From Ichthyosporea sp. XGB-2017a (lineage: Eukaryota > Opisthokonta > Ichthyosporea), in contig PDIM01010337.1 of NCBI GenBank assembly GCA_002811675.1, positions 153,305 to 217,304 on the forward strand: a DNA stretch of 64,000 bases. The letters run 5' to 3'. The notes beneath the pieces were generated by a model. That model made no database searches, had not been told where the DNA came from, and worked only from the letters and a program-made list of their open reading frames with translations. Shown here one piece after another: positions 1 through 64,000 of the stretch. Positions within the stretch are counted from its first letter, which is position 1. Each line of letters begins with the position of its first letter. The translations under genes were made by a program, and so were the position numbers.

Positions 1-1411
1 ATACATTAGGAACCGACGAGCTCTTCGCAAATATGGTGGTGTCAAGAAGTTAGTGGCGCTTTTGAAGCAAACCCCTGGACAGCAAAATGATGATCTCGCA
101 AGAAGTGGGGCGCTTGCCTTGTGGAGTTGTAGTAAAAGTCAAAAAAACAAAGACTCCCTTCGGCAATGTGGGGCTATTCCTCTCTTGGCTAACCTACTTC
201 AATCTGATAATGAGGAACTTCTCATTCCCGTTGTTGGTATCCTTCAGGAGTGCGCCTATGATCCCAAATACAGGGTTCTCATTAGATCTTCTGGAATGAT
301 TCATTTTCTTGTGAAGAACGTGAGCAGCGAAAATAGAGAATTACAAACGCACTGTGCAAGTGCAATTTTCAAATGCGCTGAAGATGAAGAAACTCAAAAT
401 TTAGTTCGCGAGTACAACGGATTGGAGCCACTGGTAAAGCTTTTGTACGTTACTGATAACAAAGAACTACTGTCTGCCGCAACAGGGGCAGTTTGGAAAT
501 GTGCCGTGAACAAAGAAAATGTTTCGAAACTTCAAGAGCTGCACGCGATTGATCAGCTTGTCAATCTTTTAAGCGATCAGCCTGAGGACGTACTTATAAA
601 TGTAGTTGGAGCAATAGGCGAGTGTGCTCAAAATCCTGAAAATAGGAGAAGCATTAGGGGCGCCGGAGGGATTCCCGCCATTGTAAACCTTCTTACAGGA
701 ACAAATCAAGCTCTTTTGGTTAATGTAACTAAAGCCGTGGGTCAATGTGCTTTGGGTTCACCAGAAAATATGGCCATTATCGATAAGCTCGATGGTGTGC
801 GTCTTCTGTGGTCACTGCTTAAGTCACCAAACCCTGAAGTTCAAGCAAGTGCTGCGTGGGCCATTTGCCCTTGCATTGAAAATGCGAAAGATGCCGGAGA
901 AATGGTGAGATCTTTTGTTGGTGGTTTAGAGCTCATCGTTAGTTTATTAAAATCAGACAACATCGAGGTTCTTGCATCAGTGTGTGCTGCAATTGCAAAC
1001 ATCGCAAAGGACGAAGAGAATTTGGCTGTTATCACTGATCATGGTGTAGTTCATATGCTTGCTAAATTAGTCAAAACGAACCATGATAGACTCCGAAAGC
1101 CATTAGCCGAAGCTATTGCCCGATGCTGTCTTTGGGGAAACAATCGAGTGGCCTTCGGAGCTGCTGGGGCAGTTGCTCCATTAGTTAAATATTTAAAATC
1201 TCCCGATGAAGAAGTTCACAGGTCGACAGCAAGGGCCCTTTTCCAATTATCTCTTGATGGTGATAACTGCATGACAATGCACGAAAGCAGTGTTGTCCCA
1301 TATCTCCTAACTTTGGTTGGTTCACCAGACGAATCCCTTCAAGAAGCCGCCGCTGGCTGCTTGGGCAATATTAGGCGCCTCGCCTTGAGTTTCGAGAAAG
1401 CGTCAATTTAA
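1..1411 (+). CDS. ODAD2: Outer dynein arm docking complex subunit 2 (ARMC4), 5' partial
   Basis: Armadillo-repeat protein that helps anchor outer dynein arms on ciliary doublet microtubules. The frame is already open at base 2 and the first in-frame ATG lies inside a repeat (about base 300), so the N-terminus is outside the window. About 470 residues are visible. They form roughly ten tandem ARM repeats of about 42 residues, each with a hydrophobic helix followed by a motif such as [32 protein letters not shown] or [12 protein letters not shown]. The end reads [18 protein letters not shown], which closely matches the C-terminus of animal ARMC4. The stop is at 1409-1411 and an AATAAA signal follows at 1419-1424, so the 3' UTR is very short. 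It converges on CFAP20, another ciliary gene, with 223 bp between the two stops. The family call is strong; only the missing 5' part is uncertain. Confidence 0.9.
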
Positions 1412-1418
1412 ATGACTT

Positions 1419-1424
1419 AATAAA
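1419..1424 (+). terminator. Poly(A) signal AATAAA of ODAD2
   Basis: A canonical AATAAA hexamer begins 8 bases after the ODAD2 stop codon. Its placement implies a very short 3' UTR, in keeping with the close spacing to the convergent gene. Confidence 0.5.
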
Positions 1425-1634
1425 AACAAAATACTTCAAAAGAAGCTTGCAAGCGAACAATCTTCACAGCAATCACAGATGTCAAAATCACTATTCAAAA
1501 GCATTTAAATTGTGTTATATGGTTTGGAAATTTATTTTAGTCTGCATTTTGTTCTTTTGTAGGATTTTAATTTCTTTCGATGCGTGTTTGTCTATGATAT
1601 GAAGTTAAGAACATCGTACAGCACAGTTTCCTTT

Positions 1635-2692
1635 TTACTTCTTCAAAGGCAAGAAAAGTTTAAACTCGGGTGGAAGTTCGTCCTCAGAGTAAAGTCTGTC
1701 CGAAAAGTAAACGCGTCGAATGCGGCAGTTGGCATGGATTTGGACCCTGAGGGTCTCAATGTAATTCGTACCATAAGCACGTCGAGTAAAATCAGAAAGA
1801 TTAAATTGAATTTGATTCCATCCGTCATCCAGACGCATAGGCATTGTGCAAATAAACGGCTTGACACGTGTGGTTGATTGGTAATTCGAGGCTCGAAATC
1901 TACGACGTACGTTTTTATCGTCAAGCACCTGAACTTCGAAAGTGAAATATTTCTTTAAGTTTTTGATGATCATCACAAGAAACGGAAGCTTGACGCCTAA
2001 AGTCTGCAGTACCCAACATCGAAAACAAATACGGTAACATAGACACTATGGTTAGTAAACAAACACAAATCAAATAAAAACACTTTTTAAGACAACAATA
2101 TACCTTTTTAGGTTCTGCAGGGCACGTGATGTAGTTGGTGCTAACATTTGTTCCCATGATTTCAATCACCAAAGACTGAATATCGTTATCAGTGATTCTT
2201 TTTATATGCCCATTGCGTACTTCAAACATCCAATGAAAAACAAACACAACACAAATACATTTCTTGAGTTAGAACACACTCTTTTAACTCTCTTTTCATG
2301 CATCATTCACTTTCCAGTTGACGAACACATTGTTCAAGCAGAGTGTTTGTAAACTCACAGTCTAACTCCCTCACCTTTTTTGTCCCAGATTTGTAACGGT
2401 TTGCTACCTATGCTGTATAGGATAGACAGGAATCCTGACTGTTAAAAACAACCGCATCCATTTTGAAGGAAAAAGAAAACACAAAATAAAACAATGAAGA
2501 TTTAGCTTTTTTTCTCTTTTCTCTTCGCACATCACATTTTGTACTCATTCTAATAGGCTCTTCCCAGTTCAAGGAAAAGTCCATAGGCATCTCGATTCGC
2601 CTCTTTGAACAACAATTCTGTCTCTCTCTGCTATCCCCCCGTCCCCTTTTCTTTCCTCAGTTTGCTCTTACCTGAAACGTATTTTTAAACAT
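1635..2692 (-). CDS. CFAP20: Cilia- and flagella-associated protein 20, four exons
   Basis: Axonemal inner-junction protein (BUG22 family), among the most conserved ciliary proteins. I assembled four exons on the minus strand: 2692-2672 (begins MFKNTFQ), 2438-2375 ([11 protein letters not shown]...), 2219-2104 ([15 protein letters not shown]...) and 2003-1635. The introns are 2439-2671, 2220-2374 and 2004-2103, all GT..AG with matching phases. The joined length is 570 nt or 189 residues, against 193 in human. The last exon contains [20 protein letters not shown] and [20 protein letters not shown]-type sequence nearly identical to the animal protein. A simple single-ORF reading would miss the first third. 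It is the most intron-rich gene I could resolve here. Confidence 0.96.
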
Positions 2693-5401
2693 GATTGACC
2701 AAAACTCCCTCCTCACTTCTTTTCTTCTTCTTTTCTTCTTTTTCTTCCTTTCCAAATCCTCGTTTTCCTTTAATACACAAAAACAAGAATGAATCAATCC
2801 CCCCTACTATTTAAATTTCTAAATGTTATTCTTTTATTGATCAATGCCAATGATCAATTTTCATCCAACAACAAAAATAAAATAAAAGAAAATAAAAAAC
2901 AAGAAAAAGAAAAGATACAGATAAAAAGGAAGGAAAAAGAAAAGAAGCGCACTGAAGAAAAAAAGAAAAGCCTATAAAAAACTTTTTTCAAACAGAAAAT
3001 GAAAGAAAATATGTAAAGATATGGTCTCCATGGCAACGGGCAAGGTAAAAGAGACTCTCTGGTGGATTTTCCGATGATTTTAACCTCTACAATAACTCGA
3101 AGAAATTCTGGTTCACCCAACTTGCCTTTTTTGGGGTTTTCATTGCAAAAGGGGATCCTCGGTACCTTATTTTAGTTCTTTTCAGTTTAAAACCAAATAT
3201 ATAAGAGGCATCAATTAAATTCAGGTACAGCTTTGAATTCAATGACTTAAGTGCGTTTATTACTGAAGAGCATGAACAGTCTTCTGATTGCAGTTTGAAA
3301 TATCGGCGTGCATAAGGACGATGCTCTATGCTCAGTAGATGATTTCGTCGGTTCTTTGTTAAATTTTGGAATACCACTTTCCCATTAAACTCCGAAAACG
3401 GAATAAAACTCCGAAAAACGGAAGGGAATTGTGAGGTGAGATGTGTTTTTAACAGATTGTTGTCGGAAGCTTTATCATAGATTATGTAGACCGAATTTCC
3501 ATTATTTTTAAGTTCACGATCGGTCATTGCTAGAATGCTACATTGCTATATGCTAATTAGGTCATGATTAAATATCGTTCTGATGATAGATTGCTATGTT
3601 CCATATAAAAAATGGGAGTCCTTGGTCCTTTGTCTTAAATTTGTGTAAAGGATATTTGCTGGAGACACTTGGCGTACAATCTTTTTCGGGGCTATAACAA
3701 TTTGACATTGTTGTGAACATCATCCACTTACCTTTGGAATGCATATATGGGATAAGGCCATGCTTGCAGTAGAGTCACAGTCTTGGAAAGTTGCAGCACA
3801 CAAGTTGGTATAGAGTATAATCATTGGATACGAACCGGTGTACAGGTTGTACAGGTTCCTGTATTTTCACAAGGTTCACTTATTAGCACTTGAAGTCCAA
3901 TAGACATATTCTTGTCGTGTATCCGTAATTCTATTTCCACATTCACCAGTAAATCTTTAACATTATTTCCACTATGCCGAAGATCTACTTTGCTGATATC
4001 ACTAACCAATGACTAAAATGAAACAAAAACTCACGGATAGAGTATGCCCGAAGTAGTAAGAAACAAGCAGAACTTCTCGCATTCAGTTATAGCACATCTA
4101 TTTATATTTACTCAAAGGAAATGGGATAGAGTAGAATATGGAGACTGTTACAATACCCCAAATATTGCTATATTCAGAATAATATTTTTCAAACGAATGT
4201 TACAAACCTTATTAAGTTAAGTTAACTGTGGTTGAGAGTCACACAGAGCAGAGCGTGATGCATGCGATCCAACAAGGATATTTGGACAACCTGTTCCTCT
4301 CCTGCAATACTGTTGGTGGTCCTGATTGATACACTTTTGATGGGTCAAATACAGTACAAGAATAACAGATATTTCAGCAGGAATACAGAGATCTTTGGTA
4401 GCGCAACATTGTAATTCAGAACTTGCCCTATCAAACCAAACACTAAGTCTAAGCCGAACTTCTGACGAACAACCACCACATGACTCGAACCAAAATTATG
4501 TCTATAACGTTTAAAATTACTTTCAGAACACCTCCGTCGCTCTTTTATCAGCCTCTTATATAAGATGTGTTTTGAGGTCTGTTTTGATATCTTTTGCTGT
4601 TGCTTTGTTTTTGTTGAGGCATGCTGCTGTTCCTTTTGTTTATTGTACTGTGAAGCGTTTCTCTCTCGAAAAAATTATAAAAGGTACGATACTCAGCTTT
4701 TGATACTTACCAAGGGTACTTACTAAGGGTACTCCCCCGTTAAATATTGGAAACATTTTGACTTCACTTCTCTTGCAAAAGACCTTGCACTGATAAAATT
4801 TTGAGAGAAGTCGGCTTTTCTTTAGTCTGAATGGGGCAACTTGCGCAAGATACAAAAGATAAAAGGCGTTGGCTTTTGATTATGTTCCCCGAAGTTCACC
4901 AAAGCCGTGAAAGAATAGAGAAGACCTCGGATATAGTTCTTCTATACAAGGTTTTAAACTATTGGTTAATTGCCATCTACGCGCCATTGAGAAGATAAAG
5001 TTTGTAAGCCAATTAAGAGAATGAAAATTCCTCCATTCACTCTGAACAATAAAAGCAATTACGCGCAACGCTACGCATTCTACGAAGACTTTAGTGATAG
5101 GCAATACGTGCTCTTGCTCTTAGCTGCATCCATTGATAACATATTGCAACAAACAAGTGTAGCAAGCACAGTATACAACGCTGTTCAAAACTAGAAGTCC
5201 CAATACCAACTCCTTACAACAAAGAGAGCAAAGTTCCTTGAATGAAAAACCAAAAACCGAAACGACAAGTACAAAAGGCAGCTCTAGGTGAGTTATCAGA
5301 AGCAGCACAATTTGTCAAAATGAAAAAAAGAAAAAAGAAAAGTTTCACACGGTTTTCTGGTAGTAAATGTATAGGAAAGAGTGATTTTCTATAGTTAATG
5401 T
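2693..5401. other. Unresolved 2.7 kb region with candidate minus-strand exons
   Basis: No gene here could be recognised. On the minus strand several frames look protein-like. One (about 4490-4205) is very cysteine-rich and contains SCGGCSSEVRLRL and QQYCRRGTGCPN. Another (about 4015-3821) contains ISEPCENTGTCTTCTPV. A third frame ends at a good donor, AAG|GTAAGT, near 3732. A 146-codon frame covers 3527-3087. Together they could be an intron-rich gene for a secreted or membrane protein, but I could not chain them with consistent splice phases. Bases 2850-2980 are a purine-rich A/G tract. Confidence 0.25.
3087..3527 (-). CDS. Hypothetical 146-residue ORF
   Basis: Open frame beginning with ATG at 3527 (MTDRELKNNGNSVYIIYDK) and ending FFELL. 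It is not recognised as any family. It contains a short Cys-rich spot (SEDCSCSS) and a basic C-terminal part (FKLKRTKIRYRGSPF). It may be a terminal exon of the possible cysteine-rich gene upstream, a standalone small gene, or chance. Composition is less AT-biased than the flanks, which gives slight support to coding. Confidence 0.25.
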   Translation of the reverse strand: MTDRELKNNGNSVYIIYDKASDNNLLKTHLTSQFPSVFRSFIPFSEFNGKVVFQNLTKNRRNHLLSIEHRPYARRYFKLQSEDCSCSSVINALKSLNSKLYLNLIDASYIFGFKLKRTKIRYRGSPFAMKTPKKASWVNQNFFELL

Positions 5402-5437
5402 ATTGGACCAGGCGAGGCCCCAAAAGGGTATAAAAGG
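5402..5437 (+). promoter_or_regulatory. Core promoter of RPL41: inverted CCAAT and TATA box
   Basis: ATTGG (an inverted CCAAT box) lies at 5402-5406 and a consensus TATAAAAGG at 5429-5437. About 30 bases downstream comes a pyrimidine tract (5468-5482, T9 then CTTCCTC) that resembles the 5' terminal oligopyrimidine start of ribosomal protein mRNAs. The position fits transcription of the RPL41 gene, with its first non-coding exon ending at 5518. Confidence 0.6.
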
Positions 5438-5518
5438 GCCCGCCCAACCCCGCTAGTACTCCCCAGATTTTTTTTTCTTCCTCTGAATTTGCTTTTATAA
5501 TTTTGTTGGTATTGTCAG

Positions 5519-6205
5519 GTAGGTTTAGTTCATTGTTTTGTGATTTTTGTGGTGTTGGTACAGACTGTGTGTTTGGAAATACGGGTGTTTTAGCGGCAGA
5601 GGTGAAGGGGTTGACAAAAGATGCTTTTGGTAGATCTCAAGATTTACATTTAGATTTCACTAGATTTAGATTTAGTTTCTTTTTTTTTTAAAAAAAGGAA
5701 AGAAGCTTAGTAGTTCTTTTTGGGGCTTATGCATGTATGGATGTTTGATTGATTGCTTTCACTTCTATCATGCGATGCTTAGTTGTCGTGGGGTATGGAT
5801 GGGTATCGAGAACATCTATTCACAAGATAGTTTTCTGGATTAAAATTTAATTTAATTTTAGAAATTATAATTTAAAAGAGAAAGGGCAAAGACAGTTTTA
5901 GTTCCATCAATGCTTCATTTATCATCCTGATGATATCCTTTAGCTTAGCGATGTTTTGCTTGGGCACAATCCATCGTTAAAGGGGTACTTGTTTGTAGTG
6001 GCATTGGAACGTGAGGGAACTTTTTATTAAATTGTCGTTTCAGTTGTTGGTTGAGAACTTCTGAAATTTATTTCAAATGTACATTTATAACGCCTTTACG
6101 CATTTTGTTCCACACATGAATGTCTTGCCTTGAGCTGTATTGTTCACTTTTGTCTAAAGAGCGTGATTTCTAACTTCATAATGTATTTTCTATTTTTGTG
6201 TGCAG
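5519..6205 (+). other. 5'-UTR intron of RPL41
   Basis: The donor CAG|GTAGGT at 5518/5519 and the acceptor TTTTTGTGTGCAG ending at 6205 frame a 687-nt interval just before the RPL41 start codon, which sits two bases after the acceptor. It is much longer than the coding introns found here (90-233 nt). I see no conserved RNA gene or long ORF in it, apart from a short chance frame at its 5' end. Confidence 0.55.
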
Positions 6206-6206
6206 A

Positions 6207-6284
6207 ATGAGAGCTAAGTGGAAGAAGAAGAGAGTAAGACGTCTGAAACGTAAGAGAAGAAAGATGAGACAGAGATCCAAGTAA
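6207..6284 (+). CDS. RPL41: 60S ribosomal protein L41 (eL41), 25 residues
   Basis: The smallest eukaryotic ribosomal protein, a single basic helix at the subunit interface. The ORF starts at ATG 6207, ends with TAA at 6282-6284, and encodes 25 residues beginning MRAKWKKKRVRRLKRKR and ending MRQRSK. It differs from the human protein at only two positions. It is too short for ordinary ORF filters. The upstream acceptor site, TATA box and pyrimidine-rich start support a real gene whose mRNA has a spliced 5' leader. Confidence 0.96.
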   Translation: MRAKWKKKRVRRLKRKRRKMRQRSK

Positions 6285-6888
6285 ACGCATAGCAGGTTAA
6301 CCTAACTTAAAGTGTGCGTTGGATTTCACATCTTTTCAGTACTTCTCTGAACTAGGACTAGATTTTAAGGGCGTCGGGATGAAGGGCTGCACCCAGGTTT
6401 TATTGTAGTTTGTTTTTCTTTTGGGAACCAAGGATATGATGACCTTGCTAGCTGGTTTTTGTTCTGGAATAAATGGAAACGTTTAAATGCTCTTAAAAAG
6501 GTGTTGCCTCTCTTCTTTGTTAAGCATGTTTTTGACATTTATTTAGAATTCTTTGGTTAAGTTAGTTTCTTTTTTTATAAATGTTTTCTATTTTTTTTTT
6601 CTATTTTTTCCCTTTTGGCTATGTCCTGTGTTTACCGAGAGGAGAGTGGAGTATTGCAAAAGAGAAACACAGAACGAGAGTGGCTAAGGGACTTTTTTTC
6701 CCCCAAGTAAAGTGAAGTAATGAAGGAGGAATTAAGGGTGCCAATAAATTATGCCTTAGAGTATTGATAAGAAAAGTAAATGGCCTTTGAGCCTAGGAAG
6801 CTAGGCATCTGCAATGAATACAATTATACACACATAAAGACCATACATTATAAGTTTGACCCGCAACTCTTTAAAGATGACGCTTAAC
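6285..6888. other. Intergenic, convergent 3' ends of RPL41 and Rab5
   Basis: No coding signal. The sequence holds the RPL41 3' UTR, including AATAAA at about 6468, several T-rich tracts at 6560-6610, and the 3' end of Rab5. Confidence 0.5.
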
Positions 6889-7643
6889 TTAGCAGCAACC
6901 ACCCTTCTTCCTTTGCCCTTCTTCACCATCTGCTCGCACAAGCTCCACCTTGCCTCCCTGCCCTCTATTAGCAGCCGAGGAAGCACCGGCTTCATTCTTA
7001 GGGAGTTTCTTAGCAATGGCCAAAAATATTTCATTTACATTAAATGCAGTTTTAGCGGATGTTTCCATAAATAGCAGTCCGTTATCTTCAGCATATGATC
7101 GCGCTTCTTCGGTTTCAATCATTCGCTTGTTGCTCAAATCTTTTTTGTTACCTGCAAGTGCGATAACAATGTTAGGTGAAGCTTGTCTTTGAAGTTCTTT
7201 GACCCAGGTCTTTGCTCTATTAAATGTATCGTTATTTGTTACATCATACACAACTATGGCAGCCTGAGCACCTCTATAATACATTGGCGCTAGACTGTGA
7301 TATCTTTCCTGTCCTGCCGTATCCCAAATTTCAAACTTCACAGTAGTATCATCTAAACATACAGTTTGTGTCAAAAAGGCTGCACCAATTGTACTCTCCT
7401 GATATTCATGAAACTGTCCCTTAACGAATCTCAAAACAAGACTAGATTTACCAACCGCTGATTCACCTATATGCAATGCAATAAACCAAAACTCAACTGC
7501 ATTAATAAACGATTTCTCTACATAACATGTAAAATTCATCTTCTACTTCAGAACGTTAACTTACCCAAAAGCACTAGCTTGAACTGGCACACTTTGCCCC
7601 CAGGAGCAGCAGCTCTTGGCGAATTTCTAGCTCCCGCAGACAT
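6889..7643 (-). CDS. RAB5: Rab5 small GTPase, two exons
   Basis: Early-endosome Rab GTPase controlling homotypic fusion and endocytic traffic. Exon 1 (7643-7565) encodes [16 protein letters not shown] and [12 protein letters not shown] 98-nt intron (7564-7467, GTAAGT..ATATAG) splits a glycine codon. Exon 2 (7466-6889) continues [13 protein letters not shown]. The total is 218 residues. Visible motifs are the P-loop GESAVGKS (27-34), switch [22 protein letters not shown] (the Rab5 signature), the guanine-specificity motif NKKD, ETSAK, and a C-terminal GGCC double-cysteine prenylation site. An unspliced reading adds a false N-terminus from the intron. It is transcribed divergently from the glutamate kinase gene. 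Confidence 0.95.
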
Positions 7644-8501
7644 TACGATAAAAACAAAAAACAATCACAACAATGAACGGATTATATATGATTCAAAACA
7701 ATCAAAAAAATAAAAAACCCTCTTTTTCTAATACAACGAAGGGTACGATTTGTGACAAGAAGCAATTTCCGTAAATCAAACCCTTTACAATGACATAAAA
7801 ATCAGGGATCCCTTTTGACAAATCCAAAACAAACTCTAATGACACAAAAAACAATCAACAATCCAAACAAACCAACAAAAATTAAAACTTGACACCGGCT
7901 GCTGCTGCCTGCAAAGAAAAAAAAAATTACAACCTCCTTGACACGTCCCAATTTTTCCCCCCCGTTTTTCGGTTTGAAGCATTAATTATTGAAAAAGTTT
8001 TTTTTCCTTTTTACTTTTTTTTTTCATCATGAGTCGAGTCGCTGTAGCCTTGTTAGCCACAAAAATGAAAATGAAATGATCATTAATTACCAATATATAG
8101 CGCAGCAATAATTTAAGTTGCTCCTCATCACGTTCGAGACTCTTCTTCTCTATTGGACCCTCCATATATTATATTAATGAGGACTAGTAGTCTATATATA
8201 GATTTGTGAATTGTCGCATTAGTAGATAAAAAATTACTCTTATAAGGGTCTATTTAAAAAATCGATGATGTCAATGAGAAGGGAAGAAAATGAAAAATTG
8301 TACAAGCTGTGCCGTTTCTTGTCCTTCTTATTCGGTTTCGGTTGTTTGGTGGGTTTATTAGAAACAAGAAAATTTGGAAATTTGGAAATCGGTGTGCTAT
8401 TAGCCCACTGTAACTGCTTTGAAGATTTCGTAGTTGTATAAGCGGCTCTTGGTGAATTTGTTTCGAGATTGGCTTTCTGAGGGTGGGGTATAGTTTCAAA
8501 G
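7644..8501. other. Shared promoter interval, Rab5 / glutamate 5-kinase
   Basis: An 858-bp divergent intergenic region, AT-rich, with A- and T-runs. TATA-like stretches occur near 8093 (ATATATAG), 8166 (ATATATTATAT) and 8239 (TATAAGGG). No ORF in it looks coding. Confidence 0.4.
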
Positions 8502-9614
8502 ATGTTCAATGCACGAGAACAAGCGAAGTGCCTTAGTTCGCCTATGCGAGTAGTTGTAAAGATTGGAAGTTCCAGTGTGGTTGATGCTGGAACAAAACAA
8601 GTTGCTTTGTCCACTATTACAATGCTAGTGGAGACTGTTTGTTCACTTATTGATGCTGGTCATCAAGTAGTTTTGGTGTCTAGCGGGGCTGTGGGAATTG
8701 GAACGCTAAAAATGGCACTAGAGCCTGGAAATAGATGCGAGGTCACTCGTCGTGCTCTGGCTTCTGTGGGACAAGGAAGGCTGATGCGAGTCTATGATGA
8801 CCTATTCTCATATTATAACAAAAGTATAGCTCAGCTTCTGTTTACACGAAGCGATTTACAAGCAAGTGATCGGTACAAGCGCTTACAAAGAACGGTGAAC
8901 AAAATGCTTGAGCTGGGGGTAATTCCAATCATCAATGAAAATGACCCTATATCCGATCCCGATACCCAGTTCCAAGACAATGACCAGATATCAGCTTTGC
9001 TTTCTGCTGTAGTTGACGCGGACTGGCTTTTCCTACTGACTGATGTTGATGCCCTATACACGGCAAATCCAAACTCTAATCCAAATGCAAAGCCTATCCA
9101 TGTTGTAGAAGACATCGCCCTTTTAGACAGTGCCATTTCGATTTCTGGAACAATTTCATCTTGGGGAACGGGGGGGATGCAAACCAAAGTGAATGCCGCT
9201 CGTTTAGCGACTTCCGCGGGCTGCAAAACGGTGATTACTTCGTCTTATTGTCCTCATGACATCATTCGCATTCTGAATGGGGCAGAGAAAGGTACCGTAT
9301 TTTTGCCATCAAGTAAACCAGTGAGTGATCATGAGCGATGGATATTAAATTGCTTAGCACCCAAAGGAATTCTTCAGATTAATGGGACCTTTGAAGGAGG
9401 AAATTTGAATCTCAGCCATTTGGAGAGCGTGACAGGATGTTTTAAGGAGGGCTGTTCTGTACGTATTGTAAATTCAAATGGCAAAGAAATCGCTAGGGGT
9501 CTGAGTATACTTTCGTCTGCAGAGCTTCAATCAAAATTGAGCAATGAAATGTTAACAAAGGGAGAAAAAATGGAAATTCGTGTCATTGAAGACGAAAATT
9601 TAGCGTCCTTCTGA
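8502..9614 (+). CDS. Glutamate 5-kinase (standalone)
   Basis: Phosphorylates L-glutamate to gamma-glutamyl phosphate, the first step of proline synthesis. It has 370 residues. The amino-acid-kinase domain starts with RVVVKIGSSSVVDAG, followed by the substrate loop INENDPISDPDTQFQDNDQISAL, the nucleotide region LLTDVDALYTANPN, and GTGGMQTKVNAARLAT. A C-terminal PUA domain follows from about residue 285 (PKGILQINGTFEGG). ATG 8502 is used; an in-frame ATG at residue 15 is the start that bacterial homologues would suggest. No reductase domain follows, so it is the separate-enzyme form seen in fungi and bacteria rather than the fused animal and plant P5C synthase. Confidence 0.92.
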   Translation: MFNAREQAKCLSSPMRVVVKIGSSSVVDAGTKQVALSTITMLVETVCSLIDAGHQVVLVSSGAVGIGTLKMALEPGNRCEVTRRALASVGQGRLMRVYDDLFSYYNKSIAQLLFTRSDLQASDRYKRLQRTVNKMLELGVIPIINENDPISDPDTQFQDNDQISALLSAVVDADWLFLLTDVDALYTANPNSNPNAKPIHVVEDIALLDSAISISGTISSWGTGGMQTKVNAARLATSAGCKTVITSSYCPHDIIRILNGAEKGTVFLPSSKPVSDHERWILNCLAPKGILQINGTFEGGNLNLSHLESVTGCFKEGCSVRIVNSNGKEIARGLSILSSAELQSKLSNEMLTKGEKMEIRVIEDENLASF

Positions 9615-9729
9615 AAATAAAATTTACAACAATGAAATTAAACTAAATCAGAAACCTTTATATAAAAAGGTATTTTAGTCACCGCATTCATGCATCAACT
9701 AAATCAATGAACAGGACAATGAACAGGAT

Positions 9730-10392
9730 GCAATGACAATGGTTGCTAAGTTTGGTCTACCTCACCTGTTTGTACTGTACAGATACTTTCAATCCAGATT
9801 GCGAATTGGTTAAGGCAGCACTTATTGATGACCAATTTCCTGCCGACCCATCAAAGCACTAATAGGTACCGTGGAATATTAACAGCAAGGTCTTCCTCAC
9901 TCTCATAACCCTTCCAATATTGATTCATATGCATGGGCCGAAATCCCAGATCCAAAAGAAGAACCCGAACTGTTCAAGTTGGTCACACGATTGTTGATTC
10001 ATCATTGTGATGAATATGGTATAGATAAAAACACAAATCGTTGTAAAAAGGGTTTCCCAAAAGAATATAATAATGACGAAACCCGTTATCACGCTAATCC
10101 TTTTAAGAAGTCTCCCATTTATAGGAGAAGAGATCCTGAAAATTGATGTTTCAGTTTTAGTGTAAACCGCTACAACCACGAAACTGAGGGAGTGGAAACG
10201 ATTACATACACAAATGCAGATGTTGCTGAATATAATCCACAACTGCTATTAATGTTTCACATACATTGCACAGTGGTTATCAGCGGATGGGTGATTAAAT
10301 ATCTTTATAAATACATGTTTAAAGGTCCCGATTTAATGCAAGGTCAAACATATTGCAATACTTCACATTCAAATTTGATTTTGTTCATTTAG
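9730..10392 (+). mobile_element. Decayed Helitron Rep/helicase-like fragment
   Basis: Conceptual translation in shifting plus-strand frames gives blocks typical of the Helitron helicase-like (Rep) domain, in the right order. They are: VAKFGLPHLFV with NPDCELVKAAL; GLPHSHN (the two-histidine HUH-type segment); a long block from 9923 with EIPDPKEEPELFKLVTR and CKKGFPKEYNNDETRY; a TGA at about 10144; then VETITYTNADVAEYNPQLLL and IKYLYKYMFKGPD. Several frameshifts and stops show it is inactive. The downstream helicase and the element termini were not found, so it is a truncated relic. It lies between the glutamate kinase and an unknown gene. Confidence 0.8.
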
Positions 10393-11091
10393 TTTGAAGA
10401 ATGCTTCATGCAGTTATTTGTGTATCCTTTTGGCCTATTTCCTTGATAAAATGTTGTTGAAAAATAGGGTTAAATATTGCATGTACTACCGGAAAAAGAA
10501 ATTGCACGTGACCAAAAGTTCCTAGTTCCTTGACGTAAGGTCGCGGGGTTCCAGCCTCCATCACTATGTAGCTAGGGTCTAGCTGAGGGAAGTATGCAAA
10601 ACAATGATATATACAAGTCAATGGCGCCAAAAAATTAAAAATTTCGCCTCGCGAAAACTTGCAAACTCGAGAAAGTGAGAGAAATTCATAATTTATAAAT
10701 TATACAATATATATATTCGTCGTCGTCGCCGCATGGGTCCACCCTAACCCTCCGTTATTATATTACCCTTTATCATCACTCATGACACTCTCAGCTGTCC
10801 CCAGCCCCTCCCCTATAAATCCCCCGCTAATTCCCATCCACACTACCCCTTCCTTTTCTCGCTCCCCCCGGCCACCCCTGCACGATGCTGCATTCGATTC
10901 GTCGCGATCGCGCCATTAATTTTGTTTTTCGCCTGATTTTTAGTACAAAATTTCTTTTTATTTTCGGCCAGTTTGTATTTTCAAGCCTTTTCTTTTTTTG
11001 TTGTTAGATTATATTTCTCTATCTTTGATCTAGTGTCGGCCGTTATATGTTAGCAAAAGTGGGAGAGGATATATAATCTATTGCGCTCATC
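10393..11091. other. Intergenic, promoter side of the 11.1 kb gene
   Basis: No coding signal. Contains CCTATAAATCCCCC (about 10811-10824, TATA-like) and a CCCC-rich, CT-rich stretch (10796-10880) before a T-rich leader. Structure is consistent with a promoter for the gene at 11092. Confidence 0.35.
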
Positions 11092-11907
11092 ATGACGAGC
11101 TTAAAATCCTTGTTTCGAATGCTTGATTTTACAAGCATTAATCAAATATTGAAAAGTGGAAATGGCAGAAACTTGATTCTGTCAAAATCTTGTGAGAATT
11201 CTCCAGAGGCTTTGATTGCGCTTTATAACTTGCGTGCAAACGTAATTCCTGGGCATGTTAAAAGAAAGTATGTGTATAGCAAGAAAGGAGGGGATGTAAA
11301 AAGTATAGTCAAAGCGTTTGGGCGTAAGTTGGAAGGGGGGTTGGGAACTGTTGCTTCTGTGGGGCTTACAGCTGTGTGTGTTCTTTCTCCGAAATACGTT
11401 GTTCATGCTTACTATTCCCCAGAAAGTAATGAGATCGAATTCGACATTTCGGAGAATCGGGGCATTAGCGCTATTAGAGGAAATAATAAGGAAATGGGCG
11501 GGGTGATATTGTCCGTTCACGGGGTACCTAATAGAGGAAAGAGCCTGGAGTTCTTTAGCCTGGCGCGAAAGGCAGTAGTTAGCAAGGGGCATGAGTTGAT
11601 TCCTATTCGAAGAACCAGTTTAGTAGCTTCCAAAGCCATAAGTGAAATTGCGGACTCACCACAGAGGGTGTCTGAAGTCCCTAACATTGCTGAACAGGAG
11701 TGTGCCAAACTAGCGGAGGTGAAGCAAATTGCCGAAGAACCACTTGATACAGAAGAGCCGCAGCAAGAGGAAGATTGTGCTCCACATGAAAAGGTTGAAG
11801 ATCGCTCCACATTTACGGAGAAGTGTGTCAAGTTAACTATGCTCATTGTAGTATATGACGTTCTAATCCTCACAACATATTACACTTGTCAGATGGTTTT
11901 TGCGTGA
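11092..11907 (+). CDS. Uncharacterised protein with C-terminal membrane segment
   Basis: 271 residues, starting MTSLKSLFRMLDFTSINQ. Not recognised. A hydrophobic stretch with small residues occurs in the middle (GTVASVGLTAVCVLS). An acidic E/P/A-rich segment (about 190-235, with EEPLDTEEPQQEEDC) comes before a single hydrophobic C-terminal segment, about 246-268 (VKLTMLIVVYDVLILTTYY), followed by only a few residues. This layout suggests a tail-anchored protein of ER or mitochondrial outer membrane, but targeting cannot be read from sequence. The N-terminus is mildly basic and could also be a mitochondrial presequence. The ORF has no stop-rich flanks or intron signals inside it. Confidence 0.6.
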   Translation: MTSLKSLFRMLDFTSINQILKSGNGRNLILSKSCENSPEALIALYNLRANVIPGHVKRKYVYSKKGGDVKSIVKAFGRKLEGGLGTVASVGLTAVCVLSPKYVVHAYYSPESNEIEFDISENRGISAIRGNNKEMGGVILSVHGVPNRGKSLEFFSLARKAVVSKGHELIPIRRTSLVASKAISEIADSPQRVSEVPNIAEQECAKLAEVKQIAEEPLDTEEPQQEEDCAPHEKVEDRSTFTEKCVKLTMLIVVYDVLILTTYYTCQMVFA

Positions 11908-12105
11908 AGGAGCAAAAGAAAGCTCTTAAGCATGTATAATATTTAAAGTCAATAGCCCAAAATAGCTAACGAAGTTATATTGTAAATAGAAATAAAGAAT
12001 ACGAAATGAAAACACGGGACAGTCATTGAACATAAAAAAAAACCATAATCAATGTGGCTTTTATTTAAATATCTTTCAAACAAATTATACAAATACAAGA
12101 AGCAG

Positions 12106-13641
12106 TTACTTCTTCGACTTCTTCTTCTTCTTCTCAGACTTGGTATCGTCGTCGTCGTGCTTTCGCTTCTTGCTTGACTTCTCTTCTTTCTTGTCCTTCT
12201 TTTCCTTCTTCTTTTCCTTTTTCTTCTCCTCCTTTTCTTCCTTCTTCTTTTCCTTCTTATCTTCTTTATCTTTCTTTTTATCCTTCTTCTTGTCCTTCTT
12301 CTTATCCTTCTTTTCGGGGCTGCTTTCAGGTGATTTGCCAAGAGTAGAGTCTGCGGCGGTATTGTATGACTTGACTTCTTTGTTGGGTGTGTGTTTTTCT
12401 AAAGTAGGACGGTCTTTGGCACTGCCTCCTGAAGCAACAATGCCTCCTTCCAATTGTTGCAGGCGTGCTTCCACCTTTGCTCTGTTCATCATACCAATAT
12501 CACTGTTGGTAGAGTCGCCCAAAGCATCACATCTAATGGAGAGAGCAGTTTTTGCAGCCAAAACACGAGAAATCTTTCCTTTGTTCTTCGCACCAGACTG
12601 GCCGACCAGGGAAGCATGGTAAATCAAACCATATTTGGGGGTCTCATGCTTCGTTTTCAAAGCTCTGAACAGGGCCTTTTCAGCACCCAAAATCTGAACA
12701 GTCGATGCCGGCTGTTTGGCCAAATTCATCAAAGACCCAGCATGAGCGATGAGTCGGGCCCCGACAAGTTCACCCACCATAACAGTGAGGTTGGGGGCAA
12801 TGGCATTCATTCTGTTTTTAAGGTAATCATACAATTCGGTTCTATATTCGTGAATAGAGACTACCTGTTCAGCAAGGCAGTTAATATTAAACAAATCCTC
12901 GTCACTCATTTCCGTACCCATAGAAATTTGTGCGACTTCCTTAACCTCCTCTTCCAACTCTTCGGGCAAAACACTTGAAAGATCAGCATCAGCAGCATTA
13001 GAACGAAAACCCAACTTCAAGATAGTGCGAGCATATGCCATGTTGTCTGTAACAATCTTTCCCAGTTCCGGATAATGCCATCCGTACCATTCGCGTACCC
13101 TCATGGCATATGTATTGAGTTCTTTATCCAAATCATCCAAAAGAGAAATAGCTTGAACAATCATGGTATCAACTTTCTCAGGACTAAACTTAAGCTTATA
13201 ACGAGACAAGCTATGGGCTAAACCAAGGGACATAGCCTTCATCTCATTATCCCCAAGACCAGAAACGAGGGTGTTCATCTGTTGTCTGATTCCTCTGAAA
13301 AGCTCTTGTACACCAGAATCACTGACACACTTCAAGCTAAGCTTCTCCTTAATAATAGATCCCAACTTAGGATCGCAAACCCCCAGAGTGGACTTCGAAT
13401 CAATTGCTTTCTTCAAAAATTTCTTTAAACCTTTGTCGAGAGTACCTTCAATCGAAGCAGTAGCAGCTGCCAAAGCTTCAGTAGTATCAGCAAACTTTGA
13501 AAAGGCCTTCAACTTAACCATCTTGTCGGCGTTTTCAGCTGTGGAAAACTGCTTGTAAAGATTATCCACATCTTTCAACTTGCTTTCGTCGAGAACCTTG
13601 AATAAGGCGTACCCGGCGGGAGTTTCGAAAAGCACGAGCAT
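12106..13641 (-). CDS. NOP58: Nucleolar protein NOP58 (box C/D snoRNP core)
   Basis: Core protein of box C/D snoRNPs, needed for rRNA 2'-O-methylation and pre-rRNA processing. I place the start at 13641 (MLVLFETPAGYALFKVLDE) because this is the usual NOP58 N-terminus; in-frame ATGs at 13671 and 13692 would only add unrelated residues. Length 511 residues against about 529 in human. Visible parts are the NOP5 N-terminal domain, the coiled coil, and the Nop domain with APNLTVMVGELVGARLIAHAGSLMNLAKQPASTVQILGAEKALFRALKT. A long lysine/glutamate-rich tail of KKDKKKEK type (about residues 430-511) is typical of NOP58. Single exon. Confidence 0.96.
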   Translation of the reverse strand: MLVLFETPAGYALFKVLDESKLKDVDNLYKQFSTAENADKMVKLKAFSKFADTTEALAAATASIEGTLDKGLKKFLKKAIDSKSTLGVCDPKLGSIIKEKLSLKCVSDSGVQELFRGIRQQMNTLVSGLGDNEMKAMSLGLAHSLSRYKLKFSPEKVDTMIVQAISLLDDLDKELNTYAMRVREWYGWHYPELGKIVTDNMAYARTILKLGFRSNAADADLSSVLPEELEEEVKEVAQISMGTEMSDEDLFNINCLAEQVVSIHEYRTELYDYLKNRMNAIAPNLTVMVGELVGARLIAHAGSLMNLAKQPASTVQILGAEKALFRALKTKHETPKYGLIYHASLVGQSGAKNKGKISRVLAAKTALSIRCDALGDSTNSDIGMMNRAKVEARLQQLEGGIVASGGSAKDRPTLEKHTPNKEVKSYNTAADSTLGKSPESSPEKKDKKKDKKKDKKKDKEDKKEKKKEEKEEKKKEKKKEKKDKKEEKSSKKRKHDDDDTKSEKKKKKSKK

Positions 13642-14974
13642 TCTCTGTCTATAGATTTCGCCAATTTCCATGTTCGAATAAAAGGAAAACAAATAATATA
13701 AAAGACACAGTCAGCAAACGCACGTCAAAAACGCCAATATAGATCTTCACCACAATGGAGTCTAGCTCCCTTAATTAATGACTACAACATAATTCTAATT
13801 TCCCATTGCCCTCTTTTCGAATATAAATCATAAACCACAACAATGCTTTCCATCCATCCATCCATCAATCCATCCCCATCCGAATAAAGACACATAACAT
13901 CAATATAAACCCCAAAACAACCTACCTTTTTATATATTTTTCTGAATCAAATCAATACAACTCTAAAGCTCAAAAGACAATTCAAAAAATATAAAAAACA
14001 AGAAAAAAAAACAAATTAAAAATAATAAAGAAGCGGAATGGGGGACTTTGTTTCTCAAAAATAATTGTAAAAGTATACTACGAATTTCCATAGTGAAGCA
14101 AACCCCCAATAGTCATTTTCATGCATAACCCTACTCGTCCATGGAAAATGTCACATGTGACAATTATTTTGACATAAAGTCCCTATGCATCATGTGGTAT
14201 TTTGACTACATGTGGGGCCAGTGCTCTCTGCAAAAATATTAGGTTTTAATTTTTAGGGGTTTCGAAAACCTCAGTTTGTAAATTGTCGGGAAGCGAGTCT
14301 AACGTCTTATAGTTGTTGTGCAGCAAGCTGCATAGCATACCATTTATGTCTTTCTGTCTTGTCCATATCAAGGTTTTAAGAGATTTTGTTGTTTATATTA
14401 TATATTGCTCTAGTCGTTTGGCTTAATTTGCACCCAAACTTAAGGTCCTAAGCTGTAAATATTAGAGATGCTACTGCCGCGAAACTTTGAAACCTGTGAA
14501 TTAATTTCGATCACAAATGAATAACACAAAGACAGAAATCCTAGGTCGATTAAAAAAAGGAGCCGTGAATATTATGGGCATTGAGAAAAGCTATCGCTAC
14601 CTACGCTTTCAACACGTTTAAGAACCTTGTTGTTTGTCCATGTTCACGTTTAAGCCATGCTCCATCACAATCAGCTGTTACCATTGGCTTGACTTGGCTG
14701 TAAAGAAACACAATCACTTATCAGCTACCTGTAATGCTGCTTGGAAAAGGAGGCCGAAAGGGAACGAAAAACAAGTCAACAGAAATGACAGAAAACAAGC
14801 AGACGAGTAGACATGTGTCAAGCATTTACCACAACTGCCAGGTTTAAAAAATGCGTGGTTGATGGCTCGTGGGGGATCTGGGGGGCTGGGGGGGTCACAA
14901 TTTATAATACAATGAATGAATGAATTTCCGTTTTTGACCATTTTTAATTTGGTTATAATTGGAAATTTAATATT
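13642..14974. other. Intergenic 5' of NOP58
   Basis: About 1.3 kb, AT-rich. It holds the presumed NOP58 promoter and short simple repeats (CCATCCATCCATCAATCCATCC near 13851). No ORF with protein-like composition and no RNA gene recognised. Confidence 0.4.
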
Positions 14975-15051
14975 TTGTTTTTTTCAGGGGTTTTTTTTTT
15001 TGGTTGTTTTTTGTTGACGTTGTTGTTGTATTTTTGAGGATCGAGTCTTCG
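14975..15051. repeat. Left copy of a ~75-bp sequence flanking the N gap
   Basis: The ~75 bases ending at the gap (T-run, CAGGGG, T11, GGTTG..., GAGGATCGAGTCTTCG) recur on the other side of the gap at 15942-16018, with one T of difference in the homopolymer. This looks like unresolved overlapping contig ends or the ends of a tandem duplication. Confidence 0.85.
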
Positions 15052-15911
15052 NNNNNNNNNNNNNNNNNNNNNNNNNNNNNNNNNNNNNNNNNNNNNNNNN
15101 NNNNNNNNNNNNNNNNNNNNNNNNNNNNNNNNNNNNNNNNNNNNNNNNNNNNNNNNNNNNNNNNNNNNNNNNNNNNNNNNNNNNNNNNNNNNNNNNNNNN
15201 NNNNNNNNNNNNNNNNNNNNNNNNNNNNNNNNNNNNNNNNNNNNNNNNNNNNNNNNNNNNNNNNNNNNNNNNNNNNNNNNNNNNNNNNNNNNNNNNNNNN
15301 NNNNNNNNNNNNNNNNNNNNNNNNNNNNNNNNNNNNNNNNNNNNNNNNNNNNNNNNNNNNNNNNNNNNNNNNNNNNNNNNNNNNNNNNNNNNNNNNNNNN
15401 NNNNNNNNNNNNNNNNNNNNNNNNNNNNNNNNNNNNNNNNNNNNNNNNNNNNNNNNNNNNNNNNNNNNNNNNNNNNNNNNNNNNNNNNNNNNNNNNNNNN
15501 NNNNNNNNNNNNNNNNNNNNNNNNNNNNNNNNNNNNNNNNNNNNNNNNNNNNNNNNNNNNNNNNNNNNNNNNNNNNNNNNNNNNNNNNNNNNNNNNNNNN
15601 NNNNNNNNNNNNNNNNNNNNNNNNNNNNNNNNNNNNNNNNNNNNNNNNNNNNNNNNNNNNNNNNNNNNNNNNNNNNNNNNNNNNNNNNNNNNNNNNNNNN
15701 NNNNNNNNNNNNNNNNNNNNNNNNNNNNNNNNNNNNNNNNNNNNNNNNNNNNNNNNNNNNNNNNNNNNNNNNNNNNNNNNNNNNNNNNNNNNNNNNNNNN
15801 NNNNNNNNNNNNNNNNNNNNNNNNNNNNNNNNNNNNNNNNNNNNNNNNNNNNNNNNNNNNNNNNNNNNNNNNNNNNNNNNNNNNNNNNNNNNNNNNNNNN
15901 NNNNNNNNNNN
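15052..15911. other. Assembly gap (860 N)
   Basis: Run of N. ORFs drawn across it have no meaning. Its true size is uncertain because the two edges share the same sequence. Confidence 0.99.
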
Positions 15912-15941
15912 TTTCTTCTCTCTGGTTCAAGGGCCTTGTTT

Positions 15942-16018
15942 TGTTTTTTTCAGGGGTTTTTTTTTTTTGGTTGTTTTTTGTTGACGTTGTTGTTGTATTT
16001 TTGAGGATCGAGTCTTCG
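15942..16018. repeat. Right copy of the ~75-bp gap-flanking sequence
   Basis: Matches 14975-15051. It continues directly into the 5' UTR of the phosphorylase kinase gene, so this copy is anchored to the real downstream locus. Confidence 0.85.
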
Positions 16019-16126
16019 AGGATTTTAGAAGTTTTTGAGGTTATCATAGACTCGGTTGTGTTTTCTGTAGGTATTTTCTAGTTCTTCCTTGCTGAAGAAG
16101 ACGAAGAAGAGGAGATTTAACACAAA

Positions 16127-19100
16127 ATGATAAAACTTTCTCATGAGAAAAGAGTCGAAAGACTTGACCATTACTTTAAAATAGGTGAGTTTATTGATTA
16201 TAAGTATCATAGAAAGGTGGAAAAAGTACGCTCCTTGCGTGTGTCTGATATTAACTTACTTTCCATTCGACCTCTTTGTTTTATTTTTTGGGGATGAAAT
16301 GCTTCTGTAGTTAAACGGTTCATTCTAAATGAGCAGAGTCCCACGACTGGTCTTCTCCCAGCAAGTACAGCTGTGAATAGTCATGGTGATTACACAGATG
16401 CTTGGGTGAGAGATAATGTTTATGCTATTCTGCCTGCATGGGGTCTTGCTCTCGCCTACCGTAAGGTCGATAATGATAAGGGTCGAACTTATGAGCTTGA
16501 GCAAAGCGTGGTGAAATGTATGAGGGGGCTTTTGTTTTCGATGTTGCGTCAATCCGAAAAGGTAGAAAAGTTCAAATATTCGCAGAATCCCGCGGATGCT
16601 CTTCATGCAAAATATAACGTTTGGACTGGGGGGCCTGTTGTTGGTGATCATGAATGGGGGCACTTGCAGGTAGATGCCACTTCAGTGTTTTTGCTTTTTT
16701 TGGCTCAAATGACTGCGTCGGGGCTGGAGATTATTTTCACGATCGATGAGGTTAATTTTGTACAGAATCTGGTGTACTACATTGAGAGAGCTTACAGAAC
16801 TCCTGATTACGGCATATGGGAAAGGGGCCATAAGGGAAATAGTGGTAAACCGGAACTTAACGCGAGTTCCATTGGTATGGCTAAGGCTGCCCTTGAAGCA
16901 ATTAACGGACTCAATCTCTTTGGCGAGCAAGGCAACAAACTCTCTATTATTCATGTCGATCCCGATGCCCATAATCGAAACAGAGCTATTTTATTGTCTT
17001 TCTTGCCCAGGGAGTCTAGCTCAAAAGAAACTGATAGCTCATTGTTGAGTGTTATTGGATTTCCCGCCTTTGCTGTTGGAGACGAAGAGATAGTTACTAA
17101 CACTAGAAATACCATTATCGAAAAGCTTCGTGGAAGATATGGGTTCAAGCGATTTTTGAGGGATGGCCATCAGTCGGTGTTGGAAGACAGCAACCGCCTA
17201 CATTATGAACCTGCAGAGTTGAAAATTTTTGAGGATATTGAATGCGAGTGGCCTTTGTTTTCGTGCTATATGCTTTTGGATGCCCTTTTCCGCGAAGACG
17301 ATTTTGCAGTTAGAGAGTATTTAGAATTAACTGAAAGTGTCATGGTAGATAAAGGTGATGTGATGGACCTTATTCCTGAAGTCTATTACGTTCCTGAGCA
17401 TAATGTAGAGGCAGAAAAGAAAAATCCTCACAGTCAGGATAGGCTCCCAAATGATAATGTTCCTCTGTTTTGGGCACAGTCTCTTTACATTTTATCGAAA
17501 CTTGTATTGGAGGACTTGATTTCTGTTGGCGAAATTGATCCAGTGGGAAGAAGATTGATTAAAGGTGTGCGTCCGAGACCCAATACCCGCCACTCGGCGT
17601 TCAATGTTCAGAAACGTGAAGATCTTGTGGTTCAAATGGTTCTTCTTTCAGATTCAGAGCGCCTAAAAAATGACCTGTCTACGTATGGAATCCTCACCCA
17701 AACCACGAGAGAAATTGAACCTGTTCAAGTGAAAACACCTGATATACTTGTTGACTTGTACAAAGGATTGGGTGTGAATAAGAAATTGCATCTAAGTGGT
17801 AGGCCTCCTCGGCCAATGGGTGCACTCGCAACGAGTAAAATATATCGCATTGCTGGTCAAACATTCGCTTTTACTCCACTGATTCTAAACAAAGACGACT
17901 TTTACATGTCACTGGACCAAACTCTACTCATTGACAAAATCAAAAATGAAATCAAATTTATTTGCAACAATTGGTTCATGGTTGGCCGGCCAACCATGTG
18001 CCTTATGCTTACAGAAAACATGATGCGTGGAAAACATTTTTCAAAAATGCTGGAGTTGATGGCTGAGTTCAAGCGAGGATCTTGTGAGGGCGTCCAAATT
18101 AGAGTTGGAAGACTTCAGCAATTGATTAATTGCTCTTGTGTGGAACATCTTGATTTTGTGAGGAGAGAGCAACTAGACGATGCTATTGCTCCTGAAGAAG
18201 CAACAACCTCAACTATTCTTAAACTGGATAGACAGGGGAGTGTTCGCTTTGCTATGAACCAACGTATGCATTTCCAGAGATCCCGCAAGAGTGAGTCTGC
18301 GGATGACGAGTTAGTTGAACGTGTTCATGAACCCATGGATGATTCTGTTTTAGAAGCATCCCTCTCTTTCGATTGCCGGCTGTCAAGTGGGCCGGAATTC
18401 ATGAATATGAAAGAAGAGGGGGAATTTTCGTCCGAAAATTTAGAAAACATCCCAACGGAAGATTTGCTTTTGTCTTTGGAAAAGTCAACTAATCTATGTG
18501 AGCAGGTTAACATGTTGCAATCTCTTCTTGATCGTAAAGGTCCAGATTTCGTTACAGGAATCGGATCCGCAGTTACTGTTAGAGATCTTTTAGATGAAGT
18601 TTACAACAAAGCTGGAGAGTTGGGACTCTGGTCGATTGTTAGACAGGTAGCAAGTGTGACTACAAAATTTGTTGATTCTTTGGCTCCCTCAATTACTGAA
18701 ATGTTGGTGCGAGGAAAAGAAGTTACTATAGGAACTTTTGGATTCCAAGAGTATATTATATCTGAGCCTATTAGCCCAAGTCTGCTTGTCAAAGTGCTTT
18801 ACAAGCATTGCTCTTGTGCAGATAGCAGAGAGGCTGTTTTGCAGCAGGAATTGATTCTAAATATCGCGAGTTTTATCACTACCGTTCCCGCGATGTTTGC
18901 TGGTATTATGCGGATTCGTCTTGGTTGGATCATCGAAGCAATGAAATCTGAATTGCAGTTGAGCATGTCGTTAAGAGACAAAGCGGCTGCAAATGACAAG
19001 CTTATGGGCCTTAGCCCTTATGAAATTAAAAATCTCCTAAAGAGGGTATTGACTGCCAACATCGATATAGATGAACCTGAAACCAACACCAAGTTGACTA

Positions 19101-19717
19101 ACAGAAGAAGCTTTGCTCCCCCCGAAGTGGATGAATTCGGATCTCTACAGTTTGATTTGCGCAAGTCTAGTGCAGACAAAGACGACCAATACCCTGGCAA
19201 ATGGATCCGTAGGCGTCATTTGGATGGATCTCTGAATAGAGTTCCGGAAAACTTCTATCCACGGGTGTGGGAAGTGCTGTCAAGATGTCAAGGACTTGCT
19301 GTTTATGACACTGTTTTGTCTGCAAAACCTACTGTTTATGACATGACTGCAAATGAAAAAGGCTTTGCTGTTTTGGTGGAATCGATCTTAGAAGGTATCC
19401 CGATGCCTGAGAAGAGGCAGCTGATTGTAGAGCTGTTGACTGTTCTGTCTTTTGCTTTCGATCGGTGTCCAAATATGATGGTAGACAAGACATTGCATCT
19501 GGATGTATTGGTCGAGCGGGCAAAAGACATATATATGTGCGGAATGCCAGAAGATGAATCCGCCTCAAAAAGAGACAGTTATAAAGCTTCATTTTTTGAT
19601 TTACCCCCTGCAGGTGACAGTGGGTCGACTTCTTGGTTCTTGGCTGAAGCCATTTGTCAAGACTTATCAGAGTTGCTTCCTGGGTTAAAAAAAGAAGACA
19701 TTTGTGTTATTCAGTGA
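16127..19717 (+). CDS. PHKA: Phosphorylase b kinase regulatory subunit alpha, two exons
   Basis: Regulatory subunit of phosphorylase kinase, the activator of glycogen phosphorylase. Exon 1 (16127-16184) encodes MIKLSHEKRVERLDHYFKI. A 126-nt intron (16185-16310) splits a valine codon. Exon 2 runs 16311-19717. The total is 1154 residues against about 1235 in human. Family blocks: TGLLPAST then DAWVRDNVYAILPAWGLALAYRK; ELEQSVVKCMRGLL; VVGDHEWGHLQVDATSVFLLFLAQMTASGL; ELNASSIGMAKAALEA; the glucoamylase-like domain to about residue 420; RPPRPMGALATSKIYRIAGQ. The C-terminal part WIRRRHLDGSLNRVPENFYPRVWEVL matches alpha/beta. The protein ends in CVIQ, a CaaX box like that of animal alpha. Poly(A) signal AATAAA near 19757. 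Confidence 0.96.
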
Positions 19718-22388
19718 GTGAGGAGTTTTTTTTGCCAGTTTGCTTTTCATATGGAAAATAAACCAAGTCTTTGAAGTGGGGCTGTATTTAATTTATTTGA
19801 ACTGAAACGAATAGTTACTCTTAGTTACTTGTGGACTACCAAAGAATGCATGCGGCCGGTAAGAGATTCCTTGAAACCACAGCTCATGTTTCTTTGTTCA
19901 AAGAATCTTTTGAAGACTTTCTGGAAAGCATTAACAATCCCAGCGATTTTTTTTGTACTCCTCGGAGAAATCGGAAGAACTCATGGTCGCTTAGCTAAAT
20001 TCGAAAGCACAGAGCATGAGCGCGGAGGAGAAACAACTATAACTTACATAAACTCTTCCGAAAATCGGATCTATATATATATAGAGCCTTTCATGTCCAA
20101 CCCCTGTGTAGTATAAATTGAGGGTTGGATAAAGTACGAGGCATCATATGTCTTTACATGCAGTAATGGTGATCAGCTGTACAGCATCATGTAGCAATAA
20201 CAGCCTTTAACAAATGGTTCTCATGAACATATATATTATATATACATTATGCAAGATCCCTTATTCGCATTTATATAGTAAGTACAACTGCAGAACGATG
20301 TGTATTTTTTGTACATAATTCATCAATAATAATATTAATTAGCTGATTTTAGTACTCTTCAGCAGCTACCGAATAATCCTTTCCCTGATAAGGAAGCTGT
20401 TTATTTTACCATCGACTGAGCGTTAATATATCATTATCATACCATAATTATGAAAGTAAACTGTGGTAATTAAGTCTGTATAAAACATACGGCAGAATTC
20501 CGTCTCGCAACTCATTTCATTTAGACAATCACCAACAAAACAAGAAGTTCATTAAAGAACATTTAAGTCGCTCTGAAGACAATAGTGTTGTAGTTGTCGT
20601 GGACTAACACCCTTTTCAATAGTCAGTGTTAGATGATGTTAAAGTCATAGTATACTTGATTTATCTGCTAAGAATTTTTTTCAAATAAGAGTTACACTCC
20701 CTCTTGACACATCAAATTCACCTAAACTGGTTGCGCGTTGGCTACTGTAGTACAAAACAGAATTTGAAGTGGATCAAAAGCTGATGTAATAATTCAAAGA
20801 TTTTGTATTATTTTACATTACGTTATAATAATTGCTACTAAAATTGGGCATAAAAACTCATGGCCTCATCAGCTATAAGCAGTGAAGATCTCACCCTAAA
20901 AGCCCCTTATAAATCGCGTAATTACATAATTTCCTTAACAAATTACATTATAATTAACATGCGTATAAATTTTAATACCATGCGTATTTATAAACACGAC
21001 ACCTTCGACAGCTTTTACCTGACCTGACCTGCATGACAGAACTTTATAATTCATGTCGATTTTCCTTTTCCATACAAATCTGGAAAGTTAACAATTTCAG
21101 GCGCGGGCGGCGCTGGGTGTCCAGTCAAATTTTATTCAGACATTATAATAGCACACAAAAGAAAAACTTGACAAATTACATAGAGGAACATGAAATGGCG
21201 CAGACGACGTAAGCTGAACAGCTTTCTACTGACTTATAATAAGCTATTATTATAAAGTGCAGTCGACTGCATGCGCAACTTGTAGAAGGCCGGGGAGTAC
21301 AAAGCGCAAGCGCAGCTGTCGATATATAACCAAGGAGATCTCGCTTATTCTTGCATTGATCATGAGTTATAGTCGCGATCGACGCGGCGTAATATTATAG
21401 AGTGCAGCTATCATGAGTTCAACGAGGGAGTTCAAGTACGTTACACGTTTATAATTTCCTCGATTTTTATACTATGCAAATTGCAATACTGAAATTTTTA
21501 ATAATTACTTTTGCTACCATAAAATTATTAATAATTATTTTTTTAATTACACAAGTGCACAAGTCACAACTCCTATAAATTATTACAACAATTAAGTTTT
21601 TTTTTTTCCTTCTTCCTTCTCCTTTAAATTTTCTATAAAAAGTCTTTTTCTCGTAGCTGTACGTACTGGCGGCCAGAGGCGGCCCGGGGGTAGTTTTTTT
21701 TTTTTCCAGAATATTTGCTATCGAACTGCAATGATCGATTACGTCAAAATGGATCTATAAAATCATCGAAATTTCAGATTACAAAAATCGTAATTTACAG
21801 TTACTGTAATTATCAGTAATGACTTTTTTTTAACAGTTTTAATGAGTAAATATTTTTTCTTTCTTTTATTATTAATTTTTTACTAATTTTTTTAAATTGT
21901 ACCTGAAAGTTGCGTGACGTTTTTGGATAGGCTGTTCAATACTATATTTTTCATGCCTCGCAATTGCACGAGTACGTCTAACTATACAGTTCTACTATAG
22001 TGCAGACTACTAGAGTCTTTAGTTTTGGTGTGAAGAAAGTTAGTTAGTTTTTTGGTTGATTCCTCAGAAGGAGGGTGTGATTGATTAATTAGTGTTTAGT
22101 TTTCTTTTGTTTGCTTGGTTAATCATATTGGAAAGTAGAAGAAGCTCCTTTTCTTTGTTTTTGTTGGTTTTTTTTTTGTTGGTTTTTTTGTCTTTTGTGT
22201 GCTGTTTTTTGTGTGTGTTTACACGCAGACTTTTAGGAAAGGAAGGGAAGAATCAATAGCAAGCACACAAGCAGTCGAGGGTTTAGATTGTTGTACTTGG
22301 TAATACTTTTAAAAAGAAATTAATTATTTTGGGACGTGTTATATGTATTTATAAAGAAGGAAAGAATTGCTTGTATTCATAAGTCAAA
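19718..22388. other. 2.7 kb gene-free block upstream of the homeodomain-bHLH gene
   Basis: Unusually long for this window. Mostly AT-rich, with GC-rich islands at about 21107-21125 (GGCGCGGGCGG), 21280-21325 and 21663-21692 (GGCGGCCAGAGGCGGCCC) and palindromic spots such as CGCGATCG (21374). TATA-like strings occur often, and TTTATAAAG lies at about 22349, some 40 bases before the start codon. No coding ORF or RNA gene found. It may hold distal regulatory elements, UTR exons, or nothing specific. Confidence 0.4.
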
Positions 22389-24533
22389 ATGGAAACATCA
22401 GACGCGAGCAATCCTCCGAAGGAAGAAAATGTCGTACAACCTCAGGCTCAGGTGCACCAGCAGGAAGAAATGAATCCAGCGCAGCAAGGCAATTCTAATC
22501 CTCCGTCCAGACCTATGAGCGTTCCGGCTGGAGCTGATATTAAGACTGAACGTAAAAGCTCTAGCGATTCAAATCAGAAGGAAGAGGGAATTAGTACATT
22601 GAGTAATGATAATGAGGGTTCTGAAGGTACAGGGGCGGATAGAGACTTTCGTAGAAGCCGAATCAGCTTTAGTAGAAAGCAACTTCATGAATTGGAGCTT
22701 GCATTTGAAAAAGATCACATGCCCTCTGTTTCTGATAGGCATGCCTTAGCGCAAAAGTTTGGACTGTCAGAAAAGAGTGTTCGTCATTGGTTTCAAAATA
22801 GAAGACAGAAAATGAGAGAAATTATGCGTAGAAATGAAAAGATCAGAATGTTTGGTGAGGCAGGTGTTCCACCTGATCAAGGACCTTCAATGAAAAGAAA
22901 GTCGGAGGGCGGATGGGGCCATCCAGAACAGGGGTACCCGTATCCTGGAGGCCCACCCGGTCCAAATGTTCCTATGGAGTTTCGTCAGCATTATGCAATG
23001 GGTAGGTATGGACCTGAAGGCGTTCCCCCTCCAGGATATCACGGTCATCCTGGATACCTTCCGGCTCAACAGTACTCTCAGCATGGGGGGCCTGGTAACC
23101 CAATGGACTATAGAGGTCCTCCACGTTCCCCTCGCCATGGTCCCGGTCAGGGATATCCTATGGTTCCAGGAGGGTCTCACGGACCTCATCAAGGCCATTC
23201 ACATCTCCCGCCCCCACATATTGGACATTATCCTGGTGCCCCCCCTCATCAAGATGGACATCACCAGGGTGGTCCTCCTCACCAGGGCGGCCCTCCTCAC
23301 CAGGGTGGCCCTCCTCACCAGGGTGGTCCTCCTCACCAGGGTGGTCCTCCTCACCAGGGTGGTCCTCCTCACCAGGGTGGTCCTCCTCACCAGGGAGGTC
23401 CTCCTCACCAGGGTGGTCCTCATCACCAGGGGGGGCCTCATCACCAGGGGGGCCCTCATCACCAGGGGGGGCCTCCACATCAAGGTGGTCCTCCTCATCA
23501 GGGTGGTCCCCCTCATCAAGACGGTCCATCTCATCAAAGTGGCCCCTCACACCAAGGCGGCCCACCTCATCCGGGCCATCCACAAAATGGGCATCCACAT
23601 CAAGGGCATCAACACCCAGGACACCAACACCAAGGAGAATTTTCTGAAGGGGAGCGTGGACGGCCATATCCACCTGAAGTAATGTATCAAAACCCTAGAT
23701 ATTCGAATGAGAACCTGAAGGGAAGAGAATATGGTAGCCAAGGGAAGCCAACTAGAGTGAGTCCTGTAGGCGTTTCAGGTGTCCCTGGAGATTATCGCAA
23801 GCGCCCTTCTGATAACAGAACCGAGGAAATGCATAGCAGGTATGAAAATAGCGGTGGGCCTAAGGGGGAAGGAGCTCCATTCCAAGGAAAATATACTGTG
23901 GGCGTAAAGCCGACATTTTCAGGGGGACCAGATGGGGAGAAAGTGCCTAGCATGATACCAGTTCACTACTCTGCGCCTGATAGACAAGGAATGGTTGGGA
24001 GATATAAGCATCCAGGTCAACAAGGGGATAAGAAAGAAAATATGGAGTATGAAAACAGAGAACTTTCCAAGGTACAGGGTGCTGATAGTAAACCCGGAAC
24101 CCCGATTAAGGGCGAGATAAATGGGGCTGTCTACTCTGAAAAGTCAGACTCTATGCGAACTCCGAGTCCTAATGGAGAGCGCGGGGGTGAAACGAAGAAA
24201 CGAAGCCACGCCGATGTTGAAAGAAAAAGAAGGGATGATATTGCAGAACTTATGAGCAGGCTAAGAGAAGTTATTCCGGACTGTAACGGTACCAGAGCTG
24301 TGATTTTAAGAAAAGCTATTGATTATATTAATTATCTTGAGGGCCAAGTTAAGGACTTGAAAGCAGAATATGGGGATAATCGCCCACAGCCTGTATTCAA
24401 AAGCACAGCTCAAGAAGACCAAGAAGCAAGTGAACGGCTAGCGGAATTGGCGGATGCATCTGTAGAAATTGGGAATGGGCCTGCTGCTCCTTTGACAAAT
24501 GAAGCAACTGCCCCTGTTGAACAGCAGCCATAA
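22389..24533 (+). CDS. Homeodomain plus bHLH transcription factor (single ORF)
   Basis: 714 residues in one uninterrupted frame. A non-TALE 60-residue homeodomain lies at about 87-146: R91 (position 5), F94 (8), L102 (16), F106 (20) and WFQNRRQK at 134-141, giving W48, Q50, N51 and R53. Residues 160-480 are a Pro/Gly/His/Gln-rich linker with about 17 tandem HQGGPP repeats. A bHLH domain lies at about 603-660: basic region KKRSHADVERKRRDD with H607, E611 and R615 (the H5-E9-R13 set that reads CACGTG-type E-boxes), then helix 1, a loop and helix 2 (AVILRKAIDYINYLEGQ), most like MAX/USF-class domains. Expected to be a nuclear DNA-binding regulator. I know no described family with both domains. 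The main alternative is a chimeric assembly through the repeat. Confidence 0.88.
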   Translation: METSDASNPPKEENVVQPQAQVHQQEEMNPAQQGNSNPPSRPMSVPAGADIKTERKSSSDSNQKEEGISTLSNDNEGSEGTGADRDFRRSRISFSRKQLHELELAFEKDHMPSVSDRHALAQKFGLSEKSVRHWFQNRRQKMREIMRRNEKIRMFGEAGVPPDQGPSMKRKSEGGWGHPEQGYPYPGGPPGPNVPMEFRQHYAMGRYGPEGVPPPGYHGHPGYLPAQQYSQHGGPGNPMDYRGPPRSPRHGPGQGYPMVPGGSHGPHQGHSHLPPPHIGHYPGAPPHQDGHHQGGPPHQGGPPHQGGPPHQGGPPHQGGPPHQGGPPHQGGPPHQGGPPHQGGPHHQGGPHHQGGPHHQGGPPHQGGPPHQGGPPHQDGPSHQSGPSHQGGPPHPGHPQNGHPHQGHQHPGHQHQGEFSEGERGRPYPPEVMYQNPRYSNENLKGREYGSQGKPTRVSPVGVSGVPGDYRKRPSDNRTEEMHSRYENSGGPKGEGAPFQGKYTVGVKPTFSGGPDGEKVPSMIPVHYSAPDRQGMVGRYKHPGQQGDKKENMEYENRELSKVQGADSKPGTPIKGEINGAVYSEKSDSMRTPSPNGERGGETKKRSHADVERKRRDDIAELMSRLREVIPDCNGTRAVILRKAIDYINYLEGQVKDLKAEYGDNRPQPVFKSTAQEDQEASERLAELADASVEIGNGPAAPLTNEATAPVEQQP
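23255..23575 (+). repeat. Coding minisatellite, 18-bp unit (HQGGPP), about 17 copies
   Basis: Tandem array of an 18-bp unit with consensus CACCAGGGTGGTCCTCCT, encoding His-Gln-Gly-Gly-Pro-Pro. Variants at codon 6 (PH, PS) and at third positions occur mainly in the 3' third. The array keeps the reading frame throughout. Antisense frames over it are open only because of the repeat. Confidence 0.9.
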
Positions 24534-25177
24534 GTGCTTCGTTTACAGTTCAAAGTTCCATTTCTCTTTGTATTGTAGTTTCACCGTCTATCACTCTCCA
24601 TGTCCAGTACCTATTGAAGTTTTGCGCATTCTTGTTTGCCATTTCTAGTCATACACAGCTCAGGCTTAATGCCCTGTACTAAAGCTACCCGTTAAATAAA
24701 GCACGCATGTAAATTGCTGATTTAGAATTTCTATAGCTGAGCAATATAAACATTGTAGTTATTTCGTTCAAAGTGTGACAAAACAACTTACTCGTCTTGG
24801 TCAATGTGCACGTTGTAAGGTTTTCATTCAATTGCAGAAGGTTACCGTTCGAATGTCGCCAATATCGAATAAGGAATATAGCACGATTAAGCCTCAATCC
24901 TTATTACAGTGGTCCCAGGTCCTTCTCGTCTAAACTCAAGGTACTAAAATATTTGTGGATATTGGAAGTTAGAATGCTATTCGACTTGGAACCTCAATTG
25001 ATCTATATAAGGTAACTCATATTTCCTGTTTTGGACTTTTGTTGCCATGGACCCGAAATGTTCATTTTATTTATTTTCGCAGTACGTCGTATAGTGTCGA
25101 CGCGTAGCAGTTTCATTTTTATTTAGAAGTCCTTGAAGTTTTATTTTATACTTCGCTATGTTATCTTTCTGTTGCAG
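24534..25177. other. Intergenic 3' of the homeodomain-bHLH gene
   Basis: Holds the 3' UTR, with AATAAA at about 24695. No recognised gene. A short frame at 24797-25015 is possibly part of a small spliced gene whose last exon would be 25178-25284. Confidence 0.35.
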
Positions 25178-25284
25178 CTTCTGCTCTTGCATTGACTAAT
25201 TCCCCCTCTTTTGAGGCTTTCATTTTAAACGGATTCGCTCTCGGCTTTGGTTTTGGTTTGATTGCGCAAAAGAGCTATTCCTAA
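25178..25284 (+). CDS. Possible terminal exon of a small membrane protein
   Basis: After a good acceptor (TTATCTTTCTGTTGCAG ending at 25177), a frame reads SALALTNSPSFEAF followed by ILNGFALGFGFGLIAQKSYS and a TAA at 25282. The Gly/Phe/Leu pattern resembles a small single-span membrane protein. I could not find a matching upstream exon with compatible phase, although a donor-like AAG|GTAACT sits at 25011. It ends about 100 bases before the start codon of the next gene. Not assigned to a family. Confidence 0.3.
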
Positions 25285-25381
25285 AGTCGAGCTCCGTATT
25301 TTCCACCGTCAAAGCCCTAACGCAGCCCTAAAAAAATTGAACAACGAGCCACAAGAGCATTCAAGACACACTACTCGTGTT

Positions 25382-26914
25382 ATGAACGATAGCAGTGAAG
25401 TGGCAGACATTCCAGCGGAAAAAGCTGTAAACTTAGCTCGAGAACGGTGGCAAATGGCCCTGAAAAGAGTTAAAATAGACTTAAAAATGGAAAACCTTAG
25501 TCTGGAGAATGATTCCCAAGAAACTGCTGAGACCAAGGCAGATTTAAGTGAACATACAGAGCGCCCATTGAGCAAGCAAAACTCCTCTAACAGCGTTTCA
25601 GAACAAGGTAAAAACAAAACGAAAGTACGTTATAAGAAAAGAAGTGAATCACGGGCAATGAAAATGTGGCTTTCTGCAGCAAATCAAAAACTGCAAGAAT
25701 ACGAAGACATGACAAATACGGGACCCAGCGTAGTCAAGAAAACATCGAAACATCAGCTAAACGAAGTTCTTAAAATGAAAGAGAAGCAGAGTCTGTCATT
25801 AGAACAAATGAGGCGACCATACACAGGGGGGAGCATGGAACCTTCAAAAGAAAAGTATTGCAGGGACTCGGAAATAAGTGCGATTGCAGCCGTGAGATTC
25901 CACAATATAGAGAAAAAAAGGCAGCTTGAATATGAGATCGAGTATTACAAAAACAAAGCTGAAAAAGAAAAGGCCGCACGTGAAAGGAGGCTTTTAAAAG
26001 AAAAGGCCAGGAAAGAAAAGAAAAAGAAACAAAAACTGGCAAAACAAAAGTCTCAAGCAGCAAGAAAACGCAGCGATGACGATAATGACGATAATGACAA
26101 CTATGGCGATGATAACAGAAGCAATAGTGATTGCCATGATGGAAGTGATAGCATTGGGGAAGGGAGAGGGGGATACGACGGGTCACATGGCGATGGCTCA
26201 TGTGTCGATAAAAAGGATGATGAAGGCGACAGCAGTAATGATCACGAGGGTAAGGACCAAGGAGATAAACATCAAGATAATTCTGAAAGACAAATGCAGG
26301 CGAAGGGTCCCGCCAGTGACTCCCCCTGGAAAGCGGTCAAATGGCATTTGCTCAGCAGCAAGAAAAAAGAAGCACGTTCCTTAAGTCCAGAATTGGTCAA
26401 ACGTGCCCTGTATGTTAACAAACGAAGGGCTGCAAGCCAAAGTCCTCCGCCCCCAGTTTCACGAGGAAAAGATTTGTGGTCAAAATCGAAAGCAAAGCTT
26501 CTGAAAGGACAAAACAAGAACCTCAAAATGTGGCACGATGTTACGGAAAGGTTACACAAAGCGCACAATAATGCAAAATCAAAAAATGCGGTTCAGGTGG
26601 ATAAGCATGACATGTTCCACAGCGCAGAGGAATGGAAAACTATCGCCATGGAAGATTCAAAAGAACAATGGTCAACACATGAAGAGTCTTCAAGCTTTTA
26701 TGAAGATGGACTTGGAAGCGCAGTTTCTCAGGCTCTTAAGGCACTTGCTCAACTTAAGCTCAAGGAAACGGCAACTATATCAGAAAAGAACACAAAGCCT
26801 GAAGAAGAACCTTTAGCTAAAGTAAAGACCTTTACCGACACGAAAGAGAAATTCAAGGGGCCATGGGAACGCTTAAAGAGTAAGCTTCTCAACGGGGAAC
26901 TTGCTTCCGTCTAG
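25382..26914 (+). CDS. Uncharacterised basic, coiled-coil protein with repeated Trp motifs
   Basis: 510 residues from the first in-frame ATG (MNDSSEVADIPAEK); the frame is open from 25262 but without an earlier ATG. Not recognised. A highly charged helical stretch of E/K/R (about residues 175-235, KKAEKEKAARERRLLKEK) is followed by an Asp/Asn/Gly-rich acidic region (about 240-310). Short motifs with Trp followed by basic and Leu residues recur: RWQMALKRVK, MWLSAANQKL, PWKAVKWHLL, LWSKSKAKLL, MWHDVTERLH, PWERLKSKLL. The last sits at the very C-terminus. These look like a degenerate repeat, perhaps a short binding motif; function unknown. Ends only 37 bp from the convergent methyltransferase stop. 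Confidence 0.65.
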   Translation: MNDSSEVADIPAEKAVNLARERWQMALKRVKIDLKMENLSLENDSQETAETKADLSEHTERPLSKQNSSNSVSEQGKNKTKVRYKKRSESRAMKMWLSAANQKLQEYEDMTNTGPSVVKKTSKHQLNEVLKMKEKQSLSLEQMRRPYTGGSMEPSKEKYCRDSEISAIAAVRFHNIEKKRQLEYEIEYYKNKAEKEKAARERRLLKEKARKEKKKKQKLAKQKSQAARKRSDDDNDDNDNYGDDNRSNSDCHDGSDSIGEGRGGYDGSHGDGSCVDKKDDEGDSSNDHEGKDQGDKHQDNSERQMQAKGPASDSPWKAVKWHLLSSKKKEARSLSPELVKRALYVNKRRAASQSPPPPVSRGKDLWSKSKAKLLKGQNKNLKMWHDVTERLHKAHNNAKSKNAVQVDKHDMFHSAEEWKTIAMEDSKEQWSTHEESSSFYEDGLGSAVSQALKALAQLKLKETATISEKNTKPEEEPLAKVKTFTDTKEKFKGPWERLKSKLLNGELASV

Positions 26915-26951
26915 CCGAGATATACATAAATCCATTCACATCGTGGATACA

Positions 26952-28052
26952 CTACTTAGTGGCAATGACGGTGGGAAACATATTTCTTGAGTCAGGTATA
27001 ATATCAATATTTTCCCTTTCAAATCCTCCACTTATTAGTTGCTCTTTCAGATTTTCAGTACTCACTGTGTTTCTCCAAGCAACTTCTAAAATTTCTTCGA
27101 GTACAACTATTTCAAGTCTCTTAATTTCCTTGTCCTCCTCTCCTAATACCCACTCCTTTTCAACAGTGCAAAAGCTGGTCACTAATGTACCCCCCTTCTT
27201 CAATGCTTTATACAATTTTGAATAAAATTGAATAATATCTTCATTGTTGCTCATATAAAGAGTAATACCCGAACTTACGAGTACGTCAAAAGTATCTTGG
27301 AAATCCATTGCTAGAATGTCTACTTCTTTAAGTTCGGTCTGTTCCGAAACATTCAAATTCATCGCAATCTGTCGGGCCTGACTCAAAGAATTGGGATCAA
27401 GATCCATACCAATTAGCTTGTATCCTGAAACTTTTGAATAGTCCAGTGTCAACACATCCGTAAAGACGCCACAGGGGATGCTCCCTATAACCTTATTCGG
27501 CTCAATCAGTTTTTGAATTTCTCTATCAAATATTCGAGCTCTTTCTGCTGTGCTCTGAATCAATCGAAACTTTTCCAAAAATAATTCTTCCAAGGGATCA
27601 AGTGGCGTACCATACGGATTGAGTCCTGGAGCGAAGCGACACATGTGGTGATACGTAAATATCCGAGTCATTCTCCCATTTACTCCTTTGTTCACCAAAA
27701 TAAATCTCATCAGTTCTGAGTCTGCAGCTAGTTTTAGGTAATAAAGCTTCTCTTCCAAAGGACCGTTTTCAGTATCACCCAGTGCCCGCAAGCGCTCCTC
27801 CACAGCATTGCTTCGTGCAATGACCTCTTGCAATGTTGGATTCCCATAGTGAGACAAAGAGCGCCCTTGCTTATGGGAGTCTTTAATCAACAAAGAACTT
27901 CTATAAAATCTTTTAAAAACTTGGGGAAAGCTACCCTTCGTACACAGCAAATAAAATCTGTCAAAATGAAACAAACTATTCCCAATCATCATGATTTTAC
28001 AAAACGAAAACAAAATGATAGACAGAAAAAACAAAAAGCAAAACAAAAACAC
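26952..28052 (-). CDS. Class I SAM-dependent methyltransferase-like protein
   Basis: Up to 366 residues. The N-terminus is hydrophobic then basic (KRFYRSSLL), so a membrane anchor or mitochondrial presequence is possible. An ATG at 27992 (MMIGNSLF...) is an alternative start that would drop the hydrophobic stretch. The C-terminal 230 residues have a Rossmann methyltransferase layout. Motif I is degenerate (VIGSIPCGVFTDVLTLD instead of the usual GxGxG). It is followed by the acidic loop LIGMDLDPNSLSQA, then EVDILAMDFQDTFDVLVSSG and a motif III-like region LKKGGTLVTSF. Substrate is unknown. The overall layout is reminiscent of bacterial methyltransferases, so gene transfer is possible but untested. 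Divergent from V-ATPase E with a 467-bp shared promoter. Confidence 0.7.
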   Translation of the reverse strand: MFLFCFLFFLSIILFSFCKIMMIGNSLFHFDRFYLLCTKGSFPQVFKRFYRSSLLIKDSHKQGRSLSHYGNPTLQEVIARSNAVEERLRALGDTENGPLEEKLYYLKLAADSELMRFILVNKGVNGRMTRIFTYHHMCRFAPGLNPYGTPLDPLEELFLEKFRLIQSTAERARIFDREIQKLIEPNKVIGSIPCGVFTDVLTLDYSKVSGYKLIGMDLDPNSLSQARQIAMNLNVSEQTELKEVDILAMDFQDTFDVLVSSGITLYMSNNEDIIQFYSKLYKALKKGGTLVTSFCTVEKEWVLGEEDKEIKRLEIVVLEEILEVAWRNTVSTENLKEQLISGGFERENIDIIPDSRNMFPTVIATK

Positions 28053-28519
28053 AAGCCTCCGAATTTCACATATTTCCGCGAAACGGCAGCTGATGGCAAT
28101 AATTCCCTAAAGGGAATATATTTCCCCGAATTAAGCACGTACCGCGGCTTATAAACCTGGCTAGCGCTGGCGCTACTAAGAGTAGCTTGATCAGCAACTC
28201 ACAATGCAAAATGGGAAAAATACTTTTTGTATGGAAGTTCCCATAAAAAAACACCCACACAATTTTTGTGGAGTTTAGGGGCACTTTTTAGTTATAATTT
28301 TATTATTCATTTTTGTCCGAAGGTGGGTGGGGCCTTTATAATTTGTAATTTTATGATCAGTTTCTTTCTTTCTTTCTTTTTTTTTTTCTATGAAAACGTA
28401 TTATTATTATTCGTGTTTTCTTTTGTCAAGTTGAACAGAATTTTTGTTTTTGAAGATTTTGAGTAAGTTAGTGATTGTAAGAATTTTATAAGTATCAATC
28501 AAAAAGAAGATTAAACAAG
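28053..28519. promoter_or_regulatory. Divergent promoter, methyltransferase / V-ATPase E
   Basis: 467 bp between two divergent start codons. Contains TTTTTGTATGGA (28225-28236) followed by GTTCCCATAAAAA, and TTTATAATTTGTAATTT at about 28336. Motifs of these types recur at other promoters in the window. T-rich leader before the V-ATPase start. Confidence 0.4.
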
Positions 28520-29285
28520 ATGGCTTTGAATGATTCCGAGGTTAATAAGCAAATCCAGCATATGGTTGCTTTTATCGAGCAGGAGGCTGCAGAGAAAGCT
28601 AATGAAATTAACGTAAAAGCTGAAGAAGAATTTAATATTGAGAAGATTAGATTGGTTCAGCAGGAGAAATTGAAAATCAGCGAAGCTTATGAAAAGAAAG
28701 AGAAACTTGTTGATGTCCAGAAGAAGATCCTTTATTCGAATCAGTTGAATGCTTCGCGTTTGCAGGTTTTGGAATCTCGTGACAGCCATGTGAACAAATG
28801 TATTAATGATTCTCTGGGGCAGTTGAAGAAGGGTACACAAGATCCAAACCAATATAAAAAGATGCTGAACGGACTTATTCAGCAATGCTTGTTCCAGCTT
28901 ATGGAACCCAGAGTGATTCTTAAGTGCCGTAAGGCTGATGTTTCCCTTGTCGAAAGCGCTGCTCCCGAGGCCGTCAAAGCATACACCAACGCGACCAACA
29001 AGCAGTGCCAAATCACCATCCAAAAAGATTCCTTCTTGCCCGAAGACTGGTAAGTGTTTTTATTTATTAGGTAGTATTAGGTAGAAAGTTTGAAAAGTGA
29101 GGAAAGAGTTTTGTGCTAATTGCTTTACGCCCAATATTTCACTTATAAATTGTAGCACTGGAGGTGTTGAATGTTTCTCTGTTGATGGCAAAATCTCTTG
29201 CAACAACACTCTTGAGGCCAGACTTCATCAAGTCGCACAGGCTGCTATGCCTCAGATTAGAAAAACTCTGTTTAATGAACAGTAA
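28520..29285 (+). CDS. ATP6V1E: V-type proton ATPase subunit E, two exons
   Basis: Peripheral-stalk subunit of the V1 sector of the vacuolar proton pump. Exon 1 28520-29049 and exon 2 29156-29285, with a 106-nt intron (TG|GTAAGT..TTGTAG|C). Total 219 residues against 226 in human. The N-terminal long helix is seen in VNKQIQHMVAFIEQEAAEKA with NEINVKAEEEFNIEK. The globular C-terminal domain includes LIQQCLFQLMEPRVILKCRK and SFLPEDCTGGVECFSVDGK, then NNTLEARLHQVAQAAMPQIR. Reading through the intron loses the last 43 residues. Confidence 0.96.
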
Positions 29286-30180
29286 ATTATTGTAAGATTT
29301 TAGCTGTATTGTAGAAGACTATCGCATTGGGTTATTGGATGAGCGGAAGTGGGCCTGGTTATATTTCTGTGAAAGATTCGCTGGTAATATGAAAAGGCTT
29401 TTTGTTACAAAGGGGATTAAATTCCAAAAAGCGAGGGGAAAGAAGCACTTGTTTTACGGACAAGGTAACTGAAGTAGGAAAAGATAATATATAACGAAGA
29501 GGAGAGCTAGAAAAAGGCTTTTCTAATGGAGGAGTGCAAACAATTTCCAGCTTTCTATTTGCGTATGCTCCAGGTGAACGTCGGTTTTTTAGTTTTCTGG
29601 AGTGGTGCTCTAACTGTTAAGTCCATTTCGCCTTTTCTGTTCTTCGATATCATTAATAAAAGAATATAAACCAAAAATATAACCTTTGCGTAAAGGATAA
29701 AGTCAGAGCTGTGCCATCCACCATCCATGTGAGTAAAAGACACTCTCACAGCTTTCTTTAGCAAGCACATGCACTCCTCTTCAAAAAATCAATTCAAAAA
29801 TGTGCTTTATTTTCTACAGGCAATTCATTCAAAAGCCGTGTGAACAAAATAATTAAAATAATAATAGCCGTGGTTTTCTGTTTTCTACTATTTTTTTCTT
29901 TCCTTCAGTTTTTTGTTTTTGTTTTTTCCTTTTGTTTTCTTTTTTTCTTAAACAGCTTCCCTCTTACAGCCCTTAATTTGCTGTTACGCTGCTGTTTTTT
30001 TTTTAAGCATTCTCCGTCTTTTTCTTTCTTTGGCTATAATCTTTCATCGCTTTAATAAAAAGTGAGCAATAGTATGGAATGTATGAGGAGTTCGAATTTG
30101 GCATTAGAAGGTTGTCAGATCATATTCGCAAAAGACAGACAAAAACACTTAAAGTCAATTGATCATAGACCCCCTTTTCT
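29286..30180. other. Intergenic, convergent 3' ends
   Basis: About 0.9 kb between V-ATPase E and TEAD stops. Low-complexity T-rich tracts at 29880-30030. No coding or RNA gene recognised. Confidence 0.45.
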
Positions 30181-31461
30181 TTACTCAACAAGTTTGTATA
30201 TGTGGTTTTGTGTGCCATGTTCACTACCACTGACTTCAAAAACATACGCAATGCAGAGCAAGATTTCATTAGTATCATCATTCGTAACCAGCTGCAAAAC
30301 CGAAAAATTCTCCAACACAGAGTTCATCATTTCCTTGTTCTCGAGAGCCTTCAGCTTTTCCACAAAACTGATCATGTATTCACACATTGGGGAGCGTGAA
30401 AAGTTGTAACTAAATTTACCATTCTCGGGTGTAGAGTATTCCGTTTGAATCTTTTCCACGACCTGTTTCCCAAATGAGCACACCTTTGTGGAGAGCTTCA
30501 TATTCATGGTTTCATCACTCACAAATTTGGATGAAATACCATAGAAACTCTGGCTTGCTTGTTCGTAGCTAATATCAGCCCAGAATTTAACTAGAAAAAA
30601 GGCATTCTGGGGTCCCTGTGTATATCTTTCTTTCAGCCCTGGGAATTTATCATATATTTGTCTGATATCTACATATTCCATTGCGGGATCAGTAAACGCA
30701 TGAGGGTTATTCAGATTGCAAAACAGATGCTTGTAGTATGAATCCGTATTATCTAAGCGATATTCCAAATATGCCGAAAAATCAACCATTTTTGCTCTCA
30801 ATCTGTCATACCCATAACCAGTATCTCCTGCAAGTTGTTGATCAGCCATTGAAGCCAGATGATTCAAATCGTAACCATTGCCGCCAGCGGCATGAGGCTT
30901 TGCGCCTTCATAGTAATGATTTCTCTCACCACTAATAATAAATAAAAATAGACATCATACAAAGGTTAGATTCCAATCCAATAACTTATAGAAAAGTAAC
31001 CAATACGCACATACACAAACAAATACATACTTTTCCCAACCATGCGGATGATCACGCTCTTGTTCATTGTTATATTCACCTTCGTAGCCGCCATTGTCTT
31101 TTTCGTCTTTGGATGCTTTTCTTGAAGTCATAGTTGCAGACACAATCTGGGCGGAAGACATTGAAGTTAAGTTATCCAAAACAGCCATTTGGGTTACTTC
31201 ATCACAATTTTCACGCAGTTTCACTGTTAAATCTCTTTGCTTTTTTCTCGCTAATACTTGTATGTGGCTAGATACTTGTTTTCGGGATCTCTGCTTCCCT
31301 GTTCTCATTTTAATATACCGGGCAATAAGCTCGTTTCTTCCAAACATTTTTCCTTCATCAGACAAAATAATCTTACGCCTACCGCAAGGTGGGTATATCG
31401 CCAGTGCTTCCTCAAAAGCTTCTTCTATGTCTTTCGACCAAACTCCATCCGCTTCCGACAT
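30181..31461 (-). CDS. TEAD: TEAD / Scalloped transcription factor, two exons
   Basis: Hippo-pathway DNA-binding effector. Exon 1 (31461-31031) encodes [20 protein letters not shown] and the TEA domain (about residues 6-75), including [29 protein letters not shown] and [16 protein letters not shown] 99-nt intron (31030-30932, GTATGT..TTATTAG) is phase 2. Exon 2 (30931-30181) gives the YAP-binding domain with [63 protein letters not shown] and [17 protein letters not shown]. The total is 393 residues. Both domains are animal-like in every motif. It implies a Yorkie/YAP partner elsewhere in the genome. The spacer between the domains is short compared with vertebrate TEADs. Confidence 0.97.
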
Positions 31462-33719
31462 TTTCGCAAAATGATGTTAAGTGTAAACGACTACCAAATA
31501 AAATTAAATCTCAAATGGAATAGATTGAACACAAGTGGCCAAAGCAGCTCAATATTTTCGCCCTTTCGCTAGCTGACAAAACAAATGAACTTTCAAAAAA
31601 AAAGTTCAAATAAAAATCAAAATAGAAAACCAGAAAACACAAATAAAGAAAAAGGGAATAGCAGGAGGGAGGAGAAAAAGCTTTCTGACTCTTTTTTTTA
31701 ACCCAAATCCAATATTGCAAGCAACGAACAAATCAAAGTTGATACAGTTGATTCGCAATCATCCAATCATCCAATGATCAATTTACAAATCCTTAAACTA
31801 GCATAGAGACGATAACAAAAAGAAAAATAAAGCGACTAGTGAAAAAATAAACCAAAAAACTTTTTTTTTCAAGAGAGTCGAGTACATGTACGCGTTAATA
31901 TATAACGTAACAAAAAAAATAGATACAAAGAAATGGGCTACAGTAGCAGGGGAAAGTTTATAGCAAAAACAAAATTAGGGAATTGAAGGTGTATTCAGAA
32001 CGTACCTGGGATATTATTGGTAATAATTAGTTATAATAACCATGGAAGACTCTGGTCTCTGATACTGGTTCAGAGGATGTGTCAACCCCCCCTCTGTGTC
32101 AAATAAAATTCCCGGGAAAAGAGAAACCCAATAGGGGAGATGAAGGGCATCGTCATATCTCTATAATAAAGACTCCATACATCCATGGTAATCTGTATTG
32201 GAATTATCATACCCAAAAATTTGAAGAATTGGAGCGCGAAAAATCTGTAGCAGACGTAGATGAGCCTGGGGGCCTGGCCTCATTTACAACTTTGTATGAA
32301 AATTCCTATAGTAATTGTTTGTTTATGATTATTTATTAATTCGTAGTTATGAATTTTCAAGTGTTATAAGTGTACTTTTATACACCATAATTTTACACTT
32401 TGTTACACTATTACACTTTTGTATTTCTTAGGGCGACTTCATATGAATAATAAAAAATTCAAGCTTTACGACCTATTTTCGCGAGACAGCGTGGTGTGAG
32501 GTCAAGTCTCAAGAAAAGAGCGATTAAATAATGGGATTTTGAAAAAAATATATTAGAATTTAGACTAAAATATAGATTTAATGCGAGATTTAATGCTGAT
32601 CTACACTTTATTACACTTTCATTACACTTTTTCCAAAATCACGAAGTGTAATGCAGGGTGTAATTTTACACCATTTCATTACACCTAAGTGTAATGGTGT
32701 AAGTGTATAAATGCACAACACTGCTCGGCCATTGTATTATAAATTTGTAAACAAATTATTTTTGTATGAAAGATGACAGCTATGCATGATTCATGAAGCT
32801 GTACTTTACAATTTGAGGCCAAAAAAAAGAGCTGCTTAGAGACTGGGGACTGGGGTTTTAGAAAAGTTACAGAATCCACAGCTGGTCATGGCCAAGATTC
32901 TCGGTAAATGCCCGGTTCGAAAGCAAAGGTTCACCAAAGATCAGTCGAGTCCCCCCCTCGAAGGACCCTATTCGTCATGTGCTGTGATAAAAATTTACGC
33001 GTAAACTATGCGCGAAGTACAGCCCACTATAAATTCCAAACCCCAAAATTCAAAATTATTCAAAACTCAAAATTAGAAAAAAGATGTGATCTGCAGGCGG
33101 CCACTAGAGCCATTGTGAGGTTTGTTTATAATTTGTGACTATAAAATAGCACATGATCCAAATTTATTTGTGGCTTTTTTATATGCGGTTTATTTATTTA
33201 TTTTAATTTATTTATTTATTTTTATCAGTAGCTGTTTTGTTTTGTTTTGTTGCTCAGCTGCTCAAAGCTATTTTCAGTAATTTATATGACCCTTAATTTT
33301 TCTTTGTGCCAAAATTCCAATGGTACACACGTAACCTGCAATATAAAGAGCAGTACTGGAGACGTCCGTATGTGGTACTGTTGGTTTTTTTGTTTATTCT
33401 ATTTATTTCATAATGAATGCATACACGGGTATTGTACTAAGCAGACTGGAAAGAATGGAATGGGAAGAAGCCAATTTTATATTGGGCCGAGAAGAAAGTT
33501 TGCAAAAGTGTTAATGGAAAGGTAACAGAATGTTGAGTTAGACGTGTGGCAGCCAATACAAAGTAGAGAGAGACAAGTTCTGTTTATATACAGTACGTAC
33601 AGGGAGGAAAGAGAGGTGCTTGGTCGATTGCCAAAAGTATTTTCGAGGGGAGTGTTGATGTATATAGTTTCTTCGGCACATGGCAATATGTAATGTAAAA
33701 AGTAAGTAACAATCTAAAG
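31462..33719. other. 2.3 kb gene-poor block
   Basis: Upstream of TEAD. AT-rich. A short ORF at 32079-32339 and another at 32908-33138 have no recognisable features. Holds the TTACAC cluster (32370-32711), two identical TTTGTATGAA decamers (32291 and 32761) and TTTATAATTTGTGAC at 33124. Confidence 0.4.
32370..32711. repeat. Cluster of TTACAC(T/C) motifs in both orientations
   Basis: About 14 copies of (A/T)TACAC(T/C) or its complement (A/G)GTGTA(A/T) occur in two groups: 32378-32418 (four) and 32601-32710 (ten, four direct copies and then mixed orientations, with a palindromic arrangement TTACACCTAAGTGTAATGGTGTAAG). Such density is not expected by chance in about 340 bp. Could be a multi-site regulatory element or subterminal repeats of a mobile element. 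Confidence 0.65.
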
Positions 33720-34535
33720 ATGACTGAGGATATAGACGAATCGCGAAAGGTGGCTGATTTGCTTCCGAAAAAGGGAAAGAAAAGGGGGAAAAAAACTGCA
33801 ACAACAAGAGATAAAATTAAAGTACAAGGAAAGCCTTTGGCTGAGGCATCAACGGACAAAAAGTCTTCAAGAAAGAAAAAGAAGAAGGGCAAAAAGATTA
33901 TTTCGAGTAGTAAAAAGAGTTTAGAAGCCAGCTTTTTTGCCAAATGCAATGAGAGAAGCAAGCTATCAAGCTTTCAATTGGAGGGCAATCGAATCTCCGA
34001 TGATGCATTCGCGCCACGTTGTAAATCTGCCCTTTCAACAATAGGAACAGTAAATGATTTAGAGGAAACGTCGAGCTCAGAAGGGGACAGATTTAGTGGG
34101 GAGAGTTTAGAGAGTGAGCCTACACAAAGAGAGAAAATATTGGCTCAGCAGATTCTAGCAGTTGGGGATTGTGAGATTTGGAACAGGGGTAACTTATCTT
34201 TTAAGGACCTGGAAACAAAAATGCCTTTACCTGCTGCAGAGTTATCCGTTTTTTCCGCTAAAAGTAACAATGACATTAACGCCTCGAATATGGAAATAGA
34301 GGAAGAGATTTCTATTGCAGAAGAGAATTTGGCAAAACTGGCACTGACAAACTCAGTGACTTCCAATGCGATAGAGCAAGAATGCATTCGTTGGCTGAAC
34401 AAGCCAACAATGTCTCCCGAAGAGCAAGCGGAATTCTTAAAGAGCTATAAAGGCAAAAGGAGGCAGAGATACCGCGAAGCACAATTTTCAGGGTTAAAGT
34501 TCCCCGACTTGAGCAAGGTCAAATTCGCCAAATGA
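33720..34535 (+). CDS. Uncharacterised lysine/serine-rich protein
   Basis: 271 residues, starting MTEDIDESRKVADLLPKKGK. Not recognised. N-terminal third is very basic (KKGKKRGKKT, SSRKKKKKGKK), suggesting a nuclear or nucleolar location. The middle is acidic and serine-rich (EETSSSEGDRFSGESLESE). The C-terminal third is helical, with ECIRWLNKPTMSPEEQAEFL and GLKFPDLSKVKFAK, and may be the only ordered part. Single exon. Convergent with SND1, stops 203 bp apart. Confidence 0.55.
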   Translation: MTEDIDESRKVADLLPKKGKKRGKKTATTRDKIKVQGKPLAEASTDKKSSRKKKKKGKKIISSSKKSLEASFFAKCNERSKLSSFQLEGNRISDDAFAPRCKSALSTIGTVNDLEETSSSEGDRFSGESLESEPTQREKILAQQILAVGDCEIWNRGNLSFKDLETKMPLPAAELSVFSAKSNNDINASNMEIEEEISIAEENLAKLALTNSVTSNAIEQECIRWLNKPTMSPEEQAEFLKSYKGKRRQRYREAQFSGLKFPDLSKVKFAK

Positions 34536-34737
34536 AAGATTATTTATATCTAACTACTAATTACTCTGGTTATTGATTTTATTATTATAATTTGGGACAA
34601 TATCACATTAATGTTATTCTCTATTTTTCTAGAACGATGCAGATAATATCCAACAAAATAGCAACTCGATACTCTTCCAATACCTTGTGGTGTTAGTCAC
34701 ACGCAACTCCGTCTTGTACGCTCAAGGGTACGGAAAC

Positions 34738-37627
34738 TTACTTCTTTCCTCCTTTCTCAGCTACAGGTTTGTACCCAAATTCCCTGTCGTCATCAGCTGT
34801 GATATCACCGTACTCCCACATATTCACACGTTTCTTGCATGCAGCTTCTTGAAGAGACTTGTATTTAGCGGCTATGGTCTTGAAACGTTGCTCACGAGTC
34901 CTTTCAGCAACAGCCAGCCCAGCATTCAGCATCATTTCCGATAGATCAGTCTTCGATTCTGGATCGGTCATCGTGACATAGTCTTTTCCTCCAAACGAAT
35001 ATTCATGATTAGCAACAAACTTTGCGTTCAGGCAGGCATCACGCAAATATCGCACAGCTTCTTCTTCCCATTCAGCCGTTGGAGGCTTTGCAATCAAGGC
35101 AAGGTAAACTTCCTTAGCCTGAGGGCGTAATGCGCGGAACTCCATTGGAAGTGCAGTAAGTCGCTCAACTCCAACAGTCTCTGAGTTACCATAATCAACA
35201 TAGAATACTTGGATTTCACTGAGTGAAACCACACGTACAACTTTAGCGCGATACCATACATTATCGGTAAAGCAAGAGGCACACATTTCACCTGATTTGG
35301 GGGTGAACGATCCCTCTACTGGTGGGTTAGTACGGTAGTGTTCTTCAATCGAGGCCATGAGTTGATCAAGTTCGTCCGCTTCCGGGCCCAAATACTGAAC
35401 CCACAACTTAAAGGCCTCCTCCACTTCCACAACGACAGTTTCTTTATAATCGATGGTCCTCTCTTTCTTTTCAACAACTTCCACCTTTTCCTCTTCCTTG
35501 TAGTCGTGCCACAATCTAACAAATCGGTCCATAGCACTTTCTTCGGCGGAATACAAATCACGAGAGTATGGCGATCTGTCTGCAGAAAAGTGAACTTTTG
35601 CCAATCCTTCGGCCACCAAGTCAACATTTAAGTTTTTCCCGTTTACGAATAAAGTTCCGACACAGTTGCCATTCTTATCCATTGATTCAACTTCAATGTC
35701 AACCTCTCTCTGATAAACCTTAGACCATGTAAATTCAAGCGCTTCCGCGCCAAAAGGCTCACCACCTTCTTTGTTCGCATTCGGGGCTCTGGGACAGCTA
35801 ATTCCTCCCAAAAGGAAAGTAATCAAACAAGTTTCCTTGGGGAGATACAGCTTAAGTCTGGAGCCAGAAGAAACAAACTCCACAATACCCGTCAATTTTG
35901 CAGCTCTCTCCAAAAACGGAAAGAATTGCCTAGCTTTTGCGGAATCGGCTGACAAGTCAGACACACGATGTACAGGGAGATCTCCATTGCTGTGGAGCCC
36001 CTTCTTCGATTTAATAGCACGGGCTTCAGCAACCAGCAAGTCATCATAATGGGAAGAGCGATTATCGTCATCATTTCTGTGCCTCAAAACAGTAGCATAT
36101 CCCTTTGATACAAGGGCCTCAGCGATGTTGATGGAGTCAATACACACAGTGCAGCACGTCTTTGCTTCAAAACCATCAGAAGCTGGTTTAATATAATCAA
36201 CAATAACATTAACTTTCTTTCCAATCAATCGCTTTCTCAAAAATTCACGAGCTTCGAAGAGATATGGCACGGTGTACAAAGAACGCTGTCCCTTCTTATT
36301 TTCCTTCTTCTCCTGGTCAAGAGCTTCTTTCACAGATCTCGGCTGCCTAATACTTGACAAGGTAATGCGCATATTCTCTTGGTCAGGAACTTTCACAACA
36401 ATAGTTTCTCCATTAGCAATTTCCACAACGGTGCCCTTGAATTCTTTCATGCCTCCTTCTACACCGGTATTATTGGGGGCATAGTTCTTCCACAGTCTAA
36501 CTCTTCTAAGCTTCGCGGCCTTTTCAGCAGCTCTCAGCTTTTCTTTTCCGGTGACCACCATGCTCATACTCCAATCAACACACCTCGCCAGACCTTCGGT
36601 AACGAGAAATTCAGAAATGTTACCCGCGGGGTGAATAAGGCTACCCATAAACATGTTATTGGAAACACCTTCTAGAACTACCTGAACATCCTTCTGAAGA
36701 AGTCGCGATTCTGCGAAGAACTTTGCTTCTTCGGCAAAAGGCTCAGGTTCATCCACTCCATCGTTTCCGCGTTTAAAAGTGGGGCATTTAATACCAGTGA
36801 GACTCAACTGAATATGATAAAACTCGGGAAGTAGGTACAGTCTATAAGATGAGCCATCGCGCATATGCTCAACCACAGCATTGATTTGCTTTCCCTTGTT
36901 CTGTTCGTAGAACTGCCTAGGGTCAGATATGGTATTAATCTTTCGAACGGCTTTTTTGAGTACCTTTGAATCTTTCGAAAAAAGTCCCTTCTCTTGACTC
37001 TGGGCAGAAGCGCTAAGGGCTTCCAGTTCCACAGCAAATTCTGATTTTTCTCCTTTCGTTTGCTCTCTAATCTTTGCCCAGCCATTTGAAATCTGCTCAT
37101 TACAGATTGATATAAATAAACAAAAGCAATTCATATTTAATGATTTACTTAAAAGTTATAACTTCTAGACTTCAAGACTTAGAACTTACCAAAAATTGGG
37201 TGATATTCTCCTTGCCAAGCCAGATGCATCCATATTCTCTTCCACTGGGGACCTTATATTCAACAGTGAACTTGACCTCCTTGCCAATGATTTTACGACG
37301 AAGAGCTTCTCTGCAGTCCCAAGCAAACGGCTGCGAAAAGGAATAGTGAACGTCAATAACACGAACGACAAACACAATCTTGTTAAGTCCAATATCAACA
37401 TTAGAAACTATAACACACGGAACAAAACTCACCTCATCGTCAGTCGCACCAGTTCCATCCTGGTTTCCTTTTCGTCCAAGTCGAGGGGCAGTCAAACCAG
37501 CAAATGACAACGTTCTTTCTTTGGGAGGACCGCCAATGGGTCTGCCTCGAAGAATAACAGTGTCAGCAGATTGCACCAGCTTTACATATGCCGTCTGGGC
37601 ATTGGGAGGGCACTCTTTGGTAGACAT
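34738..37627 (-). CDS. SND1: Staphylococcal nuclease and Tudor domain protein (Tudor-SN), three exons
   Basis: Multifunctional RNA-binding nuclease scaffold, linked in animals to RISC, splicing and stress granules. Exons 37627-37433, 37330-37190 and 37092-34738, with introns of 102 and 97 nt, both phase 0. The total is 896 residues against 910 in human. Four SN-like folds occupy about residues 15-660, with recurring patterns such as RTLSFAGLTAPRLG, YHIQLSLTGIKCPTF, MRITLSSIRQPR and ITFLLGGISCPRAP. A Tudor domain follows at about 705-770 (SGEMCASCFTDNVWYRAKVV, then VFYVDYGNSETV), then a split fifth SN fold. The single long minus frame alone would miss the first 112 residues. Confidence 0.96.
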
Positions 37628-37981
37628 TTCGTATCAGTACAAGACAGACAAAGTAGGCAAACAAATTAATGGACACAATGAATGGAAGATATCTTAAAAA
37701 TGAATTTACAACACTAAAAGAAGAGTAAATCCAAACACAAAGCAAAATTATAATTTGTCAAGTATACACAACGCACACCAGAACACAAAATGAATACAAA
37801 ACTCAAAGATCTACTTCAAAATCTAATTCCTTCCTACAATTAAATCCAAACAACAAAACCAAATAAAACAAAAAGAAAAACCAAAAATGAAAAAAAAAGA
37901 AAAAAAGAGAGCCTAGGACTGAGGAGAAATGAGCTGCTCGAAGTTTTTGTGTAATTTGTGTTTCGTACAAAAAAATAAAAA

Positions 37982-38024
<43 letters not shown>

Positions 38025-38096
38025 GCGTTTTTTCCTTTTTTTTCATTTTATAATAATGGAGGAGTAGCTGTGCCCACAAAACAACAAAAGAGACAG
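37628..38096. other. Intergenic with a 38-bp poly(A) run
   Basis: Upstream of SND1. AT-rich; a pure A run at 37984-38021 is followed by GGGGCG. No coding signal. It ends at an assembly gap. Confidence 0.5.
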
Positions 38097-39016
38097 NNNN
38101 NNNNNNNNNNNNNNNNNNNNNNNNNNNNNNNNNNNNNNNNNNNNNNNNNNNNNNNNNNNNNNNNNNNNNNNNNNNNNNNNNNNNNNNNNNNNNNNNNNNN
38201 NNNNNNNNNNNNNNNNNNNNNNNNNNNNNNNNNNNNNNNNNNNNNNNNNNNNNNNNNNNNNNNNNNNNNNNNNNNNNNNNNNNNNNNNNNNNNNNNNNNN
38301 NNNNNNNNNNNNNNNNNNNNNNNNNNNNNNNNNNNNNNNNNNNNNNNNNNNNNNNNNNNNNNNNNNNNNNNNNNNNNNNNNNNNNNNNNNNNNNNNNNNN
38401 NNNNNNNNNNNNNNNNNNNNNNNNNNNNNNNNNNNNNNNNNNNNNNNNNNNNNNNNNNNNNNNNNNNNNNNNNNNNNNNNNNNNNNNNNNNNNNNNNNNN
38501 NNNNNNNNNNNNNNNNNNNNNNNNNNNNNNNNNNNNNNNNNNNNNNNNNNNNNNNNNNNNNNNNNNNNNNNNNNNNNNNNNNNNNNNNNNNNNNNNNNNN
38601 NNNNNNNNNNNNNNNNNNNNNNNNNNNNNNNNNNNNNNNNNNNNNNNNNNNNNNNNNNNNNNNNNNNNNNNNNNNNNNNNNNNNNNNNNNNNNNNNNNNN
38701 NNNNNNNNNNNNNNNNNNNNNNNNNNNNNNNNNNNNNNNNNNNNNNNNNNNNNNNNNNNNNNNNNNNNNNNNNNNNNNNNNNNNNNNNNNNNNNNNNNNN
38801 NNNNNNNNNNNNNNNNNNNNNNNNNNNNNNNNNNNNNNNNNNNNNNNNNNNNNNNNNNNNNNNNNNNNNNNNNNNNNNNNNNNNNNNNNNNNNNNNNNNN
38901 NNNNNNNNNNNNNNNNNNNNNNNNNNNNNNNNNNNNNNNNNNNNNNNNNNNNNNNNNNNNNNNNNNNNNNNNNNNNNNNNNNNNNNNNNNNNNNNNNNNN
39001 NNNNNNNNNNNNNNNN
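38097..39016. other. Assembly gap (920 N)
   Basis: Run of N. The flanks differ from each other, unlike the first gap. ORFs across it are meaningless. Confidence 0.99.
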
Positions 39017-39539
39017 TTATTGAGCGAAGCGCAGCGTAGCGTTTTTTCTCTCATCAGCTCAGGTCCTTTTGACGGTCAATTTTTTGGAGGATATATTGCA
39101 AATGCAGCCCTCTGATTGGATAAAACTCCTATCCCCTCAAAATTATGCTTCTCAAAACTGGGTCCCTTACACAAGCTTCGCTCGTCCACACTTGCTGTGA
39201 GTAGCTAGCTATTTTATTAGTAATAATGAAAAAATGACAAAAAGACACAACAACAAAAATCAGACGTGGGCGGGCTGTAGTGGCGGAGCATTCACCTGCC
39301 GAGCCTGAACTTATAATTATAGCGTCTCAACCAACTTTACAACAACATTAATAGAGGTCTAGTTATGCAAAGTATGCCCCCATTGCTATGCGGAAGCTTG
39401 GGAGGTGGGTTGAGGTAGGACCAAGTGTTTCTTTGAGGAAGCACTTTTCCTTTGTGTATCATCAATGCCACTGGGCTACTGCTACTCCGATATTTGTATA
39501 GTAATTAGCCTTAAGCTTTTTATTTAAACTTTTATTTCG
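39017..39539. other. Gap-adjacent non-coding sequence
   Basis: Begins with a short GCG-rich imperfect repeat (GAGCGAAGCGCAGCGTAGCG, 39021-39040), which stands out in the AT-rich surroundings. No gene recognised. Includes the 3' side of the hydrolase gene. Confidence 0.4.
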
Positions 39540-40556
39540 TTACACTCTTGAATTCAGCCAATTGGTTATGTCTTTTTTCACTTGCTTGTGTTCAGGCTCG
39601 ACCAAAAGGTCATGCTCTTGATTTTTGTACGTCAAAAAGGTTTTGTCTTTCGATCCAGCTTTCTCCATCAGTAGTTCAGAACCTTTATAGGCTACAGCTC
39701 GATCTGCTGTTCCGTGGCACACCAAGAATGGAGTTTTGACATCCCCCAGCGTAGACTTAAGATTAGACTGTGATCTCAACAGCGCCATGCCAGATCCCAC
39801 TCGGAGTCGGCCACTGTAAGTCAGAACATCGTCATGAAATTCAATTTCGTGCATAATATCACTAGTGTTTTTGCCACGGTTAGCGGCCACAGCAGGAAGT
39901 CTACCAACAACCAACTCTAGTACGGGAGCAATAGATACCAAAATGGGGCTTGGCTCGGAGGCACCGGCAACATCGATAAAAGGACACATCATAGCCATTC
40001 CTTTAATGGTGTCTGGGTATTTTTTAGAATACTGTAGACAAATATGGCCCCCCATTGATATTCCAACAAGAAACTTGGGTAGATCTTTAAAGTTAAGTGT
40101 CATATCAGCCCAAGCCAACGTCATTCTAACACCTTCAACCAAATCATCAATGTCTTGGATATATCCATGGAGCCCGTCACTCCTTCCAAAACCCAAGTGA
40201 TCGGGAGCAAATACTGCATAACCTTCATTCAATAGAAAATCAGCTTGCTTTGCAAATCGGCCACCATAATCGCTAAGTCCATGGACCCATATGCACACAG
40301 CTTTGATTTTTTTGTTTTTGGGAATCCATGATTGAACAAAGATTTTTTGCGACTTCACTTCCAAATTTATAGTATTGTATATGATATTCTTGTTATCCTT
40401 GATTCCTCTTTCCGCTGCATTTGGCTTTACCAACGCTCTTCCATGACTGGCATCAAATCTCCTCAAGCCTAAAAAATTAAGAGTAGGCTCACATACAATG
40501 GAAAATAGCTCATCAATGAAATACCAAAGGGGTGTGAGAAAGCTCATAATTATCAA
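39540..40556 (-). CDS. Monoacylglycerol-lipase-type serine hydrolase
   Basis: 338 residues, alpha/beta hydrolase of the serine aminopeptidase S33 / monoacylglycerol lipase group. The oxyanion-side motif is WVHGLSDYGGRF (HG at 92-93). The nucleophile elbow GISMGG has Ser167. The acid is Asp285 in CHGTADRAV and the histidine is His315 in NQEHDLLVEP, so the catalytic triad is complete. It resembles animal MGLL and plant caffeoyl-shikimate-esterase-like lipases; the substrate cannot be settled from sequence. The N-terminal 25 residues are hydrophobic (MSFLTPLWYFIDELFSIV) and could associate with membrane. A second ATG at residue 4 is an equally good start. Divergent from XRCC2. Confidence 0.88.
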   Translation of the reverse strand: MIIMSFLTPLWYFIDELFSIVCEPTLNFLGLRRFDASHGRALVKPNAAERGIKDNKNIIYNTINLEVKSQKIFVQSWIPKNKKIKAVCIWVHGLSDYGGRFAKQADFLLNEGYAVFAPDHLGFGRSDGLHGYIQDIDDLVEGVRMTLAWADMTLNFKDLPKFLVGISMGGHICLQYSKKYPDTIKGMAMMCPFIDVAGASEPSPILVSIAPVLELVVGRLPAVAANRGKNTSDIMHEIEFHDDVLTYSGRLRVGSGMALLRSQSNLKSTLGDVKTPFLVCHGTADRAVAYKGSELLMEKAGSKDKTFLTYKNQEHDLLVEPEHKQVKKDITNWLNSRV

Positions 40557-41333
40557 CTACTATACAACACTTCTTCAAGATAAATAAGTGACAAAAACAA
40601 TAACGAATATAACCAACAGCTTTCACTGATCTACAACCAAGTCTCCACAACACTTTGAGAGATTAATCCAACACAAATATCCACACAAAATTAGTCAAGA
40701 TAGTACAAAATGAAAGGAAAAAATACAAACTACAAATATTGTACAAAAATATTGTGTATAATAGGTAGTACAGCTCCCCCATACAAACGATAAACTACGA
40801 ACTGTGCACCAGATCATACTTTTTCCGCGTAAAAACAGCGCCGGCGGGTCATGGAGGGGGGGGCCCTTTAATAGCGCAGTCGAAGTATAACTACAACAAA
40901 AATATTTCGGGCGATGATCATCGACCGATCATCTCGATTCTGCAAATTTTTCCGCGCGGTGGACTGCCGGCCGCCGGGCCGCGAGGTGCAGGAAAAAACG
41001 TTTTTTCGATTCGGTAATTTTGAAACTTTTGTGCTACATATAGTTTGGTTTTTTATTTTTCCTTTCCAGTACCGTTCTTTTTTTTTCTTTTGTTGGTTTT
41101 TTTGAAGTGCAGCAACTTGAACAGTGACAAAGTCCACAGACCTGTTAAACTTAAGAGGCTTGTGGGTTGTGGTAATGTACTGTGGTCGCTGGCTATTGGT
41201 AAAGCAAAGAGATTCACTCTGTCGAGAGTTGATCTTTGTTTGGTTTGATTAGGAAGGATTATAAGAGGTTTCAGATGTGGTTTGGGACTTTTGAGGGGTG
41301 TTGATTCTTAGATTTTTTGTCTATGGAAAGAGA
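40557..41333. promoter_or_regulatory. Divergent promoter, hydrolase / XRCC2
   Basis: 777 bp between the two starts. Centre has GC-rich parts (40841-40863 with a G9 run, 40950-40990) among AT-rich flanks. Contains the complement of CGTTTGTATGGGGG at about 40776-40789. No coding ORF. Confidence 0.4.
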
Positions 41334-42245
41334 ATGCCTGTGAGGGGGCATGAAGTTGAGTATGAGACCGCGCTCTCACTTATTAAACGCGTGAAAGGAT
41401 GTGAATCAGTAGGTGCTATTCCCAATCTTGAATGTTTGCAAGCTGATTTACGTGATTATTGCTTTAGAGAAGGGGATATTGTTGAATTGAACGGCGCATC
41501 AGGATCTGGAAAGAGCGAAATTTTGTTTGGCATAATTGCCAATTTTATTCTCCCCCGAGAGTGGGGTGGACTTCAAAAGGGGGCGGTTTTTGTGGATGTA
41601 GATTACAAATTTGATATTTTACGTATTGTGAATATTGTGAGATTTCTAGTAGTTCAAAGAGAGTATAGTCTCAAAGGACAAGGTGTGAATGCTTGTGTTC
41701 TCAAAAATATTGTTCAGCAGTCCCTTCAACGTCTCTATGTTGTTCGTCCTGAAAGCCCCAATCATTTAGTAATGTGTCTTTATCGCTTGGCTTACTTTTT
41801 CAACGAGAGATCTACCTTTAAAGTTCTTGCATTAGATTCTATATCTGCATCGTACTGGATTGATAAGGCTGAAGCGCTTGACAATTTCAATGACCAAGGG
41901 CAGAGGGTTAAACAAATGGCAAGGGTGATCAAAAACATTGCTGATGAATGCCGAGTGCTCTTTATATGCTCCAAGGCTGAGCTATTTGCCACTAGTTATG
42001 ACAGAAAAAACAATCGCTACTCGAATGCCAAAAGGTCTTCAGAATTTCTATGTAAATCGTGGCAGGATATTGTAACTTATAGATTTCTTTTACAAAGAGA
42101 AGATGGTGCTGAATGTCGTGAGAAGCTTGTGGGCAAGGGTACGCTGTTCTCTGCTACGTTAACAAGCAAATTCCCTCAACCGAAAAGATTTTTCAAAATT
42201 GATCATGCTGGTATTAGTACTCTGTCAAAGGGAGCTATAGCTTGA
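41334..42245 (+). CDS. XRCC2: XRCC2, RAD51 paralogue
   Basis: RAD51-family ATPase of the BCDX2 complex, acting in homologous recombination. Start taken at ATG 41334; the frame is open a little further upstream but only from a GTG. 303 residues. Walker A is GASGSGKS (54-61). The XRCC2-type stretch is seen in ILPREWGGLQKGAVF with VDVDYKFDILRIVNI. Walker B region VLALDSISASYWIDK matches the animal sequence LDSLSAFYWID closely. CKSWQDIVTYRFLLQRED aligns with the C-terminal region of animal XRCC2. Single exon. Confidence 0.92.
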   Translation: MPVRGHEVEYETALSLIKRVKGCESVGAIPNLECLQADLRDYCFREGDIVELNGASGSGKSEILFGIIANFILPREWGGLQKGAVFVDVDYKFDILRIVNIVRFLVVQREYSLKGQGVNACVLKNIVQQSLQRLYVVRPESPNHLVMCLYRLAYFFNERSTFKVLALDSISASYWIDKAEALDNFNDQGQRVKQMARVIKNIADECRVLFICSKAELFATSYDRKNNRYSNAKRSSEFLCKSWQDIVTYRFLLQREDGAECREKLVGKGTLFSATLTSKFPQPKRFFKIDHAGISTLSKGAIA

Positions 42246-42429
42246 ATGTTGTTATTTATTGGTTACAGACAGCTCAAAAGGCCATAATCAAGATGCTGAC
42301 TGCCTTTAGGCCATTGTTTTAAATATTTTAGATATTTACATGCTGGAATTAATTTTGTGCCAAAAATATATCTATTCCTCCTCGCTCCACCTTTTACCTT
42401 GTTATTTTCGAAAAATGAAGCGTGCAACC

Positions 42430-42909
42430 TCAGAACACCGCTCCACAGTGTGTACAGCGCTTTACACGCAAAAGACAACAAAAAATAAGACCGAGCGGAA
42501 AGAAAAAGATTGCTAACAATATTCCTAGCAAAGTGAAATCACTTTCCAGAATTCCTATCCGGCAAGCAGGGCATCCAGATCCAATAACAACGACAGCGGG
42601 CTGAGTAGTAATGTACGTTTGTTGATAGGGCTGGTTCTGATAGGATACATAATTGGAAGAATAGCTAGGTGAAGCTTGAGGAATTGGCTGATAACCAGAA
42701 TTTTGATTAAAATAATTTGCTTGGTATTTTCCCTGATCTCCCCCCACAGGTACATTTCCCGCGCTATAGACTGGGTATTGCTGGTATCCCCCCTGGCCAT
42801 TTCCTTCTGGAAAGCTATGAGTCTGGGCGTTGGGGTGGCTAGCTGATGCCGCATATGGTGGAGGTGGTGCACCACTATCATCTTTTCTAGGTAAACTATT
42901 TCCACTCAT
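42430..42909 (-). CDS. BRI3: BRI3 (brain protein I3)-like membrane protein
   Basis: 159 residues. N-terminal 100 residues are Pro/Gln/Tyr-rich and disordered (GAPPPPYAAS, a PPxY-type motif). The C-terminal domain reads AVVVIGSGCPACRIGILESD, then a hydrophobic hairpin FTLLGILLAIFFFPLGLIFCCLL, then RVKRCTHCGAVF. The CPxC..hydrophobic..CxxCGA arrangement is that of animal BRI3 and is related to LITAF-like membrane zinc-binding domains. Expected on late endosome or lysosome membranes, by family analogy. Single exon, divergent from the cyclin gene. Confidence 0.9.
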   Translation of the reverse strand: MSGNSLPRKDDSGAPPPPYAASASHPNAQTHSFPEGNGQGGYQQYPVYSAGNVPVGGDQGKYQANYFNQNSGYQPIPQASPSYSSNYVSYQNQPYQQTYITTQPAVVVIGSGCPACRIGILESDFTLLGILLAIFFFPLGLIFCCLLRVKRCTHCGAVF

Positions 42910-44035
42910 GATTTAATAAAAAAATTTCGTCTTAATAACTGTATCCTGATTTAAAAAAGTAAAATCTATAGGAATTAAAATTTGGGCGATTAATTCTCTC
43001 CACCCCGATAATAAAATCAACTCTTCGTTCGAACTTATAAATCAATCGTTCCCAACACTTCCTTCCTCAACGATATGATTAAACTCAATCAAACTTCCCA
43101 AAGAAACTACAACAAATGAAAACGTAAGCGTCAAATATATCAACTCTCGCTTCTTTGTTCTTTTGCTTAATTTCCTCCTACTGAAGATCCGTCTCTACTT
43201 GCTTATCTCTCGGATTTCTAAAAAAAAAGAACAAGAAAAAAAAAGCCAAATTGCCTTTTGCCTTGCTGCAGCCTGCAGAGCCAGCAAGTTGCATTTTTCT
43301 TGTGTATGGACAAGTTCATATAAAAATGAGGCAGTTCATGTCGCAGGTCATGGAGCTATGCATTGGCTTCTTTCTAAATTCTAAATCCCCCCCGCCCCCC
43401 TTTCCCCGTTTCTTTCTTTTTTTACCTTTTCAGGATATAATTCACCATATATAGAAATATTATACTATATACAGTATACCAATGAAGAAATAAACCAATC
43501 ATCATATAGAGAAATATTTTTCTGCATTTATAATTCTGGTTCTATGTACATCATGTATTATAATGTACAGGCGTATAAATTTATAATTTCGTATTGCGTG
43601 GCAAGCCAAGGCTGGCGGCCCCTGATCATGATGATATATACCCTTCCCTGTACATTATTAAATTTATTATGTAATATAATACTATAGGAGAATCTCATAG
43701 AGATAATTATTTATTTTTTTATTATTTACTTCTTTAAAAATATTATTGTTATTAAAATTATCCAGTACGTTATTATGTAACAAATATTGGCTGTGTAGTT
43801 TGTAGAGATTGAGATTCCTCCAGCGTGCAAGCTTTGTTGCAGATCTGTTTGTTTTCAGTCTGGGTGGTTGATTAGTAAGTCAGAGGAAGGAAGGAAACAA
43901 CAGTGGCAAAGTGTTTGTTTGTTTGTTGTGTTTATTCTTTTCTCCTTTGATTTGGTTATTTTGTGTATGTTTTTTAATGGTAATGGGTATAATGATTGAT
44001 TTTTGAATCCTGGGAATTGTCAAATTAAAGAAATA
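42910..44035. other. Intergenic / divergent promoter, BRI3 and cyclin
   Basis: About 1.1 kb, AT-rich with ATATA tracts near 43440-43480 and TTTATAATT at about 43519 and 43579. A short ORF at 43163-43384 is not convincing. No RNA gene seen. Confidence 0.4.
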
Positions 44036-45439
44036 ATGAGTGGTATTGGGCACAGACCGGCTGTTTCTTTAGGCCATGAGGGGACAGAATATGGGGGTAA
44101 AAGTGGCGTAAAGTATTGCCCGAAACGAAGACCGGCATCCCACTCTGAAGACGATAAAGAAGAAAAAACGAGGCTGATCAAAGTACTTGACGAGGCTCTG
44201 TGTGCCATTATCGAATATAATGATCGCTTAGTTTCAGACGAAGAGGTTGAAAGGGTGCTAACGAAGTTCGACGCCAATAAGAGACCCAACATATCAATTT
44301 TGCAGTATTTGGAGCGAATTGCGAAATATGCTCCATGCTCGACCCAGTGTTTTATCATTGCACTGATTTATCTTGATCGAATCATCTATGCCAAAGATAA
44401 AACTAAGGCTAAAGGTGGTAATGAAGGGGTAAAAACGGGAACTGATTGTGGGGAAATAATGCTTACTTCTTTGAACGTACATCGGCTGTTAATTACGTCA
44501 ATCATGACAGCTGCAAAATACTTCGATGACAATTATTATAAGAATCAGTTTTATGCTCGCGTTGGTGGTGTACCGAATAACGAATTAAACACTCTAGAAC
44601 TGGAATTTTTGTTTATGCTTGATTTTAATCTCCATATAACGGAACTAGAGTATGAAAAGTATAAGCTAAAACTTTTAGGGAAAACTGGAAATATGTTCAC
44701 AAATAGGGGCGAGTTCCTGTATGTGGAGGAGAATGTAGGAAACAAACCTCCAGGGGGCTTTAAAAGGGGGAAATGTCTGAATTATATGCGTTCTGTTAGT
44801 ATGCCTGAAGGGGTGGACTGTGTCAGTGGTGAAATTACAAGTCCAAAAGATGTAGATTATGAAGCACGCTCGCAAAGAAGCGAAGGAACTAAAGGGCACT
44901 ATATCGATTCATCAGGGGACCCCTGGACTTCCGCACCGGGTGTGGGAGTGGAAGAGGCAGTAGGCAAGCGAACGCAATTGGGGTATATAAATGGGAATGC
45001 TCGTACAGATAACAAAGAAAACCCTGTATCGGGCCTTAATGAGTTATGCAAGCTTATTGTAAAGTTTGGGGTAGCTAAAAAACAAATTCCAGACTCCTCG
45101 AAAAATGATCTTGTTAACCGGGCTGTTGAGTTATGTAAGGAAGCTTGTCCACCAGGTGTTTTCTGTAAATGCCCAAAGTTGAAGTTTCCACACCCTTCAG
45201 AAAGCCAGCCAATTTGCTGCGACATTTGTAAACTCCCGATGAGGACCCAATTTTATTCATCCGCTGAATCTCCTCCAAGCTACGCTAGAAAACAGACCTC
45301 TCCATTCACCATGGAATCTCTGAAAGGAATATGTGAAACGCTTGTAAACGAAAATAAGTGCCTATCACCAGGGTTTGTAACGAGATCTGTGAAGGGAATT
45401 GACCGACTAAAGAAGCACAATTTCGTATTGATTTCATAG
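44036..45439 (+). CDS. PHO80/PCL-type cyclin with cysteine-rich C-terminus
   Basis: 467 residues from ATG 44036 (MSGIGHRPAVSLG). A cyclin box of the PHO80 (cyclin P/Y-like) kind spans about 40-210: VLDEALCAIIEYND, NISILQYLERIAKYAPCSTQ with CFIIALIYLDRI, LNVHRLLITSIMTAAKYFDD, NNELNTLELEFLFMLDFNLH. Such cyclins activate PHO85/CDK5/CDK14-class kinases. The C-terminal half is long and not recognised. It holds a dense cysteine patch at about 365-400 (CKEACPPGVFCKCPK, then ICCDICKLPM) that could bind zinc. The 123-bp gap to the next stop suggests overlapping 3' UTRs. Confidence 0.85.
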   Translation: MSGIGHRPAVSLGHEGTEYGGKSGVKYCPKRRPASHSEDDKEEKTRLIKVLDEALCAIIEYNDRLVSDEEVERVLTKFDANKRPNISILQYLERIAKYAPCSTQCFIIALIYLDRIIYAKDKTKAKGGNEGVKTGTDCGEIMLTSLNVHRLLITSIMTAAKYFDDNYYKNQFYARVGGVPNNELNTLELEFLFMLDFNLHITELEYEKYKLKLLGKTGNMFTNRGEFLYVEENVGNKPPGGFKRGKCLNYMRSVSMPEGVDCVSGEITSPKDVDYEARSQRSEGTKGHYIDSSGDPWTSAPGVGVEEAVGKRTQLGYINGNARTDNKENPVSGLNELCKLIVKFGVAKKQIPDSSKNDLVNRAVELCKEACPPGVFCKCPKLKFPHPSESQPICCDICKLPMRTQFYSSAESPPSYARKQTSPFTMESLKGICETLVNENKCLSPGFVTRSVKGIDRLKKHNFVLIS

Positions 45440-45562
45440 AAGCGAAATGCCACGCATCGTAGTTTACTTTTATTTCGATCAACCGTTTCATTCAGCCTGT
45501 CAGATATCCACTGTAGACCATTCACTTCATTGTAATAAAGTCCGTTTATGAAATTCAAGAAG

Positions 45563-48500
45563 TTATTGCTTTGATCTTGCACTTTTAGAAGTTGTGGGTT
45601 TTGAAAACTTGCCGAGAATGCTCTCAATTATTGCACCCCCCTCTACCGTGTCCTGTGCTTCTTCTTCAAGTCTTGATATTATCTGCGAATGCTTTGTTGG
45701 GTGGGTCGCAAACAATCGTTCTATAACGTGCTCTCCAAGTGCTTTGCCGAATGACCCTTTGCACTGGATACAAGTGATAGCTAGATTAAGAATAATGTAC
45801 ACACTACTATTGATCCACTTCATTGAATTTAATATGTGGAGGGTGTATAATCCATTTACAAGTGCGATTTCATTTTTAGAGCTTTTAATCAAATCCACGG
45901 CTTCCTTTACCGCGGCTGTGCGGTAGCGCCCCCCCTTTAGACGAGGAAGGCATTCCGCCATAAAAACCATTTCTATATTCACGTCTAAATGCCGGTCTGC
46001 TTTCCCGAAGGTGCTAAAATATAAGTCTCCAACAGAAGGAAACTGTGCGGCCAAACTCATGCAAGCACTTACAATTGGCTTGAGACCTTCTTCTTCAATA
46101 TCACGTGACAATATCCTTTCAATAAAGGGGACATATCTGGAAATGTTACCTTGCCTAAATAGTTCGCCAAAGCGTTTCTCTGTAACGGTAGATAAAAGAA
46201 GGTCACTGTTATCTTTTGTGGCAGCGGATTCAATTCTGGCGTTTTCTTGGACAAGGCCAATCTCATGCGATAAAACCTCTGACAGCAGAAGTAACAATAT
46301 GGCCAGGTCTTTAACTTCATTGAAAGTAAACCATCTAGTTTCTATTATATCTAAAACATGCAGAATAAAGCCTGATATACCTGAAGATGGATGAGAGGCA
46401 AACACTGTTTCCTTCTTTTGGGCAAATAGCACTTGCATCAATGACTTTAGTAAGGACGGCGATTTGATTATCAGGGCAGCAAACGTGTTGGGTGTAAAAA
46501 GCTGTGGAAATTGCAATTCTATAGGCAATGAGCATAGCAGCGATACTTTTGCATAAACTTGAATGCAATAAAATATGGTCGTGCAACTGAGACAGTCGCT
46601 CATTTTTTCCCAAAAAGTGGCTGAAAAGAAAGGAATATCAAATGGAATTGACCCAGAGCTACTTGCAGTTGTGTCAAGAATTGCAGAACACAAGAAAGCT
46701 AGAGCTCCTAATTTTGGATCTCTAGCGGACAGTGCGGGGCATTTGGCTTTGGCAGTAAACACAATATTCAAGCTCTGGAGAAGTATTTGCCTTAACTGCG
46801 ATGCATACTCCTTTCTCATAGCCTGAAATACATTTTTAATAATCAACTGCAATTTTCCTAGAGTCGAAGGATATTCATCCATAGTTTCAATTACCAGCGG
46901 GCATAAGCATTCAACCAGTCCCAGTCGCTTGCAGTTCCAAATCCATTGAACATACTGGACTAGAAAATTCGAACCAATATTTAGGAATCGAGGACAATCT
47001 AAAGGCAAACAGGCAAGAAAATAAGACAGATTGATGTCTTCTAGGACAAAGTGAACCTTGTGATTCCTGCTCTTGCCATTAAAAAATTCTTCCAATGCAA
47101 CAAAGAAAACGTTAGCATCTTCTTTAGCAGAAAATACTTTGGGAATGTGGCGCATGAGTTTGTACAAGGTTGGAATTACTACTTCATATATCTCTTTAGC
47201 AAGGTCATAACCGTCATCTATCCGAAAACTATGCACGGGCACATTCTTCTTAGCAAAACTTTCTTTAAATATATTGTTTGAGTTCATTTTAACGATATCA
47301 TATGGGTCATTTACTGAGGATTCTTCCCGTTCTCTATATTCGCCCATTATTTTATCGGGGAGTTGTGCGGTGACAATACTGCTTTGAATTATAGCTCCTA
47401 TAATATCCAGAGAGCGACCTCGAGCTTTCCAACCCCAATTAAAGTTAAGCTTGCGGATACATAGGCAGAGCAGCATGCATAACTGTTCTTTTTTAAGAGA
47501 AGCGTTATTCACTAAAAACATCGCAACGCTTAAACTTCTGTTCATTATAACCTTTTCTTTCTCATGAAGACCACAGATAACTATGTTGAACAAACAAGGA
47601 CCTAAAAGTTTCTTCATAGAATTGTCAAAACTTCTTTGGCTTAATATTTGTGCCAGCTGATGGATGAACTCAAACATCTGTTTCTTTTGAGATGAAGAGC
47701 ATGTACCCCAAAGTTCAGAAAATATCATAGGAAGTGAAAGGATCAGGCATTCAGAAAATTTGCAAGAAACCATTCTAAATATTTTTACAAGGAAATTTAA
47801 CAATTCAGTTCCTTTTCCGAATTCAAGAGACTTCTGTTCACCAAGACCTTTAACCTGCCAACTGTCTTTCAAGTTCAACACAGAACTTGAAATAACCAAA
47901 CATCTGTAATGATCATTCAAATTGCATTTGCAAATCATATCCGCTATAAAACGATAATTTTCCTGTGATACACGCTTTCCAAATAGAAACAAAAAGCATC
48001 TTCTAGTTAGAGCTGGCTCATTGTTGGCCAATAAGCTCTCTACAATGTGGACTAAAAGCTGAAATAGTGGAATAAGAGATGGGGGCTTGCTACCAAAAAC
48101 ACTCTCGTCCACATTCCATGGCAACATAGAACAGAAACTGACTTTGAATACAAAGAATTCCAAAGTTGTAGGTAGCCTTGCAAGCTCAGCATAGTCTCTG
48201 ATATTGTTGTACATTGAGCTTTTCATATTCAACCATTGAAGTGCTAAAGTATTATTCACTTTGATATTCTCTTTTTCCGATTTTCCTTTTTTCCAAGTAG
48301 AATAGGCAAATTCTTCGCCCTGCTGCAGCAGCAGTCCAACTATCCACAAGTGTACGTTTTGATTTCTCTTTGGTGCTTCGGCTGCTTTTAATCCAAACCA
48401 GGCATTGCAATAGTGTCCAAGCAATATTAGTTTTTTCATTGAGTCTTTTTCCAAGCTGATCAAGCGGCTTGAAGATTTTAGAACGTTAAATAAATCATTA

Positions 48501-48655
48501 ACGCACAATATTAATTCAGGGGGAGCATTAAACAAATCATGACGTTGATCCTTAATTTTTTTCCAGATTTCCTTCATAGATACAGAATTGTATGGAGCTT
48601 GGTCTCCCTGGAGAATACAATCCACAGGAATTCCATTGTGGAACAAATCCATCAA
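45563..48655 (-). CDS. Uncharacterised 1030-residue alpha-helical protein
   Basis: 1030 residues, single exon, starting MMDLFHNGIPVDCILQGDQA. Not recognised. The sequence is rich in Leu/Ile/Cys helices throughout with no transmembrane pattern or catalytic motif, as in HEAT-like scaffolds such as Integrator or Fanconi-type subunits. Examples are LFQLLVHIVESLLANNEPAL, SVAMFLVNNASLKKEQLCML and PIVSACMSLAAQFPSVGDLY. The short tail is basic (KFSKPTTSKSARSKQ), suggesting a nuclear protein. A start at the second Met is equally possible. I tried by memory to match it to INTS2, INTS5 and FANCI and saw no convincing alignment. Confidence 0.75.
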   Translation of the reverse strand: MMDLFHNGIPVDCILQGDQAPYNSVSMKEIWKKIKDQRHDLFNAPPELILCVNDLFNVLKSSSRLISLEKDSMKKLILLGHYCNAWFGLKAAEAPKRNQNVHLWIVGLLLQQGEEFAYSTWKKGKSEKENIKVNNTLALQWLNMKSSMYNNIRDYAELARLPTTLEFFVFKVSFCSMLPWNVDESVFGSKPPSLIPLFQLLVHIVESLLANNEPALTRRCFLFLFGKRVSQENYRFIADMICKCNLNDHYRCLVISSSVLNLKDSWQVKGLGEQKSLEFGKGTELLNFLVKIFRMVSCKFSECLILSLPMIFSELWGTCSSSQKKQMFEFIHQLAQILSQRSFDNSMKKLLGPCLFNIVICGLHEKEKVIMNRSLSVAMFLVNNASLKKEQLCMLLCLCIRKLNFNWGWKARGRSLDIIGAIIQSSIVTAQLPDKIMGEYREREESSVNDPYDIVKMNSNNIFKESFAKKNVPVHSFRIDDGYDLAKEIYEVVIPTLYKLMRHIPKVFSAKEDANVFFVALEEFFNGKSRNHKVHFVLEDINLSYFLACLPLDCPRFLNIGSNFLVQYVQWIWNCKRLGLVECLCPLVIETMDEYPSTLGKLQLIIKNVFQAMRKEYASQLRQILLQSLNIVFTAKAKCPALSARDPKLGALAFLCSAILDTTASSSGSIPFDIPFFSATFWEKMSDCLSCTTIFYCIQVYAKVSLLCSLPIELQFPQLFTPNTFAALIIKSPSLLKSLMQVLFAQKKETVFASHPSSGISGFILHVLDIIETRWFTFNEVKDLAILLLLLSEVLSHEIGLVQENARIESAATKDNSDLLLSTVTEKRFGELFRQGNISRYVPFIERILSRDIEEEGLKPIVSACMSLAAQFPSVGDLYFSTFGKADRHLDVNIEMVFMAECLPRLKGGRYRTAAVKEAVDLIKSSKNEIALVNGLYTLHILNSMKWINSSVYIILNLAITCIQCKGSFGKALGEHVIERLFATHPTKHSQIISRLEEEAQDTVEGGAIIESILGKFSKPTTSKSARSKQ

Positions 48656-49169
48656 AAAGAAAAAAAAAGAGTCTATATATATTATAAACTTTTAAATACC
48701 GATTCAAACCGAGCCCGACTAAGATTCCTGTCCAACTAATCTGAGATCTGTATTCAAATCATAACAATATACTTTAAATTTAAAGTAAAACAACCCCTTT
48801 GAGAAAAACACAGAACAGGAAAAAGCCAAAAAAAAAGAAAAGAAAAAGAAAAAGCAGAGAAAGACGAGTTTTCGCGCCTAAACCACCCAATTGACTCATT
48901 TGGAAATAAGCACAAAAATAGAAAAATTGGCATTTAGGTAAAGTGTCAAAATATAAACACAGGTAAATATTATAAGGGCCTGTGTCCTGTGTGTTGTTGT
49001 TGTTTGGCTGCCTCTTCCAATAGTGTGGTCTCAGGAAGTTGGGGGTACTTGGTGGTGTGGACTGTCTATCTACTAGTGTGAGATTGTGGGTTGTTTGGGT
49101 TTGATTACAGGGACTTTTGATGGGTAGATTTTATAGAGTTAAGAAGAATTTAATTGAAAAGGAAATAAG
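48656..49169. promoter_or_regulatory. Divergent promoter, helical protein / CatSper-like channel
   Basis: 514 bp between divergent start codons, AT-rich with a palindromic ACTTTAAATTTAAAGT at 48771-48786 and purine-rich tract at 48820-48865. No coding ORF. Confidence 0.4.
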
Positions 49170-50762
49170 ATGTCAGACGATTCAAATTTTAAATATGATC
49201 AAGAGAGTCACCTCCTCAATAAATATAAGAAATCTCTGATAGATATTCGGCAATCAAGAGGATTGGACCAGCTTGACTCTGAATTGAACGATGAAGACGA
49301 AGATGCTGAGAATGGAGATACATTTGAAGAGTATACGGTGTAAGTATTTTTTAAAGTTCTTTATCAATTCTAAGTTAGTCTCTCTTGTGATTTCCGAGTT
49401 GTCTCTAATTTATTCATATTGCTTAATAGCCCTGACACACTTACTCCCGAGAAAAAAGCAGAGAAAGAAGCCAAGCGAGTGTCAATAGCTGACGTATTTG
49501 ATGATATGGAGGAGCAAGGGAATTACATCAAATCAAATGCACATTTACGGCGAAGTATCGTAACTTCTACGCTAAATGTGAGTGCAAAGAAAAGGGAACA
49601 TAAAGCCGAAGACGAAGACAAACAGGAAGACGGGGACGAGGAGGAGAATTTCTCAAAATTCAGGCTTTTTGTCAATGACTTTGTTGAGAGCAAAACATTT
49701 GGTGGCGCCATTCTTGGAGTCATTTTTTTCAACACAATTATCATCGGGGTGCAAACAGACAAGCAAATTGAAATCGACGGGGGCTATTATTTTCAGGCTA
49801 TTGACCAGGTGCTGATGGGAATCTATATTTTTGAGTTGGTCTTAAAATTCTATGCTTATCGGTCCAAGTTCTTCAGTAGTGGGTGGAATACATTTGATTT
49901 TATTATTGTTCTCACCAGTTTAACTGACTATCTTCAATATATAATTGGGGAGGTCTTGAGCGGCGTTGACACAGGGGTATTTAGAATTTTCAGAATATTT
50001 CGAACATTTAGAGCGTTTCGAGCCCTTCGGGTTCTAAGAACGATTCGTTTTCTGAAAGGACTTCAAGTCATTGTGTTTACAATAGTCCGCTCTATCCCCG
50101 CGATGGGTAGGATTGTATGCTTAATGCTTCTTGTAATGTATGTTTTTGCTGTGATTGGAATGGACCTCTATAGTGAAGTATCCGCAGAATTCTTCGGAGA
50201 TTTGTTTGTGACTTTTTTTACATTGTTCCAGCTCATGACGCTTGATAACTGGTTCGATATTTATACTGCAATGCGAAACAAAGAGCCTACTTGTTTCGCA
50301 TATCTGTTTTTCTACATCGTCATCGAAACTTTCATTTTTCTCAACCTTTTTATCGCTGTTATAGTAACAAACTTCGAGGGCATCTTAAAGTCCATGGACG
50401 AAGAAAACGCAGCAAGAAGGAATTCTAAACGATCATTCGCGCGAAGCACCGCTGATGACCAGGAAGACATCGACAATGAAGACTACTATACAAGTCCTTC
50501 TACGAAGGAGGAGGAGCTTCTTCATTTTTTGGTTCTTAATGACAAGGAATACTCACCTGATGATGAGAAAACGGAAGGGGAATTTGTTTATGATAGTGTC
50601 ACTACGCAAGACCTTACACTCTCTGATTTTCGCTCCGAACTGATAAAAGAATACTACACTTCCTTAGCTGCCCTTGAGGGTTCTCTGTATGATGACATGG
50701 CCACACAATCAAACATCGATGACCTAGTAAGCTGTTTATACATCGATACGATTGATATGTGA
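49170..50762 (+). CDS. CatSper-type single-domain voltage-gated calcium channel, two exons
   Basis: Exon 1 (49170-49339) encodes an acidic cytosolic start, MSDDSNFKYDQ. A 90-nt intron (49340-49429) splits a valine codon. Exon 2 runs to 50762. The total is 500 residues with one six-helix domain. S1 lies at about 148-165 (ILGVIFFNTIIIGVQTD). S4 at 240-263 has arginine at every third position eight times (FRIFRIFRTFRAFRALRVLR). The pore filter TLDNW (327-331) fits the CatSper T-x-D-x-W signature. S6 is FIFLNLFIAVIVTNFE. CatSper channels form heterotetramers in sperm flagella, so this is probably one pore subunit of a flagellar Ca2+ channel. Subunit identity (1-4) is unsettled. The ends are acidic. 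Confidence 0.85.
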
Positions 50763-50787
50763 GCGATGAGGCTAAAATAAGTTGAAT

Positions 50788-52227
50788 TCACCATGAGCTA
50801 AAATCTCCAAACTGTCCTTTCACTTTAAGCTTTTTGGCAGGTTTCACATACGCCTCTTCAATTTCATCATCACTTGCGTAGCTAGTTATATTCAACAATG
50901 CAGAGCTCCCGGCATTTGTTTTCTGTTCTGCATCGCCCTTACTGTCCACGTCAGGGTTGTCAAAGGGATCAACAAATATCGTTGCTTTCTCGATTGCAAT
51001 TTTGCGTAGAGGTCTGTCATCAGAATCAACAGGAACATTTTCCAGTTCATCTAGGACGTTCATTCCCCCAACAACTTTCCCAAAGACCGTGTGCTTTTGA
51101 TTCAGATGGGGGCAAGGCTTGTAGGTAATAAAAAATTGAGATCCGTTCGTATTTGGACCTGAATTCGCCATACTCAGAACACCTCTTTCATCATGGCTTA
51201 GCCTTGATTTTTCATCTTCAAATTTTCCACCCCAAGCACATTCCCCTCCTCTTCCAGTACTTGTTGGATCCCCTCCTTGAATCATGAAGCCTTTGATGTT
51301 GCGGTGAAAAGTAACCCCATTATAAAAACCTCTCTTGCATAAGATTATAAAATTTTCACACGTTTTCGGAACAAGATCAGCATGAAGCTCTATGTTCAAC
51401 TCACCAAAGTTTGTACCCAATTGTGCATATGCTTTCGTAGAAATGTCAGCATACTTCGATAACGCCACTTCCTGTTTCGTAGCTACATCAGCTGCTGTGG
51501 AAGTGAAGGATGCTGCAACTTTACCGGTCGAATAATGGGTTTGTTTTCCTTTCTTTCTTTCTGCATTCAGTAAATTATCCCTGACTTTCTCTTCCTCTTT
51601 AAAGACACTTTCACGATACTCTTTCAATATACTGGCAGTCTCAGAGTTCACTGTTTTCAAGTTAGACGAGGCACTTTGGTCGCTTGAATTTTCACGCCTT
51701 AAATGATCAAAGTTCGACAAGTTTTTCAACTCAAGGTTACTCGGATCTTGGAGCGTTATAATATCTTTCTTTCTAAACCCAGTATCATCAAGAAGATCTT
51801 TAAAATTCTTAGACTTGATATTTAACTCCTCCACAGCTTCCACCGAAAAAACATTTCCTGATGTTTTAATGGCGACTATATGGGAATGCTCATTGAATAC
51901 TTTGTATGTTACTGGGCAATGGTACTGACCTTCCTTGTTTTTATGAAAATGGAGTTTTATGAGATCCTTTGTCGTTAAAGGCTCCCCTGAAACTGGATCA
52001 GTTTTATACTTTTTAATATAAGGTACCACATTGACAATGTCATACACTGCACCCTTTGCAGTACAAACGGGGTCCCTAAAAGGACTAAAAGTCAAGCTGC
52101 AACAATCAAAAGGCAATCGTTTATATTTTGACCTTCCCTCCAAAGAAGAAGCCTTCCCACCATAAACCGAAGACCATTCCTTAGCGGTCAGGTACATTTT
52201 ATCTTGCTGATGCTGTCTCTTCCCCAT
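50788..52227 (-). CDS. PPIL2: Cyclophilin with U-box (PPIL2/CYP60)
   Basis: 479 residues from ATG 52227 (MGKRQHQQDKMYLTAKEW), the typical PPIL2 start; the frame continues 6 codons upstream only to a GTG. The N-terminal U-box (about 30-105: RLPFDCCSLTFSPFRDPVCT, then VNVVPYIKKYKTDPVSGEPL) gives ubiquitin-ligase character, and in animals the protein is found in spliceosomes. The cyclophilin domain at about 275-430 has FHRNIKGFMIQGGDP, GPNTNGSQFFITYK and HTVFGKVVGGM. The residue equal to Trp121 of cyclophilin A is His (CPHLNQKH), so strong cyclosporin binding is not expected. Its stop is 25 bp from the CatSper-like stop. Confidence 0.95.
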   Translation of the reverse strand: MGKRQHQQDKMYLTAKEWSSVYGGKASSLEGRSKYKRLPFDCCSLTFSPFRDPVCTAKGAVYDIVNVVPYIKKYKTDPVSGEPLTTKDLIKLHFHKNKEGQYHCPVTYKVFNEHSHIVAIKTSGNVFSVEAVEELNIKSKNFKDLLDDTGFRKKDIITLQDPSNLELKNLSNFDHLRRENSSDQSASSNLKTVNSETASILKEYRESVFKEEEKVRDNLLNAERKKGKQTHYSTGKVAASFTSTAADVATKQEVALSKYADISTKAYAQLGTNFGELNIELHADLVPKTCENFIILCKRGFYNGVTFHRNIKGFMIQGGDPTSTGRGGECAWGGKFEDEKSRLSHDERGVLSMANSGPNTNGSQFFITYKPCPHLNQKHTVFGKVVGGMNVLDELENVPVDSDDRPLRKIAIEKATIFVDPFDNPDVDSKGDAEQKTNAGSSALLNITSYASDDEIEEAYVKPAKKLKVKGQFGDFSSW

Positions 52228-52812
52228 TGTGGCTTTTCTTCGCACTCAATCTCAATCTCACTACGTACAACATTAAATAAATCACGATAAACTCAACACC
52301 TTACACAAGCTTCAAAAAAGGCGAGTCCCAAGCCCCAGCTGGCCATATAATGTGTACACTACATGATAGCAGAGGCAGCACTCTGCAGTACACACACTCC
52401 ATGGTGATGGGAGTTTAGGGGATGGTTGCTAAGGAATCAGCTAGCTGCAGTTCATAACGACGTCACGTCGTTGTGGCGACCGATCGATTTCGATCGGGTA
52501 AACCCTAGACCTTGAAGGTCTGATAAACTTCTCTTGAATCCATGAGGAGCTTTTCAATTATAAATTAGACGACGTACGTATTTATAAATAATTTTAAAAA
52601 TAAAAAAACTCGATCTATGAACTGTGCCCATAGAAAAAGCCTTTGAAAAAGTAACCAAAACAGGGACTGGAAGGGTAGGGTTGAACAAGGGGTGTGGATT
52701 TGAGTTGTGACCTGATGAGGGGCGACGCCTTGAAATAATAATGCGATGATTTTGTGAAGAAATTTTTTTGGAGGCTGCAAAGTGTATTTTGCTTGACAAA
52801 AGTAGTTTCTCT

Positions 52813-52879
<67 letters not shown>

Positions 52880-53026
52880 TCTTGTTTGGGTGATTTTTTG
52901 AGTTTGTTCTTTTCTTTTTGCTTTGTTTGGCAAGGGGAAAGGTGAATCAAAGAGTGAATCAAACTATAGAGGACAGAAACACAGACACAGGCAGGAGGAA
53001 AACATATGAAAAGAGGAATATAAACT
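52228..53026. promoter_or_regulatory. Divergent promoter, PPIL2 / centriolin, with poly(T) run
   Basis: About 800 bp. Contains the inverted repeat CGATCGATTTCGATCG (52480-52495), TTATAAATTAGACGACG near 52558, and a pure T run of 61 bases at 52817-52877. No coding ORF; an A/T homopolymer frame on either strand is an artefact of the run. Confidence 0.45.
52817..52877. repeat. Poly(T) homopolymer, 61 bp
   Basis: Uninterrupted T run, about 150 bp upstream of the centriolin start codon. Length is likely to be inexact because such runs are error-prone in sequencing. May be a nucleosome-excluding promoter tract or the reverse of a poly(A) tail from a retroposed sequence; no target-site duplication was found. 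Confidence 0.85.
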
Positions 53027-56000
53027 ATGGAGCCAATGCGGAAACTGAACTTCACTCCAGGCTCGTCGGGGAAGAAGAAAAAGTTCCAGAAGGAGATCAC
53101 CAAGGCAAAGGGGAGGGAATCGGGCTGCTCAAAAACAAGTGAAACTTGCTCCTCCCCTGGCGTAGCGAAGTTTGTAAAGTATATAACAACAGATTATATC
53201 CTTCGCAAGAGCTCGGCAAAGAATCTCCAGGATATCACCGTTCTTAATCTTTCCAATACCGCGATATCGTCTTCCAATGCAGAGCAGAAGATCCATTTTA
53301 TTGAGAACCTCAATGAGCTGGTTAATCTAAAAAGTCTTAATTTAAGCGGAAATAAGATTGAGCGAATCGAAAAGTTGAACAAATTGGGGAGTTTAAGGGA
53401 GCTCGATTTGTCCTATAATCAAATTACGAGGATTGAAAATTTGGAAGGTCTGTCTCTCCTGACAAAGCTTTGTTTATCAGGAAATCTGATTGTACGGCTT
53501 CCCGAAAGCACAAATCTCTTTTATCGCAATCTTATTCGCCTTTCCTCGCTTCGCTTGGATCGAAATCAGCTCACAACTCTTCGCGATATTAAGCGCCTGT
53601 CACGATTTGATCAACTAACTTGTCTTACGCTGGAGGGTAATCCATTTACAGAAGAAGCTGTGAGCTACGAAGGTTATGTAATCTTCCATTTGAGCCAGCT
53701 AGATCTCCTCAACGGGCGACCTGTGACTTCCCACGATCGGGAAGGGGCCCGAGGGCGCTACGAACGGGAGGAGTTGCAATTGGCCGGGCGGGAATTGGTC
53801 GTTGCGCATTCGCTTTGTGACGAATTACGCCAGGAGGTTAGCCAGTTGGAGGAGCGTGTAGTCGTGGAGCAGGAGAAAAATACAAGACTAGTGGATAAAA
53901 ATGCAGAGTTATCGGAGGAGAATGAAGTGTTAAAGACGGAGCTGGAAAGTACGAAGGGGCTACTTGCTAAGAAGACCAACCAATTAAGTAAAGCTATGCA
54001 GAAGCATTATGAGTTAGAGCAGGAATTGGCATTTTACAAAATCGATCGTGTGTTCGACCCTGAAAGTGCAGGTCTCGATGGATCCCTGAGCCAGGACCGA
54101 GGCGGTGCTTGTACACAACTGAATGGAACGGGAGTGTTGAATACCAGCGGCGTCTCTATGGCCTCTTCTATGGGCTTCCTGGGGTCGACTGACAAACAAC
54201 CAACAGATGAGGATGAGTTTGGTAATTTAAGCGAATCACCCTACATCGGCAAAGGGAGAATGAGCTTGGAAGGCATGAAAAGGCGAATGGGTGCACAGAC
54301 CACCCCAAAACAAGATTCTGAGCGAGAAGTAATGAATTCTACGGCAATTGCAGACGATAACGTGGCTAGCGGTCAGCAGGCTACGGATCTTGAGCAACAA
54401 ATGGCTCATGAATTGGAAACCATGAAGTCACAGATGAGTAAATTGGAACAAGAACTGGCAAAAGCGAAAGAGGCCGCGAGAGCTGCTCGAAAAGAAAGTG
54501 ATGCTGTGGTGCTGATGCATGCCGAAAATTTGCGCATGGCAGGTTCTGAAGATAGATCCAAAAGAAATACTCTCACAGAGGATAAAGTGAAAGAGAATGA
54601 TTGTGAACAAAGTTTTGAATCGATTGTTTCCGAGCTCGAATATTATCAATTGGCATGCAAAGAAGGGGCCGGTAATGAAATCTCGCAAACGGGGCTTCCT
54701 AGGGAAATTGAACAGAATGATGAAGAGATGCCCCCTACTCCAATGCAGCCAGCGTCATCAGCTGCGGCCGGCCCGCGTAATAAGGACGCTTCGATGTGGA
54801 ACCAGAGTGACTTGGCAATATTGGGAGATAGCATGAAGCTTCTGAAAGCGCGACTGAAAGAAAGTGAAGATGTCATCGAGACTCAAAAAAAAGAGATTGC
54901 ACAACTAAAAGCCACGAATCCTCATGGCACAACCGCTTCGTCTTCCACTCGAGATGCAATGGTCAACCGTGAAAATGCAGTGATGCGTCAAATGGAATGC
55001 CGAAAGGATGATTTTGAAGATGTTATTTCGAAATTGGGTGCAGACGTGAAATTGCTGGAGGAAGAAAAGAGTAGGCTGGAGAACGATGTGCGAGATTTGA
55101 GAATTAAAGAAAAAAAAGTGTTTGCCGACATTGAAGCTAAGAAAAAGATTAATACTAGCTTTCAGCGTAATGGAAGTGCTGACGTAAATGAAATCGTGGT
55201 TATGGATAGGAACGCGGAATTGATACATGTGAATGACGAGATACTAACACGTACTATGCAAATGAAACAGTTAACGCGCGACCTTGAGCTTCTTTCAAAA
55301 GAGAGAGATCAGCTTGATGGATTTGTTCACAGCGAGGAAACGCGATATGCGGATCTTACGAAAGAAATTAATGCTTTGCAAGGTCGGCTGGGTGAAGTTT
55401 CATCTATATTGGACAAGAAAGAGTCTGATTTAGCTCGCGTTTCATCTCTGTGTGAGACAAAGCTTCATGATTTGAAAGAGCTTGATGTAGAATTGGATTG
55501 CAAAATCAATAACATATTGACCAACGAAGGGCGACTTCGTGATATGGAAGAAAATGCAGAGCTCCTGCGTGTGCAACAAACGGAAATATCCGTTGACATG
55601 GAAAACAAGAAGAGAGAAGCTGAGAGATATGGGAATCAGGCGCAGAGTTTGAGAAAAGAAATTTTAGAAATGGAAAAGATTGCAGATAGACACAATGGCA
55701 TTATTTTAGACAGTGAACGGCAAGCAGAAGAGGCTCAGCAACAGCTTCAAAATGTAAAAAAAGAGCATGAAGAAACAAATGCAAAAGTCGAAAGTGCTCT
55801 GAACCATCTAAATGAAGTCCAGGCTCAGTTGAAAGAGCTTGAATATGAAGCCAAAAATGAGAAAGCAAGTTTCGAGAATGCTCAAACAGTTATAAAGCGA
55901 CTAGGAGATGAAAGAGAGAACATTACTGCAGATATCGATAGACTTAATGTCGAAAGGAGTTCTCTCGAGAAAAAGGTTAGCGATTTGAATGAGAAAATCG

Positions 56001-58867
56001 ATCAACGAGAGCTATTAACCAAAGAAATAGAAAAACTGAAGGAGAAGAAGGAAAATTTTGAGCGTGAAATTTTAGATAACAAAGCCCGTGATAAAGAGTT
56101 ATCCGTTAAAATGGCGCTAGCTGAATACCTTTCTCGAGGTGATTCTGAAGGCAATGCTCCCTGCACCGATGATGAACGGTACTTTAGCTCCCTTTTTGGG
56201 TCGTCTTCGAATATGTTATCTGAGTCCGTTGGTGATACTGAAAAAGCTAAAGATTCAAGCCATTGCAAAAGAATAGAGTCGGATGTCAGCAAGAGCGAAT
56301 ATGAACTTGGTTCTGTAGTAAAAACAAAAAGTGACCCTGTTCTATCTCTTGATGCTGACAATGGCACAACCGAGAAGCAACAGCTAACGGAACAGCTTAA
56401 TATTCTTGAGGCCAGTGTCAACAAAAAGCGCCACGAGCTCGACCAATTGAATATGCAGCTGGATCAACTGAATTTTATTGAGCAGCAAATCGCGGATAAA
56501 AAGTCTGAGCTGGAAGTGCTGGAGCGTGATCGAACGCATGCTCAGCCATCAGCTGGTGAATTCGATCCAGTATCATCTAATTTATATTCTGCGAAGATGA
56601 GCAAAGAACTGGCTGAGCAAACATATAGGGAAATAGTGGACCAAAAAGAACAACTTGCTATGCTATGCGGTCTGTACCAAAATCTTCTGATACGATACAA
56701 TAAGGACTTACTGGACAGAAAGGGCCCACATACCCTTGACGAGTCTATTTCTGATTTTATGATTACAGGGACAGATGAACTAAAGACTGTTTATGAACAC
56801 GTTTTCGGGAAGCAAAAAGAAAAGTCGTACGAATTACTAAAAGAACTTACTAGTGGCGCTCTTAAAACTCGTTCTTCGGAAAAAGAAAACCCGTCCAAGA
56901 ATTCAGAAGATCTGTTACCTGAAATTTTAGCACATATTCAGGGGTTGAAAGCGATGTTGATAAAGGAAAAAGATCACCCAGAAGTTTCTTCCGAGAATAC
57001 CAATCCGGAGGGAGAGGACAACAAATTTGGTGACCATACTATACAGCTAACGGTGCAAGAAGCTGAAAAGCTTGTATCCGACTTGTGCTGCGTCAAAAAG
57101 CGTGTTTTGGAAGATTCTCAAACTCTAAAAGCACTTCAAAATGAAGCTTTCAGCTTGTCCTCCGACTTTGAAGTTCTAAAGTCGGTAAGTGTTCCTAAGT
57201 ACTTCTCATTTAGTACACAGCATTCTGAATCGATAGCAAAAAAAAATCGTAAGGGCAATGATATAACCAGCCCAGGCAATGTGCTAGGTGAGATTAATAG
57301 CAAAATTAATCAGCTAATGAACAGCTCGTCATACAGTGGGGTGAACAAATCAAAGCTTCTGCTTGAAGAAGCAATGGAAGTTCTCCGAAGTGATTTGATT
57401 GCTCAATATGATGATATTGTGATTCGAATAGATTGTTCATTGCAGAGACTAACAGGCGTCCAAGAGAAGGGGGCCAGTGGAAAAGGCAATGGTATGGGCT
57501 TTGTGCCGCTATCATCATCATCATCAATGGCCGATGCCCGATATTCAACATTTGTGGCTGCGGGGGCCTTGGACTTTTCCTCGATTGGTCGCGGTCCTAG
57601 TGGTAGTGGCGGAAAATCGTCTGGTATAATGACATTGGATAGTGCTGACACGTTGCGTAAGAAAATGGAAGTTCTAATGAACAGTTTGAATGACATTGAA
57701 GCAAAGAGCACGGCTAGTACAGAATGCGCTAAAGAGAGCTATTTAGAGGCAATGAAAGATAACAAGGAGTTAAAACAAGACGTAGAAAACATGGAGTTTC
57801 AGGCGAATTTGCTGAAAAAAGATATATCGAACTACAAAGTAACTGTCAAACAACTAGAGGAGCATGTTACGTCTTTGAAGGATGAGAAATTGCAGTTGCG
57901 AAATAGCCTAAAGAATGTACTCGCACTAAAAGCTGAAGATGCTGAAAGACTCAATGCAAGAGGTGACTGGGGAACTTCTTTTCAGCAAGGACCAAAAGAC
58001 GTTGCTGATATGGGAACAAATACAAGCCACTCTAATTCAAAGGACTTGGGTGTAGTTCGTGAGCACGTAAAATCCATTCGAGAGGGGCACATTGACACCA
58101 TTGCCGAACTGCAACGCCAACTGATGGAAATGTCGTTTAGTGAGAAGAAATTGACTACCGCATATAGAAAAGAAATTAGCTCGCTGGTTCGAGTTTACGA
58201 AGGAAAAGTAGAATCTTTGACTGGACAATGCTCGCGATTGAGAGAATTCCTTGAAGATGAGCGAAAAGTGTTTGCTAAAGAGCTATTATATAGGGATACA
58301 CAGTTCAAAGAATTGCAAGCGTGCCTTTCAAAACAATCGGCGAACTTCAATGGAAATAGAACATCCAGCCATTGCAGCGTCCCAACATCCACCAAGGAAT
58401 GGCGTCGGCTTGTAGGACTTCTCAATGATGCAATAGCCCACCGGGACGAAGTGAAGCGTTATCTTGTGAATGATGTGCCTCTGAATCACCAAGAAAGGCT
58501 TGAGTATCACCTACTTAAAGACGAAGCAGAAACGACAGATGAAGAACTAAAGTTCTTGATTAGTAAATGTGAGCGACTGTCAACTACTGCTGTCGAATCC
58601 AGAAACAAAGAGTCAGATTTTTCCATTGGCGATAACCGGTACTCTCCATCAAGTTGCAATACCGCCAGAACTAAACATGGAACTCTAAATATCGGAACTG
58701 GAATGAATGACGCTATCCATGCCCGCAAATGGCAGAGGAAGGCTTGTGGCCCCGATGCCGAAGACCCCGAAAAAGAGTCCCCGTCCAGTCATGACATACG
58801 TCTCAATATGGTGGACGGAGACCCTATGCACTCATTTTCTGCCTCTTCGGTTAGCTCCTCTAGCTAG
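53027..58867 (+). CDS. CNTRL: Centriolin (CEP110)-like LRR and coiled-coil protein
   Basis: Mother-centriole/subdistal-appendage and cytokinesis protein in animals. 1946 residues in one exon. Leucine-rich repeats at about 67-228 (LKSLNLSGNKIERIEKLNKL, LRELDLSYNQITRIENLEGL, LSSLRLDRNQLTTLRDIKRL), closed by IFHLSQLDLLNGRPVTSHDR, which aligns directly with animal centriolin. The diagnostic YELEQELAFYKID follows at about 330, and then SPYIGKGR at about 401. The rest is long coiled coil with Ser/Thr-rich breaks, and the C-terminal 100 residues are Ser-rich. The human protein is about 2325 residues, so this one is shorter. Together with ODAD2, CFAP20 and the channel it points to a ciliated cell. 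Confidence 0.93.
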   Translation: MEPMRKLNFTPGSSGKKKKFQKEITKAKGRESGCSKTSETCSSPGVAKFVKYITTDYILRKSSAKNLQDITVLNLSNTAISSSNAEQKIHFIENLNELVNLKSLNLSGNKIERIEKLNKLGSLRELDLSYNQITRIENLEGLSLLTKLCLSGNLIVRLPESTNLFYRNLIRLSSLRLDRNQLTTLRDIKRLSRFDQLTCLTLEGNPFTEEAVSYEGYVIFHLSQLDLLNGRPVTSHDREGARGRYEREELQLAGRELVVAHSLCDELRQEVSQLEERVVVEQEKNTRLVDKNAELSEENEVLKTELESTKGLLAKKTNQLSKAMQKHYELEQELAFYKIDRVFDPESAGLDGSLSQDRGGACTQLNGTGVLNTSGVSMASSMGFLGSTDKQPTDEDEFGNLSESPYIGKGRMSLEGMKRRMGAQTTPKQDSEREVMNSTAIADDNVASGQQATDLEQQMAHELETMKSQMSKLEQELAKAKEAARAARKESDAVVLMHAENLRMAGSEDRSKRNTLTEDKVKENDCEQSFESIVSELEYYQLACKEGAGNEISQTGLPREIEQNDEEMPPTPMQPASSAAAGPRNKDASMWNQSDLAILGDSMKLLKARLKESEDVIETQKKEIAQLKATNPHGTTASSSTRDAMVNRENAVMRQMECRKDDFEDVISKLGADVKLLEEEKSRLENDVRDLRIKEKKVFADIEAKKKINTSFQRNGSADVNEIVVMDRNAELIHVNDEILTRTMQMKQLTRDLELLSKERDQLDGFVHSEETRYADLTKEINALQGRLGEVSSILDKKESDLARVSSLCETKLHDLKELDVELDCKINNILTNEGRLRDMEENAELLRVQQTEISVDMENKKREAERYGNQAQSLRKEILEMEKIADRHNGIILDSERQAEEAQQQLQNVKKEHEETNAKVESALNHLNEVQAQLKELEYEAKNEKASFENAQTVIKRLGDERENITADIDRLNVERSSLEKKVSDLNEKIDQRELLTKEIEKLKEKKENFEREILDNKARDKELSVKMALAEYLSRGDSEGNAPCTDDERYFSSLFGSSSNMLSESVGDTEKAKDSSHCKRIESDVSKSEYELGSVVKTKSDPVLSLDADNGTTEKQQLTEQLNILEASVNKKRHELDQLNMQLDQLNFIEQQIADKKSELEVLERDRTHAQPSAGEFDPVSSNLYSAKMSKELAEQTYREIVDQKEQLAMLCGLYQNLLIRYNKDLLDRKGPHTLDESISDFMITGTDELKTVYEHVFGKQKEKSYELLKELTSGALKTRSSEKENPSKNSEDLLPEILAHIQGLKAMLIKEKDHPEVSSENTNPEGEDNKFGDHTIQLTVQEAEKLVSDLCCVKKRVLEDSQTLKALQNEAFSLSSDFEVLKSVSVPKYFSFSTQHSESIAKKNRKGNDITSPGNVLGEINSKINQLMNSSSYSGVNKSKLLLEEAMEVLRSDLIAQYDDIVIRIDCSLQRLTGVQEKGASGKGNGMGFVPLSSSSSMADARYSTFVAAGALDFSSIGRGPSGSGGKSSGIMTLDSADTLRKKMEVLMNSLNDIEAKSTASTECAKESYLEAMKDNKELKQDVENMEFQANLLKKDISNYKVTVKQLEEHVTSLKDEKLQLRNSLKNVLALKAEDAERLNARGDWGTSFQQGPKDVADMGTNTSHSNSKDLGVVREHVKSIREGHIDTIAELQRQLMEMSFSEKKLTTAYRKEISSLVRVYEGKVESLTGQCSRLREFLEDERKVFAKELLYRDTQFKELQACLSKQSANFNGNRTSSHCSVPTSTKEWRRLVGLLNDAIAHRDEVKRYLVNDVPLNHQERLEYHLLKDEAETTDEELKFLISKCERLSTTAVESRNKESDFSIGDNRYSPSSCNTARTKHGTLNIGTGMNDAIHARKWQRKACGPDAEDPEKESPSSHDIRLNMVDGDPMHSFSASSVSSSS

Positions 58868-59295
58868 TTCGCGTGAATAAGGAGGCAGTCACAGCTGAAG
58901 TTCAAGAATTCCCAACAAGTGCACATCATACACACCTTTCCAATGTATATACTGTAATAATAACACCAGCAGAGGACTCTTGGTCTTGGTCTTGGTCTTA
59001 CTCCTCCCAAAGTGTTGGGACTTGGGAGAGTGGCCTTGCCTTGACAGAACCCATTAACCCTAAATAATAAATTGACTTGCATCAATTATCAATGGAAATT
59101 GCTATTTATTTCCCTATTGGACTTTTAGTTTATTTGTTCACCTTGATTTGCATTTTGTGTATTTTTTTTCCGCAAAGTAAGTGAAAGGAATCAACTACCC
59201 TCCCCACCCCCCTCCCACCAAAAAAAAAATAAGATCGTGTGTGTGTGTGGAATCTCGCTTTGAAAAGCTGAACCACCTGATTTAATGCTGATAAA
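58868..59295. other. Intergenic between centriolin and DUF202 gene
   Basis: 428 bp. Has a short TCTTGG tandem (58978-59000), an AATAAA near 59066 and a promoter-like CT/GT-rich segment (59200-59250 with TGTGTGTGTGTGG). No coding ORF recognised. Confidence 0.4.
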
Positions 59296-59739
59296 ATGAA
59301 CAACTCTGCGGCTTCAAGGAACCAACAACAAGAAGATTCTCCTTTGCTCCTGGACGGGGAGCAGAACTCTAACATTTCTGCAGGGCCTACTCGACGAATG
59401 ACCTTCTTAAATGATCGCAAGGTGCCCAACACGGGATCCACAGCTAGAGACTATCTCGCTTTGGAGAGGACTTATTTGGCCTGGCTTCGCACGGCCTTGT
59501 CCTTATCTGGGGCGGGACTGGGCTTCCTCAAGTTTGAGATCTTCTCTGTGGGCGTGTCCTTTCTCCTCCTTGGGCTGGTCACACTATACTATGGTGTGGA
59601 GAGGTACTTCCATGTCATGCAGATGCTCGAAAATGATCAGTTCGTTGTGAGTAAAAAAGCTGCCACGATTGTCTCCCTCCTTTCTTTTGCGGCCATCCTT
59701 GGGGCAACGGGTGCTATCCTATTCTCCTCAAAACACTAA
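59296..59739 (+). CDS. DUF202-family three-helix membrane protein
   Basis: 147 residues. The N-terminal 45 residues are polar (acidic dileucine-like SPLLLDGE). The DUF202 motif follows at about 50-70: TARDYLALERTYLAWLRTAL. Three hydrophobic segments come next: SLSGAGLGFLKF, GVSFLLLGLVTLYYGVERYF and ATIVSLLSFAAILGATGAILF. DUF202 proteins include the fungal VTC1 polyphosphate-polymerase subunit and YidH, but the family role is broad and I assign no function. Vacuolar membrane is a guess only. Confidence 0.88.
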   Translation: MNNSAASRNQQQEDSPLLLDGEQNSNISAGPTRRMTFLNDRKVPNTGSTARDYLALERTYLAWLRTALSLSGAGLGFLKFEIFSVGVSFLLLGLVTLYYGVERYFHVMQMLENDQFVVSKKAATIVSLLSFAAILGATGAILFSSKH

Positions 59740-59902
59740 TTTAGCTACAGCCTTGCATGGCATTGTCAATTTCCTATGGTGCATCTTTTATTGTTCTGCA
59801 TTTCACCTCCACGTAAGTCAAGCACGGTCTCAAACATCAATACTCCTCACGCACACACATGTTCATGTCCTCGGCCTCGATCTGCCCAGAGCCTGTCCCT
59901 CT

Positions 59903-62900
59903 TCAGTCTTTTTTCATGTTAAAGTACCCGTCAGCCTCTGGGAAGCGTTGTGCATCATAATCTCGGTCTGAGCTCAATCTGTCTCTGATATCTCTTCGCA
60001 ACTGGTCATGGAAAGCCTGCTCCAAGGCCTCGTCACGAGTCTCCCCATTGCTGGTACCAGCTCCACTTTCATCGTCGTTTCCGCTGACCACTCCAGTTGC
60101 CCGTCTGGCTTCAGAAAGAGCGTTCGGCACAAAGTTACGAACGCGATGAATTACATCTCCTCCCAATGCTGGATTTCCTGCTCTCCCCCATGCAGAGAAA
60201 GACGAGCCCGAGGCCTGCTGCTCTTCTTGCCCGTTCTTTACTTTCCCTTTGGCATTAGCTTTATGCGCAGTTTCAATTTCGCTACTGCTGCTCGTATCCC
60301 GCTCCTCGCCGTTTTCCAGCTTCTGCCTTTTGCTCCGGGTGCTTGCATCGGAGTCACGACGTTGTTCTTTTCCTGTGCCCTTGTCATGTGGTGGTTTTCG
60401 AGAAGAGGAAGAAGATGAAGGTGAGTCACAGCCTCCGCCCATATTTCCGTTCCGGTATGCATCACTGAAGGGGCGCTGAATGGGTGCCGACCCTTCCCGG
60501 TGTTTTCGCGCAATTTTACTTTGCTTCTTTTCGTCCCTTGCAATTGTCTGTTTCCAGAACTTACGCTCACCCTCTGGAATCCCCTCTTGCCAGCTACTTG
60601 AAGATTCATTTTGACCACGGTTTCTGTCTTCATCCAAATCCACGAGCAAATCTAAGTCGTCAACTTCATCAGATGAACTTCCATCACCTCTGTCATTTGC
60701 TGCTGCATTACTCATGGTCCCGGAGAGTGTGGACGGTCTAGTACTGGGCCCATTAGAGTTTGCCTCAACACTAGCTACAGGTCTTTGTCTTGCGCTTCCC
60801 GAGCGAGCACTGCTTGTTCGAGACCCACGAGCAGGATTACTTCCATCCCGATATTCAATAAAGCGGTCGACTTCCGAAAATGGGTGCAGTTCATATTCCT
60901 CTCCGAAGTATCGCTGATGGATTGGAAGAAGTAAATCTGTAAATATGTCTCGGAAACAAAATGAGGCCATTGCTTCCCCTAGATTATCTTCAATTGCCCA
61001 GTTAAATGCCAAATTACAGTATTCTCTTGCAGCCTCCATATTATCCACCAGGCTTCGACGAAGAAGCTCAACATAATACGCCAGAAACTGCCGTACCAAG
61101 GCACGCATGCGCTCCGGAAATGCAGCCGAAGTTACAGACGCACGCTCGCCCATGTTGTGATAGTCCTCAGCCATTCTCACAATTGCGTGGGCATAATGTC
61201 TAACCAGACGTTTTAGTGTGCGCCTCAAAGACACCGTTCTTCGCACTGGAAGATCCGATTGGCGCCCAACATACAAATACGAATAAACTTCTCTTGCAAA
61301 AACACGTTGGAATTCTCGTGGGGTATTCTCCCGCACGTCTTCATCAATGTTGTCCAGGCCTGTGTAAACCCACTCTTCTAGGATAGAAAGGCCCCTGGTT
61401 AGGTGGCTGATATCACCACCAGATACTAGCGCAACAAGGTCTGGGACAGTTAAATAAGCAGAAGAGCGCACCACTAGATCGCTTATAAGTGTTGTCGTTT
61501 CTTCTTCTCCGTCTTCCTGTCCGATATTCAACTGACCCATTAATTGATCAACAGTTACACGGGAACCATTTCCTAGTCCACCGACAATCATTCGCATAGC
61601 ATCGCTGAACACACGGCCAAGGTTTTCTTGCTCCTCCTCAAATTCCTCGTCACCCTCATCCACTGCATCGTTTGCTCTTCCTTGTGCTCTTCCCCCGCCA
61701 GTAGCAGCAGCAGTGTTGGGCGCAGGAGAGGTCCCGCCACCGAAAAGACTCCCCACCACCGTCTGCACCATGTTTTCCAAGCCACCAGACATGCCCGACA
61801 ACATGCTCGCAATATTAGGATTAGGCGATGTTGTGTTGCTGCTCTGCCTGTTGTTCGTTGCACCCGCCATACCAGTACCAGCTGACGGGGTGTTTCTTTG
61901 TCCCCCTGGTGAAATCGCACTACCACTACCACCGCTTCCAGCCATTTGTTGTCCGGGTGTGGATGGAGGAGGTCTGGGCTGGCCTTGCTGTTGCTGTTGA
62001 TGAGAGTTCATATTATTCATGATTGCCTGAACATACGGATTGTTTTCCACTTCAAAGCCGCCATCAGCATTGATTTGTACAGGGACCGAATGGATTTCCA
62101 ACTGCACTTGAGGGCCTTGGCCTTCAGCCAGAGTGTCGAACATAGCATCCCGGGCTGCATTGTCCACAGCTCCAGCAAGCTGGGCGGGCACAGAACCAGC
62201 ACCAGCTGATCCACCAGGGATCGTATACTGCTGCATGGTCTGCTGAACCACCGATCGGATCCCCACTGGTCCCCGTCGCGATGCATCATCACCATTGCCC
62301 TCTCTGGTGGCCCCGGGCCGTGGCGAGGCAGGTTCATTGGCAGTTGGGGAGGGCTCCCACACACTCGTACCCACCACCCCGGGGACAACATTTCTGCACG
62401 CGGTCACATAGTAATGCATCACTTCCGCCAAGTAATGAATCTCCCCCTGAAGCACACGCCGCTGCTCATCTGTCATGCGACTTTCTAAATCTTCCGGGTT
62501 GCTCAGAATCCGACCAATTCGATCCATTTCCCGCGCTACAGACCGCTGTTGGGCCGCTAAACGCACCAGCATATTCCCAATCTGCCTCACATTAGCCCCA
62601 TCAGTCACCTCAGTCGCCGGGGCAGACGCTGCAGGCCGGTCGGGCCTGGGTGGACTCTGCCCTCCTCTCCTGCTCGCCCCACTTCGCGCCTCCATGCCCC
62701 CGTCTAGCAATCTCTGACACTCCGCAATGTTATTATCAATCATAGCCACCCGCGCATTGAACATGGTCTGCCCCCGCACCTGCAAGGGCTCTCGATTTAC
62801 CAGATATGGCCCAAAGAGGGGCTCATAGGAAGCCATGCTATCCGGGAGACCATTACCCCTCCCTCCTCCTCCTCCTCCACTCCCACCAGCCTGGCCTCCA

Positions 62901-63577
62901 CTGCTGCTTGTAGTCCCCCCAGCTGCTCCTCCAGGCCCCATAACATTCACACTCGCCGTGGCCGTCACTGGCCCTCCTACTCCTCCTGGCGCCCCTCCTC
63001 GGAACAGCCCCCCCAGGAGATTCTGCACCAGTTGAGTGGCTGCACGGGTGGCCTCTTCACCTGCCCCTCCAATCCCTCCTGCTCCTCCTCCTGCTCCTCC
63101 TCCCCCAATATCAATCGACCCCAACACAATGGGCTGTCCTGCACCTCCCCCAAGACCACTACCTCCCCCTACAGGCCTCGTCTCAAACCGGATCCCTCCT
63201 CCTGCTCCTCCTCCTCCATGCCCCCCCCCTGCAGGTGCTGTTCCTGCCCCTGCACTACTACTCCTCCCCCCTCCTCCTCCACTGGGCCTTAGTTTCTGCA
63301 CCATATGCACCACGTGTCCATCCCTCACCTGGTAGTGGGCCAGTGGCAGTTCATCCTTCAGCACCTTCCCGTGGAATATCAATTTCTGCAGGTGGGGCTC
63401 AGGCACCCCCCCTCCTCCTCCCTCCTCTCCTCCGCCGTGTTGCTCGTACAGCAGCTGCTTCAGGTCCCCCACCAGCACCTCCTCCACTCCCTTCCCCTCC
63501 ACTCTCTCTCCCTTCCGTAGATTAACACTGTACACGTGCGAGTCAAGCGTCTTCACCGTAACAGTAAACCCTGCCAT
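59903..63577 (-). CDS. BAG6: BAG6/Scythe-like ubiquitin-like chaperone
   Basis: Holdase that in animals hands tail-anchored and mislocalised proteins to TRC40 or to degradation. 1224 residues from ATG 63577 (MAGFTVTVKTLDSHVY); upstream in-frame codons lack an ATG. An N-terminal ubiquitin-like domain (about 1-105, LQKLIFHGKVLKDELPLAHY) carries a Gly-rich insertion. Long Gly/Ala/Ser-rich low-complexity regions follow, then the central BAG6 domain (about 700-960, DISHLTRGLSILEEWVYTGL, then RRSLVDNMEAAREYCNLAFN). The C-terminal end is LEQAFHDQLRRDIRDRLSSD with YDAQRFPEADGYF, which aligns with the animal BAG6 end (BAG-like). Overlapping plus-strand frames reflect its high GC. Confidence 0.93.
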   Translation of the reverse strand: MAGFTVTVKTLDSHVYSVNLRKGERVEGKGVEEVLVGDLKQLLYEQHGGGEEGGGGGVPEPHLQKLIFHGKVLKDELPLAHYQVRDGHVVHMVQKLRPSGGGGGRSSSAGAGTAPAGGGHGGGGAGGGIRFETRPVGGGSGLGGGAGQPIVLGSIDIGGGGAGGGAGGIGGAGEEATRAATQLVQNLLGGLFRGGAPGGVGGPVTATASVNVMGPGGAAGGTTSSSGGQAGGSGGGGGGRGNGLPDSMASYEPLFGPYLVNREPLQVRGQTMFNARVAMIDNNIAECQRLLDGGMEARSGASRRGGQSPPRPDRPAASAPATEVTDGANVRQIGNMLVRLAAQQRSVAREMDRIGRILSNPEDLESRMTDEQRRVLQGEIHYLAEVMHYYVTACRNVVPGVVGTSVWEPSPTANEPASPRPGATREGNGDDASRRGPVGIRSVVQQTMQQYTIPGGSAGAGSVPAQLAGAVDNAARDAMFDTLAEGQGPQVQLEIHSVPVQINADGGFEVENNPYVQAIMNNMNSHQQQQQGQPRPPPSTPGQQMAGSGGSGSAISPGGQRNTPSAGTGMAGATNNRQSSNTTSPNPNIASMLSGMSGGLENMVQTVVGSLFGGGTSPAPNTAAATGGGRAQGRANDAVDEGDEEFEEEQENLGRVFSDAMRMIVGGLGNGSRVTVDQLMGQLNIGQEDGEEETTTLISDLVVRSSAYLTVPDLVALVSGGDISHLTRGLSILEEWVYTGLDNIDEDVRENTPREFQRVFAREVYSYLYVGRQSDLPVRRTVSLRRTLKRLVRHYAHAIVRMAEDYHNMGERASVTSAAFPERMRALVRQFLAYYVELLRRSLVDNMEAAREYCNLAFNWAIEDNLGEAMASFCFRDIFTDLLLPIHQRYFGEEYELHPFSEVDRFIEYRDGSNPARGSRTSSARSGSARQRPVASVEANSNGPSTRPSTLSGTMSNAAANDRGDGSSSDEVDDLDLLVDLDEDRNRGQNESSSSWQEGIPEGERKFWKQTIARDEKKQSKIARKHREGSAPIQRPFSDAYRNGNMGGGCDSPSSSSSSRKPPHDKGTGKEQRRDSDASTRSKRQKLENGEERDTSSSSEIETAHKANAKGKVKNGQEEQQASGSSFSAWGRAGNPALGGDVIHRVRNFVPNALSEARRATGVVSGNDDESGAGTSNGETRDEALEQAFHDQLRRDIRDRLSSDRDYDAQRFPEADGYFNMKKD

Positions 63578-64000
63578 CTCTCTCTCTCTCTTTCTCTCCA
63601 ATGAACACCTAACAAAATCAAACAACTAACTATCACTGCCCTGTTGTCCTGCGATTGTTTTGTTTAATTTCTATCCACACTTTAAACGAAAGCAGCAAAA
63701 CCAAAGTCACAATCAAACACACAAACAGACACAAGAATCAACAATAACAATAAAAAAGAAAAGCAAAATCAACAACAACTCAAAATCAAAAATCAAAATG
63801 TGTTTCTTAAAAAAAACAAAAAAAAAAGAAAAAAAGAAAAAAGAACAAGAAACAAAACGAAAAAAACAAAGCCACGATTTTTTGTACCAAAATTTGTATG
63901 GATATCCCAGGTGTTTTGAATTTTGGGTAGTGCTTGGGTAGTGTTAGGGTTAAAAAGAAAAATACCGTTATTTTAGCGATCTATTTTTATAAATATATAT
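63578..64000. other. Promoter side of BAG6 and end of window
   Basis: A TC repeat lies just before the start codon (63578-63600). An A/C-rich stretch (63690-63860) gives only low-complexity ORFs. AATTTGTATGGATATCC occurs at 63891, like motifs near other starts. Nothing else recognised. Confidence 0.4.

Follow-up and report, generated by a model that had tools for sequence, protein, structure and literature searches.

A homeodomain and a bHLH domain predicted in one polypeptide of Ichthyosporea sp. XGB-2017a

Results and discussion

Organization of the locus

The window, i.e. the whole stretch of DNA analysed here, comprises 64,000 nucleotides of the Ichthyosporea sp. XGB-2017a genome (Assembly GCA_002811675.1, contig PDIM01010337.1, positions 153,305 to 217,304), and lies within the contig designated C175 in our searches. 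The uninterrupted 714-codon frame on which the original prediction was built is present on the forward strand and specifies a homeodomain, a long linker, and a bHLH domain, flanked by two tails (Table 1). The ATG of this frame lies in the context GTCAAAATGG and is preceded by an in-frame TAA and two codons. At the other end, the candidate polyadenylation signal is the sole AATAAA or ATTAAA found within 22000–25300, and it is located past the stop codon that follows the bHLH domain.

Table 1. Features of the homeodomain–bHLH gene (positions are those of the window)
Feature	Position	Strand	Evidence
Homeodomain–linker–bHLH ORF, 714 amino acids plus stop, read as a single exon	22389..24533	+	ORF listing, Pfam
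N-terminal tail, residues 1–86, polar by eye	22389..22646	+	Translation
Homeodomain, residues 88–143, non-TALE, Q50 N51	22650..22817	+	PF00046 (E 1.2e-18), residue positions, concordant genome scan
Linker, residues 147–602, G/P/H/Q-rich by eye, putatively disordered	22827..24194	+	Translation
Tandem array, 17 in-frame 18-bp units, consensus HQGGPP	23262..23567	+	Unit alignment
bHLH domain, residues 603–651, triad H607-E611-R615	24195..24341	+	PF00010 (E 5.2e-11), concordant genome scan, best solved-structure match Max
C-terminal tail, residues 652–714	24342..24530	+	Translation
AATAAA, candidate polyadenylation signal	24695..24700	+	Motif search

The gene itself contains no N. The scaffold gaps of the window are located elsewhere, at 15052–15911 and 38097–39016 (860 and 920 N, respectively), and account for the very low GC content of the window bins concerned. 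Between the first gap and the gene, a single 1139-codon frame on the forward strand (16298–19714) gave glycosyl hydrolase 15 and KPBB_C matches, and corresponds to a phosphorylase b kinase regulatory-type subunit. By eye, long frames without interruption are a feature of the window. The base composition had been described as running smoothly across the link between the two domains. This does not apply to the GC content, for which successive 1-kb bins between 22001 and 25000 gave values of 0.40, 0.57, and 0.42, although the third-position GC content stays between 0.30 and 0.40 throughout all seven parts into which the protein was divided.

The two DNA-binding domains

An HMM scan with PF00046 and PF00010, which had been proposed as a check, placed both domains in one frame with scores well over the Pfam cut-offs (22.9 and 20.7 bits, respectively). 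The homeodomain match reached 67.1 bits and covers profile positions 1–56 of 57; because its 56 residues align to 56 profile positions, there is no TALE-type insertion. The absence of the three-residue insertion between helices 1 and 2 agrees with the score obtained for PF05920 (Homeobox_KN), which was 19 bits against a cut-off of 24 bits, and the domain is thus not assigned to the TALE group. Residues R5, L16, F20, W48, F49, Q50, N51, and R53 are all kept, including the three (W48, N51, and R53) from which a complete non-TALE homeodomain had been recognized. Position 47 is occupied by His, which is unusual at this position, and the site preference of the homeodomain is therefore uncertain. 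None of the five Pfam families with matches to the fused protein at E 1 or below was a paired, POU, LIM, or CUT domain and, as no associated domain is present, the homeodomain does not fall into the PRD/PAX, POU, or LIM class. The best-scoring solved homeodomains were those of DUX4 and of paired/aristaless proteins.

The bHLH domain, which likewise turned out to be complete and to lie about 450 residues past the homeodomain, scored 42.6 bits and covers the complete profile (positions 1–53 of 53). Its basic region, starting at residue 603, reads KKRSHADVERKRR and contains the predicted H-E-R triad. An H5-E9-R13 triad in the basic region is the mark of group B bHLH proteins, the CACGTG binders. 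We infer from these residues that the domain belongs with group B and would bind CACGTG-type sites. Among solved structures, the best match of the domain was Max (E 3e-07). A tree of 13 bHLH domains, comprising one Max chain and 12 of the 17 HLH matches described below (L013, L016, L018, and the matches at C94 and C180:48033, to which no locus corresponds, were left out), did not place the fused domain with support.

Coding potential of the linker

The tandem array within the linker was used to evaluate the frame in which this region is read. Eighteen units of 18 bp can be aligned from 23262, i.e. the 17 regular units and one degenerate unit at 23568, and together they show 43 differences from the consensus. 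Thirty-two of these are synonymous in the frame that joins the two domains, where 26% would be expected (one-sided binomial p 4e-11, with the differences treated as independent, although array copies share changes); when the two remaining forward frames are scored cyclically, the synonymous differences number 5 and 6 of the same 43. This synonymous bias indicates that the array is probably translated in the domain-joining frame.

The length of the open frame was evaluated by first-order simulations, in which codons 396–600 remained free of stops in none of 5000 runs and codons 147–290 in 36 of 5000; over codons 396–600, the other five frames contain 3 to 25 stops each. When ten other frames from the window served as the reference for synonymous codon usage, each of the seven protein parts fitted better in the fusion frame than in either of the two alternative forward frames, the advantage being marginal in the homeodomain part (0.033 vs 0.028). 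That the locus consists of two separate genes connected by a frame left open by chance was rejected on the basis of the synonymous pattern and the stop-free length.

Homeodomain and bHLH genes in the genome

Profile searches covered the 25.06-Mb assembly of 291 contigs and were run exon by exon, so that the counts are lower bounds. At least 17 HLH matches and at least five homeodomain matches were identified, and only the frame on C175 contains both. The five homeodomain matches are distributed among four frames: a frame on C134 that also carries a LIM domain, the fused gene, and two TALE-like multi-homeodomain frames on C107 and C239. The C239 frame (L004:445–2496, forward strand) comprises 684 amino acids with four Homeobox_KN (TALE-like) stretches, and that on C107 (L003:1153–3156, reverse strand), which has a listed length of 4341 amino acids and was read in part, contains two TALE-like homeodomains. 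No POU domain was found in the genome search.

A genome search with the whole protein recovered the gene itself and seven partial matches; only one copy was found. The homeodomain relative among these matches is the LIM-homeobox gene L001 on C134 (30% identity over residues 84–167), which is the sole other homeodomain match of this genome that is not TALE-like in appearance, but which differs from the fused gene in having a LIM domain and no HLH match in its own frame. LIM-homeobox genes have been reported for Corallochytrium limacisporum and other unicellular holozoans (PMC5560861).

The nearest genomic relative of the bHLH domain is found on C168 (40% identity over residues 597–668). This best-scoring relative belongs to locus L017 (1282–2829, forward strand), where a frame of 516 amino acids contains bHLH, PB1, and CRAL-TRIO domains and a run of N lies upstream. 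A further unexpected pairing is found in L009 (1–1764, forward strand) on C103, in which a frame of at least 588 amino acids combines two response-regulator receiver domains with a bHLH domain. As at least two further unexpected bHLH pairings thus occur in the same genome, this lineage may be characterized by the joining of other domains to bHLH. L007 and L010 are two separate Max-like genes, clearer in this respect than the fused bHLH domain, and are possible partners for it.

Proposed function and alternative explanations

Domains of the bHLH type act as dimers, and a complex containing the fused protein would therefore carry one or two homeodomains, each on a linker of ~456 residues. The reading that we favour, to which we assign a probability of roughly 0.6, is that the gene encodes a regulator in which a bHLH dimer carries flexibly tethered homeodomains, the bHLH part setting the E-box and the homeodomain increasing affinity or contacting DNA a second time over a variable distance. 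The bHLH domain would form homodimers or would pair with other bHLH proteins encoded in the genome, e.g. the two Max-like ones, and the dimer would bind CACGTG-type E-boxes. Each fused subunit would supply a homeodomain on its flexible-looking linker, and this homeodomain could contact a TAAT-like site, over a distance that can vary, or another segment of DNA. Such an arrangement would benefit affinity and target choice through avidity and not through a fixed composite site. As to origin, a homeobox gene probably became fused with a downstream bHLH gene, and the HQGGPP array probably grew later.

The numbers of TAAT/ATTA motifs lying 0–12 bases from CACGTG were 247 vs 311 and 253 vs 323, the second number of each pair being that of the reversed-pattern control (raw counts, uncorrected for hexamer frequency). 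These counts speak weakly against a widely used close composite site, and not against flexible tethering. The same lack of an excess of paired sites can also be read in favour of a different view, in which there is one gene and one protein but only one of the two domains is responsible for DNA binding in vivo, while its companion serves as a protein-contact surface or is a passenger. Homeodomains and HLH domains make protein contacts as well, and the His at homeodomain position 47 would also fit this view. However, the base-contact residues checked are kept in both domains, the scores of which are far above the cut-offs, whereas a domain carried along as a passenger should have decayed. We consider the single-driver arrangement unlikely, although it retains some weight.

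It is improbable that the locus makes two products, namely a long homeodomain–bHLH form and a shorter single-domain form that would arise if transcription or translation began internally or if the bHLH domain were spliced out in frame. The link had been described as free of stop and splice signals; the first part of this description stands, but donor-like sites are present in the ORF, i.e. GTGAGT at 23757 and weaker ones at 22855 and 23002, together with seven acceptor-like sites. Pairing 22855 with the acceptor-like site ending at 23034 (180 bases) would remove an in-frame part of the linker and leave the two domains in place, pairing 23757 with that ending at 24389 (633 bases) would delete the bHLH domain in frame, and pairing 23757 with 23922 would break the bHLH frame; further in-frame splice-like pairs extend to 24465. 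In-frame Met codons also occur between the domains, e.g. at residues 432 and 535. Single-domain products could in principle result from initiation at one of these codons or from splicing within the linker. On the other hand, the one intron worked out for comparison in this window, that of a Rab-like gene, is 98 bases long and starts with GTAAGT, whereas GTAAG does not occur anywhere in the 714-codon ORF, and the only AATAAA is situated 3' of the bHLH domain.

A collapsed or chimeric join at the array, which the original prediction had named as one of the observations that would overturn it, was examined by searching the genome with the consensus unit, and with this unit alone, of the HQGGPP array. 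With up to 2 mismatches allowed, the consensus 18-mer gave 11 matches in the array and two elsewhere, both on C59 and both with 2 mismatches; since the unit is nearly confined to this locus, a false join driven by the repeat is unlikely. That two genes were joined here by the assembly is very improbable: short reads may not span the array (about 306 bp), its copy number may be wrong, N gaps exist elsewhere in the window, and the linker has two weak low-complexity matches, on C164 and C262, but the frame, the codon choice, and the G/P/H-rich composition carry on at both sides of the array, no N occurs within the gene, and the consensus unit is almost exclusive to the locus. The domain scores, the open frame, the synonymous pattern, and the near-uniqueness of the array together support the interpretation that the 714-codon frame is a real gene for one polypeptide with both a homeodomain and a bHLH domain.

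Novelty and significance

No described family joining the two domains was known when the frame was noticed, and our searches, within their limited scope, returned none. In a literature search that largely did not extend to subscription papers and preprints, no described homeodomain–bHLH fusion was found, and the passages of the two papers retrieved by names for such a fusion (PMC12119339 and PMC7619044) concern separate proteins that share sites. The terms 'bHLH', 'HLH', and 'helix-loop-helix' are absent from the text of a homeodomain review (PMC4901127), and 'bhlh' is absent from the main text of the 2017 genome paper in eLife (PMC5560861); it is possible that the supplementary domain tables of the latter already list the pairing automatically. 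In a protein database search with the full-length query, in which 8000 candidates were scored, no relative with both domains was found, and the sole match returned was a weak homeodomain one, to an orthopedia protein of Diachasma alloeum (E 3.4e-4). When the bHLH region (limit E 0.01) and the homeodomain region (a strict limit of E 1e-5) were used as queries, 13 and 9 candidates, respectively, were scored and none was retained; all of these database searches are weak negatives.

These results suggest that the pairing is new within a known kind, i.e. transcription factors with two different DNA-binding domains. We tentatively put forward the possibility that the protein is the founding member of an undescribed transcription factor class, whose homeodomain and bHLH domain, covalently joined in a unicellular animal relative, would act as one bivalent regulator. 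In animal development, the homeodomain and bHLH proteins are two of the main families of regulators, and they can act on shared sites as separate proteins (PMC12119339). A natural covalent fusion of the two in a likely unicellular holozoan would offer a direct system in which to follow the effect of tethering on target choice. The fusion also suggests that transcription factors have combined domains in ways that lie beyond the known animal repertoire.

Comparison with known systems

To our knowledge, homeodomains and bHLH domains of animals work together only as separate, cooperating proteins. With group B bHLH proteins (Max, SREBP, USF, and Myc), the fused protein shares the H-E-R triad, and Max is the best solved-structure match of its bHLH domain; it differs from them in a loop that is three residues shorter than that of Max, in the absence, by eye, of a long leucine zipper after helix 2, and in the presence of a homeodomain in the same chain.

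Homeodomain proteins of animals may bear a second DNA-binding domain, such as PAIRED, POU, PROS, ZF, or CUT, as described in the homeodomain review (PMC4901127). The fused protein resembles these in that one polypeptide contains a homeodomain and an extra DNA-binding domain, but its second domain is a bHLH domain, and paired, POU, and CUT domains are absent.

The same two families also meet on DNA in animals. Composite sites are bound jointly by a bHLH protein and a separate homeodomain protein, as seen in CAP-SELEX pairs (PMC12119339), and endoderm enhancers contain homeodomain and bHLH sites at a set spacing of 12 bp, with no physical interaction known for those pairs (PMC7619044). The likeness to the present case lies in the identity of the two families, which act jointly on DNA or have sites at set spacing. 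In those systems, the two proteins are separate, whereas here the domains are tethered by ~456 residues and the basic region is of the CACGTG type; a covalent tether of this length predicts that the spacing between the two sites would be loose.
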